Assembly: GCA_029266945.1 (NCBI GenBank)
Contig: JARIED010000001.1
Coordinates: 1-64,000, forward strand
Reading direction: 5' to 3'
Length of the DNA: 64,000 nt
Origin: Slackia sp.
GTDB lineage: Bacteria; Actinomycetota; Coriobacteriia; Coriobacteriales; Eggerthellaceae
Shown: positions 1-64,000 of the stretch, one piece after another
Numbering within the stretch: position 1 is the first letter of the stretch
How the letters are laid out: each line of letters begins with the position of its first letter
Program-made: the position numbers and the translations under genes
Notes under the pieces: generated by a model
What the model was told of the DNA's origin: nothing
Database searches by the model: none
The model's input: the letters and a program-made list of their open reading frames with translations, nothing else

Positions 1-2041
1 CCTTCGATTCCAAATCCTGCTCGAGCAAGAATTCTTTCTTACGATGCTTAAGATGTTGGTTCGCCTGAACTCGAAGTTTGAACTCGTCCCACGACGGAGC
101 ACCAGGCTGGCCCGAATTCATCCATTCATACGGAGTCTGCTCGCGTTTCTGCTGATTGCTCTCCGAAAGCACGAGCACCTTGTTATTACGCGAATTCTCT
201 CCCGTTCGCGAAAACGGAAGAATATGGTCGATCTGCGTATAGGCGTCATCGCTCAAAAGGCGTTAGACATGAATGCGCTCGCCCGTATATAAATCGGAGT
301 TTTCCTGCTCCTCCCACAAGCGATACTTCTCTATCTGCTTTCCACTCACCTCATCGGGACTGCAGGAAAGAATGTCCGCAGCCTGAACGGCTATGCGCTC
401 GCGCTCTTTCTCGTTTTTCTTATTGGCCTTGGCGATTTCTTCTTTCGCACGCTTAGGCAACCGAAGCTCGCGGTCAAGCTCAACGTGAATCTCGTTTGGA
501 ACGCCCCATTTACCGCATATGGCGTTTACGACTTTGCGCATTTGCGACATGGCACGAATAACGACAGGATTATTATTCGTGCGACCCGTCGCGCTTTCCC
601 AGGCCTCATACGGAATGAGCTTCTCGGAACGCTCGAGCTGGGGGCCGCCAAGACGCAACGCATCCAACCCACATGCCGCCTCGGCATCGGTCAGATTGAG
701 CACTTCGGGCTCTTTGAGATATTCAAGCAGCAAGTCGAGCGCTTTCTTCGAACGGCTTCCATATCCATTCAGCACTTTAGACGAATACGGCAGCGCGCAA
801 AGCGCCTGCTTTTCATCGTCGCTAAGAGGAAGCTGGCTGAGGCAGTTCTCCAAGCTCGACGCAGACGATGCATACGCAGCGGCCTCCATGACGGCATCCG
901 CCAAATCGATATCGTCCCTCAACCTTGCGAGAAGCTGCGGGTTGGATTCCCGCAACGTCGAATACAAAGCACGCCAACCGCTGGGTTTGAACACCTCACG
1001 GGTCTTCTCATCATCGGCAGGAACGCCCTTGAAATAATCGCGCGAACCCAAATCGAGCTTTTTGCGCAAGGCGCCGAACTTTACAACGCGGGTCTTCGCA
1101 TTCGGATCGGCCGTAAACAATATGCGGATGCACTCGTCGCGTTCGGCCGCCGTAAGACGGCGCGTGCCGCCATCGCCGAGCACGATGGTTATATTTCCCA
1201 AAGCGCCATACGCAGAAACAAGCTCGCTCGTAAGCGTGCAACGTGCCGCACGCTTCTCTTGCGGAAAGTAAACGCACGACCCCACCAGACCGTACGTGCG
1301 CCTATCGAAATCGTCTCGCGGTCGTTCCCAATTGCATATGTCGATGTATTCGCACTCGAAATCTTCAGAGGCAACCTTGGAACCGAACGAGCGCTGCGCT
1401 TCAAACAGAATACGAGTCTCTTCGATAAGCTGCTCGTGCTTGACGCACATATCGTAATTGCCCCCGTGGTTCCTGCTCGTGGGACGCGACGCGAGCCATT
1501 CGCCTACGGTTCTGAATTCACCTGCTGCAATTTCTTTTTCATTCGCGCTGATCGCAGCAAGCACCTTGCCGTCATCGCTCGATTTATCCTGAGCGCCTTC
1601 GCCGTGCGGAATGTAGCCACGACGTTTGCATAAAGAATAGAGGGCCATGCCCCACTCCCTGTTCGTGAGCATGCGGTTCAAACCGTCGACACGAAGTTTG
1701 AGGGGCTGTTTATCCCCTTTGACCGTATGAAGATATTCTTTATCAACATCGTCTGGAACGACGCCGTATTTCTTAAAGCACTCAAGGCAATGTTTGAGTC
1801 GATCCTGCGTTCGGTCGATATTGCGCCGCGTCGAACGGAAGCCGCGACGAATGGCGGCCAAGCTCTGCTTCGTTTTAGGATGCAACGGAGCATCGAACAA
1901 GCGAACGCCCATTTCCAAGATCTCATGATTGTTGATATCGAGCAGCGCAAAGCCACAACTCGCAATGCCTGGGTCCATCCCCAAAACCAGATATCGAGGA
2001 CGACCGAGCCGACCGACCGCCTCTGTTTTAACCTCGACCAT
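1..2041 (-). pseudogene. cas9: Cas9 (type II-C), interrupted by an in-frame stop; runs off the left edge
   Basis: RNA-guided DNA endonuclease of a type II-C CRISPR system. From the ATG at 2041 (AAGGAG upstream) the protein shows RuvC-I with the catalytic Asp in GMDPGIASCG (D23), an Arg-rich bridge helix near residues 60-90, a recognition lobe, and RuvC-II with the catalytic Glu in IHVELDREL (E521). Codon 593 is TAA (263-265). The same frame then continues without a stop to the window edge and encodes the HNH nuclease: RLLSDDAYTQIDHILPFSR, catalytic His at codon 606, then the Asn-rich NNKVLVL. The lesion is therefore a single nonsense codon, not a frameshift or a natural end. As read, the 592-residue product lacks HNH, RuvC-III and the PAM-interacting domain. 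An error in the source sequence cannot be excluded. Confidence 0.93.
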
Positions 2042-2084
2042 AGTACGCTCCTTCCCGTTTCATACAGAGTATCACCTCGAACGG

Positions 2085-2200
2085 AAAGACGTGACGATAT
2101 TGCGGGTTTCCCTGTTATGGGACAGGGTAAATAAGGCATGCGGCATCGAGAGTGCCGCAAGAATGCAACGAAAAGAAGGCGGCCCGGAGGCCGCCTTCTT
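2085..2200 (+). ncRNA. Candidate tracrRNA, divergent from cas9
   Basis: The plus strand immediately upstream of cas9 has the layout of a tracrRNA 3' part. AATAAGGC (2130-2137), the motif that follows the anti-repeat in many tracrRNAs, is followed by a stem-loop (2140-2145 pairs with 2153-2158), by GTGCCGCAA as in the Neisseria II-C tracrRNA, by an A-rich linker, and by a perfect 12-bp terminal hairpin (2173-2200). The segment before AATAAGGC (about 2095-2130) would be the anti-repeat. It predicts a CRISPR repeat beginning roughly (G)TTTACCCTGTCCC. The array is not in the window, so the pairing is untested and the 5' end is a guess. Confidence 0.6.
2171..2200 (-). terminator. rpoBC terminator, also the 3' hairpin of the candidate tracrRNA
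   Basis: Perfect 12-bp stem AAGAAGGCGGCC / GGCCGCCTTCTT with a 4-nt loop, 23 nt past the rpoC stop. Read on the minus strand it ends in TTCTTTTC, a short U-tract. Read on the plus strand the same hairpin closes the candidate tracrRNA, so it probably works in both directions. Confidence 0.8.
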
Positions 2201-2222
2201 CATGAAAGCGATGTATGCGCTT

Positions 2223-10163
<7,941 letters not shown>

Positions 10164-10218
10164 AGGTCTTCCTTCCGTTAGGGAAATAGACGATATGAGC
10201 GTAAATACGCAAACGGAT

Positions 10219-10247
10219 AATTTAATCACGTTGAAAAATTAAGTCAA
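10219..10247 (-). promoter_or_regulatory. Predicted rpoBC promoter
   Basis: On the minus strand TTGACT (10242-10247) and TAAATT (10219-10224) are separated by 17 bp. This gives a start about 50 nt before the rpoB GTG. The box spacing and the AT-rich surroundings support a sigma-70-type promoter. Confidence 0.65.
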
Positions 10248-10797
10248 GACTTTTTTTCACGAAATATGGATGTTTTATGCTTTTAAGAAAAAGCGGCGAG
10301 CCGCTGAACAGGTGAAACGGCAAGTAGGTTTCTAAAAGAAAGTAACTTTCACAATATGAAGGCGTTGTGACGGACGCTCGTTTCGACTGCCGAACGGCCT
10401 TAGAGGCGGACAGCCGCGACCAAGAGCGCTCGGACGTGAAAAAAGCGCCCCTTCGCCTATGGCACAAGAGACGCCGAAAAGAGCAGAGCGGGACAAGCGG
10501 ATGGCTTTGTGTAGGAAGCAAGCCGAGAGAGGAAGGCTTGCCCCGCGTTATGGGATCGGGCGCGCCGGAAAACGAAACGCCCGCGAGAATGGCAAGGTGC
10601 CGACAGGCGCACACAGCCGCGGCGGCCTCCGTGAAAGCGGTCGCCGCGCCGCGCGCTTTGGGTGTCGGAACCGGAGGTCCTCCTTGCGAGCGGTCGCCTT
10701 GCCCGCATGACCTCCGATACATGCATAGTAGTTTCTGGAGATATAAAAGTAAAATGAGTGTATCTTATATTTAATTAAAATTCTCTTATATCCTCAT
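10248..10797. other. Long non-coding gap with a possible minus-strand structured RNA
   Basis: No convincing gene lies here. On the minus strand TTTACT (10748-10753) and TACTAT (10725-10730), 17 bp apart, look like a promoter. At the far end a hairpin (AGCGG/CCGCT, 10292-10305) followed by TTTTTCTT looks like an intrinsic terminator. Between them are about 420 GC-rich nt with nested complementarity: CGGAGGTC near 10715 pairs with GACCTCCG near 10675, and an inner GCGGGC/GCTCGC stem lies within it. The product is not recognisable. The AT-rich part at 10735-10800 should also hold the promoter of the plus-strand lysR gene. Confidence 0.45.
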
Positions 10798-10857
10798 GTG
10801 TTTTGTGTGTGCCACAGGTCCGAGCGGCCTTCGCGCACCTCGCACGAAAGGAACGCC

Positions 10858-11751
10858 ATGGCGAACCAGAAGTACGAAGCCTTCGTCACCGTCGCCAAGA
10901 CGGGCAGCTTCAAGAAGACCGCTGAAATCCTCGGCTACACCCAGGCGGGCGTCAGCTACATGATGAGTTCACTCGAGCAGGAGATGGGCACGGCGCTGTT
11001 CACGCGCGGCCATTCGGGAGCGCGCCTGACCGCAGACGGGCGCAACCTGCTGCCGTGGATCCAGGACGTCTGCGCGAGCGAGCACGCGCTCCAGACCCGC
11101 CTCGACGAGCTCAAACACGTCGGCGAAGGCAGCCTGCGCGTAGCCGCGTTCGCCAGTATCGCCGTGCAGTGGCTGCCGGACATCATGGACGTCTTTTTGC
11201 ACGACCGTCCCAATATCGAATACGAGCTGGCGATCTACGAAAGCCAGGACGAAATGGAAGCTGCAACGTGGCGCGCCGAATTCGACTGCTGCTTCGTGAT
11301 TCTACCCGCGACGCTGGACTTTTTCACCATCCCCTTGGCGCGCGACCCGCTGTATGCGGTGCTGCCGCCCGAACATCCCCTGGCCGACGCACCGTTCTTC
11401 CCAAAAGAGGCGCTCGCGACCGAACCCTATATAAAAGTAAGGAGCAGCGACGACCTGACCGAGTTCGACTCCGTCTTCGCCAAGCATGGCGTGGAACCCA
11501 ACGTGCGCTACGTCATGGATAACGACTACGCCGTCATGGGCATGGTCAGCAAAGGCTTCGGCTTCAGCCTGTTCCCTCAGCTCGTTCTGGAAAGCGCTCC
11601 GTTCGAGCTGGCGCGCGTGAAACCCGAGGTTCCCGCCTATCGCGAGCTGGCCATCGCCGTGCGCTCGTACAGCAGGGCCTCGATGGCCACCAAGGCATTC
11701 ATCGAATGCGTGCGCAAATGGGTAGCCGAAGAATGGACACCTGCGCAATAA
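10858..11751 (+). CDS. LysR family transcriptional regulator
   Basis: Transcription factor of 297 residues. The N-terminal winged helix (about residues 1-60) includes the recognition helix in AEILGYTQAGVSYMMSSLE, and LFTRG followed by LTADGR is typical of LysR. The effector-binding domain spans about 90-290. The ATG at 10858 has AAAGGA upstream; a frame 20 codons longer lacks such a site. No target gene lies beside it on the same strand and the neighbouring sensor kinase is convergent, so the ligand and regulon cannot be inferred. Confidence 0.9.
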   Translation: MANQKYEAFVTVAKTGSFKKTAEILGYTQAGVSYMMSSLEQEMGTALFTRGHSGARLTADGRNLLPWIQDVCASEHALQTRLDELKHVGEGSLRVAAFASIAVQWLPDIMDVFLHDRPNIEYELAIYESQDEMEAATWRAEFDCCFVILPATLDFFTIPLARDPLYAVLPPEHPLADAPFFPKEALATEPYIKVRSSDDLTEFDSVFAKHGVEPNVRYVMDNDYAVMGMVSKGFGFSLFPQLVLESAPFELARVKPEVPAYRELAIAVRSYSRASMATKAFIECVRKWVAEEWTPAQ

Positions 11752-11752
11752 A

Positions 11753-11776
11753 CGGTCGACGGCGCTTCGTCGACCG
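11753..11776 (+). terminator. Hairpin after the lysR gene
   Basis: CGGTCGAC / GTCGACCG, 8 bp with an 8-nt loop, starts immediately after the lysR stop and sits between convergent genes. It lacks a U-run, so its role as a terminator is likely but not certain. Confidence 0.45.
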
Positions 11777-11828
11777 GCAACGACGTTCCGAGCCCGTTCC
11801 GCACGAAAAACGGCCGAGACGAAAATCC

Positions 11829-13499
11829 TTACGCGGGAATGCGCAGCGTGAAGACCGTGCGGCCCGCCACGTTCGTCGCCGTCAGGTCACCGCCGTGCGC
11901 GCGGGCGATTTCGCGCGCGATGGCAAGGCCTAGGCCGGCGCCGCCCCCTTCGGTCGAACGGGCGCCGTCTTCGCGGTAGAACTTCTCGAAAATCGACTGC
12001 AGATGCTCGGGGCTGATTTCACGACCCTGGTTCTCGACGTCGACCACGAGGTCGCGGCCCGCCACGGCCCGCTCTTCTTCCCCAACCGCACCGGACGCAT
12101 CTTCGCAGCGAACGCGAACCGTCACGGTCGATTCCTTATCGGCATAGGCCACGGCGTTTTTAAGCAAGTTATTCAGCACGCGCGATACCTTCTCGGCGTC
12201 GGCGAAGCACTCGATCGGCTCGTCGGCGCGCACCTCGATATCAATCGAGCGGGCCTTGGCCGCCGGATAGAATTCGTCGGCGACTTGACGGCACAGAAGC
12301 GCCGCATCGAAGCGCTCGCGCTCAATGGGAATGGAGCCCAGATTGTAGCGCGTGATTTCGAAGAACTCCTCCATCATGGATTCCAAGCGATACGACCTAT
12401 CGAGCGCCACTTGGGCATAACGGGCGCGCTGGGCTTCAGGCATGTCGGGAGCCTCGGCGAGCAAAGTGAGATAGCCCACGATCGAGGTGAGCGGCGTGCG
12501 AATGTCATGGGCCAGATACGCCACCAGCTCGTTCTTGCGCTGCTCGGCCGCCAGCGCCGCGCGTTCTGCGTCGTCGCGCCCGCGGCGCAGATCGGCAAGC
12601 GCACGGGCCGTGGGCGCCAACTCGCGCGGCAGGTCAGGGACTTCGTCGCGCTTCGTGAACAGCGCCTCCATCGCGTCGAACAGACTGCCGAAGCAGCGGG
12701 TCAGCCAGATAAGAGAGAACGCGAGCACGGCGATGGCCCCCGCCAGATACAAGACGATCGACACGGGAAGACGTAAGCCGCGCACGAAATCGTAAAGACC
12801 GAGATCGCGATACTCCATATGGCCGTCGGCGTAATAGATTTCATTCCAAAGCTGCCGCGCCTGCTCGGTCGTCCAGGGGGATTCGATGCGCACCGCCGAC
12901 GGATCGGTCCCGAGCGCCGCGCACGCCTCTTCGAACAGCGCCTGTTTGGACGCCTCGTCGCGATCGGCCAGAACGTCCGCAACCACCGCATCTTCGGAGG
13001 GAACGGTCGAACGGTACTCGTGCGTGGAACCGTCCGTCACGACGTCGGAACCTTGCGAAGCTTCGGCGGAAGTCCCGTCCCGGCCAGACGCGCCGGATGC
13101 ATCGGAAGCGGCCTCCTGTCCGGCCGCGACGCCTTGGCCGGCCGCGGCACCGAGCGCATCGGAAACGCCGCGCGCGTCGTCGGAAGCCCGGTCGTATACG
13201 GCTCGATCGTCGGCCAACAAGGCGGCATAGCAGGAAATCATCGTGACCCGCGTCTTTTCGAGCGACGCATCGAACCACACGGTATCGTCTAAGTCGGCTT
13301 CCTGGGCGCTTAGCGTGCGCCACGGACATGCCGACGAAATGGCATCGGCGAGGCGCGGGGCGACGAACGCATCCACAGCCACGGCCCACATGCCGAACAA
13401 GGCCGTCCACGCCAGAAGGCCCACGACCATCCTGCGGACGAATCCCCGCCGCAACTCACGAAGCTGCTCGCCGCGATATCCCTGCTGCTGCTTTTTCAT
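11829..13499 (-). CDS. Sensor histidine kinase (two-component system)
   Basis: Membrane sensor kinase of 556 residues. A transmembrane segment lies near residues 25-50, followed by a large extracytoplasmic domain rich in Ala, Asp and Ser, and a second transmembrane segment near 235-258. The dimerisation box ELVAYLAHDIRTPLTSIVGY contains the phospho-accepting His (H331). The C-terminal ATPase shows the N box (LNNLLKNAVAYA), FEKFYRED and GAGLGLAIAREI. It lies 60 nt downstream of its response regulator, so the pair is an operon. The architecture is like VanS or PhoR; the signal is unknown. The nearby secreted peptidase-like protein is a possible target. Confidence 0.93.
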   Translation of the reverse strand: MKKQQQGYRGEQLRELRRGFVRRMVVGLLAWTALFGMWAVAVDAFVAPRLADAISSACPWRTLSAQEADLDDTVWFDASLEKTRVTMISCYAALLADDRAVYDRASDDARGVSDALGAAAGQGVAAGQEAASDASGASGRDGTSAEASQGSDVVTDGSTHEYRSTVPSEDAVVADVLADRDEASKQALFEEACAALGTDPSAVRIESPWTTEQARQLWNEIYYADGHMEYRDLGLYDFVRGLRLPVSIVLYLAGAIAVLAFSLIWLTRCFGSLFDAMEALFTKRDEVPDLPRELAPTARALADLRRGRDDAERAALAAEQRKNELVAYLAHDIRTPLTSIVGYLTLLAEAPDMPEAQRARYAQVALDRSYRLESMMEEFFEITRYNLGSIPIERERFDAALLCRQVADEFYPAAKARSIDIEVRADEPIECFADAEKVSRVLNNLLKNAVAYADKESTVTVRVRCEDASGAVGEEERAVAGRDLVVDVENQGREISPEHLQSIFEKFYREDGARSTEGGGAGLGLAIAREIARAHGGDLTATNVAGRTVFTLRIPA

Positions 13500-13559
13500 G
13501 CGAACACCCCCGGTTCGATCAAAACGGAAACGCGCCCAGACGAAGCGGACCGCGCTTCT

Positions 13560-14291
13560 CTATTCGGCATTCATGCGGTAACCGACGCCCCACACCGTTG
13601 CGATGAATTCGGTCGATGCGTCGATCGCCGCAAGCTTCTTGCGAAGATGGCGTACATGCACCATGACCGTGTTGGAAGCCGCCGCATCGGGACGTTCGTT
13701 CCAAACGCATTCGAACAGTTCGGCCGCAGAACGAGGCGATCCGCCCGCCGCCATCAGCGCCTGCAGAAGGGCGAATTCTTTCGGCGTGAGCGAAAGCGGC
13801 TCGCCATGAAGCGAAGCCTCGTGCGTGCGGGGGTCGAGCTCCATGCCTTGCATGCGCAGCGCGCCGTCGGCGGCCACGACGGGCATCGAAGCACGGCGTA
13901 GGCACGCCCTGACGCGCATAGCGAGCTCGCGCGGGCGAAACGGCTTTGTCACATAATCGTCGGCCCCCACGGCGAAGCCGAGCACCGAGTCCACCTCTTC
14001 GTCTTTCGCGGACAGAAAGATCAGCGGCACGTTCGAAAACGTCCTGATGCGACGAGCCAATTCGTAGCCGTCCATGCCGGGCGTCATGATGTCCAAGATG
14101 GCCAAGTCGGCCGCATTGCGCCGCATGACGTCAAGGGCTGAAAACGGGTCGTAGCACACCATGCAGGCGAACCCTTCCCGCTCCATCAGGCTTGCCACCA
14201 TATCCGCGATCTCGCGTTCGTCGTCGCACACCAGAACGCGACGACGGGACGCATCGCCCGACGCGGCGACGCGTTGCTTCGACTGTTCCAT
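13560..14291 (-). CDS. OmpR/PhoB-family response regulator
   Basis: DNA-binding response regulator of 243 residues. The receiver domain has the acidic pair D23/D24, phospho-acceptor D67 (LAILDIMTPG), S94 and K116 (DDYVTKPF). The C-terminal winged helix spans about 145-240 with LTPKEFALLQALM and VHVRHLRKKL. The ATG at 14291 follows GGAG; the open frame continues upstream for 107 codons but with low-quality composition. It forms an operon with the downstream kinase and is divergent from the C39-like gene. TTAAG direct repeats in the shared upstream region are a plausible binding site. Confidence 0.93.
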   Translation of the reverse strand: MEQSKQRVAASGDASRRRVLVCDDEREIADMVASLMEREGFACMVCYDPFSALDVMRRNAADLAILDIMTPGMDGYELARRIRTFSNVPLIFLSAKDEEVDSVLGFAVGADDYVTKPFRPRELAMRVRACLRRASMPVVAADGALRMQGMELDPRTHEASLHGEPLSLTPKEFALLQALMAAGGSPRSAAELFECVWNERPDAAASNTVMVHVRHLRKKLAAIDASTEFIATVWGVGYRMNAE

Positions 14292-14467
14292 GCCATCGCT
14301 CCTTCCCCGTACGAAAACTAGCGCAAGGCCCCGCTGCGCCCGAGCTGCCGCACGGCCTGGACGCGCGGCGCGTGAAAACCCCGCCCATGAGCAAAGCGGC
14401 GGACGGGCCTGCGCTTTTCGAAATCCTATCATCGCCGGCCGGCGCAAAGCGGGCGTTTCGGGGCGCT

Positions 14468-14526
14468 TTAAGGAAAGCTTAAGAAACGCCGCCGTTCCGT
14501 AACCGCGCCTTGCAAGACCGTTAAGG
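14468..14526. promoter_or_regulatory. TTAAG direct repeats, candidate response-regulator operator
   Basis: The 315-nt gap between the divergent response regulator and C39-like genes carries TTAAGG at 14468-14473, TTAAGA at 14479-14484 (11 bp apart, one helical turn) and TTAAGG again at 14521-14526 (about four turns further). OmpR-family regulators bind such direct repeats as dimers. The rest of the gap shows nothing else I can name. Confidence 0.4.
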
Positions 14527-14606
14527 CCCGCCGTCCATACCATGAAAGCACGACGAAAGCCGCGCGACGGCCAGACCCGGCCGGCGCCGCCTCGAAAGGA
14601 GCAGCC

Positions 14607-15371
14607 ATGCATGACAACGCCCTGTTCGAATCACGCGCGCCGCACGCCGCTCATGTGCGACGCGACAAGGACCGCCAGGCCGCGGCGTACGCCCCACGCC
14701 CGCTCCGCATCAAACGATGCCACCCGGGATGGACGACCGTCGCCGTGCTCGCCGTGGTTGCGGCGGTCGCCTCGTGCGGCGTGTTCATCGCACTGCACAC
14801 GGCGTCGGAAGATGCACGCCATGCGCTGAGCGCCGGCGCCAGCCAACCGACGATCAGCACGCCGAAAGACGAATGGAAGCGCGGCGCGATACCCTACCTC
14901 TACCAAACCGACCCGGCATGGGCGGCGGCGCCCTATGCCGGCACCGACGTGCTCACAGCAGGATGCGGTCCCGCCTGCATGACCATGGTCTACATTGATC
15001 TGACGGGGAAAACCGACTACGACCCCGCTTCGATGGCCGCGTTCTCCGAAGCGAACGGCTTCGTCGACTCGGGCATGACGGCGTGGCTTTTCATGACGCA
15101 AGGCGCCGCCATGCTGGGGCTGTACGGCGAAGAACTGCCCGCCGATGAAAACACGCTTGCGGCGACCCTGCGCGAAGGGCGACCCGTCATTGCGTCGGTG
15201 CGTCCGGGGGATTTCACCACCGTGGGGCATTTCATCGTAATCGCAGGAATCGACGACGCGGGCAATATCGTCATCCGCGACCCGAACAGCCCCGAGCACA
15301 GCGCACAGACATGGAACGCGCAGCGCATCCTGAGCCAATGCGCGAACCTGTGGGCCTTCAGCGTGCGCTAG
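14607..15371 (+). CDS. Membrane-anchored C39-like cysteine peptidase domain protein
   Basis: 254 residues. A single transmembrane segment near 43-63 follows a basic N-terminus, so the rest is probably outside the cell. The C-terminal half matches the C39-like peptidase fold: Gln in YLYQTD (Q100), the nucleophile in GCGPACMTM (C120), His in VGHFIVIAG (H208) and Asp in VIRDPNSP (D225). Such proteins cleave peptides or cell-wall cross-links; the substrate is unknown. AAGGAGCAGCC precedes the ATG. It is divergent from the two-component system, which may regulate it. Confidence 0.82.
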   Translation: MHDNALFESRAPHAAHVRRDKDRQAAAYAPRPLRIKRCHPGWTTVAVLAVVAAVASCGVFIALHTASEDARHALSAGASQPTISTPKDEWKRGAIPYLYQTDPAWAAAPYAGTDVLTAGCGPACMTMVYIDLTGKTDYDPASMAAFSEANGFVDSGMTAWLFMTQGAAMLGLYGEELPADENTLAATLREGRPVIASVRPGDFTTVGHFIVIAGIDDAGNIVIRDPNSPEHSAQTWNAQRILSQCANLWAFSVR

Positions 15372-15579
15372 AAACCGGGCCGACAGAGCAGCGGACGCGA
15401 ACGCACAGCGCATCGAAGCGACGAGGATCCTGAATAAGATGCGATGAGGCGCTTCGCCCGCCTGCTTCACATGCGCAGAAGACGGCGTGGCGGCATTGCC
15501 GCGCAACCGCTGAAAGACGACCAACCGATACGGGTCCGAAGCATGTGCCGCGCAACGAAAACGCCCGCCCTAAAATGCA

Positions 15580-15606
15580 AAAGGCCCCTCGCGAGGAGGG
15601 GCCTTT
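15580..15606 (-). terminator. Terminator of the alanine/sodium symporter gene
   Basis: Perfect 11-bp stem AAAGGCCCCTC / GAGGGGCCTTT with a 5-nt loop, followed on the minus strand by TTTTGCATTTT. It could also stop the convergent C39-like gene that ends at 15371. Confidence 0.8.
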
Positions 15607-15634
15607 CGGGAGAAGCACCGCTTCGAAATGAAGG

Positions 15635-17167
<1,533 letters not shown>

Positions 17168-17354
17168 GCAGAGCCCCCTTTCTTTTGTTTTCGTTGGTTT
17201 TCAGGTACCAGGTTGCAAATTTTATCAGATATCCACATTTGCTCCACCAGAATAAAGCACCCAATTCGCCCGACCGCCCGACGGCGCCTACGAGCGGTAA
17301 AAGAAACCGATTGCGCAAAACCGCAGAAAAACGAAGCCCTCGTCCCTAACGGAA

Positions 17355-17379
17355 AAGCGCCCCGCAAAGCGGGGCGCTT
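17355..17379 (-). terminator. Terminator of the CorC-type gene
   Basis: Perfect 11-bp stem AAGCGCCCCGC / GCGGGGCGCTT with a 3-nt loop, and TTTTCC on the minus strand, 76 nt past the stop of the gene ending at 17455. Confidence 0.82.
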
Positions 17380-17454
17380 CGGCTCGGGCGCGTACACCCG
17401 AAGCTATTCGGCTAAAGAAAACGGACGCATCGCGCAGACCGCATGACGAAGAAG

Positions 17455-18777
17455 CTATTTCTCATCCTCCTCGGACGCATCGACGCTGACCCAGAACTCG
17501 ACCTGGCCGATGCGCCGCGCGTCCATCGAACGGACCACGAAGCGCACGCTGACGTTTTCTTCGGCATACACCGTCTCATCGCCTGCATCGGGAATACGGT
17601 CGAACGATTCGAGCAGCAGGCCGCCGAGGGTTTCGTACTCGGTGAAGCCGTCCGGGTCAAGGCCGACGGTTTCGGCGAAATCGTCGATGGCGCAGGCGCC
17701 GGTAGTGAGGTAGTGGCCCTCGGAGACCTTCGTCAGGGTCTCGTTGTTGCTATGCACGTACTCGTCATCGTAATCGCCGATGATCTCTTCGAAAATATCG
17801 CCCATCGTGACCACGCCGGACGTGCCGCCGTGCTCGTCGACCACGATCGCGATCTTGGTCTTTTCCTTCTTGAGCAGCTGAAGAAGCTTGACCACAGGCA
17901 TGCTTTCGGGCGCGGCGACAATACGGCGGATGCGGATGTCGGCCATCGTGGCGTCGTCATCGAGGTTGCAGAGGTCCTTGATATGCACGAAGCCGACGAT
18001 GTCATCCTTATCCTTGCGATACACAGGAAAGCGCGTGAACTTGTGCTCTTCGACCACGCGCAGGTTTTCCTCGAGCGTGTCTTCGAGGCCGAGGCAAACC
18101 ATGTCGGGACGCGGAGTCATGATGGCCTCGACGTCTTTGTCGGCGATGTCGAAGATATTGTCGACGAATTCGTTCTGCTCGGAGTCGATCAGGCCGTTCT
18201 CGGTGCTTTCGTCGATCAGCAGGCGAATCTCCTCTTCGGTGTATACGTCGTGCTCGTCGGCGGGATCGTGGCCCATTAGGCGCACCACGCCATTAGTAAT
18301 TGAATTGAACAGCCACATAATCGGGTAGGTGAGGCGATAGAACCACACCAAGGGGCCAGCCGTGAACAGCGCGTATTTCTCGGTGCTGAAAATAGCAAGC
18401 GACTTGGGGATAAGTTCGCCCACCACGATATGAAGCGCCGTGACCAGGCAGAAGCCAATCGCCACCGACACAGCGAAATTCACGCTGTCGGGAACGCCGA
18501 GGAGCGTGAACAGCGGATGGAACAAAGCCGATACGGCAGGTTCGCCCAGCCAGCCAAGAGCGAGCGAAGCAAGCGTGATGCCGAGCTGGCAGGCAGAAAG
18601 ATAGGCGTTGACGTTGTTTGCGATCAGCTGGGCGTACTTGGAGCCGGGACGACCCTCTTCGACCAGCATATCGACCTGCGATTTACGCACGCGCACGAGT
18701 GAAAACTCGGCCATGACGAAAAACGCGTTCATCAGAAGGAAGAAAACAACAAGAAGCAGACTTAGCCCAATAGGCAT
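17455..18777 (-). CDS. CNNM/HlyC/CorC-family CBS-domain membrane protein
   Basis: 440 residues. The N-terminal CNNM (DUF21) transmembrane domain covers about 1-190 with the LSACQLGITLASLALGWLGEP motif. A CBS pair follows (about 205-335; TPRPDMVCL and GGTSGVVTMGDIFEEIIGD), then a C-terminal CorC/HlyC transporter-associated domain (about 350-435). These proteins act in magnesium or cobalt efflux and ion homeostasis; the old name haemolysin is historical. The start has GGAGAGAG upstream. The 5' leader contains two stable hairpins at 18821-18864. Confidence 0.9.
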   Translation of the reverse strand: MPIGLSLLLVVFFLLMNAFFVMAEFSLVRVRKSQVDMLVEEGRPGSKYAQLIANNVNAYLSACQLGITLASLALGWLGEPAVSALFHPLFTLLGVPDSVNFAVSVAIGFCLVTALHIVVGELIPKSLAIFSTEKYALFTAGPLVWFYRLTYPIMWLFNSITNGVVRLMGHDPADEHDVYTEEEIRLLIDESTENGLIDSEQNEFVDNIFDIADKDVEAIMTPRPDMVCLGLEDTLEENLRVVEEHKFTRFPVYRKDKDDIVGFVHIKDLCNLDDDATMADIRIRRIVAAPESMPVVKLLQLLKKEKTKIAIVVDEHGGTSGVVTMGDIFEEIIGDYDDEYVHSNNETLTKVSEGHYLTTGACAIDDFAETVGLDPDGFTEYETLGGLLLESFDRIPDAGDETVYAEENVSVRFVVRSMDARRIGQVEFWVSVDASEEDEK

Positions 18778-18820
18778 AGGTGAGACTCTCTCCTTTCAGG
18801 ACGGTTACAAGGGTCTCGTC

Positions 18821-18864
18821 GGAACCCGCCCCATGCGGGGTCCGGAACGGCTTGAGCAGCCGTT
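18821..18864 (-). promoter_or_regulatory. Double-hairpin leader of the CorC-type gene
   Basis: Upstream of the start are two adjacent hairpins: AACGGCT/AGCCGTT (18846-18864, 5-nt loop) and an imperfect one at 18821-18843. On the plus strand the first is followed by TTTTT and would resemble a terminator, although no plus-strand gene feeds it. It could be a cis-regulatory leader; I do not recognise a known riboswitch core. Confidence 0.35.
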
Positions 18865-18983
18865 TTTCAATACCTGCAAATGATACCTGAACAGTAGCCC
18901 CTCTAGCATCGGGAATGCTTGTTAGCGCAATCCGTCACCAATCGGATACATGTTGAAACATACAGACGAAACGCGAGAGGCGC

Positions 18984-19853
18984 TCAACGCATGTATTTCA
19001 GCGTGTCCGCGGAATCGAGCGCGCTGCGCCGTTTCTCGTCGGAATGACCGACGGGCTCCTCTTCATACAGGGCGCCGTCATCGCGCTCGACACTCCTGCC
19101 GCGCATGCGGCGGCGTTCTTTCTTGCCGCCGCCCAGAAACAGTGCGCGAACTACGCAGGCGAACCATTTGAACGGGCGCGAGACATATCGCGTCAAGTCG
19201 ACCGGATCGTCGCCCGTGCGCCAGTCGAAATACACGCTGGCATAACGAAGCACCAGCACAGTAAGCACGCAAAGGACCGCCGATGCCGCAGGGTCGACGC
19301 CGAGTTCGACGAAGAACACGTACGCGAACGATCCGCCGAGCGCGGCGACCGCATAATAATTGCTGGATTTGAAAATGCCCGGGACCTCGCCCACGAACGA
19401 ATCGCGGATGGCTCCGCCGCCCACGCCCACGATGGCGCCCAAAACGACCGACATCACAACGCCGCTGCCGCAATCGAATGCCTTGCTGGCGCCCGCCACG
19501 GCGTACAACGCCACAGAAAGCGTGTCGCACAGAAAGATAAGCGAAGGAAGGTGGCGGAAAATGCTCTGAAAGTAGAACACGAAAAAGCACAAGCCTACGC
19601 ACAGCAGGAACAGATACGGGTGCATCATGAAATACACGCCTTCGTCCTGAAGAAGAAAATCGCGCAGGATACCGCCGCCGTAGGCGGTCAGCAAGCCGCA
19701 CACCGTGGTGCCCACGATGTCGAGCTTGCGGTCGCACGCGAACATCGCACCCGTGACCACGCCCACTACGACGGCGAAGTAATCAATGAATGCCGGCACG
19801 ACGCCGCCCGAAGCGGTGATGCGCTCAGCGAACCATACGAAGATATCGTCCAA
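18984..19853 (-). CDS. TRIC (UPF0126, YadS-like) family cation channel
   Basis: About 289 residues with two tandem UPF0126 repeats of three transmembrane helices each. Both carry the glycine-rich signature: GGGILRDFLL in the first and GGGAIRDSFVG in the second. The family forms trimeric monovalent-cation channels. A charged tail of about 70 residues follows the membrane part. I propose TTG at 19851-19853, preceded by AGAGGCGG; a GTG 12 codons upstream (19889) also fits the frame but lies inside the hairpin at 19882-19913. The start is therefore uncertain. Confidence 0.85.
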   Translation of the reverse strand: MDDIFVWFAERITASGGVVPAFIDYFAVVVGVVTGAMFACDRKLDIVGTTVCGLLTAYGGGILRDFLLQDEGVYFMMHPYLFLLCVGLCFFVFYFQSIFRHLPSLIFLCDTLSVALYAVAGASKAFDCGSGVVMSVVLGAIVGVGGGAIRDSFVGEVPGIFKSSNYYAVAALGGSFAYVFFVELGVDPAASAVLCVLTVLVLRYASVYFDWRTGDDPVDLTRYVSRPFKWFACVVRALFLGGGKKERRRMRGRSVERDDGALYEEEPVGHSDEKRRSALDSADTLKYMR

Positions 19854-19881
19854 CTTTCCGCCTCTCACGAGCACGAAACGA

Positions 19882-19913
19882 GCCGACACGGCAGCAATTG
19901 CGGCCGTGTCGGC
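19882..19913 (-). terminator. Hairpin after the TsaB-RimI-TsaD gene
   Basis: Perfect 11-bp stem GCCGACACGGC / GCCGTGTCGGC with a 10-nt loop, 36 nt past the stop at 19949. The tail is TCGTTTC on the minus strand, so it is a weak terminator and may let some transcription through to the TRIC gene. Confidence 0.55.
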
Positions 19914-19948
19914 ATCTTAGCACGTCGAAATGATGGAAATACTTCAGC

Positions 19949-22357
19949 CTAATACGCTTCGTCGAGCGGAGCATGGGCTTTCACATCAAGCGACCAATCG
20001 GCGAATTTACCCTGTTTATAGCGGTCGTGTGCCACGAGCGCGATCATGGCGGCCTGGTCGCCGCAAGCCGAAAGGGGCGGCATGGAAAGACGCACGCCGC
20101 GCTTCTTGCAGGCCTTTTCGTAAGCCGCGCGCAGGCCCGGGTTGGCAGACACGCCGCCGCCCACGCAGAACTCGCGAGCGCCCGTTTCATCGAGCGCCGC
20201 CATGGCCTTTTTCACCTGTACGTCCACCACAGCCTGCTGGAAGCTCGCAGCGATGTCGGGCATGTTCAGCTCGCGGCCCGCCTGCTGCTCTTTCTGTATA
20301 TAAGTGGTCACCGCGGTTTTGAGGCCCGACAGGCTGAAGCACAGGTCGCCCGAATGCATAAGCGCGCGCGGGAAATCGATCGCCTTCGGATTTCCCTTGG
20401 CCGCCAGCTTGCTGATGATCGGGCCGCCAGGATACCCCAGGCCGAGCGCCTTGGCCACCTTGTCGAAGGCCTCGCCCACCGCGTCGTCGATCGTCGATCC
20501 CATGGTGACGTAATCGCCCCAGTCGCGCACATGCACGAGCATGGTGTGGCCGCCCGACACGAGCGAGACCACCATAGGCGGCTGAATGTCGGGCGTGGCG
20601 ATCCTGTTCGCATACAAGTGGCCCTCGAGGTGATTCACCGCGATCAGAGGCAAATCTGCGCCCCATGCAGCGCCCTTGGCGAAGGCGACGCCCACCACGA
20701 GCGCGCCAACCAGGCCGGGGGCATAAGTCACCGCAACCGCATCCAAGTCGCGCCAGCGCAGGCCGCGACGGCCCAGGCTGCGCGATGCCGATTCCAGGCA
20801 TTCGTCACATACTCCGCAGATGGCCTCGATATGCTTGCGGCTGGCGATTTCGGGAACCACGCCGCCGAAGCGCGAATGGAAATCGATCTGCGAAGCAACC
20901 ACGTCGGACAAAAGCACGCCCGAACCATCCACTACGGAGGCGGCCGTTTCGTCGCACGAGCTCTCGATGGCCAAGATCAGCGGATGATCCACAGTATCGG
21001 CGGCGCCCGCCTGATCGCAGACGTCGGAAACGCCCGCCACATCGTCGACATGCAGGCGCATGCCCGCCACATCGCGGCGCGCCTCGGGCAAGGGGCCGCT
21101 CATAATGACCGCATCTTCGCGGTCGCTGTAGTAATGCGGACGCGTGCCGATATTCGCCAAGCCCATGCGCTCGTAGAACGTCTGGGCGCCGGCGTTGGAG
21201 GCGCGCACCTCGAGCGTCATCTCCATGGCACCCAGGTTGCGCGCGTCAGAGGCCACCAGGGCGATCAGCTCGGCGGCAATGCCACGGCGGCGGTATGCGG
21301 GATCGGTCGCGATTTTAAGAATCTGCACCTGGCCGTCCACGACCCAACCGCCGCAATAGCCCACAAGCGAGTGCTCGTCGAAGGCAGCCCACCAGGTGCG
21401 GTCCTTACGAGGCAGCTCATCGGCCACAAGCGCGGCTTTCCATGCATCGCTTCCCATAGTCATCTGCTCGAGGCGCGCCACGTCGTCCGCATGGGCCGCA
21501 TCGAGCGGACGGTAATCGATCGGGGCGGCATCCTGCGAGCCCTCGAACAGCTGCACGCCGGTGCGCAAGTTCTTGCCGCCGCCCTCTTTCGCCAAGCGGA
21601 TGCGCTCGTTTTCCTCGGCGTCGGACAGGCGCGTATACACAGGCAGCAGCGTGGCGGGATCGGCGCCCATGCGCTCGGCCAAAAGCAGGCCTCGGCCGCT
21701 AACAACCCACAGGGATTCGTCGGCAACGGCACCCAGAGGCTCGAAGACATCGGCGTATTTCACCAGGCCATCGCCCAAAACAGCATCAAATCGACACGCG
21801 TCGGCGCGCTCGCCGAGAGCCTGCAGGGCCTCGGCCGCCCACGCAGGGGCATCGACCGCCTTGACCACGGCATCGGCGGTCAGGCGCGAAACGCCCGGCT
21901 CGCCGATGTCGAACAGCACGGGATAGACCTCTTTGCGCATAGCGTCGGCGACAATCAACACGCGGCCGCGCACGCCCTGCGCCCACGCATTCCAGGCCAC
22001 GGCGTCGAGTGTTGAAACGCCGAACAGCGGCACCTCCAACGCTGACGCGGCGCCTTTCGCAGTGGCCATGCAGATGCGCACGCCCGTAAAGCTTCCAGGA
22101 CCGCGGCCGCATACCACAGCGGCGATCATGTCCTTCGAAACGCCCGCCTCGGCCAGCACGTCATCGACCAGGGAGAGCAGCACGGTGTTGCTTGCACGAT
22201 GCGCCTCGACCTCGCGCACGGCCACGATGTCGGCCATCGCGCACGGCTGTCTCAACGCCGCGATGTCGTCGCGCAGCGAAGCGTCGACGCGGCCGATGCC
22301 GACGGCCACCACTTCGTTGGCTGTGTCGAACGCCAGGATATATGCATGTTCAGCCAT
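19949..22357 (-). CDS. TsaB-RimI-TsaD fusion: tRNA t6A37 synthesis plus N-acetyltransferase
   Basis: Single 802-residue protein made of three normally separate proteins. Residues 1 to about 290 are TsaB (AYILAFDTANE, CGRGPGSFTGVRI), the partner subunit of TsaD. Residues about 295-430 are a GNAT acetyltransferase like RimI (IATDPAYRRRGIAAELIAL, NAGAQTFYERMGL). Residues about 458-802 are TsaD (LAIESSCDETAAS; metal-binding NHLEGHLYA; GGGVSANPGLR). TsaB and TsaD build threonylcarbamoyl-adenosine at position 37 of ANN-decoding tRNAs. The linkers are in frame with no stop. GGAGG lies 9 nt before the ATG at 22357. tsaE and tsaC are not in the window. Confidence 0.95.
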   Translation of the reverse strand: MAEHAYILAFDTANEVVAVGIGRVDASLRDDIAALRQPCAMADIVAVREVEAHRASNTVLLSLVDDVLAEAGVSKDMIAAVVCGRGPGSFTGVRICMATAKGAASALEVPLFGVSTLDAVAWNAWAQGVRGRVLIVADAMRKEVYPVLFDIGEPGVSRLTADAVVKAVDAPAWAAEALQALGERADACRFDAVLGDGLVKYADVFEPLGAVADESLWVVSGRGLLLAERMGADPATLLPVYTRLSDAEENERIRLAKEGGGKNLRTGVQLFEGSQDAAPIDYRPLDAAHADDVARLEQMTMGSDAWKAALVADELPRKDRTWWAAFDEHSLVGYCGGWVVDGQVQILKIATDPAYRRRGIAAELIALVASDARNLGAMEMTLEVRASNAGAQTFYERMGLANIGTRPHYYSDREDAVIMSGPLPEARRDVAGMRLHVDDVAGVSDVCDQAGAADTVDHPLILAIESSCDETAASVVDGSGVLLSDVVASQIDFHSRFGGVVPEIASRKHIEAICGVCDECLESASRSLGRRGLRWRDLDAVAVTYAPGLVGALVVGVAFAKGAAWGADLPLIAVNHLEGHLYANRIATPDIQPPMVVSLVSGGHTMLVHVRDWGDYVTMGSTIDDAVGEAFDKVAKALGLGYPGGPIISKLAAKGNPKAIDFPRALMHSGDLCFSLSGLKTAVTTYIQKEQQAGRELNMPDIAASFQQAVVDVQVKKAMAALDETGAREFCVGGGVSANPGLRAAYEKACKKRGVRLSMPPLSACGDQAAMIALVAHDRYKQGKFADWSLDVKAHAPLDEAY

Positions 22358-22774
22358 CGCCGAAACCCTCCGAATTCTTCGAGCGCGCAGGCAAGCGCGA
22401 AAACGCCGCGCGCCGCGGCGCCGAGACCTTACGGCCCGAGCGCGGCGGCTGCACGGCAAGACGGTACAACGAAAGACCAGCGGGCGCTGCGGCTTTGCTG
22501 CGCGCCAGGCCGGTCAAAACGATACGGATTTTACAACGCCCCTCGCACGTAGGCGCGCCAATCGACGTGATTGCGCACATAATCAAGAACTTCCAGCGCT
22601 GGTGTCGGGCTGTTCTTTCGAATGCCTCGCTCTCGTCGGAAGCTGAGCCGAGGGGCCGGAATCCGTTCAGGACGAAGCGCAGCGGAGGGCCCTCACGAGA
22701 ACGGGCGCCGGCTGCGACATGCCGGCGCCCGTTCTCGCGTTTGCACGCATATATACAGTTAGTCCTTGCGTCCC
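22358..22774. other. Gap between the t6A fusion gene and bioY
   Basis: 417 nt without a supported gene. It holds the strong hairpin at 22696-22737 and presumably the promoter of the minus-strand TsaB-RimI-TsaD gene. I see no convincing -35/-10 pair; TAAAAT near 22530 is a possible -10. Confidence 0.5.
22696..22737 (-). terminator. 17-bp perfect hairpin after bioY
   Basis: Arms CGAGAACGGGCGCCGGC (22696-22712) and its exact complement (22721-22737) with an 8-nt loop, 38 nt past the bioY stop. It has no U-run on either strand, so it may be an RNA-protecting or Rho-assisted end rather than a classical terminator. Confidence 0.55.
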
Positions 22775-23353
22775 CTACGCCTTGTGCTGCGCGGCGCGAA
22801 AGGCGGGCACGGCGCTTTCGACCGTCTGGGCCAACGCCACGCCGACGAACAGCTTGATGGCGTCGAGCACGATGAAAGGCGCAATGCCCGCAGCGAACGC
22901 CGCCACCGGGCCCATGCCCGTCAACACCATGAGCTGAATCCAGCCGCACAGATACGACACCAAAAGCAGCACCAGGGCGCCCGCGCCGGCGCGGACCGCG
23001 CGCATGGCCTTGCCCTCAGGACGACGCCATGCCTTGAACAGCAGCACCGCCAGAATGGCGCCGATGCCGAAGCCGATCAGGAAACCGCCCGTCGGGCCCA
23101 CGATGGACGCCAAGCCGCCCCTCATGCCCGAAAACACCGGCACGCCCACGGCGCCCAAAGCCAGGTAGCCGAAAATGCTGATCAAAGCCTGGCGTGCGGG
23201 GAACAGCGTCACGATGAACACCAGAACCATGGTCTGCAGCGTGAACGGCACCGGGCCGAGCGGCACGGTGACCCACGCGCTCACGGCCAGAAGCGCGATG
23301 GCCAGACCGCAGAACGCGACCGTTTCGGTTCGCTTGAGCGTCGTATTCTTCAT
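22775..23353 (-). CDS. bioY: BioY-family biotin transporter (ECF S component)
   Basis: Substrate-binding membrane component of an energy-coupling-factor transporter for biotin, 192 residues with six predicted helices. Family features are PLGPVPFTLQTMVLVFIVTLFP near 32-53, GAVGVPVFSGMRGGLASIVGPTGGFLIGF near 68-96, and the C-terminal PFIVLDAIKLFVGVALA. The ATG at 23351-23353 follows GAGGGGGA. No ECF ATPase or biotin synthesis gene is beside it, so it probably shares the energising module with other S components. It is divergent from ade. Confidence 0.92.
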   Translation of the reverse strand: MKNTTLKRTETVAFCGLAIALLAVSAWVTVPLGPVPFTLQTMVLVFIVTLFPARQALISIFGYLALGAVGVPVFSGMRGGLASIVGPTGGFLIGFGIGAILAVLLFKAWRRPEGKAMRAVRAGAGALVLLLVSYLCGWIQLMVLTGMGPVAAFAAGIAPFIVLDAIKLFVGVALAQTVESAVPAFRAAQHKA

Positions 23354-23512
23354 AGGACATTCCCCCTCTTTCGCACTATCGAAACGCGAGAAATTGTAAC
23401 ACTTTAGCACGCGATAGCAAAAACGGCATGCAAACGGAATGAAGCGCGCGATCTGCGCCGCATCTGCGACCGAGGGCGCGTATGATGGCCACGACGGTGA
23501 AAGGAGCCCCCC

Positions 23513-25336
23513 ATGATCAACCGATTCTGCACGATGCCGCTGTGGGAATGCAGCGCAACCCTTGCCGATGCGGCCCTGGGCCGCACGCCCGCCGAAACCG
23601 TGATCCGCAATGCGCGCCTGATCAACGTGAACACGCGCGAAATCATCGACGGCATGGACGTGGCCGTTTCGTGCGGACGCATCGCCTATATAGGAGATGC
23701 GTCGCACTGCATCGGCGACGACACGCGCATCATCGAAGCAGACGGCCGCTATCTGGCACCAGGCTTTCTGGACGGGCACATCCATGTGGAATCGTCCATG
23801 ATGGGCGCGGCGCAGTATGCCCGCGCGGTGGTGGCCCACGGCACCGTGGGAATCTACTGGGATCCGCACGAAGTGGCCAACGTCACGGGCCTCGCCGGCG
23901 TGAAAGCCATGGTAGAAGACGTGCGCCGCACGCCGCTCAAAGCCATGGTGACCACCCCGTCGTGCGTGCCCGCCGTTCCCGGACTCGAAGACACCGGCAG
24001 CGCGATCGGCCCCGACGACATCGCCGAAAGCATGACGTGGGACTGCGTGGTGGGCCTCGGCGAGATGATGAACTTCCCCGGCGTGCTTGCGGGCGACGCC
24101 CATCCGCTGGCCGAGATAGAAGCGACCCTGAAAGCGGACGGCTGCGTGACGGGCCACTATTCCGTTCCCGAAACCGACCGCGGACTGAATGCCTATATCG
24201 CCGCAGGCATCCGCTGCTGTCACGAATCGACGCGCGCCGAAGACGCGCTCGCCAAGGCGCGCCTTGGCCAATATGCCCAGCTGCGCGAAGGCTCCGCCTG
24301 GCGCGACCTGGCCCAGCTGGCGCCCGCCATCGCCGACGGGCGCGTTGACACCCGCTTCTTCAACCTGATATCGGACGACACGCACCCCAACACGCTGGTC
24401 GAATACGGCCACCTCGACCACATCCTGCGCCGCGCCGTGCAAGAAGGCATCGACGCGCTCACGGCGCTGCAGATGGTCACCATCAACACGGCCACGTGTT
24501 TCCATATGGAGCACGAACTGGGAAGCATCGCCCCCGGCAAGTGCGCCGACATGGTGCTCTTCTCCAGCCTGACCGACTTCGACGTTTCGCTCGTCATGAT
24601 CGACGGCGAAGTGGCGGCCGAAAACGGCAAGGCGGCCTTCGACGTGGAACCCTTCGACTACCCCGCCTGGATGACCGACACCATGCATATAGGCGAAACC
24701 ATCACGGCGGGCACCTTCCGCATTCCCGCGACGACGGCCGACGGACGCGCGATCGAAAACGGGTCTGCGCGCGTGCGCGTCATGAAGGCGCTTTCGGGTC
24801 GCGTAAACAACGTCGAACGGTTCTTCGAGATGCCCGTCGAACACGGCGCGATCGAGGCCGACGCGAAACGCGATGTGCTGAAAGCATTCGTTTTCGAACG
24901 CCACAACGCCACCAAGACGCACGGATGCGGCCTGGTTTCAGGCTTCGGCATCGAAGGCGCATTCGCCCAGACCGTGGCTCACGACGCGCACAATCTGCTG
25001 GTGGTGGGAAGCAACGACGAAGATATGGCGTTGGCCGCCAACACGCTGATAGCCTGCGGCGGCGGCGCGGCGGCCGTGCGCAACGGCAAGGTCCTAGGGC
25101 TGGTCGAGCTTCCCGTGGCAGGCCTCATGAGCACGCTTCCGCTCGAAGACGTAGCCGCCCAGGTGGCAGGACTCGAGCGCGCGTGGAAGCAGATGGGCTG
25201 CGCCATGCCGTCGCCCTTCATGACAATGGCTTTGCTCTCGCTCGCCTGCATTCCCGAGCTACGTCTGACCAACCGCGGGCTGGTGGATTGCCGCACCTTC
25301 GAGTTCGTACCCCTCGTGGTCGACGAAATTCGATAA
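23513..25336 (+). CDS. ade: Adenine deaminase
   Basis: Converts adenine to hypoxanthine and ammonia in purine salvage; an amidohydrolase-superfamily enzyme of 607 residues. Metal ligands are visible in PGFLDGHIHVESSMM. The family-specific WDPHEVANV, VGLGEMMNFPGVL and a C-terminal domain with CGGGAAAVRNGKVLGLVELPVAGLMS complete it. AAAGGAG precedes the ATG. It is transcribed alone and ends in a bidirectional hairpin shared with argH. Confidence 0.96.
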   Translation: MINRFCTMPLWECSATLADAALGRTPAETVIRNARLINVNTREIIDGMDVAVSCGRIAYIGDASHCIGDDTRIIEADGRYLAPGFLDGHIHVESSMMGAAQYARAVVAHGTVGIYWDPHEVANVTGLAGVKAMVEDVRRTPLKAMVTTPSCVPAVPGLEDTGSAIGPDDIAESMTWDCVVGLGEMMNFPGVLAGDAHPLAEIEATLKADGCVTGHYSVPETDRGLNAYIAAGIRCCHESTRAEDALAKARLGQYAQLREGSAWRDLAQLAPAIADGRVDTRFFNLISDDTHPNTLVEYGHLDHILRRAVQEGIDALTALQMVTINTATCFHMEHELGSIAPGKCADMVLFSSLTDFDVSLVMIDGEVAAENGKAAFDVEPFDYPAWMTDTMHIGETITAGTFRIPATTADGRAIENGSARVRVMKALSGRVNNVERFFEMPVEHGAIEADAKRDVLKAFVFERHNATKTHGCGLVSGFGIEGAFAQTVAHDAHNLLVVGSNDEDMALAANTLIACGGGAAAVRNGKVLGLVELPVAGLMSTLPLEDVAAQVAGLERAWKQMGCAMPSPFMTMALLSLACIPELRLTNRGLVDCRTFEFVPLVVDEIR

Positions 25337-25350
25337 ACGACGCGAAACGA

Positions 25351-25387
25351 AACGACGCCTCCGCGGCCGATGCGCGGAGGCGTCGTT
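25351..25387. terminator. Bidirectional terminator between ade and argH
   Basis: Perfect 15-bp stem (25351-25365 with 25373-25387) and a 7-nt loop between convergent genes. AAC/GTT at the stem ends gives only short U-runs on both strands, but the stem is very stable. Confidence 0.75.
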
Positions 25388-25464
25388 GCTTCAACGGCCT
25401 GCGAAAGCGACCTAGAATCTTCAGTTTCCGCAGGCCATATGCCCCTCATCCGTATCGGCGCGCC

Positions 25465-26856
25465 TTACGCGAGCGACGCTTCGTCGGCGTCGAGGGCCGC
25501 GGCGGCTTCTTCCAGCTGGACGCGGACGGCGTCATGGCCGGTGCCGCCGTAGGTGGTGCGGGCCGCCACGATGGCATCGATATCGAGCTCGCCCGCGATG
25601 TCGTCCTCGAACAGGTCGCTTGCACTCTTGAGCTGCTCGAGCGTCAGGTCCTCGAGGCCGCAGCCCTCGGTTTCGCACAGCAAGACCAGACGTCCCACCA
25701 CTGCGTGGGCCTCGCGGAACGGCATGCCGTTCTTCGCCAGATAGTCGGCCACGTCGGTGGCGGCCATGAAACCCTGGCCCGACGCCTTGCGCATGGCGGC
25801 CTCGTTGAGCTCCATGGTCTCGATCATGCCGCCCATGCACAGCATGCAGTCGTGCAGGGTCTTCGCGGCGTCAATCGCACCCTCCTTGCATTCCTGCAAG
25901 TCCTTGTTATAGGCGAGCGGCAGCGACTTCATGGTGACCAGTAGGCCCACCAGATCACCCACCACGCGGCCCATCTTTCCACGCGTCAGCTCGGCGAAGT
26001 CGGGGTTCTTCTTCTGCGGCATAATCGAGCTGCCAGTCGAGAAGGCGTCGGAAAGCGTGATGAAGGAATACTCCGACGAGGACCACAGAATGATTTCCTC
26101 GCACAGACGCGACAGATGCATCATCGACACGCTGCAGGCGTATTCCAAATCGAGCAGGTAATCGCGGTCGGACACGGCGTCGAGCGAATTGGGAATCGCG
26201 TGGTCGAAGTCCAGAAGCTCGCTGGTCATGGCACGATCGAGCGAATACGTGGTGCCCGCCAGCGCGGCCGAGCCCAGCGGGTTCGCGTCGGCGGCGTCGT
26301 AGGCCGCGGACAGGCGTGCGAAGTCGCGCGTGAACATCCAGAAATACGCCAGCATGTGATGGCTGAATAGCACAGGCTGGGCATGCTGCAGATGCGTGTA
26401 GCCCGGCATGACCACGCCGAAGTGGGCCTTGGCCTTCTCGACCAGCACGTGACGCAGCGCGATGCTGCCCTCCATCAGCGATGCGAGCAGCTCCTTCGCA
26501 TAGAGGCGCAGGTCGGTGGCAACCTGGTCGTTACGCGAACGACCCGTGTGCAGACGCGCGCCGGCCGCGCCGATATCGGCGATAAGCGACGCTTCGACCG
26601 CCATGTGGATGTCTTCGTCGTTCACGTCGAAAACGAACGAACCGTCGTCCATGCGCTCCTTCACAGCCGCAAGGCCCGCGTCGATCGCCGCCGCGTCCTC
26701 GGCGGAAATGACGCCCTGCGCGGCAAGCATTTTCGCATGGGCGCGCGAACCTGCGATGTCGTGCGCGTACATGTTCTTGTCAACCTCGAGCGAAGCGCCG
26801 AATTCCTGCGTGAAGGCGTCAACGCCTCCGACGAACCTTCCCGACCACAGTGCCAT
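25465..26856 (-). CDS. argH: Argininosuccinate lyase
   Basis: Last step of arginine synthesis: argininosuccinate to arginine and fumarate. 463 residues, the usual length. The start MALWSGRFVGG is typical. The catalytic signature loop GSSIMPQKKNPD lies near 279-290, and HTGRSRNDQVATDLRLY near 102-118. It is 83 nt downstream of argG on the same strand with AAAGG before the ATG, so argG-argH form an operon controlled by the argG leader. Confidence 0.97.
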   Translation of the reverse strand: MALWSGRFVGGVDAFTQEFGASLEVDKNMYAHDIAGSRAHAKMLAAQGVISAEDAAAIDAGLAAVKERMDDGSFVFDVNDEDIHMAVEASLIADIGAAGARLHTGRSRNDQVATDLRLYAKELLASLMEGSIALRHVLVEKAKAHFGVVMPGYTHLQHAQPVLFSHHMLAYFWMFTRDFARLSAAYDAADANPLGSAALAGTTYSLDRAMTSELLDFDHAIPNSLDAVSDRDYLLDLEYACSVSMMHLSRLCEEIILWSSSEYSFITLSDAFSTGSSIMPQKKNPDFAELTRGKMGRVVGDLVGLLVTMKSLPLAYNKDLQECKEGAIDAAKTLHDCMLCMGGMIETMELNEAAMRKASGQGFMAATDVADYLAKNGMPFREAHAVVGRLVLLCETEGCGLEDLTLEQLKSASDLFEDDIAGELDIDAIVAARTTYGGTGHDAVRVQLEEAAAALDADEASLA

Positions 26857-26939
26857 TGTTCAGACCTTTCCCTACCATGCCCTACATGGTTTCTTTCAGA
26901 TAGTTTCAATATTGACGAGGCATTTTATCGAACTGCACG

Positions 26940-28235
26940 CTAGGCGGCGTTCGCCGCCTCCTCTTCGTCGGCGGCCATGTCGGCCTTGGACGCCGCAGCT
27001 GCTGCAGGGCCCTGCATGGCAGACCACGTGGTAACGGGCAGGCCGTACAAATCGATGAAGCCCTTGGCCGATTCGTGGTTGAACACGTCGTCGGCGCCAT
27101 AGCTCGCCAAATTGAAGTCGTAAAGCGAGTAGGGGCTCTTGCGGCCTGCCACGGTACAGCTGCCCTTGTAGAGCTTCATCTTCACCGCGCCGGTGACATG
27201 CTTTTGCGTCGTGGCGCAGAACGCGTCGAGCGCCATCTTCAGCGGCGAGAACCACATGCCCTGATACACCGCCGTGGCCCACTGCTGCTCGACGCCCAGC
27301 TTGTAATGCTGCGTCGCGCCATCGAGGCACAGGGTTTCGAGGGCCTTATGGGCATCGATCAGCACCTTCGCCGCAGGAACCTCGTAGCACTCGCGCGACT
27401 TCACGCCCACGAGACGGTTCTCCACCATGTCGAGACGTCCCACGCCGTGCGCGCCGGCTTTCACATTGAGCGCCTTCACGATATCGACGAAAGACATATC
27501 CTCGCCGTTAAGCGAACACGGAATGCCCTGGTCGAAGCCGATTTCGACGTACTCGGCCTCGTCGGGAGCATCGGCGGCGTCGGCTGTCATCGTCCAGATG
27601 TCCGCAGGCGGCTCGGCCCAAGGGTCCTCCAGCACGCCGCACTCGATGGCACGTCCCCACAGGTTGTCGTCGATCGAATACGGAGACTTCTTCGTGGCCG
27701 CCACCGACACGCCGTGGGCCTTCGCCCATTCGATTTCCTCTTCGCGGCAGTGCAGGTCCCACTCGCGCACCGGCGCGACGATTTCGAGCGTGGGGTCGAG
27801 CGCCTTGATGGAGGTCTCGAAACGCACCTGGTCGTTGCCCTTGCCCGTGCAGCCATGGGCGATGTAGCGCGCGCCGAGCGCGTGAGCCACTTCCACCATG
27901 TGCTTGGAAAGCAGCGGGCGCGAAAGCGCGGAAAGCAGCGGGTAGGAGTTCTCGTACAGGCCGTTGGCCGCAAGCGCCAGAGTGAGGAACTCGTTGGCGT
28001 ATTCTTCGCGCATGTCCACGGCGAACGAGGCGATGGCGCCCATGTCCAAAGCTTTCTGCTTGATGGCGGCAAGGTCGCTTTCGTCCTGGCCCACGTTGCC
28101 GCAGACGGCGATGACGTCGAAGCCTTTCTCGACCTGCAGCCATTTCAGGCACACCGAGGTGTCCAGGCCGCCCGAATACGCCAGAACGACCTTTTCTTTC
28201 GCCTGGGCGCCGTTCGCGTTCATCATGGTTTCCAT
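26940..28235 (-). CDS. argG: Argininosuccinate synthase
   Basis: Joins citrulline and aspartate with ATP to make argininosuccinate. 431 residues. The ATP-binding P-loop motif is VVLAYSGGLDTSVCLKWL near residues 14-31, and IAHGCTGKGNDQVRFE near 120-135 binds substrate. The ATG at 28235 follows AAAGGAG. The C-terminus carries an Ala/Glu-rich extension of about 20-25 residues after the usual end. First gene of the argGH operon, preceded by about 390 nt of leader with a small arginine-rich ORF and a terminator. Confidence 0.97.
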   Translation of the reverse strand: METMMNANGAQAKEKVVLAYSGGLDTSVCLKWLQVEKGFDVIAVCGNVGQDESDLAAIKQKALDMGAIASFAVDMREEYANEFLTLALAANGLYENSYPLLSALSRPLLSKHMVEVAHALGARYIAHGCTGKGNDQVRFETSIKALDPTLEIVAPVREWDLHCREEEIEWAKAHGVSVAATKKSPYSIDDNLWGRAIECGVLEDPWAEPPADIWTMTADAADAPDEAEYVEIGFDQGIPCSLNGEDMSFVDIVKALNVKAGAHGVGRLDMVENRLVGVKSRECYEVPAAKVLIDAHKALETLCLDGATQHYKLGVEQQWATAVYQGMWFSPLKMALDAFCATTQKHVTGAVKMKLYKGSCTVAGRKSPYSLYDFNLASYGADDVFNHESAKGFIDLYGLPVTTWSAMQGPAAAAASKADMAADEEEAANAA

Positions 28236-28401
28236 TGTTCGATCTCCTTTTCGTCGGCCGCGCCGTTGCTGCTTGCGCGGCCGGCGTCGTGTTCGCTTCG
28301 CCGCCTCAGGCGGCATTCGTCCGCATGCTCGATGCATACGCTGTCATGGTTTCTTGCGGCGGGAACGGCGCGACGGCCGCGAATTCGCCTGGAAAAACAA
28401 A

Positions 28402-28426
28402 AAGCACCCGGCGATGCCGGGTGCTT
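28402..28426 (-). terminator. Leader terminator (attenuator) upstream of argG
   Basis: Perfect 11-bp stem AAGCACCCGGC / GCCGGGTGCTT with a 3-nt loop, followed on the minus strand by TTTTTGTTTTT. It points towards argG, lies 167 nt before its start and 32 nt after the stop of the leader peptide. A strong terminator inside an operon leader is expected to be conditional. Confidence 0.85.
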
Positions 28427-28458
28427 CAGGGTCCTTATGAGGGGATGCTACAAGAAAT

Positions 28459-28554
28459 CTACCTTGTATGGACCGCAAGAAACACACGCGTGCATCGCAG
28501 CGTGTTACGTCGGTCCTGGCGTCGGAAGGAAAACTGCTGTGCGGTTGCGAACAT
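28459..28554 (-). CDS. Arginine-rich leader peptide of argGH (31 residues)
   Basis: Small ORF, ATG at 28554 to TAG at 28459, with a strong ribosome site GGAAAGGAG spaced normally. The peptide starts MFATAQQFSF, then has RRQDRRNTLRCTR and ends VFLAVHTR. Seven of 31 residues are Arg, at positions 11, 12, 15, 16, 20, 23 and 31, with codons CGA, CGC, CGA, CGT, CGA, CGT and AGG. The Arg cluster overlaps a hairpin (ACACGC/GCGTGT). A terminator follows the stop after 32 nt. This is the plan of a transcription attenuator in which ribosome stalling at Arg codons would spare argGH from termination. No arginine attenuator of this type is known to me. Confidence 0.75.
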   Translation of the reverse strand: MFATAQQFSFRRQDRRNTLRCTRVFLAVHTR

Positions 28555-28631
28555 GTCAGTTACTCCTTTCCGTTGAATCGCCGTTCGGGCATACATGGTA
28601 CTTTGCTTTATTGCATTAAAGCGTGAATCGA

Positions 28632-28660
28632 ACTTTAACGAATATTCCGAAACAATGCAA
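28632..28660 (-). promoter_or_regulatory. Predicted argGH promoter
   Basis: On the minus strand TTGCAT (28655-28660) and TAAAGT (28632-28637) are 17 bp apart. Transcription would start near 28625, about 70 nt before the leader peptide. The spacer contains the palindrome CGGAATATTCG. Confidence 0.55.
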
Positions 28661-28701
28661 GGAGAAATATAGATTTTCTCATTTCGGAATATCTATGCAT
28701 A
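28642..28701 (-). promoter_or_regulatory. Candidate ArgR operator and inverted repeat
   Basis: TATGCATAGATATTCCGA (minus strand, 28684-28701) fits the ARG-box consensus at 11 of 13 fixed positions by eye. An 11-bp inverted repeat, ATATTCCGAAA at 28642-28652 and its complement at 28682-28692, links this site to the promoter spacer; an inner GAGAAA/TTTCTC repeat lies between. Could bind ArgR or another repressor. Confidence 0.45.
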
Positions 28702-28722
28702 TAGAAGGAACGCGCGGGCGCG

Positions 28723-29256
28723 TTAAAGCACTGTTTTCGTGGCGATCGCGTCGATTCCGGTGTCGCAAATATCGGCCACGACCACATCTCCTTCACGGAC
28801 GGGAGGCTGCACGCGAGCGGCCGCGAGAACGGCGGCGACTTGCATGATCTTATTCTTCGGAACGGGCTGCGCCGTCTTCACGCTCACGGGGCTGAGCCTG
28901 CCCTCGACGGGCACGCTCGCCGTGACCATGCGCACCGGATGGGTGGCTTCCTGGCGCGCATAATCCTTGCCGCGCTTGCACTTATAGCCCACCACGCCCA
29001 AGGTATCGAGGCCCCCATCGCTTTGCGAAAGCATCACCGTGCATCTGCAGCCCAACGGGCAGCAGATGCACGTGTACGTCTCCTCGAACGTGCGCTCGGG
29101 ACGCCCCGTCTTCAGCGGCCCGCCCGGACGCGACGACGCGACGCCGCCCCACCGCGGCGCGTCGGCCTGCACGTTCTTGACGTCCGAACGCAGAAACGCC
29201 CGTTCGGTCGATGCGCCGGGCTTCGCGCCGGCGCCGGCTTCGTTGATATCGCTCAT
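28723..29256 (-). CDS. DUF1667 protein
   Basis: 177 residues. An N-terminal stretch of about 70 residues is low in complexity, followed by the DUF1667 core: [15 protein letters not shown], a four-cysteine motif near 76-86, then [14 protein letters not shown]. The family is found next to GlpA-type FAD oxidoreductases and its cysteines probably bind metal or an iron-sulfur cluster. The ATG overlaps the stop of the upstream fusion gene by 4 nt (ATGA), so both are translated together. The extra N-terminal region is unusual, as homologues are normally about 120 residues. Confidence 0.88.
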
Positions 29257-32039
29257 CGCTGCTCCTGCACCTTCACCGTCACTTCGACCGCCCGCGACAA
29301 CGCGTCGCCGGCGATGTCGATGCCCTGCATCTCGGCAGGCACCGCCACCGGCACGCGGCGCTTTTTGACCGCATGCCACGCGCCGTCGGCATCGCGCGCC
29401 TCGACGAGCACCGTCGCCGCCTCGAACGCCTTCGACGTGCGGAAACGCAGCGTGATGCGCTCGGATTCGTCGCTGACGAACTGCGGCACCGTGTAGCGCA
29501 CGCCTTCGCCCGCTGTCACGGGAACGCCGCGGCGGGTTTCATATCCCGCAACGCCTGCGGCGTGACGCGCGGCCGCCATGCCGGCGCGCTCGCCCTCGCT
29601 CGACACGAAGTCGACCAGGTCGTGGATGTGCAGCGCGTTGCCACACGCGAACACGCCGTCGGCGCCGGTCTGGAAATCGTCGTCGACCACCGGGCCTCCC
29701 GTCACCGGGTCGAGCTGCACGCCCGCAGCCGACGCCATGGTGTTTTCGGGCACCAATCCCACCGACAGAAGCAGCGTGTCGCACGCGATGCGCTGCTGCG
29801 TGCCCGCGATGGGCTTGAACGTCTGCGGGTCGACGCGACTCACCTCGACGGCCTCGAGGCGCCCCTCGCCCTCGATGCGCGTGACCGTGCGCCCCGTATA
29901 CAGCGGAATGCCGAAATCGTCCAGGCACTGCACGATATTGCGGCGAAGGCCGCCGGGCTCCTGATTGATTTCGAAGACGCCGACCACGCGCGCACCCGCG
30001 AAGGCCAGACGGCGAGCCATGATGAGGCCGATATCGCCCGAGCCCAGAATGACCGTCTCTTTGCCGGGCAGGCATCCCTGCAGGTTCATCAGGTTCTGCG
30101 CCGAACCCGCCGAATACACGCCAGCGGGACGCTCGCCCGCCACGTCCAGGGCGCCGACGCCGCGCTCGCGCGAACCCGTGGCCAGCACGACCGCGCCTGC
30201 GCGCACCTCATGCGACCCGAGCGGATCGACATAAGACACCCGCAGCGCCTCGTCGTCGGCGCGGCCGAATCCGAGCACGCTCGCCTCGGCCGCCACGTCG
30301 ACGGAAAGGCCGCTCAGGCAGGCCAGCTCGCGCGAAGCGTATTCGGGACCCGTCAGCTCCTCGCCGAAACGATGAAGGCCGAAGCCGTTGTGGATGCACT
30401 GCTTGAGGATGCCGCCCTGGTCGGGCTCGCGGTCGATCACGAGCACCGACGCCCCTTCGCGAGCCGCCGACGCCGCGGCGGCGATGCCTGCCGCACCGCC
30501 GCCGATCACCGCCACGTCGTAAGCCGTGCGCGCAGAATCCCGCGAGGCCTCAGCCTGTTCGCGCGCAGCATGGTCGAGACGCGCGCTTGCGCAATACTGC
30601 TCGGAGGCCGCTGCCGCCAGCATGCCGCCCGCCAGGCGCTTCGGCAGCTCATCGGGAGAAACCCCCAGCTCGCACGCCACGATCTTCGCGATTTCGGGAA
30701 TGCAGAAGCCACCGTTGCAGCCGCCCATCATAGCCTCGGTGCGCCACTTCACGGCATCGAGGCACAGCACAGGAATGCGGGTATGCAGCACGGCGGCCAC
30801 GTCGGCTTCGCTGATCTTCTTGCAGCGGCACACAAGCCGGCCTGCACGCGGATCGGCGGCGATGGCGGCGGCGCGGCCCCGGTCGTCGAGCGCCGAGAAT
30901 AGCTGCGGCATCTTCACCACGGGGTCGAACGATTCCTTGCGCGGCGCGCCCACGTACGCTGCGATGCGCGGTGCCATGTCGACGGCAACGGCGGGCGCCG
31001 ACGTCAATCCAGGCGAATCGAAACACGCCACATTGAAGAATCCAGGCGCATCCGGCGCTTCGCCGATGACGAAATCGCCCGTATCGCCCGTTGCGCGCAC
31101 GCCCGCGAAATTCGCGATCTGGGTGCGCGGGTCGAGCCCTGGAAACGTCTTGTGCGCGGCGTCGAAGATGAAATCGAGGCCCTCGCGCCGCGTCGCCACG
31201 GCGTCTTTGCCCTCCTGTTCGACGGCGTTCGGGCCCACCAGGAGGTTTCCGTGCACCGTCGGCGACACGAGAACGCCCTTGCCCGCCTCGGTCGGCGCCT
31301 GGAACATCGTGTGCGCGAACTTCGCGCCCGCCGCCGTGTTCATGAGGCGGTAGTCGCCGCGACGCGGCGTGATGGAGAATCCTGCATCCGAAACGCACGA
31401 GGCCAGCTCGTCCGCATGGACGCCCGCCGCATTCACCACGGCGCGCGCATGCACGCGGCGACCGTCGGCAAGCGCCAGCACGTATCCGTCGCCTTCGGCG
31501 GCGTGCTCGATGCGCTCGACGCGCGACGAGAAGCGGAACTCCACGCCGTTCGCCGCAGCGTTTTCGGCGGCACGCCAGGCCACCTTGTACGGATCGCAGT
31601 TACCGCCCGTCGGCGCCAGCAGGGCGCCGATCGCCTCTGGAGAAGCATTCGGCTCCAGCTCGCGCAGCTCGGCGGCGTCGATCATGCGCAGGCCTTCGAC
31701 GCCGTTGCGCTCGCCGCGCTGAGCCAGCGCGCGCACGGCCTGCAATTCGTCATCCGTGAACGCCAAGACGATAGAGCCGTTTTGCTTATAGGGAAATCCC
31801 AGTTCGGATGCCCACCGGGGGTACAAGCGCGAACCTTCGACGTTATAACGCGCTTTCACGGTGCCGGGCTCCGGGTCGAAACCCGCGTGCACGATACCGC
31901 TATTCGCCCTCGTCGCTCCCTCGGCCACGTCGAGGCCCGCTTCAAGCACCACGACGTCCGCCTTGAAACGAGCGCACTCGCGCGCCATGCAGGAGCCCGC
32001 GACGCCCGCTCCGATGATGGCGATATCGAACCTTTCCAT
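29253..32039 (-). CDS. Fusion of GlpA-like FAD dehydrogenase/BFD domain with a second FAD/NAD oxidoreductase
   Basis: 928 residues that combine two enzymes normally encoded by separate adjacent genes. Residues 1 to about 370 are a glycerol-3-phosphate dehydrogenase-like DAO fold ([17 protein letters not shown]). A BFD-like [2Fe-2S] domain follows with C404, C406, C441 and C446 (CRC, GCNGGFC). From about 505 a second Rossmann FAD motif ([17 protein letters not shown]) begins a pyridine-nucleotide-disulphide-type oxidoreductase with a second nucleotide site ([20 protein letters not shown]). With DUF1667 this makes the three-part set seen in anaerobes. The substrate may be glycerol-3-phosphate or a related polyol phosphate; this is an inference. 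The ATG at 32039 follows GAGGG. Confidence 0.9.
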
Positions 32040-32156
32040 ACGCCCTCTTTCTTCCTCCTGATATCCGCTGCGCAGGATACGCCAGGCGCGCTTTACGCAT
32101 GGCGGCGTGCCGTCAAAGCGCGCCACCCGCCTGCGCGAACGGCGCGCAAACGTAAA

Positions 32157-32185
32157 GCGGGCGTTTCCATAAACGGAACGCCCGC
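32157..32185 (-). terminator. Terminator of the flavin reductase-rubredoxin gene
   Basis: Arms GCGGGCGTTTCC and GGAACGCCCGC with a one-base bulge and a 6-nt loop; TTTACGTTT follows on the minus strand. It starts 9 nt after the stop. Confidence 0.7.
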
Positions 32186-32193
32186 GAAAAATT

Positions 32194-32871
32194 CTACAGT
32201 TCGATTCGCTCGAAGAACTCCTTGCCCACGCCGCAGATCGGACAGCGGAAATCGTTGGGAAGCTCGTCAACGTATTCGACATGGCCGCAAATCGTGCAGC
32301 GCCATGCCACCTTGCGCTCGGCGCCCGCCTGCGAAGCGGCGTTTTCGCCCGCGGATTCTTCGGGCGCCTCGTAGCTCGACGCCTTCGGGGGAGTCTTGCC
32401 GCCCTTGACCTGGCGGTAGTACGCATACGTCATGGGTTCGTCGGACGAAAGCGTCTCGGCCTGCACCACTTCGCCCACGATGAGCATATGAGTCCCCAGG
32501 TCGAGCGTGCCCTTCACCTTCGCCAGGAAATGGGCCACGGTCTGCTCAGCCACATAAGGAACGCCCGCCTCATCGAGTTCAATCGAAGTATCGGCGAATT
32601 TATCGGTGTCGGCGCTCGTGTGGAAGCCGAAACGGCCGATCAGCTCCATCGAGGCGTTCTGCGACAAGACGGACGCTTCGAACATCCCCGACTCCAAGAT
32701 GATCGCCGTGGTTGCGTTTTCCTTATTGATGGCTATGCTCACCTGCGCGGGAGTTGAAGTAACCTGGGCGAACGTATTCACCACGCACCCCGCCCTGCCC
32801 GATTCGCCCTGGGCCGTCACGATGTGGAGTCCGTACGAAAGGCTCCTGAATGCTTTCTTGTCGATGGCCAT
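32194..32871 (-). CDS. Flavin reductase-rubredoxin fusion (high-molecular-weight rubredoxin type)
   Basis: 225 residues. The N-terminal FMN-binding flavin-reductase-like domain spans about 1-160 ([36 protein letters not shown]). A linker of about 25 residues leads to a C-terminal rubredoxin with the iron ligands CTIC and CPIC (about 190-225). This is the domain order of clostridial Hrb, which passes electrons to flavodiiron proteins or rubrerythrin for oxygen, peroxide or NO detoxification. AAAGGGG precedes the ATG. The flavodiiron partner is not in the window. Confidence 0.9.
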
Positions 32872-33041
32872 GGCTGCCCCTTTCGCTGAATACGACGCGC
32901 GCGTCTGCTTCCGAGTCTGAAAAAGCTCTGGACACGAGTCCGCTCTACGATGCTATTTCGACTGTTTTTATTCTAGCTGAATCGGCCCGGTGATACAGTT
33001 GCGAAGAACTATCGTTAATACCCGACCGAGGAGCATCGTTT

Positions 33042-34325
33042 ATGACCGATGAAAACCGCCTTCGTCCGAACGTACCCGCCACCGACGGATTCGACGAAAA
33101 GGCGCGCGCACGAGCCCGCGATCACCTGCGTCAGCGCCAGCAAGCCGTGGGCCGCCACAGCGGTCCCGCCCATGCTGCGCGCTACGAAAACCAGGGCGAC
33201 GTGCATTCGCAGGTCCGACGCGCGCAGCAGGTCGCATCCGGCATGGCGTCGCGCGCAGCGGCAGGTGCCCGCTATGCGGCCGATGTGACGTCTTCCCTCC
33301 CCAAAAGCGCGATCGTCATCGCCGCGGCTGTCATGATCGCGATCGCAGGATTCGCCGTATTCCAGTGCACGCGCCCCGCCGACGATCCCGCGGCCGAACC
33401 CGGGCCCACCGTGACGGACGTCGAAGCGCACGAGACCGAGAAGGCCGCGGCGCAGCCCGAGCCTGCGACGTTCAAGCCGGCCCCCGACGCGCTCGACGGC
33501 GTCCCCACGGGCGACGGCCTGAGCACCTTCGCGCTTGCGGGAGACGACGCGCCCGAGCTCTCCGACATCCAGCGCGCCGCGATAAATGACGCTGTGAGCG
33601 CCGCCAAAGAGCACGGCGACATCAGCATGGTGTTCTACAATCTGAAAAACGGCAAGGGCATCAGCTACGACGCCGACACGACCGTCTACGGCGCCAGCTC
33701 GTTCAAGGCCCCGTACGCGTTGTACGTGTGCCAGACGCAAGTCGACACCGGCAAGATCGACCTCGAAGACTCCTGCCGGGGAACAAGCGCCTACGATCCC
33801 AGCAGCTACTACAACGGCGGCTCCTACCCGCTGTCCGACCTGATCGCAGACGCGATCGTCTACTCCGACAACAACGCGTTCGGCTCGCTGCGCGACGCGT
33901 TCGACTCCGAAGGCTACGACGAATGGGCCGATGAGCTCGGCCTCGATAACGTGCACTACCGCGCCGATTCGTGGTACCCGTGGTACAGCGCACGCACGTC
34001 CGCCAAGCTGTGGACCGAAATGTATTCCTACCTGCAGACGCCGAGCGAGGCGGCGCAGCTGCTCAACGAGCTCACCAGCCAAACGGAGGTCTCCTTCATC
34101 CGCGAGGCGTTGCGCGCGACCGGCGCGTCCGTACAGGACAAGGCCGGTTGGTGCGTCGATCCCGACCCGCTGTGGAACGGCGTGTGCGACGCGGGCATCG
34201 TATCACTCGACGGCAAGACCTACATCCTTTCTGTCATGACGGGCATGCCCGACGGTGAGGAGAGCTATGCGCTCTATGAAGACATCGCCTCAGCCGTCTT
34301 CGACACGCACGATGCGCTCGCGTAG
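33042..34325 (+). CDS. Class A beta-lactamase-like serine hydrolase, membrane anchored
   Basis: 427 residues. A basic cytoplasmic N-terminus of about 85 residues precedes one transmembrane helix (about 89-108), then a Pro/Ala-rich stalk and a beta-lactamase/transpeptidase-like domain from about 175. The nucleophile motif is SSFK (S219, K222) and SDN is at 275-277 (VYSDNNAF). The third box appears as DKAGW, replacing KTG with KAG. Because of that change and the long cytoplasmic part, cell-wall or peptide hydrolysis is as likely as antibiotic hydrolysis. GAGGAG precedes the ATG. Confidence 0.85.
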   Translation: MTDENRLRPNVPATDGFDEKARARARDHLRQRQQAVGRHSGPAHAARYENQGDVHSQVRRAQQVASGMASRAAAGARYAADVTSSLPKSAIVIAAAVMIAIAGFAVFQCTRPADDPAAEPGPTVTDVEAHETEKAAAQPEPATFKPAPDALDGVPTGDGLSTFALAGDDAPELSDIQRAAINDAVSAAKEHGDISMVFYNLKNGKGISYDADTTVYGASSFKAPYALYVCQTQVDTGKIDLEDSCRGTSAYDPSSYYNGGSYPLSDLIADAIVYSDNNAFGSLRDAFDSEGYDEWADELGLDNVHYRADSWYPWYSARTSAKLWTEMYSYLQTPSEAAQLLNELTSQTEVSFIREALRATGASVQDKAGWCVDPDPLWNGVCDAGIVSLDGKTYILSVMTGMPDGEESYALYEDIASAVFDTHDALA

Positions 34326-34349
34326 AGCTTCGCGCAACACGAACGACCG

Positions 34350-34375
34350 ACGGGCGCTTACGGCAAAGCGCCCGT
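34350..34375 (+). terminator. Terminator of the beta-lactamase-like gene
   Basis: Perfect 10-bp stem ACGGGCGCTT / AAGCGCCCGT with a 6-nt loop, 24 nt past the stop; the tail CTTCGTATAAT is only weakly U-rich. Confidence 0.65.
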
Positions 34376-34452
34376 CTTCGTATAATGATCGGGCCGCACG
34401 AATCGACCGTGCGGCCTGCATTGCTTCCATCGCCCGAAAAGAAGCGCTTCCA

Positions 34453-35452
34453 TGGCATTTTCCATACAAGAGTGGTTCGTCAAGCCCAACCGCGACTCGG
34501 CACATGCGGCCTGCTCGTCCTGCTTGTGACGGCATCGTTGATCGCGCCGCTTTCACTCGATATGTACACGCCCGCCGTGCCTGGAATGGCCCGTTATTTC
34601 GATACCGACGTCTCGCTTGTGAACATGACGCTCGTGGGCTATTACGCCTTTTTCGCGCTAGGCATGCTGATATTCGGCCCGATGAGCGACAAGCACGGCC
34701 GTAGTGGCCGTGGCCGATTGGCGCACGACGTTTTGGGTTTTGACGGCGATCGGCGCAGGGTGCCTCGCCCTGACCGCGCTTTTTGAAGAAGCGCTGGACG
34801 AAAAGGAGCGGTCGGCAGGAAACTTCTTCCATGCCATGGCACAGCCCGTCGTTGTCGGCAAGAATCCAGGACTCATGACATTTCTTCTCCTGACCAGCCT
34901 TTTCGAAATTCCCTTCATGGGATATATCGCCGTCGATCGTATATCTACGTCGACTTCTTCAACACGGGCGAGGTGGGCTACGGCCTGTTTTTCGCGGTAG
35001 CCGCCATCGTCATGGCGCAGGGCCGCTCATCTGGCTCGCGGCATCGAAACGCGTCTCCGTTATTCGTTTCACCACGTTCATGCTGGCATTTTCCATCGCC
35101 ATTGGGCATCGTTATGCTGCTCGTCGGCCAAAGCAGCCCGTATGCGTTCTGCGCCTGCTTCATCGCCTTCGCCACGGCCGAATCATGCACGCGCCCTTAC
35201 AGCATGAACATCCTTCTCGAACAGCAAGCACGTGATGCAGGATCCGCATCTGCCCTGATGAGCTGCATCCGCACGGCCATCGGCAGCCTGGGCATGGTTT
35301 TGGCGGCACTTCCCTGGCCGAATTACGTCGTAGGCATCGGCGCTCTGATCGTGGCATTCACGACCGTGTCGTTAGGCATGTGGGCCCCGCTTCTGCGATC
35401 GAGTATTCCTCTGGCCTGCGTGAAAGACGATGCACCCGTCAAAATATGGTAG
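34453..35452 (+). pseudogene. Decayed Bcr/CflA-type MFS drug transporter
   Basis: Remnant of a 12-helix proton-driven efflux pump. Starting at the ATG at 34453 (MAFSIQEWFVKPNRD), the frame shifts near 34495 into GTCGLLVLLVTASLIAPLSL and LDMYTPAVPGMARYF, with SDKHGR of the loop between helices 2 and 3. Directly after it (about 34700) comes DWRTTFWVLTAIG, which normally lies about 100 residues later, so a block is deleted. Further shifts lie near 34935 (GYIAV to SYIYVDFFNTGEVGYG), 35020 and 35100. The last part (SSPYAFCACFIAFATAESCTR) reads to a stop at 35452. Four frameshifts and one deletion make it non-functional. Confidence 0.88.
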
Positions 35453-35468
35453 CCCGCGTCGAAAACGC

Positions 35469-35507
35469 GATGAGGCCCTGGCAGGAACGCCCCGCCAGGG
35501 CCTCATC
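35469..35507. terminator. 14-bp hairpin between the transporter remnant and the dipeptidase gene
   Basis: Arms GATGAGGCCCTGGC and GCCAGGGCCTCATC, perfect, with an 11-nt loop, between convergent genes. GCGTTTTC follows on the minus strand, so it most likely ends the dipeptidase transcript. Confidence 0.72.
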
Positions 35508-35554
35508 ACATTCAGGCGCACGCGCCTTCTGATATCCAGAAACGCACCGGTCCG

Positions 35555-36562
35555 CTATGCAATTTCGTTGCGCTCGAAGAAGGCGCAGGCGTTCTCGAAG
35601 CAGATCGCCTCGGCGATTTCCACTCCGAATTCCGCAGCGAACAGGTCGTGCAACGTGCCGACCTTTTCTGCGGGCGCCAGCCACTCGGGCACGTCGCATC
35701 CGTCGTAATCGCTACCCAGCGCGACGACGCGCTCGCCGCCCAGTTCGAGCATATGGTCGACATGACGCAACACGTAGTCGCGCGTCACGGGGCCCGCATC
35801 CGAAAGGAAGCGCTGACAGAAGTTCAAGCCCACGATGCCGCCGCGTTCCGCAAGCGCGCGGAACTGGTCGTCGGTCAGGTTGCGCGGATGGCCGCACACC
35901 GCGCGCGCGTTGGAATGCGACGCTGCGAACGGACGCTGCGCCACCTCCAGCACGTCCCAGAAGCTGCGGTCGTTGAGATGCGACACATCGACGACCACGC
36001 GGCGCTGCTCGAGCGTGCGCACTGCGTCGCGTCCGAAGAAGCTCAGCCCGTCGGTCGTTTTGTTGCCCGAGGCGATGGCGTTCTTATCGTTCCAGGTCAG
36101 CGTCAGCATTTTCACGCCCGCATCGGCCGCCTCATGGATGCGGTCGAGGTCTTCGCCGATGAACGATCCGCCCTCGACCGTAAACATCGCGGCGCAACGG
36201 CCCGCGTCCACGATGTAGCGAATATCGCGCGCATCGCGCACCTGCTCGACCAGCGCGGCATGCTGTTCGAGCTGCCCCGCGAAGTAGCGGCGCACCGTTT
36301 CGAACACGCGATAACCGCCCTCGACGCCGATATCGTCGGGAATGAACGCCGCAAAGCACTGACACCACGCATAGTCCGCGCGCGCCATGCGCGTCAGGTC
36401 GATATGGGCGTCGTTATCGGCCAGCGAACTCATGCGGTGGGCAGGGATGGCGGCGTCTTCGGCCATGAAGCCCGCCTCGGGAATGACGCTATGCAGCGCC
36501 AGGCGGTCGAGCGTATCGCAATGCAAGTCGAAGATACGCGTCGGCTGCGTGATGATGGGCAT
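35555..36562 (-). CDS. Membrane dipeptidase (peptidase M19)
   Basis: Zinc dipeptidase of the renal dipeptidase family, 335 residues. Metal ligands are visible in IFDLHCDTLD, in the Glu of AAMFTVEGG, in ASHSNARAV and in DVSHL. The end of the domain has ALGSDYDGCD. It hydrolyses dipeptides, possibly with D-residues. No signal peptide is seen, so it is probably cytoplasmic. The ATG at 36562 follows AAAGGA. It is transcribed alone, between its own terminator and that of ilvE. Confidence 0.93.
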   Translation of the reverse strand: MPIITQPTRIFDLHCDTLDRLALHSVIPEAGFMAEDAAIPAHRMSSLADNDAHIDLTRMARADYAWCQCFAAFIPDDIGVEGGYRVFETVRRYFAGQLEQHAALVEQVRDARDIRYIVDAGRCAAMFTVEGGSFIGEDLDRIHEAADAGVKMLTLTWNDKNAIASGNKTTDGLSFFGRDAVRTLEQRRVVVDVSHLNDRSFWDVLEVAQRPFAASHSNARAVCGHPRNLTDDQFRALAERGGIVGLNFCQRFLSDAGPVTRDYVLRHVDHMLELGGERVVALGSDYDGCDVPEWLAPAEKVGTLHDLFAAEFGVEIAEAICFENACAFFERNEIA

Positions 36563-36584
36563 GATCGATCCTTTCAAACACAAG

Positions 36585-36608
36585 AAGGGCTCCGGAATCG
36601 GAGCCCTT
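36585..36608 (-). terminator. Terminator of ilvE
   Basis: Perfect 10-bp stem AAGGGCTCCG / CGGAGCCCTT with a 4-nt loop; CTTGTGTTTG follows on the minus strand. It lies between ilvE and the dipeptidase gene. Confidence 0.65.
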
Positions 36609-36766
36609 ACAGAATACCGTCGAAATAGAAGGAAGGGGAATCCCCCGATCGGTCCGACCGGCGCAGGGAGCGTGCTTCGCACGTGACCGGAGCACGGAGG
36701 GACGAGGCAGGGTGCCCGGCGGCTTTGCAGCGTCGACCCGTTTCGTCGGCCGAAAGGCCAGCGAAA

Positions 36767-37690
36767 CTACTTAACCTCGTACAACCAATCGCTGTATTCC
36801 TCCAGCTCGCCAGCCGTCATGGCGAAGAAGCGCTCCTGGATGGCCCTGGTGATCGGGCCGCGATCGCCGATCCGACGATCGTCGATTGCGGCGACCGGCG
36901 TCACCTCGGCAGCCGAACCCGTGAAGAACACCTCGTCGGCAGCGTAGAGGTCGGCACGCACCAGGCGCTCTTCGACGACCGGAATGTCCAGGTCCATAGC
37001 AAGATTGAGCACGGTATCGCGCGTGATGCCCTCGAGCAGGCCCTCGGCCACGGGCGGCGTGGAAAGCACGCCGTCGCGCACGATGAACAGGTTCTCGCCC
37101 GTGCCCTCGCACACGTAGCCGGCCTCGTTGAGCATAACGGCCTCGGAATAGCCGTGAGCCTTCGCCTCGAGCTTGGCCAGGATGGAGTTCATGTACGACG
37201 CGGAGGACTTCATCTGCGGCGGAATGGCGTTGTTGGAGCGCTGGCGCCACGAAGAAACGCCGGCGGTGATGCCCTTTTCGAGGGCCTCTTCGCCCAAGTA
37301 GGCGCCCCAAGGCCAGCATGCGATGACCACGTCGACGGGCGCGCCCGTGGGGTCGACGCCCATCTGGCCGTAGCCGTGATACACCAGGGGGCGGACGTAG
37401 CAGGAAGGAAGCTCGCAGGCCTTGATAGTCTCGAGCGTCGCCGCCACCAGCTCGTCGGCGGTGTACGGCACGTCGATCATGCACATTTTCGCGGAACGGA
37501 CCAGACGCTCCATGTGGTCCTGCAGACGGAAGACGAAGCTTTTGCCGGTTTCTTCGTTGTAGTAGCAGCGCATGCCCTCGAACACGGCCGAGCCGTAATG
37601 AAGGGAATGCGTGAGCACGTGCGTGGTGCACTCGGCCCACGGAACCAGCTCGCCGTTCTTCCAGATATACTTCGCTTCCTCCATCGCCAT
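36767..37690 (-). CDS. ilvE: Branched-chain amino acid aminotransferase
   Basis: PLP enzyme (fold type IV) of 307 residues that interconverts Leu, Ile and Val with their 2-oxo acids. The start MAMEEAKYIWKNGELVPW, then HSLHYGSAVFEGMRCY, the PLP lysine in SSASYMNSILAKLEAKAHGY, GEGTGENLF-like EGTGENLFIV and FFTGSAAEVTPV are family hallmarks. GGAAGGAG precedes the first of two possible ATGs. A TATAAT box lies upstream (37759-37764). It is a stand-alone gene; no ilvBCD or leu genes are in the window. Confidence 0.96.
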   Translation of the reverse strand: MAMEEAKYIWKNGELVPWAECTTHVLTHSLHYGSAVFEGMRCYYNEETGKSFVFRLQDHMERLVRSAKMCMIDVPYTADELVAATLETIKACELPSCYVRPLVYHGYGQMGVDPTGAPVDVVIACWPWGAYLGEEALEKGITAGVSSWRQRSNNAIPPQMKSSASYMNSILAKLEAKAHGYSEAVMLNEAGYVCEGTGENLFIVRDGVLSTPPVAEGLLEGITRDTVLNLAMDLDIPVVEERLVRADLYAADEVFFTGSAAEVTPVAAIDDRRIGDRGPITRAIQERFFAMTAGELEEYSDWLYEVK

Positions 37691-37758
37691 GGCCGATGCT
37701 CCTTCCCTGCGTACACGACGCGTTGCTCGAAACGATGCGCTTCAATATGGTACGAGGG

Positions 37759-37764
37759 ATTATA
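37759..37764 (-). promoter_or_regulatory. Possible -10 box of ilvE
   Basis: TATAAT on the minus strand, about 70 nt before the ilvE start. No good -35 hexamer lies 16-18 bp upstream, so the call is tentative. Confidence 0.35.
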
Positions 37765-37846
37765 CTCCATCACAGTAGAGTGGCCAGGTAAATTCGGCGT
37801 TACGCGACGTTTTTCAAGAAACCGCGGCATTCAGACGATGCAAACC

Positions 37847-38563
37847 CTATTTCAGGCGGGCGCCGCATTCTTCAACGGCGCGGACGGCAAGCACTTCGAG
37901 CGCGTCGACCACCAGCATGCCGCGCGCTTGCGCCGGCGCATCGATGACCGAAAGCTCGGTGCAGCCCAGAAGCACGCTGTCGCAGCCACGTGCACGCAGA
38001 TGTGCGCATACGTCGTCGAAGGCCTGCATGTCGGCCGGACGGCCGGCCTTCACGTCGTCGTAGATAATGCTCATGACCTTGGCCTGGTGCTCTTCGTCGG
38101 GGAATACGGCCGCGAGGCCTTCGGCTTCGAGGGCCTGCTGCAACACGCCTGCGCGGCCCGTGCCGTCCGTGGCCATGACGCCGACGACGGCCTTGCCCTC
38201 GCGCGCCAGGTAGCGCGCGGCTTCGAGCGGCATATGCAGAACGCGCGCAGTGGTCAGGCAGCCGAACGTCTCGTCGCTTTTATAGTGGCCCGTCACGCAC
38301 GGCATGCACAGCACGTCGCAGCCCATGGCCTCGAGTTGCAGCGCCGCCTCGCGCACGGCGGGAACATAGGATTCGTCGCTTTTGCCCAGAATATAAGCAG
38401 TGCGGTCGGGAATCTGAGGGCGGTTCAGAATAGTGATGTCGATATGGTCCTGATCGGTGGCAGCATCGGTGTGATCGATGATGCGCGTGAACAGGCTTGC
38501 CGTCGCGGCGGGACCGAGCCCGCCGATGATGCCGAGCTTTTTCAGCGCAGCGCATTCGCCCAT
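37847..38563 (-). CDS. Aspartate/glutamate racemase family protein
   Basis: 238 residues. The start KKLGIIGGLGPAATASLFTRII is typical of aspartate racemases. The two catalytic cysteines lie in CMPCVTGHY (about residue 85) and LLGCTELS (about 195). It interconverts L- and D-aspartate or glutamate without a cofactor. GGAGGAAATC precedes the ATG at 38563. The gap to ilvE is 156 nt on the same strand. Substrate specificity cannot be read from the sequence; the usual Asn of PCNTAH is Val here. Confidence 0.88.
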   Translation of the reverse strand: MGECAALKKLGIIGGLGPAATASLFTRIIDHTDAATDQDHIDITILNRPQIPDRTAYILGKSDESYVPAVREAALQLEAMGCDVLCMPCVTGHYKSDETFGCLTTARVLHMPLEAARYLAREGKAVVGVMATDGTGRAGVLQQALEAEGLAAVFPDEEHQAKVMSIIYDDVKAGRPADMQAFDDVCAHLRARGCDSVLLGCTELSVIDAPAQARGMLVVDALEVLAVRAVEECGARLK

Positions 38564-38710
38564 GATTTCCTCCGTTCCGCCGATTCGTACGGCAACGGTC
38601 CTTCGAGAATAAACCGCGCGGGCGAAGAGGAGGCGCCCGTAATGCAAACCTCCATATTACAATCCTTTGCATTTCACCCGTTTTCCCCGATTTACGTCAG
38701 GACGAGGTTT

Positions 38711-39469
38711 ATGGACCCCATCACATTGCTCATCGTTTGCCCACTTGTCTTTCTTGCCGGATTGGTCGACTCCATCGCCGGCGGCGGCGGGCTCATTTCG
38801 CTGACCGCCTATCTGCTGGCGGGCCTGCCGGCGCATGCCGCGCTCGGCACGAACAAGCTGTCCTCTTCGATCGGCACGGCGGTGGCCACGGCCCGTCTGG
38901 CACGCGGCGGATACATCAAACTCAAACTGGCCATTCCCGCCGCCGTAGGCGCCGTGGCCGGCTCGGTGGTCGGCGCGAAGCTCGCCCTGCTCACGCCCGA
39001 CAGCATCTTCCAAGTGCTGCTGGTGGCAGCACTTCCGTTCGTCGCATTCGCCGTGCTGCGCAAGCGCACGCTCGAAGCGCCCGAAGACGCCGAAATCTCG
39101 GCGCGCAGGCAGCACGTCATCGTGGCCGTCTCGTCGGTGCTGATCGGCGCTTACGACGGATTCTACGGACCGGGCACGGGCACATTCATGCTCATCGCCT
39201 TCACTGCCGCCGCAAAGCTACCCGTCAAGCATGCATCGGGTGAGGTGAAAGTGGCGAACCTCGCCTCCAACGTGGCCGCGCTGATCACCTTCTTCATGCA
39301 CGGCGCGGTCTGGCTGGGCCTGGGCCTTGCAGCAGCCGTGTTTAGCATCGTCGGCAACTACCTGGGCGCCGGCATGGTCATGAAAGACGGCACCAAGATC
39401 GTGCGCCCCATCATCATCGTGGTGCTGAGCCTGCTGTTCGCGAAGGCGGTCTTCGACCTGGTATCGTAG
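38711..39469 (+). CDS. TauE/SafE family sulfite/organosulfonate exporter-like protein
   Basis: 252 residues with about eight transmembrane helices. The repeat signatures are GLVDSIAGGGGLISLTAYLL and GTNKLSSSIGTAVA in the first half, and GFYGPGTGTFMLIAF with VANLASNVAALITFF in the second. The family exports sulfite, sulfonates or related anions; the substrate here is unknown. The ATG at 38711 follows AGGACGAGG. It is divergent from the racemase gene. Confidence 0.92.
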   Translation: MDPITLLIVCPLVFLAGLVDSIAGGGGLISLTAYLLAGLPAHAALGTNKLSSSIGTAVATARLARGGYIKLKLAIPAAVGAVAGSVVGAKLALLTPDSIFQVLLVAALPFVAFAVLRKRTLEAPEDAEISARRQHVIVAVSSVLIGAYDGFYGPGTGTFMLIAFTAAAKLPVKHASGEVKVANLASNVAALITFFMHGAVWLGLGLAAAVFSIVGNYLGAGMVMKDGTKIVRPIIIVVLSLLFAKAVFDLVS

Positions 39470-39633
39470 AAACCCGCTGCAACGACGGCGGAATCCGGCA
39501 GGGCGTCTCGAATGCGTCCGCCTCCTGGAACCGCACATGCACGATCGCAAATATGCAACAATGGCCCGACGCCAAACGCCCGACATCTTAATATCCGATA
39601 GGATGGAACCATAGATGGTCGAAGGAGCGAATC

Positions 39634-39999
39634 ATGCCTGACTCACGGGGCCACAAGGTCAGCTGTTCCAATTACCAATGCGAAATAGAGCTCACGCTCG
39701 AGATCCTAAGCGGAAAATGGAAGGCGCTTATCGTCTGGAATCTTCACTTGCACGAAGTCATCCGATACAACGAATTCCGTCGTCTTATTCCCAGCATCAC
39801 TCAAAAAATGCTCACCCAGCAACTGAAGGAGCTGGAGAAATACGGCATCGTTGCACGCACGGCGTATTCCACGGTCCCGCCTACCGTGGAATACCGGCTA
39901 ACCGATATGGGTGAAAATCTTATTCCCATCATGGAAGCTATGAATCATTGGGGGAAGGCCTACGTAGACTTTTATCGCCACAACCACGAAGGCGACTGA
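39634..39999 (+). CDS. HxlR family transcriptional regulator
   Basis: 121 residues. A winged helix-turn-helix with the HxlR hallmarks: Cys-containing start (SCSNYQCEIELTLEILSGKW), ITQKMLTQQLKELEKYGIV and VEYRLTDMGENLIPIMEAM. The family often senses redox state or aldehydes and regulates neighbouring genes; here the next gene on the same strand is 600 nt away. GAAGGAG precedes the ATG. Confidence 0.93.
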   Translation: MPDSRGHKVSCSNYQCEIELTLEILSGKWKALIVWNLHLHEVIRYNEFRRLIPSITQKMLTQQLKELEKYGIVARTAYSTVPPTVEYRLTDMGENLIPIMEAMNHWGKAYVDFYRHNHEGD

Positions 40000-40025
40000 A
40001 TCGGATACTACGCGATGCAATTCTT

Positions 40026-40054
40026 ACTTTTCGGTGCATAGAGCACCGAAAAGT
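40026..40054 (+). terminator. 12-bp hairpin after the hxlR gene
   Basis: Perfect arms ACTTTTCGGTGC and GCACCGAAAAGT with a 5-nt loop, 27 nt past the stop. The U-rich part lies within the stem. Confidence 0.6.
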
Positions 40055-40603
40055 GCCTTCTTCCCCCCAACGACATCCTTTTCGATAATGCACCCAGAGC
40101 AAGGAGCCCTTCGTCTATTTCGAGAGGAGTCATACGGGCATGAAAGCCCATCGCTCCAAAGCGTCTATCGCGATGGTGTGGATGGCTATAGCGGTCGAAT
40201 TCAATTGAACGCGTGATCCTATCATTTCGGCATCGCCCCAATGCCCCGCTCAAGATCGGCAACTCGCAACAATTCCGAACATACCCCTTAATGCGGTAAA
40301 GCAACCGTAGACTCTCGAAGTGCAGCGACGCCGACCAAGAAATAAGCCCGAATAGAGAAGCGCGGCTTCGCATGGGCCCGGCGTAAAAGGCAACGACACC
40401 CTGCCGCAGCGGGCCTATTCTCCTTTCGGTGCCCCGCCTCTCCCATACTAGACCCGTTCCTGGAAAACAAACGACTCGCCCATCCAGCACCACCTCCCAA
40501 TCGACCGTATCGTGACATTGGGACGGAATTCAAATAGAAGCCCTAAAGGGATTCTTGCTCTTTTCCAAACACAAGAAAGAACTCAGAATGGGAGGAAGCG
40601 CCT
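40055..40603. other. Gap without a supported gene
   Basis: 549 nt between the HxlR and DUF2871 genes. Open frames exist on both strands (one of 161 codons on the minus strand at 40008-40493) but have no ribosome site and no recognisable domain. The sequence looks less GC-rich than its surroundings. It may be a remnant of lost genes and should contain the promoter of the DUF2871 gene. Confidence 0.5.
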
Positions 40604-41032
40604 ATGATCAAAAGAATGTACTGGATTGCTCTCGCCTATATAGCAATCGGCCTAACATTGGGCTTGCTGAATCACGAAATAGTATACTGGACTCATTTCA
40701 CTGGAGAATCCGTGCTTGCAGAAGTCCATCCTCATGCAATCATGCTTGGAGGGTTCGTATTCCTGTCAATGCCGCTGTTCATGAAGAGCTTCGGTATCGA
40801 AAAACAGAAAAATTTCCTGATTTTTCTTTGGGTGTACAACATAGGACTCTTGATGACCTTGGGCTTCATGACGGCACGAGGAGTGTCTCAAACCCTGGCA
40901 ATACCGCTCCCGAGCTTCGCCGACCACATGATAGGAGGATTGGCGGGGATCGGCCATATCATCCTCGCCATCGGACTGGGATTCCTCTTCCATGCGCTTT
41001 TCAAATCCGCAAACGATAGGAGCAGCGAATAA
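40604..41032 (+). CDS. DUF2871 membrane protein
   Basis: 142 residues with four transmembrane helices. The start RMYWIALAYIAIGLTLGLLNHE and the His-containing VLAEVHPHAIMLGGFVFLSM fit DUF2871, a small membrane family of unknown function. GGGAGGAAG precedes the ATG. It is followed after 1 nt by the VOC gene, so the two form an operon. Codons are more A- and T-ending than in neighbouring genes, which suggests later acquisition. Confidence 0.82.
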   Translation: MIKRMYWIALAYIAIGLTLGLLNHEIVYWTHFTGESVLAEVHPHAIMLGGFVFLSMPLFMKSFGIEKQKNFLIFLWVYNIGLLMTLGFMTARGVSQTLAIPLPSFADHMIGGLAGIGHIILAIGLGFLFHALFKSANDRSSE

Positions 41033-41033
41033 T

Positions 41034-41486
41034 ATGGCAAAACGAATCTATCATATCGGACTGACCGTATTCGACATGGAGCGATCGATTCATTTCTATC
41101 GAGACGTGCTCGGTCTTCAATTCCAGGGCGAAATCCTGATGCAAGGACCTGAAACGGATGCGATGTTCCAACGAAAAAACTGCAGAGCGCGCGTGGCCTA
41201 TCTGAATGGGTCAGAGCGACAAGACGCGCCCCCCGTCGAACTTATTCAGTTTCTAGACGACGAGACGGATCGGCAGGCGGGTGACCTGTTCACCACGTCC
41301 ATATCGGAACTGTGTTTTCATACGGAAGATGCCGAAGAAACCTATCACCATCTGCAGGAACATGGAGTCGAATGCCTCTCCGAGCCTCAAACCTTCGATT
41401 TCACGGATGCTGGCTTCGGAAAAAGTAAAGCATTCTATTTCCGCGACCCCGACGGCATCATCCTGGAAATGATGCAACCCCTGTAA
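41034..41486 (+). CDS. VOC (glyoxalase/dioxygenase fold) family protein
   Basis: 150 residues. The paired beta-alpha-beta-beta-beta modules are visible: YHIGLTVFDMERSIHFYRDVLGLQF at the N-terminus and FRDPDGIILEMMQPL at the C-terminus. Metal ligands would be the His of YHIGLT, a Glu or His in SELCFHTED and the Glu of ILEMM. Members isomerise glyoxal adducts, open aromatic rings or bind drugs; the substrate is unknown. AGGAG lies upstream, overlapping the end of the DUF2871 gene. Confidence 0.88.
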   Translation: MAKRIYHIGLTVFDMERSIHFYRDVLGLQFQGEILMQGPETDAMFQRKNCRARVAYLNGSERQDAPPVELIQFLDDETDRQAGDLFTTSISELCFHTEDAEETYHHLQEHGVECLSEPQTFDFTDAGFGKSKAFYFRDPDGIILEMMQPL

Positions 41487-41500
41487 TCATATGTATTGAC

Positions 41501-41531
41501 CCGGTCGCAACGGCAGGGCCCTCGCGACCGG
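41501..41531 (+). terminator. Hairpin after the VOC gene
   Basis: CCGGTCGC / GCGACCGG with an inner palindrome AGGGCCCT, 14 nt past the stop. No U-run follows, so this is only a probable terminator. Confidence 0.45.
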
Positions 41532-41875
41532 CACTACCCGGATAGCGCAGGGTCCTGTTTGCGTTATTGAAGCTCAAGACAAAAGCCAACAGAAGAAGTT
41601 CCGGTCAGACGCACAGACCTCGGGCAGCCGTTATCGCCATGGCTGGGCGACCGCCCGACCATGGCAGCGTACAAGGCGCCGACGAACATGCCTCGTTGAC
41701 GAACGACTCGATCGCCACGACGAGCGATGCCGGCATCTTCGTAAGACCCGATGCCTCATTCCACCCACGTTGGATCGGCAGACTTGCATATTGGCGATAG
41801 AAAAAGCACTGCAGCAGGAAAGGCGCATCGAAAGGCCGCAAGCAACCCGAAAAGCAACGCACCGCGATCGGCCCG
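41532..41875. other. Gap without a supported gene
   Basis: 344 nt between convergent genes. Short open frames exist on both strands but none has a ribosome site or a recognisable domain. Possibly gene remnants. Confidence 0.45.
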
Positions 41876-42334
41876 CTATACGAACTTCGCGATCAGGAAG
41901 CCCGCGATCACGCCCACCATGGCCACCAGCACGGTGAACACGCTGACCATCCAGTCATGACGACGGTCTTCTTTGCGATGGCGCTCGACGCGCAGCACTT
42001 CCGCGCGCTCTTCGTCGACGATGCCCAGATACGAATATCCCTTCGCGAGCACCTCGACCACATACGGGTTGCCGTCCTTGTACATGGTGCCGATCATGCC
42101 CAGCTGATCGAGCCTGCGCATGGCCGAACCCGCCTCGGTGTCGCGCTTCACGAACGCGAGCGGACCCTCCTTGCGCTCCTGGCGGCGAGCGGTTTCCAGC
42201 TGCACCAGTCGGCGGAGGACTTTTTCATCGTATGCGCTCAGCCTGTCCTGCATGGCCAAACCTCTCTCATCGTTCGCGTAATCGTTTCGCATTAAAGCCA
42301 TAGTATACCGCTCTTGCGTGCTTATACCGCGCAT
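41876..42334 (-). CDS. Hypothetical protein with C-terminal membrane anchor
   Basis: 152 residues, not recognised. The ATG at 42334 has an excellent GAGGAGGT site, 16 nt after the ligA stop, so it is co-transcribed with ligA. A soluble part rich in charged residues includes a possible small winged-helix segment (DEKVLRRLVQLE to RRLDQLGMIG and GNPYVVEVLAKGYSYLG). A single transmembrane helix (about 130-152) ends the protein, so it is tail-anchored with the soluble part inside the cell. Function unknown. Confidence 0.8.
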   Translation of the reverse strand: MRGISTQERYTMALMRNDYANDERGLAMQDRLSAYDEKVLRRLVQLETARRQERKEGPLAFVKRDTEAGSAMRRLDQLGMIGTMYKDGNPYVVEVLAKGYSYLGIVDEERAEVLRVERHRKEDRRHDWMVSVFTVLVAMVGVIAGFLIAKFV

Positions 42335-42350
42335 TGGCACCTCCTCAAAC

Positions 42351-44537
<2,187 letters not shown>

Positions 44538-44645
44538 CTATGATACATGCGCACACGTACCGAAACGACGGCGGCGCAGCATCGTCACAAGGGAAGCCGC
44601 CGACGCGCCGCGCCGCGGAACGAAACGAAGGCCCGAACGCAGCAA

Positions 44646-44691
44646 GGCCCCCTTCCCCGCCGGCATGACGCCGAGCTTCGGGAAAGGGGCC
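44646..44691 (-). terminator. Terminator-like hairpin of the acpS operon
   Basis: Imperfect stem between GGCCCCCTTCCCC and GGGAAAGGGGCC enclosing an inner GC-rich hairpin, 23 nt past the stop at 44714. It lacks a strong U-run. Confidence 0.5.
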
Positions 44692-44713
44692 ATCAAGACG
44701 AAGAGCGCACGTG

Positions 44714-45304
44714 CTACCAAAGAGTGTTGGTGCGGTCGCGACCGATCGGCAGGCTGAACACGATCATATCGACGGCATGCACGAAGGCGAATAGACCGAT
44801 GAAGATGCCCAGATTGGAAGGCCAGATGCACAGCAGCACGCCCAGCGCCACTTCGGCGATGCCGGAAATACCCACGAGCAGGCCGATGCCCGCGCCCACC
44901 GCGTAGAACCTGCGAGCCGCCACCAGCTGCACCACGCCGAACAAGATCGCGCCCAAGCCGAGTGCCCATCCCATGAACGCGATACCCACCATGGGGAACA
45001 TAATCAACATGACGCCGATCAGAATCAGCATGACCGCGAAGAACAGACTCCAACCGCTCTGCTCGAATAAGGTGTTGCGCGCCCTGATGTAGGCGGCCGC
45101 ATTGATGCCGCCCGCGACTATGATCAAAACGGCGGCCACCACGTTGAACCCGACCAGGACTTCCAGAGGGCAGAACACGCACAGCGCGCCGAACGCCAGC
45201 AGCAAGATGCCCGAAAGAAGCTGCATCCAGTTCACCGAGCCGCCGCTGCGGCCCGGCCTGAATTCGTCGCGCGAATCCATCAGCTCGATACGGATATTGC
45301 TCAT
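44714..45304 (-). CDS. HdeD/DUF308 family membrane protein
   Basis: 196 residues with six transmembrane helices in three hairpins: LLSGILLLAFGALCVF, VLIIVAGGINAAAYI, FFAVMLILIGVMLIMF, ALGLGAILFGVVQLV and two more. The family includes HdeD of E. coli, linked to acid resistance, but most members have no known role. It starts 1 nt after the stop of the NAD(P)HX dehydratase gene with GAGGG upstream; last gene of the acpS-nnrD-hdeD operon. Confidence 0.85.
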   Translation of the reverse strand: MSNIRIELMDSRDEFRPGRSGGSVNWMQLLSGILLLAFGALCVFCPLEVLVGFNVVAAVLIIVAGGINAAAYIRARNTLFEQSGWSLFFAVMLILIGVMLIMFPMVGIAFMGWALGLGAILFGVVQLVAARRFYAVGAGIGLLVGISGIAEVALGVLLCIWPSNLGIFIGLFAFVHAVDMIVFSLPIGRDRTNTLW

Positions 45305-45305
45305 G

Positions 45306-46223
45306 TCAGTTTCCCTCTTTCCTGATCTTGCGCTCGAGCGCGGCCGTCGCCGCGGCCAGGTGCTCGAGAACGTCTTCGGCCGTGACGCACAGCTCGCATC
45401 GATCGACCGAGGCCAGCATGCCGGCACGGGCATGCAAAAACGTGGCGGCGACGCATGCGTCGAAAGCATCGACGCCTTGGCCGGCCAGCGAGCCGATCAT
45501 GCCCGCCAGGATGTCGCCCGTTCCCGCCTTGGCGAGCACCGGGGTTCCCTGCAGCATGGCCGCCACATCGCCCGCCGATTCTTCGTCGCCAGTGGCGATG
45601 AACGTGTCGGGGCCCTTCAGCACACACGTCACGCCGAAGGCGCGCGCCAGCACGAGGGCCATTTCCTGGGCTTTCAGGCGACCGGGGTCGGGGACGTCTT
45701 GCGAACGCTGCGCCAGAAAGCGCATCAGGCGCAGCGCTTCTCCACCGTGCGGGGTGACCACCGTGGGAACGCCTTCGACGAAACGACGGCGCGCCGCCGC
45801 AGCGCCTTCGTCGCAGGCCAGGGCGCGCAGGCCGGCCCCGTCGAGCACCACAGGCGCCTTACAAGCCTCCAGCAGATCGATCGTGCGGCGGATTTCATCA
45901 TCGGCACCCGCCATGCCGCATCCCACCACCACGGCGCGCGGATGGCGTTCGTCGCATGCGTGGTCTTCCTCGAAAAACGCCTGCTCGGAAAGCACGACCG
46001 CCGACGGCTGCACGATATGCAGCACGTCGGCGGCTTTGTCGCATGTATATACCTTCACGTAGCCCGCGCCCATGCGATTGGCCGCCAAGACCGCCAGAAC
46101 GGCGGCGCCGACGAAGCGGTCGCTTCCCACCACGAGTTCGCAGACTCCGCGCGTATATTTGTTGGCATCGGCTCGAAGCGCAGGCAACGCGCGAGCGGCT
46201 TTCTTGGATGTGATCGATTTCAT
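45306..46223 (-). CDS. nnrD: ADP-dependent NAD(P)H-hydrate dehydratase
   Basis: Repairs damaged (hydrated) NADH and NADPH. 305 residues of the carbohydrate-kinase-like dehydratase domain: NKYTRGVCELVVGSDRFVGAA-type start, PHGGEALRL, and the catalytic GTGDILAGMIGSLAGQG near 230-246. Unlike many bacterial Nnr proteins it lacks the fused epimerase domain. It follows acpS by 1 nt, an association also seen elsewhere. The product could alternatively start a few codons later; ATG at 46223. Confidence 0.9.
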   Translation of the reverse strand: MKSITSKKAARALPALRADANKYTRGVCELVVGSDRFVGAAVLAVLAANRMGAGYVKVYTCDKAADVLHIVQPSAVVLSEQAFFEEDHACDERHPRAVVVGCGMAGADDEIRRTIDLLEACKAPVVLDGAGLRALACDEGAAAARRRFVEGVPTVVTPHGGEALRLMRFLAQRSQDVPDPGRLKAQEMALVLARAFGVTCVLKGPDTFIATGDEESAGDVAAMLQGTPVLAKAGTGDILAGMIGSLAGQGVDAFDACVAATFLHARAGMLASVDRCELCVTAEDVLEHLAAATAALERKIRKEGN

Positions 46224-46224
46224 G

Positions 46225-46779
46225 TCAGTACCCGCCTTTCCGAGAAACGGGGGCGTCGGACGAAGCGCCCGGAGCGCCGATCGCCTCCACCTGCCGGGTC
46301 GTTTGCGATCCCAGGTCATCGAGCATGGAGCGAGCGCTTTTGAACTGCCTGGTCAGACCGGCCTTCGCATCGCGGCGTTTCTCGCGCTCGACCTTGGATT
46401 CTTCCGTGATGGCCACCGCATTGGCCACCGCCACGCTGTGCGTATAGGACAGCGAAAGGGGAACTTCAACCACGCCCTGGTCGCGAGCGGCCTCGGCCGC
46501 TTTGCCATGCAACGCCACCGCGGGTTTGCCGCGGCCGTCACGCACCACTTCGACATCGGTCATGCGCACGCCGTGGGCGAGGATGCCCGTGCCGAGGGCT
46601 TTGCACACGGCTTCTTTCGCAGCGAAGCGGGCGGCGTAATGAGCGGCAGGATTGGGCTTGGCATCGCAGTAAGCCTGTTCTTCGGGCGTGAACGCCTTGC
46701 GTGCGAACGCAGGCGTGCGTGCGAGCACGGCTTTCATGCGTTCTATCTCGACGATATCGACTCCGAGGCCGACGGTCAT
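46225..46779 (-). CDS. acpS: Holo-[acyl-carrier-protein] synthase with C-terminal extension
   Basis: Transfers phosphopantetheine from CoA to acyl carrier protein. The first about 120 residues are a complete AcpS: VGLGVDIVEIERM with the Mg-binding Asp, RFAAKEAVCKALG with the Glu, and LSLSYTHSVAVANAVA. An extra 60 residues, rich in Lys, Arg and Ser, follow; the family normally ends near residue 125. The ATG at 46779 (AAAGGA upstream) is preferred over one five codons upstream. Confidence 0.93.
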   Translation of the reverse strand: MTVGLGVDIVEIERMKAVLARTPAFARKAFTPEEQAYCDAKPNPAAHYAARFAAKEAVCKALGTGILAHGVRMTDVEVVRDGRGKPAVALHGKAAEAARDQGVVEVPLSLSYTHSVAVANAVAITEESKVEREKRRDAKAGLTRQFKSARSMLDDLGSQTTRQVEAIGAPGASSDAPVSRKGGY

Positions 46780-46961
46780 GGGCGTTCCTTTCATCTGTCT
46801 CCGTCATTGTACTCCAGCGGAACTTGCAACACATGCAAAGCGTATGCGAACAAGCGAAAACGCAGCGCGCGAAACAATGAGGAACACGCCGTGGACACAT
46901 GACGACGACGGGCGCGACAAGCCCCTCGCCCCACCCCCCGCTCCTGCCTCCATAAACGACG

Positions 46962-46986
46962 AAGGCCGCGCACGAGGCGCGGCCTT
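46962..46986 (-). terminator. Terminator of the ferritin gene
   Basis: Perfect 10-bp stem AAGGCCGCGC / GCGCGGCCTT with a 5-nt loop, extended outward by CGACGA/TCGTCG; CGTCGTTTATGG follows on the minus strand, 56 nt past the stop. Confidence 0.68.
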
Positions 46987-47042
46987 TCGGTCGTCGAGGA
47001 TCCAGTCGCAGGCGCGGGCTTGCGCATGCCGCGAAGGTTTTC

Positions 47043-47558
47043 TTACGCGTTGGCGAGCGGCGAAGGCGTGACGTAAACGCGGGAAGCGTACTCGCGGTCA
47101 AGATCGTAGAGCGCCTTGGCATCGGAGCCGAACAGGCGCATCTTGGTGATCATGTCGTCGGCATGGGTTTCCTCTTCCATCTGCTCGTCGATGAACCAGT
47201 CGAGGAACTTCATGCAACGGTAATCCTTGACCTCGGCAGCAGCGGCGTAAATCGCGTTGATACGAGCGGTGATGTAGCGCTCGTGCTCGCCTGCGGCCTC
47301 AAGCGGACCCATGAAGTCGGTGAACTCCTTGTCGGGCTGGCCGATAGCGGCGAGCTTGATCTTCTCGCCGTTGTCATGCAGGTAGTTGCGGAAGATCAGA
47401 GCGTGGTCGCGCTCTTCGGCAGCCTGGATCATGTAGTAGTTCGCGTAGCCCTGCAGGCCCTCTTCCTCGTAGTAATCGGCAAACGACATGTACAGATACG
47501 CGCTGTAGAGTTCGGCGTTGATCTGGTCGTTGATCAGCTCGTACACCTTCTTGTCCAT
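47043..47558 (-). CDS. ftn: Ferritin
   Basis: Iron-storage protein that oxidises Fe(II) and stores it in a 24-subunit shell. 171 residues. Ferroxidase ligands are in NAELYSAYLYMSFADYYEEEGLQG (Glu), AAEERDHALIFRNYL (Glu and His), and DEQMEEETHADDM. GAAAGGAG precedes the ATG. It is transcribed alone and ends at the hairpin at 46962-46986. Confidence 0.96.
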   Translation of the reverse strand: MDKKVYELINDQINAELYSAYLYMSFADYYEEEGLQGYANYYMIQAAEERDHALIFRNYLHDNGEKIKLAAIGQPDKEFTDFMGPLEAAGEHERYITARINAIYAAAAEVKDYRCMKFLDWFIDEQMEEETHADDMITKMRLFGSDAKALYDLDREYASRVYVTPSPLANA

Positions 47559-47670
47559 TGAAACGCTCCTTTCCGAAACGCCGCGCGAGGCGGCTCGCCC
47601 ATTTTAATGCGGCCATTGTACGACGCGAGAAAACGCATACAGACGAAACGGCTCGAATCACAATAAGAAA

Positions 47671-47696
47671 AACGGCCCGCCGAGCGGCGGGCCGTT
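47671..47696 (-). terminator. Terminator of the degV gene
   Basis: Perfect 12-bp stem AACGGCCCGCCG / CGGCGGGCCGTT with a 2-nt loop, then TTTTTCTTATT on the minus strand. It lies 139 nt past the degV stop; the space between holds nothing I can name. Confidence 0.82.
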
Positions 47697-47835
47697 GCAG
47701 ATACATGAAGGATTATTTTCGGCGACCGTGCGCACGGAACATCGAGGGCCTTGCCAACGATATCTATGCCGACCCGCTCGTCGCCTTAGGCCTCGAGGAC
47801 GTCGAGCGCGGGCCACGGCAAGCCCGTGCGGGCGT

Positions 47836-48696
47836 TTAGTCGAGAATCTGAACGCCGACACCGATCAGGCCGGGGCCGGTATGGACTACCAGCGCGGGAG
47901 AGATCTGCTCGAAAACGAATTCCTCGGCGTCGGACATGGCCTCGCAACCCTGTTCGAACAACTCGCGGGCCTCTTCGTAAGCGCCGCCGTGCACCACCGC
48001 GAAACGGTAGCGCTTCGCGCCGGCCGCCTTCTTCTTCACGATGGAAAGGGCCTTCCTCAGCGAAGCCTTGCGGCCGTGGGCCTTCGCCACGGGAACATAG
48101 ACGCCCTCATCGTTACAGGCAATGATGGGGCGCACGTCGAGCGCCGAGCCGATCGAGTACACGGCCTTGCTGATGCGGCCGCCCTTGTACAGGTATTCGA
48201 GGGTATCCACGCAGAAATACGCATGGGTGGACTGGGCGGAGCGATAGGCTCTCTCGATGATTTCCTCGAACGGAACGCCCTGCTTCGCCAGGCGTGCGGC
48301 CTCGACTGCGGTGAGGCCCGAACCCAAACCGATCCTCTTGGTATCGACTATTTCGACCGTCAGGTCGCGATAGCCGGTGGCAACGCTTTTAAGCAGGTTG
48401 TACGTACCGGAAAGGCCCGAGGAAATGGTGACGCCGATGACATGGGTCACGCCTTCCGCCACCATGACGTCGAAGGCTTCAGCCACGTCGGACGGAGAAG
48501 GTGTGGACGTGCGCGGGATTTCTTCGGAGAAGCGCGCATATACTTCATCAGGCTGGATGTCCACACGGTCGCGATACGACGCATCGTGATAGTTGATATG
48601 CAATGCAACTACGTAAATACCCAGTTCATCGGCAAGTTCGACAGGAACGTCCGAGCACGAATCGGTGATCACGGCGATTTTTTGAGCCTTTTCCAT
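47836..48696 (-). CDS. DegV family fatty-acid-binding protein
   Basis: 286 residues. DegV proteins bind fatty acids and, as FakB, present them to the kinase FakA. The hallmarks are IAVITDSCSDVPVELADELGI, PRTSTPSPSDVAEAF, ISSGLSGTYN (lipid carboxylate site) and DTLEYLYKGGRIS. GGGATCGC precedes the ATG. A good promoter (TTGACA-17-TAATCT) lies upstream and overlaps the one for the divergent DUF1836 gene. fakA is not in the window. Confidence 0.95.
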   Translation of the reverse strand: MEKAQKIAVITDSCSDVPVELADELGIYVVALHINYHDASYRDRVDIQPDEVYARFSEEIPRTSTPSPSDVAEAFDVMVAEGVTHVIGVTISSGLSGTYNLLKSVATGYRDLTVEIVDTKRIGLGSGLTAVEAARLAKQGVPFEEIIERAYRSAQSTHAYFCVDTLEYLYKGGRISKAVYSIGSALDVRPIIACNDEGVYVPVAKAHGRKASLRKALSIVKKKAAGAKRYRFAVVHGGAYEEARELFEQGCEAMSDAEEFVFEQISPALVVHTGPGLIGVGVQILD

Positions 48697-48728
48697 GCGA
48701 TCCCTTTTTCTCGACTACATCTAGTATT

Positions 48729-48764
48729 CATTACCAGATTATGTAATGATTCATATCATGTCAA
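48729..48764. promoter_or_regulatory. Overlapping divergent promoters of degV and the DUF1836 gene with a palindrome
   Basis: Minus strand: TTGACA (48759-48764), 17 bp, TAATCT (48736-48741), for degV. Plus strand: TTACCA (48731-48736), 17 bp, TATCAT (48754-48759), for the DUF1836 gene. The inverted repeat TCATTAC-N8-GTAATGA (48728-48749) covers the degV -10 and the plus-strand -35, an ideal operator position. Confidence 0.6.
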
Positions 48765-48846
48765 GTAATGTGAAGTTTACAAGAAAGCATCGTGGTGTCC
48801 TTCTCGGCCATCGCGAAAACCGCCCGGACGACGATAAGCTACGCAT

Positions 48847-49458
48847 ATGGAACCTTTGAAGAACACCGAAGAAACTCCGAACGCTTCCGAACGCGCCATG
48901 CGCGACTTCGAAGCGTTCGTGCAAACGCTGCATTTTCCGAGATACCGCGAGCTGCCGGCCATCGAACTGTACATGGACCAAGTGCTCACGTACGTAGACG
49001 ACCAGCTGCGCCCCCTGCTTCCCGAGGGCGAGAAACTGCTCACGTCGTCGATGGTGAACAACTACGTCAAGCAGAAGCTCATCCCCATGCCCACGCAGAA
49101 ACGCTACGGGCGCGAACACGTGGCGCTGCTCATCTTCATCTGCCTGATGAAGCGTTCCGTCTCAATCGCCGACATTCAAAGGCTGTTCACCATGCAGGCG
49201 GCGGCTTCGTCCACCGAGCGCGCGTACGACTTCTTCTGCACGGCGGCCGAAGAAAGCCTGCGTTCGCTGTTCTGCGGCACGACGCGCGCCCGCAACCTGA
49301 GCGAATGGGCGATCGAAGACCCGAGCGGATTCGCGTTCTCGCTGCGCATCGCGCAGGCCGACGCGCTTTCGCTGGAACGCAAAATGGTGATCGCGGCCGC
49401 GACGACGATCGCCAACAAGGTCTATCTGGAAAAATGCCTGGAGTTCGCGAGCCTTTAG
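48847..49458 (+). CDS. DUF1836 protein, probable MerR-like DNA-binding regulator
   Basis: 203 residues. The DUF1836 core spans about 30-140: YMDQVLTYVDDQLRPLL, LLTSSMVNNYVKQKLIP (a MerR-like winged-helix pattern) and YGREHVALLIFICLMKRSVSIADIQ. Such proteins are thought to bind DNA. The start has no clear ribosome site. It is divergent from degV, and the palindrome between the overlapping promoters suggests it regulates degV and itself; this is an inference. Confidence 0.85.
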   Translation: MEPLKNTEETPNASERAMRDFEAFVQTLHFPRYRELPAIELYMDQVLTYVDDQLRPLLPEGEKLLTSSMVNNYVKQKLIPMPTQKRYGREHVALLIFICLMKRSVSIADIQRLFTMQAAASSTERAYDFFCTAAEESLRSLFCGTTRARNLSEWAIEDPSGFAFSLRIAQADALSLERKMVIAAATTIANKVYLEKCLEFASL

Positions 49459-49481
49459 GCCCCTATACGGAACGGACGGAC

Positions 49482-49916
49482 ATGAACACCGAAGAAGCCA
49501 TCGAACGTGCCTACGAACGCCTGGGCGAGCGCATTCGCGAGAAGTTCCGCTGCAAAGACATCGCACGCGACATCGTCACGTTGGCGGGCATGGCGGAAAT
49601 CTACTGCGCCGACCACCATGACGACGGGCAACGCATGCCGTTTCGCAGCAAGGCAGTCGAGGCGGGCGTCTACCCTGCGCGTAAGGTGCCGCGCCTGTGC
49701 CCCGATTGCGCCATGCACGTGCGCTACGGCGAGGTGAGGCGGGCGCTGTGCACGCGCGACCCCAGGCCATCGTGCAAAACATGCTCGAACCACTGCTATG
49801 CGCCCGACGAAGCGGCCTGGCAGCGCACGTGCATGGCATACGCCGGGCCGCGCGCGATGTTCCGAGGACACGCGATCGACGCGATCAGGCACCTAATCCA
49901 AACCCGCCGAAGCTAA
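49482..49916 (+). CDS. YgbA-like protein (nitrous oxide-stimulated promoter family)
   Basis: 144 residues. Family signature: MAEIYCADHHDD, then a cysteine cluster CPDCAMHVRYGEVRRALC and CKTCSNHCYAPD, and MAYAGPRAMFRGHAIDAIRHL. The cysteines suggest metal or iron-sulfur binding. E. coli YgbA is linked to nitrosative stress. The ATG at 49482 follows the DUF1836 stop by 23 nt, so both may be one operon. The ribosome site is weak. Confidence 0.88.
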   Translation: MNTEEAIERAYERLGERIREKFRCKDIARDIVTLAGMAEIYCADHHDDGQRMPFRSKAVEAGVYPARKVPRLCPDCAMHVRYGEVRRALCTRDPRPSCKTCSNHCYAPDEAAWQRTCMAYAGPRAMFRGHAIDAIRHLIQTRRS

Positions 49917-49952
49917 CCGACAGTGCAAGAGAGAGGGGCGGCGAAATGTCCC

Positions 49953-49980
49953 GCGCGCCCTCGTTCGGGTGCGCGCTTTT
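49953..49980 (+). terminator. Terminator of the ygbA-like gene
   Basis: Stem GCGCGC / GCGCGC, extended by CC/GG with a bulged T, followed directly by TTTT, 36 nt past the stop. The next 250 nt to the ZIP terminator are moderately AT-rich and hold no gene. Confidence 0.68.
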
Positions 49981-50230
49981 ACGTACTTTGGATTTTTCGG
50001 GCCTTCTCGGCCAAAAAATGCGAGGTTTGGCACGAAAACCGAGCGGGGCGCGTCGTCTCATGCGGAAAATTAGCCGTTTGCGATGGAAAACATACCGTTA
50101 ACCGCAGCTCAACCGCTTCGCACCCCTTCGACACCGCCTCCTTTGTGGCAGAACCTCGAAAAAATGACCTGAGAGGCCTCTTTTTTCCAAACTTCACGAT
50201 GAGCGGAGCCGAAAAGGCGTGCCACGGAAA

Positions 50231-50251
50231 AGGCCCTCGGTGCGAGGGCCT
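50231..50251 (-). terminator. Terminator of the ZIP transporter gene
   Basis: Perfect 9-bp stem AGGCCCTCG / CGAGGGCCT with a 3-nt loop; TTTTCC follows on the minus strand, 69 nt past the stop. Confidence 0.72.
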
Positions 50252-50320
50252 GAAAACGCGAAAGCAACCCGACCGGAGCCGTCGGCCGAACGTCGCAAAG
50301 AACGGGCCGACCCGCCTGCC

Positions 50321-51115
50321 TTAGCCCAACGCGACGTCGAGGACCATCATGGTCAGAAAGCCCAACATGACGCCGGCGGTGCCCCAGTTGGCGTGGTCGC
50401 CCAAATGCGCCTCGGGAATAAGCTCCTCGACCACGACGAACATCATCGCGCCCGCCGAGAAGGCCAGCATCCATGGCATGTACGGCATGACGAATCCCAC
50501 GCCCAGCACCACCAGGCAGCCGAACACCGGCTCGGCCAGGCCCGAGAGCGTGCCCATGGCGAATGCCTTCGGGCTGCTCATGCCCTCCTGCGCAAGCGGC
50601 AGCGAAACCGCGGCGCCCTCGGGGATATTCTGAATGCCGATGCCAAGCGCAAGCGCTGTGGCCATGCCGAACAGCGCGGGGTCGGCGCCTTGCTGCGCCG
50701 CCATAGCGAACAGCAGGCCGACGCTCATGCCCTCGGGAATGTTATGCAACGTGACGGCCGTGAACAGCAGCGTCGAACGACCCCAGCGCGACGGAAGGCC
50801 CTCGGCGCGGCCCTTTCCTATATTGAGATGCGGCAACAGCGCATGCAAGACGAACAGGAACAACGCACCCAGAATGAAACCGCCCGCCGCGGTAATCCAG
50901 CCGATCTGGCCCGCTTCCTCGGCTTTTTCGATAGCGGGAATCAGTAGGCTCCAAACGCTTGCGGCGATCATCACGCCGGCGGCGAAGCCCAGAAACAGCG
51001 TCTGTGCGACGCCGCCCTTCTTGCCGCGCAGCAAAAACACCGCCGCGGCGCCGAGCGCCGTGCACGCGAACGTGAAACCCGTGCCCGCTGCGGCTCCCAA
51101 AAACGATTCGACCAT
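50321..51115 (-). CDS. ZIP family divalent metal transporter
   Basis: 264 residues with eight transmembrane helices. The metal-binding motifs are HNIPEGMSVG in helix IV and NIPEGAAVSLP in helix V; VVEELIPEAH is in helix VII. Imports zinc, iron or manganese; it resembles the ZupT/GufA branch. The ATG at 51115 follows AAAGG. No metal-regulator gene is adjacent. Confidence 0.93.
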   Translation of the reverse strand: MVESFLGAAAGTGFTFACTALGAAAVFLLRGKKGGVAQTLFLGFAAGVMIAASVWSLLIPAIEKAEEAGQIGWITAAGGFILGALFLFVLHALLPHLNIGKGRAEGLPSRWGRSTLLFTAVTLHNIPEGMSVGLLFAMAAQQGADPALFGMATALALGIGIQNIPEGAAVSLPLAQEGMSSPKAFAMGTLSGLAEPVFGCLVVLGVGFVMPYMPWMLAFSAGAMMFVVVEELIPEAHLGDHANWGTAGVMLGFLTMMVLDVALG

Positions 51116-51477
51116 ATCAAACCTTTCACACGCGGCCCCCAGGCCGCAACGAAATCCTACCTTGGCGCCCGCCGCAAAAAGGACGACGAAAACGCATCGA
51201 CCCATAATACGCCGGAAGCGCGTCCGCGCGACCAGAAATGACATGCCGAATACCCTGAACACGCCCAGGGTACGGCACCGTTCGCCGGCGGCCGGTAGCG
51301 GCGGCGCGCATGTCGCCGCGCATTCCCGCATATGAGGGAAAAATGCACTCGCGCGTACGCCGCGGACGAGCAATACCGTGCATAATGGAAGGGGAACCAC
51401 GCGATCGAAGCGATTGCAGCAGGCGCTTTCGATCCGCATCCGGCCAAGGGACATTCTGCCAGAACAGAGGGGGAAGC
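51116..51477. other. Gap between divergent ZIP and aminotransferase genes
   Basis: 362 nt that must hold promoters for both genes. I see no consensus -35/-10 pair and no coding potential with a ribosome site. Confidence 0.5.
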
Positions 51478-52671
51478 ATGATCAATCAGCGCATGTACGA
51501 ATTGGGCAGCGAGCCGTCTGCCATTCGCGAGCTTTTCGCCTACGGCCTCGCCCGTAAAGAGGAAATAGGCGACGAAAACGTCTTTGACTTCAGCTTGGGC
51601 AACCCCAGTGTCGCCGCTCCCGAGGCCGTGAAGAAAGCGGCGCTCGAACTACTGGAGATGCCCGCGCAGCAGGTGCACGGCTACACGCCCGCACCTGGCG
51701 CACCCGGCGTGCGCGCAGCAATTGCGGCGTCGCTCAACCGCAGATTCGGCACCTCGTATAACGGCAACAACCTGTACATGACGGTGGGCGCGGCGGCATC
51801 CATTTCCATCTCGATCAACGCGCTGGGCACGCCGGGCGACGAATTCATGGTAATCGCCCCGTATTTCCCCGAATATCGCGTCTGGATCGAGAACGCCGGG
51901 TGCGTCTGCGTCGAAACGCCCGCACGCATCGGAAGCTTCCAGCTTGATATCGAAGCGATCGAGGATGCCATCACCGAACGCACCAAGGCCATTATCGTGA
52001 ACTCGCCCAACAATCCCACCGGCGCGGTCTATCCCGAATGCGACCTAGTCGAGCTGGCCAACACGCTTCGCCGCAAGCAGGGCGAATACGGCCATCCGAT
52101 TTATCTGATTTCCGACGAGCCCTATCGCGAAATCGTCTATGGCGACACCAACGCGGCGTTCATTCCCACGCTCTTCGAGAACACGCTGGTGTGCTACTCG
52201 TATTCGAAATCGCTCAGCCTGCCCGGCGAGCGCATCGGCTACGTGCTGGTTCCGCCCGCGGCGGCCGATGCCGCCGACGCCTACGCCGCCGTATGCGGCG
52301 CGGGCAGGGCGCTCGGCTACGTCTGTGCACCCACGCTATTCCAGGGCGTCATCGAGAAATGCGTCGACGAGCCCTGCGACGTCGAAACATATCGCGAGAA
52401 CCGCGACACCCTGTACGACGGCCTGGCCAAGCTGGGCTACGAATGCGTGGCGCCCCAGGGAGCCTTCTACCTGTGGATGCGCGCGCTCGAACCCGATGCG
52501 AAAGCGTTCTCCGAACGCGCGAAAAAGCATGAGCTGCTGGTGGTGCCGAGCGATAGCTTCGGCATCGAAGGGTGGGTACGTATCGGCTACTGCGTCGACC
52601 GCGCGGTTATCGACGGCGCGATGCCGGCGTTCGCCGCACTGATGCGCGAATACCAGGCCGAAAGCCTCTAG
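51478..52671 (+). CDS. Class I/II pyridoxal-phosphate aminotransferase
   Basis: 397 residues, fold type I. FDFSLGNPSVAAPEAV and HGYTPAPGAPGVRAAIA form the substrate end; NSPNNPTGAVY holds the PLP-ring Asn; ISDEPYREIVYG the Asp; and YSKSLSLPGERIGY the Schiff-base Lys. It probably acts on aspartate, alanine or aromatic amino acids; specificity cannot be read. The ATG at 51478 follows AGAGGGGGAAG. Monocistronic with its own terminator. Confidence 0.93.
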   Translation: MINQRMYELGSEPSAIRELFAYGLARKEEIGDENVFDFSLGNPSVAAPEAVKKAALELLEMPAQQVHGYTPAPGAPGVRAAIAASLNRRFGTSYNGNNLYMTVGAAASISISINALGTPGDEFMVIAPYFPEYRVWIENAGCVCVETPARIGSFQLDIEAIEDAITERTKAIIVNSPNNPTGAVYPECDLVELANTLRRKQGEYGHPIYLISDEPYREIVYGDTNAAFIPTLFENTLVCYSYSKSLSLPGERIGYVLVPPAAADAADAYAAVCGAGRALGYVCAPTLFQGVIEKCVDEPCDVETYRENRDTLYDGLAKLGYECVAPQGAFYLWMRALEPDAKAFSERAKKHELLVVPSDSFGIEGWVRIGYCVDRAVIDGAMPAFAALMREYQAESL

Positions 52672-52693
52672 CGGAATGATCCGAACGCAGACG

Positions 52694-52729
52694 AAGCGGG
52701 CCGGCACACAATGCGCCAGCCCGCTTTTT
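52694..52729 (+). terminator. Terminator of the aminotransferase gene
   Basis: Stem AAGCGGGC / GCCCGCTT with an inner GGC/GCC pairing, then TTTTT, 23 nt past the stop. Confidence 0.82.
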
Positions 52730-52894
52730 CACGCCGCAAGCGGCACGCGCAGACCCGCAATCCGCCCTGAAACAATCGAATTCGTGCAACCGTTGCATAA
52801 ATTCGAGCGGACCCGACCGGCGACGGCCGAAAAATGAACGGAGGGCGCAGCTACGAACTGTGCCCTCCCCTTCGCCCGATCGGGCCTGCATACG

Positions 52895-54355
52895 TTAGAA
52901 CGTACCGAACATGTAGTCGAATTCTTCCTCGGCGGAATCCTCATCGATGATCCAGGCATCGCCCTGCTTCACGAAATCGAACGCCGCGAAATACGTGGTC
53001 ATTTCAGTGGCGTCGGCCATGGTCTGGCTGAACAGCTCCGCCACCTTCGCCTTGGCTTCGACATCGGCCGCCGTATCCGAATCGATAGTCCGGCTATAAG
53101 CCGCAACAGCGTCGCCGAAGTTCATCAGGAAATCGAAGACATCGCGCTCGGTAGTGTCGACGTATACCGTAGCCGTGTCGCCGTCGACGAAAACGCTGTC
53201 GATTTCATACGAGAAGTCGGCCAGCACCCATTCGGCGAACGCCGCGGAGTCGATGCCCATCTCTGCGTAATCGGCTCCGAAATTCTGCTCGAAAGATTCG
53301 GCGTATTCTTCGGAAAGCTCTTCCTTGAACTTCACATCCTTCGCGACGATGCCATCAAAAAGTACGACGACCTGGTCATATACGGCCTGCTGGTCCTTGT
53401 CCATATCGAGCGCGCCGGCCGCCGAAGACCAGCTGGTCGATTCGTTCGAAGGCGAAACGTATGCAGGCGTGTCTTCATAAATCTCATCGATCGACGACGC
53501 CACGCTGTAGCCGAACATCATCACGACCACCGTGAACACGATCATCAGCACCGAGAACACAATACCCAAGATGCCGCAGACCTTGCCGCCCGTAGCCTTG
53601 CCGCTATGACCGAACATACGCGTAGCCTTGCCGGCGAAAACAATGGCTACGATACCCAAGATAATGCCGACGATCGGAATGAATGAAAACACGATTGCCA
53701 GGATGCCGCAGACCAAAGCAGCCGTCGCCTTGCTATTGCCGATAGGAGCATTCGGCGTCGGGGGCGGCGGATAGGCGCCCATAGGCACAGCGGCGGGCTG
53801 AGGCGCGGGACCGCCCGGCTGCGCGGGGGTTCCCATGGGCTGCGTCGGCGCGGCGGCGGGCGCGCCCATAGGCTGAACGGGCGCAAACGCAGGAGCGGCG
53901 ACGGAACCGGCCGCAGGCGCCTGCGGAGCGACTGGCGCCTTCGGAGCCGGCGGCACGGGAGCCGCAGCAGAAGCTACAGACTGGACGGAAGCGGCGGGCG
54001 ACTCGATCGGAGCCGCAGGTTGAGCCGGCGCCTCGGCGGGCGCGGCCGGAGCCGCATCAGGCGAGCTCTTCGAAGCTGCAGGTTCTGTCGACTTGTCTGC
54101 GCGATCCGCAGGAGATTGCGGCGCGAGCGCTGGAGACGCCTTCGGGGCTTCGGGCCGGACCGGCGCTTCCGCAAGAGATTCCTTCGGAACGGCAGGAGCC
54201 TCGACCGGCGCGGCCTTCGGGGCCGCAGGTTCGGCCGACTTATCTACGGAATCGCAAGCAGGCTTACTTTCTTCGGACGCCTGCGCATCGAAAGCGGCGG
54301 GACGGTCATCGTCGGGAGAAGGCTGCGGTGCCATCGGCTTGGTTTTGTCTTCCAT
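52895..54355 (-). CDS. DUF4190-type membrane protein with Pro/Ala-rich N-terminus
   Basis: 486 residues in three parts. Residues 1 to about 215 are a low-complexity, Pro/Ala/Glu-rich region, disordered and probably in the cytoplasm. Two transmembrane helices around AALVCGILAIVFSFIPIVG and GKVCGILGIVFSVLMIVFT are typical of DUF4190. The C-terminal 200 residues are acidic and fold-like, probably outside the cell, resembling lumazine-binding-like lipoprotein domains. AAGGAGGAACC precedes the ATG. Function unknown. Confidence 0.8.
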   Translation of the reverse strand: MEDKTKPMAPQPSPDDDRPAAFDAQASEESKPACDSVDKSAEPAAPKAAPVEAPAVPKESLAEAPVRPEAPKASPALAPQSPADRADKSTEPAASKSSPDAAPAAPAEAPAQPAAPIESPAASVQSVASAAAPVPPAPKAPVAPQAPAAGSVAAPAFAPVQPMGAPAAAPTQPMGTPAQPGGPAPQPAAVPMGAYPPPPTPNAPIGNSKATAALVCGILAIVFSFIPIVGIILGIVAIVFAGKATRMFGHSGKATGGKVCGILGIVFSVLMIVFTVVVMMFGYSVASSIDEIYEDTPAYVSPSNESTSWSSAAGALDMDKDQQAVYDQVVVLFDGIVAKDVKFKEELSEEYAESFEQNFGADYAEMGIDSAAFAEWVLADFSYEIDSVFVDGDTATVYVDTTERDVFDFLMNFGDAVAAYSRTIDSDTAADVEAKAKVAELFSQTMADATEMTTYFAAFDFVKQGDAWIIDEDSAEEEFDYMFGTF

Positions 54356-54586
54356 GGTTCCTCCTTGCGGAACGCGGCGGCTCTTCCCCTGGTCGATGCC
54401 GCCTTTTTCGCCCGTAGTATAGTGGAAAAATCCGATGGAAAACCCCTGATTTCTGCGATATTTCGGCAAGATGCCGCGAACAAAAACGTCACGTAGAGCG
54501 ACATTCATCAGCTTCTTTCGGCGTGCGCAGCCGCTTTGCCCGCAGAAGCCGCGCACGCTTTCCATTCCGCAAGAAGCACGCTCGGC

Positions 54587-54877
54587 CTATGCGCGAACGA
54601 GTTTCTTTTCCACATCCTTATCCAACTTCCTGTTGCGGAAATACACGGCCCAGTTCACGCCGAGGCATGCCAGATTCAGGAAGTACACGATCAGCACCCA
54701 GTTAATCAGGCCTGCGCAGAATTTCGCGCCGATGCCCGCCACATAGCCCAGCGAAATGAGCATGAGAAACTGCCAGCTGGTGCCTGCCGCCGTACGCGCC
54801 TTATAGCTCTTGTAGGCATTCATCGGCCACGAAAGGCCGAAGCAAATCAACATGATCGCCTCGAGTATTTCCGCCAT
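54587..54877 (-). CDS. Small membrane protein, PQ-loop/SemiSWEET-like
   Basis: 96 residues with three transmembrane helices. The start MAEILEAIMLICFGLSWPMNA, then YKARTAAGTSWQFLMLISLGY and WVLIVYFLNLACLGVNWAVYF resemble half-transporters of the SemiSWEET or YgjV type, including a WP dipeptide in helix 1. GGGGGAACG lies before the ATG. It stands alone beside the reductase wreck and looks intact. Confidence 0.72.
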   Translation of the reverse strand: MAEILEAIMLICFGLSWPMNAYKSYKARTAAGTSWQFLMLISLGYVAGIGAKFCAGLINWVLIVYFLNLACLGVNWAVYFRNRKLDKDVEKKLVRA

Positions 54878-55124
54878 CGTCCGTTCCCCCTTCTTCGCAG
54901 CGTCGCGCATGCGATTCGAACACAAACCTGACCTATGGTAGCGATACCGAGGTCCTCTGCCAAACGATGAAGGACGAACCAGGCGCAAAACGAGGCGCAT
55001 CCACAGGAACAGCGCGTCCATGAAACACCCTCGAAACGAAAAGCGGACCCGAAGGCCCCCGAAACAGAAACGCCGCAGAAGGGAGGGAGGGGATGACGTT
55101 CCGGGAATCGATTGGAAACGACAA

Positions 55125-56471
55125 GACGAGCCGTCGATGGTGGTCAGCAGCGCAACGCCCAGCGTGGCGCCGAAAAACGGCGGAGTACGCAACTCGGACA
55201 GACGGCAGGATTCCTTAAAGAAGTCGGTGTCTTCCTGAGCGTCGTGAAGTTCGTTATAGCGCTCGCACGTGGCCAGGAAGGTCTTTTCGCCTCGGCGTCG
55301 AAGCCAAGCTTGCCGGCCAACTCCTCGAGCGTATCGGCCTTCTGCAAACGGTCGTCTTCGAGCTGCTTCTGGAAGTATCCGTCCGGATCGTAGGAGCCGT
55401 CCTCCTTCTTGAACGCCTGCGCACCCATGCGCGTTCCTGCCGAGCGGCCCAGCGTATGGAAACGCTGCATGTCCTCGCCAAAGTTGCCGTTCCACACCGA
55501 GATATAGGTACCGTTCGGCTGCTAGACGGCGACATTCGGCAGATAGCCGTAGTCGGCCGATTCGTTGGCAAAGCGCTCGCCCGCCATATTCACCTCCAAA
55601 AAACGACTGCGTGCCGGGGTTGAACTGGCCGCTACTTGAGAACTGCGGATCGCCCGCCTCGATGCTTTCGGGCGTGTAACCGGCCGGCATGCCCGGGGCC
55701 ACCAGGCCGCAGTCGAAAATCATCGTGGCACTGATAAAGTCTTTGGCAGCGCGCGGCCGCCCTCCTCGCGCACGAGCTTCGCCAACAGATAGCCGTAGGA
55801 AACCTCGTAGCCCGCTTCGTTGATGTGCTTCTCGAACAGCATATTGCGCTCTTCGATGCCCTTGCGGTCGCCGTTCTCGTCGGCATAGTGATGTTCGAAC
55901 GGCGGCGTGTAAAACGACGTGCCGCCCATACCGCCCGGCATGTCGTTCTCGTCGGCGATGACCACCGCGCCGGCGGCGTTCATGATGCCGTCCACGAAAG
56001 CGAACATATCGGCGGATTCATCCATCCACATTTCGATAAGACTCTGGTCGCAATTGCCCAACGAGTAACGGACGATTTCGCCCATGAGGCGCTGACGGTC
56101 GGCCGGCTCGCGATCGGCGAACGGAGGCGTGTCAAACGCCGCGAACCAATGACGCGCGGCGCCGACCTGCGTGCTGCCCTCGCACACCATGAAGTCGATG
56201 CTCTAGTCGGCCGCGTAGGCTGACGCGGCTATGCCGCCGTTGTCGGCGCCCACGATCAACAGGTCGCATTCCTTGGTTTCAGCGATGTCGACGATTTCGG
56301 GGGCCTGTTCCAGCCAATCAGCCGTATCGGCGCCGGCCTGTGCCTCCTCGGACGCGGCCTCCTTCGCGCCTTCGGCCTTCGACGGCGCGCAGCCCACAAG
56401 ACCTGCGGCGGCCAAAGCTCCTACGCCTGCCATGCCGCCAGAAAACCGCGACGAGATATTCCTGCTGTCAT
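55125..56471 (-). pseudogene. Decayed Tat-secreted FAD-dependent reductase (flavocytochrome c/fumarate reductase type)
   Basis: Remnant of a secreted flavoprotein of the kind abundant in Eggerthellaceae. The ATG at 56471 (AAGGAGGGG) starts MTAGISRRGFLAA, a twin-arginine signal; a frameshift leads into MAGVGALAAAGLVGCAPS. The FAD motif reads LLIVGADNGGIAASAYAAD and is cut by an amber TAG (56203-56205) just before SIDFMVCEG. The middle domain continues to about 55740, shifts frame, resumes (CGLVAPGMPAGYTPESIEAG), shifts near 55590, meets a second amber (55522-55524), shifts near 55290 and ends at ALLTTIDG near 55125. The C-terminal FAD-contact segment is missing. At least six lesions. Confidence 0.9.
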
Positions 56472-56722
56472 ACCAGACCCCTCCTTGATGTTCTTCCCCT
56501 GCAACAGCGAAGCGGCCTTGTTTTCCGTCCGTCGCGAAACTTGCCCCTCCTTAAGGCCCGAAACCCGCGGCATCGCTTCCCCTACCAGGGGCATTCTTAA
56601 AGAAATATCTGGTGAAACGCGTCATCCCGACGGGGGTATCTTGCGCGGGAGCCCGAATGGAACCCCCTGGTGCGGCCGAAAAACCCATACAATGGTCCGT
56701 GGATAACAGGAGGGGATATCCG

Positions 56723-57468
56723 ATGCGAAACATTAAGGGAAAGCGGGCGTTCGCATGCGCCCTTGCCGCCGTGATACTCATGGGCGTGCATGGCTGGGTT
56801 CAAAACAGCGTGCTGTTTCCGCGCTTCGCGGAGTTCTTCCCCATCGGAAGAGAAATAGACACGGCCGCCCGCGCATTGCTCTATATAGGCGTGGCCGTTC
56901 TGGCGAGCAAGCGCCCCGCCCTGCTCGACACGAAGACCGTCGCCGCCGTAAGCGTGGTGGCCACGACAAGCTTGACGGCGCTGCTCCACTCCGCCGTCGT
57001 TTTGCAATCGGCCGCCATAGCCACGGCGGGCATCCTATTCTTCGAACTGGGCCACATCTAGACCGTCGTGTCCTACGGCCTTGCCATCTGTCTGCTGTCC
57101 ACAACGCGCCCGCCGCGTTAGCTGCAGCCTTCAGCATCGCCGCAAGCGATCTGATCGAGCAGCTGATCGGCATTCTGCCGCTCGAAGCGGGATTGGCGGC
57201 CATGGCGGCGATCGGAAAGGCACGCGGCCTGGCGGAGCGCGAGACCGAGGTCTTTCTTTGCATGGCCCATGGACGCAGCGTGGGCTTCGTCCAGGAGTAC
57301 TTCGTCATATCGCGCAACGCCGTAAAGATGCACGTGAAGCGCATCTACAAAAAGCTCGACGTGCACTCGCAGCAAGAGCCGATCGACCTGGCCGAGAGCG
57401 ACGAAGCCAACAGGGGCCGCCGCGGGACGGCACAACAAACCGTCTCGCCGAGCTTAGATGGCGGGTGA
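56723..57468 (+). pseudogene. Decayed membrane-anchored LuxR-type regulator
   Basis: Divergent from the reductase wreck. The ATG at 56723 with AGGAGGGG starts a basic N-terminus and at least three transmembrane segments (AFACALAAVILMGVHGW, ALLYIGVAVLASK, AAIATAGILFFEL). An amber TAG (57059-57061) replaces what is probably a Trp codon in GHI*TVVSYGLA. A large deletion and a frameshift then join to the C-terminal LuxR helix-turn-helix: LAERETEVFLCMAHGRSVGF and ISRNAVKMHVKRIYKKLDVH. Intact homologues of this membrane type are about 480-520 residues, so more than half is gone. Confidence 0.88.
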
Positions 57469-57814
57469 CCCGAAAACCTTCGTGATGTCGTTCTATCACG
57501 ATTTTCTGCACATTTTTTGCAGTAGGCGGTCTTTTTCAAGGCCCCGCGATTTCGCGACGATGGAGAAATCCCAGGTCAACGAAGTCGACAAACCCGATTG
57601 AAACTTCGACATCCGTCTTAAAGGGTGAATTCGGGGCCTGCATTGACCGCCTTCTGCACTTTTCATGCAACTTTTCGAAAAATCGGAACGCCGGCAGACG
57701 GCCCTTGCGCATTTCGCGTGTCAACGCACGGCTTTCGCGCAACTGAAATAAAACGGCCCCCGCCATTCAGCGAGGGCCGCAGAAATCATGCACTATGCGA
57801 ACAGGAAACGTTTA
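57469..57814. other. Gap between the regulator remnant and the permease
   Basis: 346 nt; apart from the terminator at 57754-57779 I see no gene or repeat. It probably is leftover sequence from the decayed locus. Confidence 0.5.
57754..57779 (-). terminator. Terminator of the APC permease gene
   Basis: Stem CGGCCCCCGC / GCGAGGGCCG with one mismatch (a G-U pair in RNA on the minus strand) and a 6-nt loop, followed by TTTTATTT on the minus strand, 35 nt past the stop. Confidence 0.78.
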
Positions 57815-59215
57815 TTACACATCAAGATGCCTGAACGCCTCGGGGACTTCCTTGAAGCCCTTCGATTTCACCACCAGGATGATGAAGCCGATGACGAACC
57901 AGGTGATGCCCAGCACGTAGGTCATGGTCTGGAATCCGGTGAACACGTAGGCCAGGATGATGATGCCGATCCAGGGGCAGATCAGATACTTGGCCCAATC
58001 GCCGAACGTCTTGCGCTTTCCTTCTTTGACGAAGAAGAACCAGAACACCGAGAAGTTCAGCATGATGAACGATGCCAGGGCGCCGAAGTTGACCAGCGTG
58101 GCCAGGTCGGCCATACCAAGGATGGCGACAAGGACCAGCGCGACAACGCCGATGAAGATCGAACCGACCCAGGGGGTCTTGTACTTAGGATGCACCTTGC
58201 CGAAGATGCTCGGGATAACCTTGTCGCGGCCCATGGAGTACAGCAGGCGCGATGCGGCGAGCTGCGCGTTCATGATGTTGGCAATGCCGATTGCCACGAT
58301 GTTGATGACCAGCATGATCTTCATGAAGATATCGCCGCCGATAAGCTGGCAACCGTAGAAGAACGCGTTGTTGGCGTGCTCCTCGGACCAGGAAGCCCAG
58401 TCGGGTTGGACCAGCGAGGCGATATAGGTCTGAGCGACGAAGCACACGATGATGATGCCCAGGGCGATCAGGATGCCGCGGCCGATGTTTTTCTCGGGAT
58501 GCTCGGTCTCTTCGGCCAGCGTGGAGATGCCGTCGAAGCCGAGGAAGTTCAGGGCCGCGATGGAAATACCCGCGGCCAGGAAGCTCGGGGTGACCTCTTC
58601 AGGCTGCCACACGGGATCCATGTTGAACTCGCCCGTGCCGCCGCCGCCCAGGATGAAGTTGCAGCCCAGGGCAACGAAGGCGATAACTGCAATGATTTCG
58701 ACGGCGAAGATAACGAAGTCGATGCCGCGGGTCAGCGAGACGCCGCGGATGTTGACGAACGTGTTGAAGGCCACGAACACGATGACCCACAGCCACCAGG
58801 GGCTTTCGGGAACAAGCATGACGCCCCAGTTCGCCACCATGGTGTAAAGCAGCGCCGGAGTGATGCAATAGTCAAGCAGGATCAGCCAGCCGGACATGAA
58901 GCCCGCATGGGGGTTCAGGCCGCGCTGCACGTAGGAATACACCGATCCCGCAATGGGGAACCTGCCGCTCATGCGAACGTAGCTCAAAGCCGTGAAGCCG
59001 ATTGCCACGAAGCCGACCAGGTAGACAAGGGTGGACATGCCCAAGCCCTGCTGCTGCACCAGGCCCCAAATCGAATGCGGGGCGATGATGACCATGAACA
59101 GAACGCCGTACAAAACGACGTCCCACAGGCCGAGTCCGCGACGCAGCTCCTGTTTATAGCCGAACTGCTCGAGCGATGCGTTCGCGCCCTTGGCTTTTGC
59201 TTCGGTTTCTGCCAT
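57815..59215 (-). CDS. APC family amino acid permease
   Basis: 466 residues with about twelve transmembrane helices. Typical features are the substrate loop in helix 1 (VVLYGVLFMVIIAPHSIWG), GRFPIAGSVYSYVQRGLNPHAGFMSGW near 83-109, FLGFDGISTLAEETEHPEKNIGRG near 225-248, and NAQLAASRLLYSMGRDKVIP near 318-337. It imports amino acids or amines; the exact substrate is unknown. AAAGAGGTG precedes the ATG. A long inverted repeat lies 35 nt upstream. Confidence 0.93.
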   Translation of the reverse strand: MAETEAKAKGANASLEQFGYKQELRRGLGLWDVVLYGVLFMVIIAPHSIWGLVQQQGLGMSTLVYLVGFVAIGFTALSYVRMSGRFPIAGSVYSYVQRGLNPHAGFMSGWLILLDYCITPALLYTMVANWGVMLVPESPWWLWVIVFVAFNTFVNIRGVSLTRGIDFVIFAVEIIAVIAFVALGCNFILGGGGTGEFNMDPVWQPEEVTPSFLAAGISIAALNFLGFDGISTLAEETEHPEKNIGRGILIALGIIIVCFVAQTYIASLVQPDWASWSEEHANNAFFYGCQLIGGDIFMKIMLVINIVAIGIANIMNAQLAASRLLYSMGRDKVIPSIFGKVHPKYKTPWVGSIFIGVVALVLVAILGMADLATLVNFGALASFIMLNFSVFWFFFVKEGKRKTFGDWAKYLICPWIGIIILAYVFTGFQTMTYVLGITWFVIGFIILVVKSKGFKEVPEAFRHLDV

Positions 59216-59249
59216 TTGACACCTCTTTCATTCCCTAAGACATGATTTC

Positions 59250-59309
59250 ATCAGACAAGATCGAAGCCGGATGCCACGCGAGAATCATCCGGCTTCGGTC
59301 TTGTCTGAT
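59250..59309. repeat. 24-bp near-perfect inverted repeat upstream of the APC permease
   Basis: Arms 59250-59273 and 59286-59309 are complementary over 24 positions with only one T/G mismatch; the loop is 12 nt. On the plus strand TTTT follows. On the minus strand it would lie in the 5' leader of the permease gene or after the amidase gene, with no U-run, so it is not a normal terminator for either. Confidence 0.7.
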
Positions 59310-59465
59310 TTTGTCGATACCGTGAAGTTTATCACTGCACCGCGCTAGAGCGACATCAAAAAACGGCGGTAAAAAACGCTCACGGAACAAGAACGACAAA
59401 CGGATGTTCAGGAGCGGCAAACGGCGTCTTCGCCACTCCTTTTTCACACGGTTTCGCGACCTCGT

Positions 59466-60368
59466 TTACGGACGCGGAACAAGGGGCGCGAACTGCGGCA
59501 ATTTCGGCGTGCCGATGCGCAGCGACAACTGCACCTCGCACGGCTCGCAGCCCTGGCTGATTTCAACGTCGGAACGGATGGACATATACATATAGGTTTC
59601 CACCGCGTCCCAGCCGGTCGCGGCCATCAGCAGGCGCTGCATTTCCTTGGATCCGTTCATCAGGGCCTCGTCGTATTTCGGGGCACTGGCGTTGACGTAC
59701 CACTTGTCCTTGGTCTCGAGCACGGGCCAATGCAGCTCGACATTCTTCACCAGCTGCACCCTGACCGTTATTTCAGCGGGAATCTCGATGCCGGTGCCGC
59801 ACAGCTCGCCATCGCCCATGGCGGCGTGCACGTCGCCCATCTGCAACAGGGCGCCTGGCACGCGCACGGGGAAATACAGGCGCGCGCCGCGGGTGATCAG
59901 CTTGTTGTCCATATTGCCGCCGTGGGCGCCCACGTAGCCGTCGATCACGTCGTCGCCGTCAGGCGCGGTGCCGATCACGCCCACCATGGGGTCGATCGGA
60001 AACTTCACACCATTGAAATCGGCCATGCCGTCGACGACCTTGACCTTCTTCGTGCGGTAATCGGTGCCCTCGAACAGCGGGCCGCAGTGGTCGTCGGTGG
60101 CCACGGTGCCTTCGTCGGCCACGTCGATTTCGTAAATATCCACCACCAGCACGTCGCCCGGATCGGCGCCTTCGATATACACGGGGCCTGCAGCCGGATT
60201 GGCGAAGCCGTACGTGTAATCAAGGTCGGCCATGGTGGTATTCTCGTCGGGAATGCGGTTGCTGAAGCAATCCTTCGTGACGAACTTCAGAAGCTCGCCC
60301 GGCTTCGCCGTGGCGCACGGCGGGTTGTCCTTGGAAAACGCGTATACCTGCTCTTCGATGACCTGCAT
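59466..60368 (-). CDS. Acetamidase/formamidase family amidohydrolase
   Basis: 300 residues. Family signatures: CNRIPDENT-like FSNRIPDENT, DPGDVLVVDIYEID, MVGVIGTAPDGDDV, YVGAHGGNMDNKLITRGARLYFPV and GDVHAAMGDGELCGTGIE. These enzymes release ammonia from formamide or short amides. I chose ATG at 60368 because AAAGGGG is spaced 7 nt from it; an ATG two codons upstream is too close. No other nitrogen genes are adjacent, but ammonia release fits the amino-acid metabolism nearby. Confidence 0.93.
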   Translation of the reverse strand: MQVIEEQVYAFSKDNPPCATAKPGELLKFVTKDCFSNRIPDENTTMADLDYTYGFANPAAGPVYIEGADPGDVLVVDIYEIDVADEGTVATDDHCGPLFEGTDYRTKKVKVVDGMADFNGVKFPIDPMVGVIGTAPDGDDVIDGYVGAHGGNMDNKLITRGARLYFPVRVPGALLQMGDVHAAMGDGELCGTGIEIPAEITVRVQLVKNVELHWPVLETKDKWYVNASAPKYDEALMNGSKEMQRLLMAATGWDAVETYMYMSIRSDVEISQGCEPCEVQLSLRIGTPKLPQFAPLVPRP

Positions 60369-60682
60369 CGTCATTCCCCTTTCGAACATCGTCGGCAGAC
60401 GCGGCCGTCATGCCCCTTGCGTGCGGCCGCATTGATTCGATGCCACTATCACACAAGCGCATGCGAAAGCGCACGGCGGATTTACCAGCGACCGTTTTCA
60501 TCCGCGAACGCCGCCGAGGGCGCGAACTATGCGCACAGCAAGGCGAACCGGGTCCGTTTCTGCAAAATCCCAGGAAAACCTCAGTGTCGGATCGGTAACG
60601 CTCGGCGATGGCATCACCTGCACGCAACCTGCATATCTACAATGCATCCTGTCACGAAATCATCAGACAGGAGATGAGCGGC
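60369..60682. other. Gap between divergent amidase and TIM-barrel genes
   Basis: 314 nt; presumably promoters for both genes. I see no clear boxes and no small gene. Confidence 0.5.
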
Positions 60683-61372
60683 ATGCCCCAGACCGATCCG
60701 TTCGTTGTAGAAGGAACCTTGCGAAATGTAGGGATTCAGGTCCCCGAAGCCATCGGGCAGTGCAGTGGGATCTCTCTCTACGGGCATTGCGTGAAATCGC
60801 TCATCTTCTCCACCGACATCGCAATCATCCGTAACAGCAACGCCGACGCCGTGCTGGCAGTCTATCCTTTCACCTGCCAGCCCGCCATCACCCAGGCACT
60901 GCTGTCCGCCGCCGAAATGCCCGTGCTCACGGGCGTAGGCGGCGCGGTCACCACGGGTCAGCGCGCGATCGACCTTGCCGTGCATTCCGACATGCAGGGC
61001 GTAGCGGGCGTAGTCGTGAACGCCTCGACCGATCCCAACACCATCGCCCGCATGGCCGAGTTCGTCGACGTGCCGATCGTGGTCACCATAACCAAGCTCG
61101 ACGGCATGGCCTTCGACCAGATCGCGGCGGGAGCGCGCATCGTCAACGTGGCGGCCGCGAAAGAAACCCCGCATGTGGTGGCCGACGTCCGCTGCGCCTT
61201 CCCCGCCATGCCCATCATGGCAAGCGGCGGATCGACCGACAAATCCATCCTGAGCACCATCGACGCGGGTGCCAACGCCATCTCGTGGACTCCGCCCACC
61301 TTGCAAGAACTCGAGCGCCGCATCATGAACCGCCATCGCCAGAAAAACGACCTCACGTTCGTGGCGGCATAA
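60683..61372 (+). CDS. TIM-barrel family protein of unknown substrate
   Basis: 229 residues. Repeating beta-alpha units are visible: KSLIFSTDIAIIRNSNADAV, ADAVLAVYPFTCQPAITQAL, PVLTGVGGAVTTGQRAIDLA, VAGVVVNASTD, PIVVTITKLDG, GARIVNVAAAKETP and a phosphate-binding-like end PIMASGGSTDKSILSTIDAGANAISWTP. It resembles small aldolase-type barrels, but no catalytic motif is certain. AGGAG lies 9 nt before the ATG at 60683; the in-frame ATG at 60674 touches the ribosome site. Confidence 0.75.
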   Translation: MPQTDPFVVEGTLRNVGIQVPEAIGQCSGISLYGHCVKSLIFSTDIAIIRNSNADAVLAVYPFTCQPAITQALLSAAEMPVLTGVGGAVTTGQRAIDLAVHSDMQGVAGVVVNASTDPNTIARMAEFVDVPIVVTITKLDGMAFDQIAAGARIVNVAAAKETPHVVADVRCAFPAMPIMASGGSTDKSILSTIDAGANAISWTPPTLQELERRIMNRHRQKNDLTFVAA

Positions 61373-61433
61373 AACGCCTCGGCCTCTCCGCGACGGAGGC
61401 CCCGCGAAACGCCGCATGCGTGTTTGCGCAAAA

Positions 61434-61474
61434 CGGCCCCCGAGCTGACCTGCGACACAGCAGCTCGGGGGCCG
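61434..61474 (+). terminator. Terminator of the TIM-barrel gene
   Basis: Perfect 14-bp stem CGGCCCCCGAGCTG / CAGCTCGGGGGCCG with a 13-nt loop, 61 nt past the stop; weak U-content in the tail TCTGCATTC. Confidence 0.65.
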
Positions 61475-61518
61475 TCTGCATTCGCGAGCCCTTCGGCGCG
61501 AACGCTTCCGCACAAACG

Positions 61519-61555
61519 AAAAGCAGCCTGCGACACCACACCGCAGGCTGCTTTT
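61519..61555. terminator. Bidirectional terminator between convergent genes
   Basis: Perfect 14-bp stem AAAAGCAGCCTGCG / CGCAGGCTGCTTTT with a 9-nt loop. Four U residues end the stem on both strands, and TTTTCGTTTG follows on the minus strand. It serves the aminotransferase gene ending at 61699 and backs up the plus-strand terminator. Confidence 0.8.
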
Positions 61556-61698
61556 CTGTATCGAATCGGCCGGAACAAATGGGGCATTCCGACCTCCATG
61601 AAAGGGGGCTCCGGTAAGAGAGCGTATCCTTCGAATGGATGAAAGGAGCACGGCACGAAGCCGCATGGGGCACGCCCGCGCGAAGCGGGCCACCCGGT

Positions 61699-62817
61699 TT
61701 AGTCGAACTGGCGCAACGCGGCGCTCAGGCGCTTGAGGCCCTCGCGAAGCGTCGCCTCGGGCGCGCAGTATCCCAGCCGCGCGCCGCGCGGCAGCTCGAA
61801 ACGGCTGCCGGGAACAAGCAGGACGCCCTGCTCGGCAAGCAGGCGCTTGCAGAATTCCTCGTCGTCAATCGGAATGTCGAGCTTGATATAAGAAGTGGAC
61901 ACGGCCTTCGGCGGCACCCACGAGACACGCGGCTCGTTGTCGACCCATTCCTGGGCGATGGCGAGGTTGTTGAACACGATTTTACGATTGCGGTCGAGTA
62001 CCTTGTCGCGGTTGCGCAACACGTGCACGGCAAGCGCGTCGTTGAACACGCCGTCGCAAATCATCGTGTAATCGCGATACACGCGGAAGCGGTCGGCAAC
62101 TTCCTTGTTCGAAACCGTCCAGCCGATGCGCACGCCGGGAACCGAATAGGTCTTCGACAGGCTGTTGGACACCACGGCCTTGTCGTACAGGTCGGCCATG
62201 GAGACAAACGACTCGGTGTCTTGCAGAGGCAGGTACACTTCGTCGGAAAGGACGTAGGCGCCCACCGACGCGGCGATTTCCGCGATCTGCTCGAGCGTCT
62301 CGGCGGGCAGCACCGTGCCCAGCGGATTGCTGGCATTGTTGATGCAGATCAGCTTGGTATCGGGACGAACGAGCTTCTTCAAATCCTCGATATCGGGGTT
62401 CCAGCCGTTCTCCTCGCGAATCTGCCAGTACTCGACCTCGGCGCCGAGCGTACGAGGAATCTCGTACAGCGGCTGATAGGTCGGATATTCGGCGATCACG
62501 TGATCGCCGGGTTCCACCAGAGCCATCAGGGCAAGCAGGTTAGCGCCCGTCGCGCCGTTGGTCTGAAGAATGTTGTCGGGGTCGACGTTGCGGTAGAGCT
62601 TGGCCACTTCGACCTTGAAGTCGGGCGAGCCCTCGATCCAGCCGTAATTCATCTTCTCGCGACCCAGACGCTCGTAAAACGTCGCGCCCGCTTCGCCGTC
62701 TAAGGCGAGGATCTCATCCATGACCATCGAAGAAATCGTGGACTGCGCGATGTCGTAGGTCGCGCTTTTCTCCCACACGTTCAACCAGTCTTCGACGCCG
62801 ATCGTTTTGATATGCAT
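61699..62817 (-). CDS. Class I/II aminotransferase
   Basis: 372 residues, PLP fold type I. MNYGWIEGSPDFKVEVAKLY, TNGATGANLLALMALVEPGD, the Asn in NNASNPLGTVLP, VLSDEVYLPLQD and the Lys in SNSLSKTYSVPGVRIGW define it. NNASNPLGT replaces the usual NPNNPTG, as in a subgroup related to capreomycidine synthase-type aminotransferases. GGGGGATATACG precedes the ATG at 62817. It lies downstream of an amino-acid antiporter gene and may share its transcript (177-nt gap), suggesting a linked role in amino-acid breakdown. Confidence 0.92.
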   Translation of the reverse strand: MHIKTIGVEDWLNVWEKSATYDIAQSTISSMVMDEILALDGEAGATFYERLGREKMNYGWIEGSPDFKVEVAKLYRNVDPDNILQTNGATGANLLALMALVEPGDHVIAEYPTYQPLYEIPRTLGAEVEYWQIREENGWNPDIEDLKKLVRPDTKLICINNASNPLGTVLPAETLEQIAEIAASVGAYVLSDEVYLPLQDTESFVSMADLYDKAVVSNSLSKTYSVPGVRIGWTVSNKEVADRFRVYRDYTMICDGVFNDALAVHVLRNRDKVLDRNRKIVFNNLAIAQEWVDNEPRVSWVPPKAVSTSYIKLDIPIDDEEFCKRLLAEQGVLLVPGSRFELPRGARLGYCAPEATLREGLKRLSAALRQFD

Positions 62818-62994
62818 CGTATATCCCCCGTGCGAACCCGCGATGGACGGGCTCGGTCGATTCGACGGAAGGGACCGAAGACGACACGGGAGTCGGCTTG
62901 CAAGCCTCGTCCGCGGCCCCTTCCGCATGCGTATCGGAAAGCCGAACGAACCGACCGGCCCATGCAGGAGCGCCAATCGGTTCGTCTAAGCAGC

Positions 62995-64000
62995 TTAGAA
63001 GCTGATGACGCCCATGACAAGCAGCGCCAGAGCAAGGATGCCCAGGGCGACGATGGCGCCCATGACGATCTTCTCGCCCTTAGTCAGTTCCAGACCCTGA
63101 TCCTTGCGGGCCTTGGCGTACACGAAGAAGCCGGGGATGTAGCCGACGCAGGTCAGCAGCAGGAAGGACCAGCCGTTGAACAGAACGGCGATGACCTGGA
63201 AGGCGACGGCGACGGCACCGATAGCCAGCTGGACCCACTCGCGACGGCCGGCGGAGAACTTCACCTGGTAGGCCGCGGCGAGAGCCCACGTGACGACGAT
63301 AGCGACGGTGCACATGGAGAACGCGAAGTTGTAAGCGTCCTGGGTGAGCAGCAGAGTGAGCATGAACACCTGGGTGCAGCCACCGACGATCAGAAGGCTG
63401 AACTGCGGGGAGTTTTTGTCGTTCAGCTTGCCCCAAGAAGCGGGAAGCAGCTTGTGCTCGGCCATCTCAGACGTGGTCTCGGCAGGCAGAATAGTGAAAG
63501 ACAGCCAGGCGCCGAGAACAGAGATGATGATCGCGATCGAGATGAACGCGCCGCCCCAGCCGGGAGCCATGTCGTCGAAGACGTAGAGCATAGCGGGGTA
63601 ATCGAGCGCGGCAATCTCGGTGTAGGGCATGTAGCCGTACGGAAGAACAGAAGCGCCGATGTAGATCAGGAGCAGGCAGACCAGGCCGATGACGGTGGCC
63701 TTACCCACGTCAGACTTCTTCTCGGCGCGGGAAGACACGACCGTCGCGCCCTCGATGCCGATGAATACCCACATCATGATGATCATACAATTCATGACCT
63801 GAGAAGCGATGCTGCCAAGGCCGACGGCCTCGGTACCCATCTCGCCCATGGCCACGGCGTTGTTGTACAGCGTGCCCCAGAAGTCCGCGGTGAAGACGCC
63901 GGCGTTGAACAGGAAGACGGAGAACACGATGAAGATACTGATGGCGGCGACCTTGCACACCATGACGATAGCGTTCAAGAAGGAAGCGCTCTCAACACCG
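62995..64000 (-). CDS. Amino acid antiporter, APC/APA family (C-terminal part; runs off the right edge)
   Basis: At least 335 residues with about nine transmembrane helices. The frame stays open to the window end (GVESASFLNAIVMVCKVAAISIF), so the start lies outside. EGATVVSSRAEKKSDVGKATVIGL, VLPYGYMP and AWLSFTILPAETTSEMAEHKLLP are typical of arginine/ornithine or basic amino acid antiporters (ArcD/YdgI type). The substrate is inferred. It is upstream of the aminotransferase on the same strand. Confidence 0.92.
   Translation of the reverse strand, partial: GVESASFLNAIVMVCKVAAISIFIVFSVFLFNAGVFTADFWGTLYNNAVAMGEMGTEAVGLGSIASQVMNCMIIMMWVFIGIEGATVVSSRAEKKSDVGKATVIGLVCLLLIYIGASVLPYGYMPYTEIAALDYPAMLYVFDDMAPGWGGAFISIAIIISVLGAWLSFTILPAETTSEMAEHKLLPASWGKLNDKNSPQFSLLIVGGCTQVFMLTLLLTQDAYNFAFSMCTVAIVVTWALAAAYQVKFSAGRREWVQLAIGAVAVAFQVIAVLFNGWSFLLLTCVGYIPGFFVYAKARKDQGLELTKGEKIVMGAIVALGILALALLVMGVISF

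Follow-up and report, generated by a model that had tools for sequence, protein, structure and literature searches.

An upstream leader of argGH in Slackia with the features of an arginine-sensing transcription attenuator

We found that the argGH genes of Slackia are preceded by a short leader that is very probably a ribosome-mediated transcription attenuator of the trp/his type, sensing arginyl-tRNA. The leader lies in a 64,000-nucleotide stretch of DNA (the window) and shows every defining feature of such attenuators that can be tested on sequence: an open reading frame with a Shine-Dalgarno (SD) sequence, a cluster of cognate codons, a terminator, an antiterminator that excludes it, and Arg codons within the stalling window. 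Translation of the leader, stalling on uncharged tRNA and read-through are predicted from these features. Several amino acids are known to act through classical attenuation, while arginine synthesis is the textbook case of control by the ArgR repressor. A search of the open-access literature turned up no previous bacterial transcription attenuator specific for arginine.

In the proposed mechanism, plentiful arginine would allow the leading ribosome to pass the Arg codons, reach the stop codon and cover segment 2 of the RNA. Segment 3 would then be free, and the terminator formed by segments 3 and 4 would halt RNA polymerase before argG. When arginyl-tRNA is short, the ribosome would stall on the Arg codons, chiefly on the little-used CGA codons 11, 15 and 20, masking segment 1 but not segment 2; the 2:3 pairing would form, the terminator could not, and argGH would be transcribed. 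If the leader is not translated, the 1:2 pairing is expected to form and lead to termination. The elements concerned are:

28632 to 28660, minus strand: probable promoter, TTGCAT-17 nt-TAAAGT, its position read from the sequence
28563 to 28569, minus strand: SD sequence AAAGGAG of the leader ORF, read from the sequence, ending 8 nt before the ATG
28459 to 28554, minus strand: leader-peptide ORF (uORF) of 31 codons with 7 Arg and the core SFRRQDRRNTLRC
28496 to 28516, minus strand: segment 1 (GGACCG...CACGCTGCG), carrying Arg codons 15, 16 and 20; pairs with segment 2 in the minimum-energy and alignment folds
28470 to 28485, minus strand: segment 2 (GTGTTTCTTGCGGTCC), able to pair with either segment 1 or segment 3
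28449 to 28468, minus strand: small hairpin (TACAAGGTAGATTTCTTGTA) across the stop codon of the uORF, within the loop that separates segments 2 and 3
28421 to 28434, minus strand: segment 3 (GGACCCTGAAGCAC), antiterminator partner of segment 2, overlapping the 5' arm of the terminator
28393 to 28427, minus strand: intrinsic terminator (segments 3:4) with a 12-bp stem, an AUC loop and a U-tract
26940 to 28235, minus strand: argG, argininosuccinate synthase (NCBIfam TIGR00032 / NF001770, above cut-off)
25465 to 26856, minus strand: argH, argininosuccinate lyase (NCBIfam TIGR00838, above cut-off), 83 bp downstream of argG

The uORF starts with ATG at 28554, ends with TAG at 28461-28459 and encodes MFATAQQFSFRRQDRRNTLRCTRVFLAVHTR. 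A preliminary description of this DNA had proposed a 31-codon ORF with a strong SD sequence and seven Arg codons, and all of these were found on the minus strand where it had placed them. Seven Arg among 30 codons has a probability of about 0.001, given the gene-wide Arg frequency of the 64-kb window. The Arg codons are, in order, CGA, CGC, CGA, CGT, CGA, CGT and AGG. Five of them had been singled out as CGA, AGG or CGC; this count is correct, but CGC is the commonest Arg codon in the window genes (70%), and only CGA is notably depleted there (21 of 621 Arg codons, 3.4%) and yet reused in the leader. Among 25 leaders, all reached through argG, CGA makes up 88 of 151 Arg codons (58%). The first Arg of both RR pairs is always CGA (25/25 and 25/25), and so is the later Arg in the [LV]R step of those leaders that have it (16/16). 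CGA is decoded by inosine at the wobble position, and its use in the leaders fits selection for a slow, starvation-sensitive codon.

The leader is conserved; the preliminary description had proposed to check this for the uORF, its Arg richness and the terminator in other Coriobacteriia. Eleven of 12 Slackia genomes encode argG, and the leader precedes it in 10 of these 11, the exception being genome G007. A purine-rich SD sequence stands ahead of the uORF in all ten Slackia leaders, and the terminator lies 3' of it in all class-I Slackia leaders. In the Atopobiaceae (family f4, an assignment based on named members, among them Parafannyhessea umbonata and Olsenella), the region 5' of argG was parsed at 24 loci: 15 carry an RR[QH].RR leader, six an adjacent argR and three neither, so that the leader is present in 15 of the 18 loci without adjacent argR. 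When one genome per species was scanned for the core pattern, all 17 sites lay 5' of argG, among them sites in S. piriformis, S. exigua, S. faecicanis and other named Slackia. Twelve of the 17 were read directly, and the remaining five lie on contigs that had been reached through argG. This pattern presupposes the core sequence, and codon statistics and frequencies were taken only from loci reached through argG. Because the leader is conserved across species, a chance origin is untenable on the comparative evidence. A family scan with a model of the leader gave strong matches only in the genus Slackia. Other matches, some of them in the same genome, were weak (all with E about 1e-3 to 1e-5) and resemble GC-rich hairpins that arise by chance; the exact leader core occurs once in this genome. 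In a tree of argG, the Slackia proteins group with those of Atopobiaceae and the Collinsella type (100/100) and not with most other Eggerthellaceae, and the leader has thus probably moved along with its gene, whether by descent or by transfer.

What is conserved within the peptide bears on a different sensor. Arrest peptides that depend on a ligand are known, for example TnaC, SpeFL and the fungal arginine attenuator peptide, and a conserved S[FL]RRQ.RR.TLR peptide might likewise stall the ribosome in concert with free arginine or some metabolite related to it, the RNA switch then reading the stall. In class-I peptides, residues beyond Arg (S, F/L, Q, T and L) are indeed conserved, but the peptide sequence leaves unexplained why wobble positions are frozen to CGA. 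Moreover, the peptides of Collinsella and of other Eggerthellaceae share little except Arg codons, and a stall at Arg codons under abundant arginine would turn argG on when it is not needed. We regard nascent-peptide arrest as unlikely.

The same conservation, read as RNA, raises the question of a riboswitch, T-box or protein-binding leader in which the ORF occurs by chance. CGACGCCAG is strongly conserved at the nucleotide level, wobble bases included, which speaks for a purely RNA-based sensor. However, no Rfam family, T-box included, reached the gathering threshold within the 64-kb window. The Slackia leaders vary by whole codons at the N-terminus but not in the core S[FL]RRQ.RR..[LV]R, with the SD sequence and start codon retained, and unrelated leaders elsewhere preserve only the property of coding for Arg with CGA. 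We consider an RNA-only sensor highly improbable.

The RNA offers the alternative pairings that attenuation by a ribosome would need. Overlap of the Arg codon cluster with an RNA hairpin had been noted before and is borne out, and the leader folds far more stably than dinucleotide shuffles (z -4.2; 0/200 shuffles as good). In the 1:2 pairing of the minimum-energy fold, GGACCG (28516-28511) and CACGCUGCG (28504-28496) pair with GCGUGUG...CGGUCC, and both segment-1 strands fall within Arg codons. The preliminary description had recognised the architecture of attenuation and missed the antiterminator by eye; it can now be assigned to segments 2 and 3, where GUGUUUC-UUGC-GGUCC (28485-28470) is complementary to GGACC-CU-GAAGCAC (28434-28421). 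The terminator, GAAGCACCCGGC-AUC-GCCGGGUGCUUU followed by a U-rich tail, does point at argG as described, but it extends slightly beyond 28402, the limit given at first, and runs from 28427 to 28393. As judged from these complementarities, the leader has the 1:2, 2:3 and 3:4 design of trp-type attenuators. The small hairpin at the stop codon (28449-28468) also shows covarying pairs among the Slackia leaders. RNAalifold misplaced the terminator on a first alignment, in which segment 3 was misaligned, and anchored segments were used instead.

The antiterminator covaries between species. For 21 species, segment 2 of each leader was paired with its own segment 3 and with those of all other species; duplexes of own partners average -24.6 kcal/mol and those of swapped partners -21.0 kcal/mol (permutation p 5e-5). 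When codon position fixes the 5' arm and the terminator fixes the 3' arm, the 8-bp core helix is 85-86% paired in register (20 distinct sequences), whereas none of 24 slides exceeds 58%, and five of its eight pairs show double-sided changes. The covariation of the 2:3 helix is 0.357, against at most 0.206 for the slid versions, which correct for the relatedness of the leaders, and was reached by 1 of 500 shuffles, which ignore it. The duplex is weak in a few species (L177, L066 and L076).

We asked how the position of a ribosome would affect this switch by folding the RNA as far as the 3' limit of segment 3, minus everything 5' of the ribosomal A-site and 11 nt past it; this treats truncated RNA at equilibrium and is not kinetic. 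With the A-site at codons 1-9 of the Slackia leader, the antiterminator has at most two pairs and the 1:2 hairpin prevails. It is fully formed, with 12-16 pairs, at codons 10-20, decays at codons 21-23 and again has at most two pairs from codon 24 to the stop. Five of the seven Arg codons fall inside the effective window of codons 10-20, and those at codons 23 and 31 lie outside it. A ribosome at the stop codon gave the off state in 12 of 12 leaders folded. The off state without a ribosome was clear only in some of them (L002, L004 and L012). The protector hairpin 1:2 is weak in some relatives; in several, segment 1 competes weakly and the antiterminator also forms when the ribosome is absent or still at an early codon, which weakens the prediction that lack of translation means termination there. 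Since the antiterminator forms by default in some leaders, the basal control of argG may differ between species.

The genes downstream encode the last two steps of arginine synthesis, as identified by NCBIfam equivalogs. The argJ gene is absent from 9 of the 12 Slackia genomes, this one among them, and argGH thus probably serve the conversion of citrulline to arginine rather than completing synthesis de novo. The argCJ loci in the genus Slackia showed no leader comparable to that of argG. Elsewhere in the window, near the contig start, an ORF of 592 amino acids (263-2041, minus strand) resembles Cas9 by eye and is apparently shorter than full Cas9.

Transcription of the leader probably starts from the TTGCAT-17 nt-TAAAGT promoter, and TTGCAN...TAAAGT/TAAGGT is present in most Slackia relatives. 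An inverted repeat, TATTCCGAAA...TTTCGGAATA at 28643-28691, surrounds the -35 region as a possible operator, and a TGCATA element near it is seen in most Slackia relatives. The small ORF could in principle encode a functional Arg-rich peptide that owns the terminator, with argG under ArgR alone from its own promoter: argR is encoded elsewhere in the genome, away from argG, and the TGCATA elements near the promoter resemble ArgR boxes by eye. Yet the consensus scan gave no promoter-like site between the terminator and argG on the minus strand. The peptides vary in length (22-33 residues) and at the C-terminus, the RNA of segment 2 persists past the stop codon in some Atopobiaceae, and the 2:3 covariation also argues against a peptide that is itself the product. 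We consider this explanation very unlikely. Attenuation does not conflict with the usual control of arginine genes by ArgR; given the argR gene elsewhere in the genome, argGH may be under dual control by ArgR and the leader, an arrangement known from trp in E. coli.

Arg/CGA-rich leaders of argG recur across the order. Among 93 argG upstream regions without adjacent argR, 64 hold an Arg/CGA-rich small ORF (SD-preceded, at most 60 codons, with at least two CGA and at least four Arg in the last 25 codons), whereas the opposite strand has one in 6 of 93 regions and shuffled sequences in 60 of 930. These leaders encode several unrelated peptides, for example ones that end in DRRRR..LRRRRA, RRRRVEVTTRLRRR or LLRRVSRRRL. 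In family f10, which we take to be Collinsella-type Coriobacteriaceae, in part from named records, 10 of 13 parsed argG loci (L158, L182-L186, L188, L190, L193 and L194) have a conserved GTG-start leader with the peptide ATYEGMA...RRQRAISRRR. Its CCCGACGA could pair with a distant CGUCGGG-UUU or a nearby GUCGUC. In L044, L055 and L057, the CGA codons themselves supply the 5' arm of a terminator that is built around the stop codon. Such variants resemble pyrBI-type attenuation, where the position of the ribosome also blocks the terminator; the pyrBI system senses UTP via RNA polymerase pausing and not a codon. Some other leaders of the order have no clear U-tract downstream.

Roughly 40 further Eggerthellaceae loci have argR immediately 5' of argG. 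Such an argR usually ends with CTG CGA CGA CGN TAG TCGTC, a hairpin in which the codons CGA CGA CGN often supply an arm and which in many cases carries a U-rich tail; an LRRR end before argG is seen in L042, L043, L050, L083, L104, L136 and about 35 others. Where the genes adjoin, the end of argR may also serve argG as its leader ORF. None of the twelve Slackia argR genes adjoins argG or has this end. In G134, where argR is detached, LRRR is kept and TCGTC is lost, and argG has its own leader ending in ARLRRR. Pfam detected no ArgR in g2, g9, g20, g24, g31 and g33, genera with stand-alone Arg/CGA leaders of argG, and attenuation may have replaced the repressor there. These extensions across the order and to the argR end are suggestive and less tested than the switch of Slackia and the Atopobiaceae. 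The chances are about even that CGA-codon attenuation controls argG generally in the Coriobacteriia and has arisen several times, as unrelated peptides sharing only Arg/CGA runs, sometimes replacing ArgR, and with the argR end acting as a leader so that the repressor gene would carry its own arginine sensor.

The enterobacterial trp, his, leu, ilv and thr attenuators resemble the Slackia leader in their cognate-codon ORF, the 1:2/2:3/3:4 pairings, the terminator and the cognate operon, whereas the Slackia leader would sense arginine, is biased to the little-used CGA and occurs in the Coriobacteriia. Control by leader peptides is also known within the same phylum from actinobacterial trp attenuators and ilv, leu and cys leader peptides (PMC1262725; PMC10272879), and a comparative study of amino-acid regulation saw no conserved RNA regulatory structure 5' of arginine operons in the actinobacteria that it covered (PMC1262725). 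In Staphylococcus aureus, rare Arg codons in the leader peptide rbfL sense arginine limitation; that system differs in being translational, with stalling that blocks the rbf ribosome-binding site, and in controlling biofilm and not arginine synthesis (PMC13009471). The fungal arginine attenuator peptide (arg-2/CPA1 uORF) gives arginine-responsive control of an arginine-biosynthesis gene, but through arginine-dependent nascent-chain arrest at the stop codon, which is translational, eukaryotic, opposite in logic and without a terminator (PMC11550727).

If the proposal is true, a whole class of human gut bacteria would sense arginyl-tRNA via one little-used codon, CGA. This would provide a clean natural test of whether attenuators use those codons and isoacceptors that respond most strongly to starvation. 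With its unrelated Arg leaders, and with genera in which ArgR is not detectable, the class would in addition allow one to study how translation-based control replaces a repressor or becomes coupled to it.
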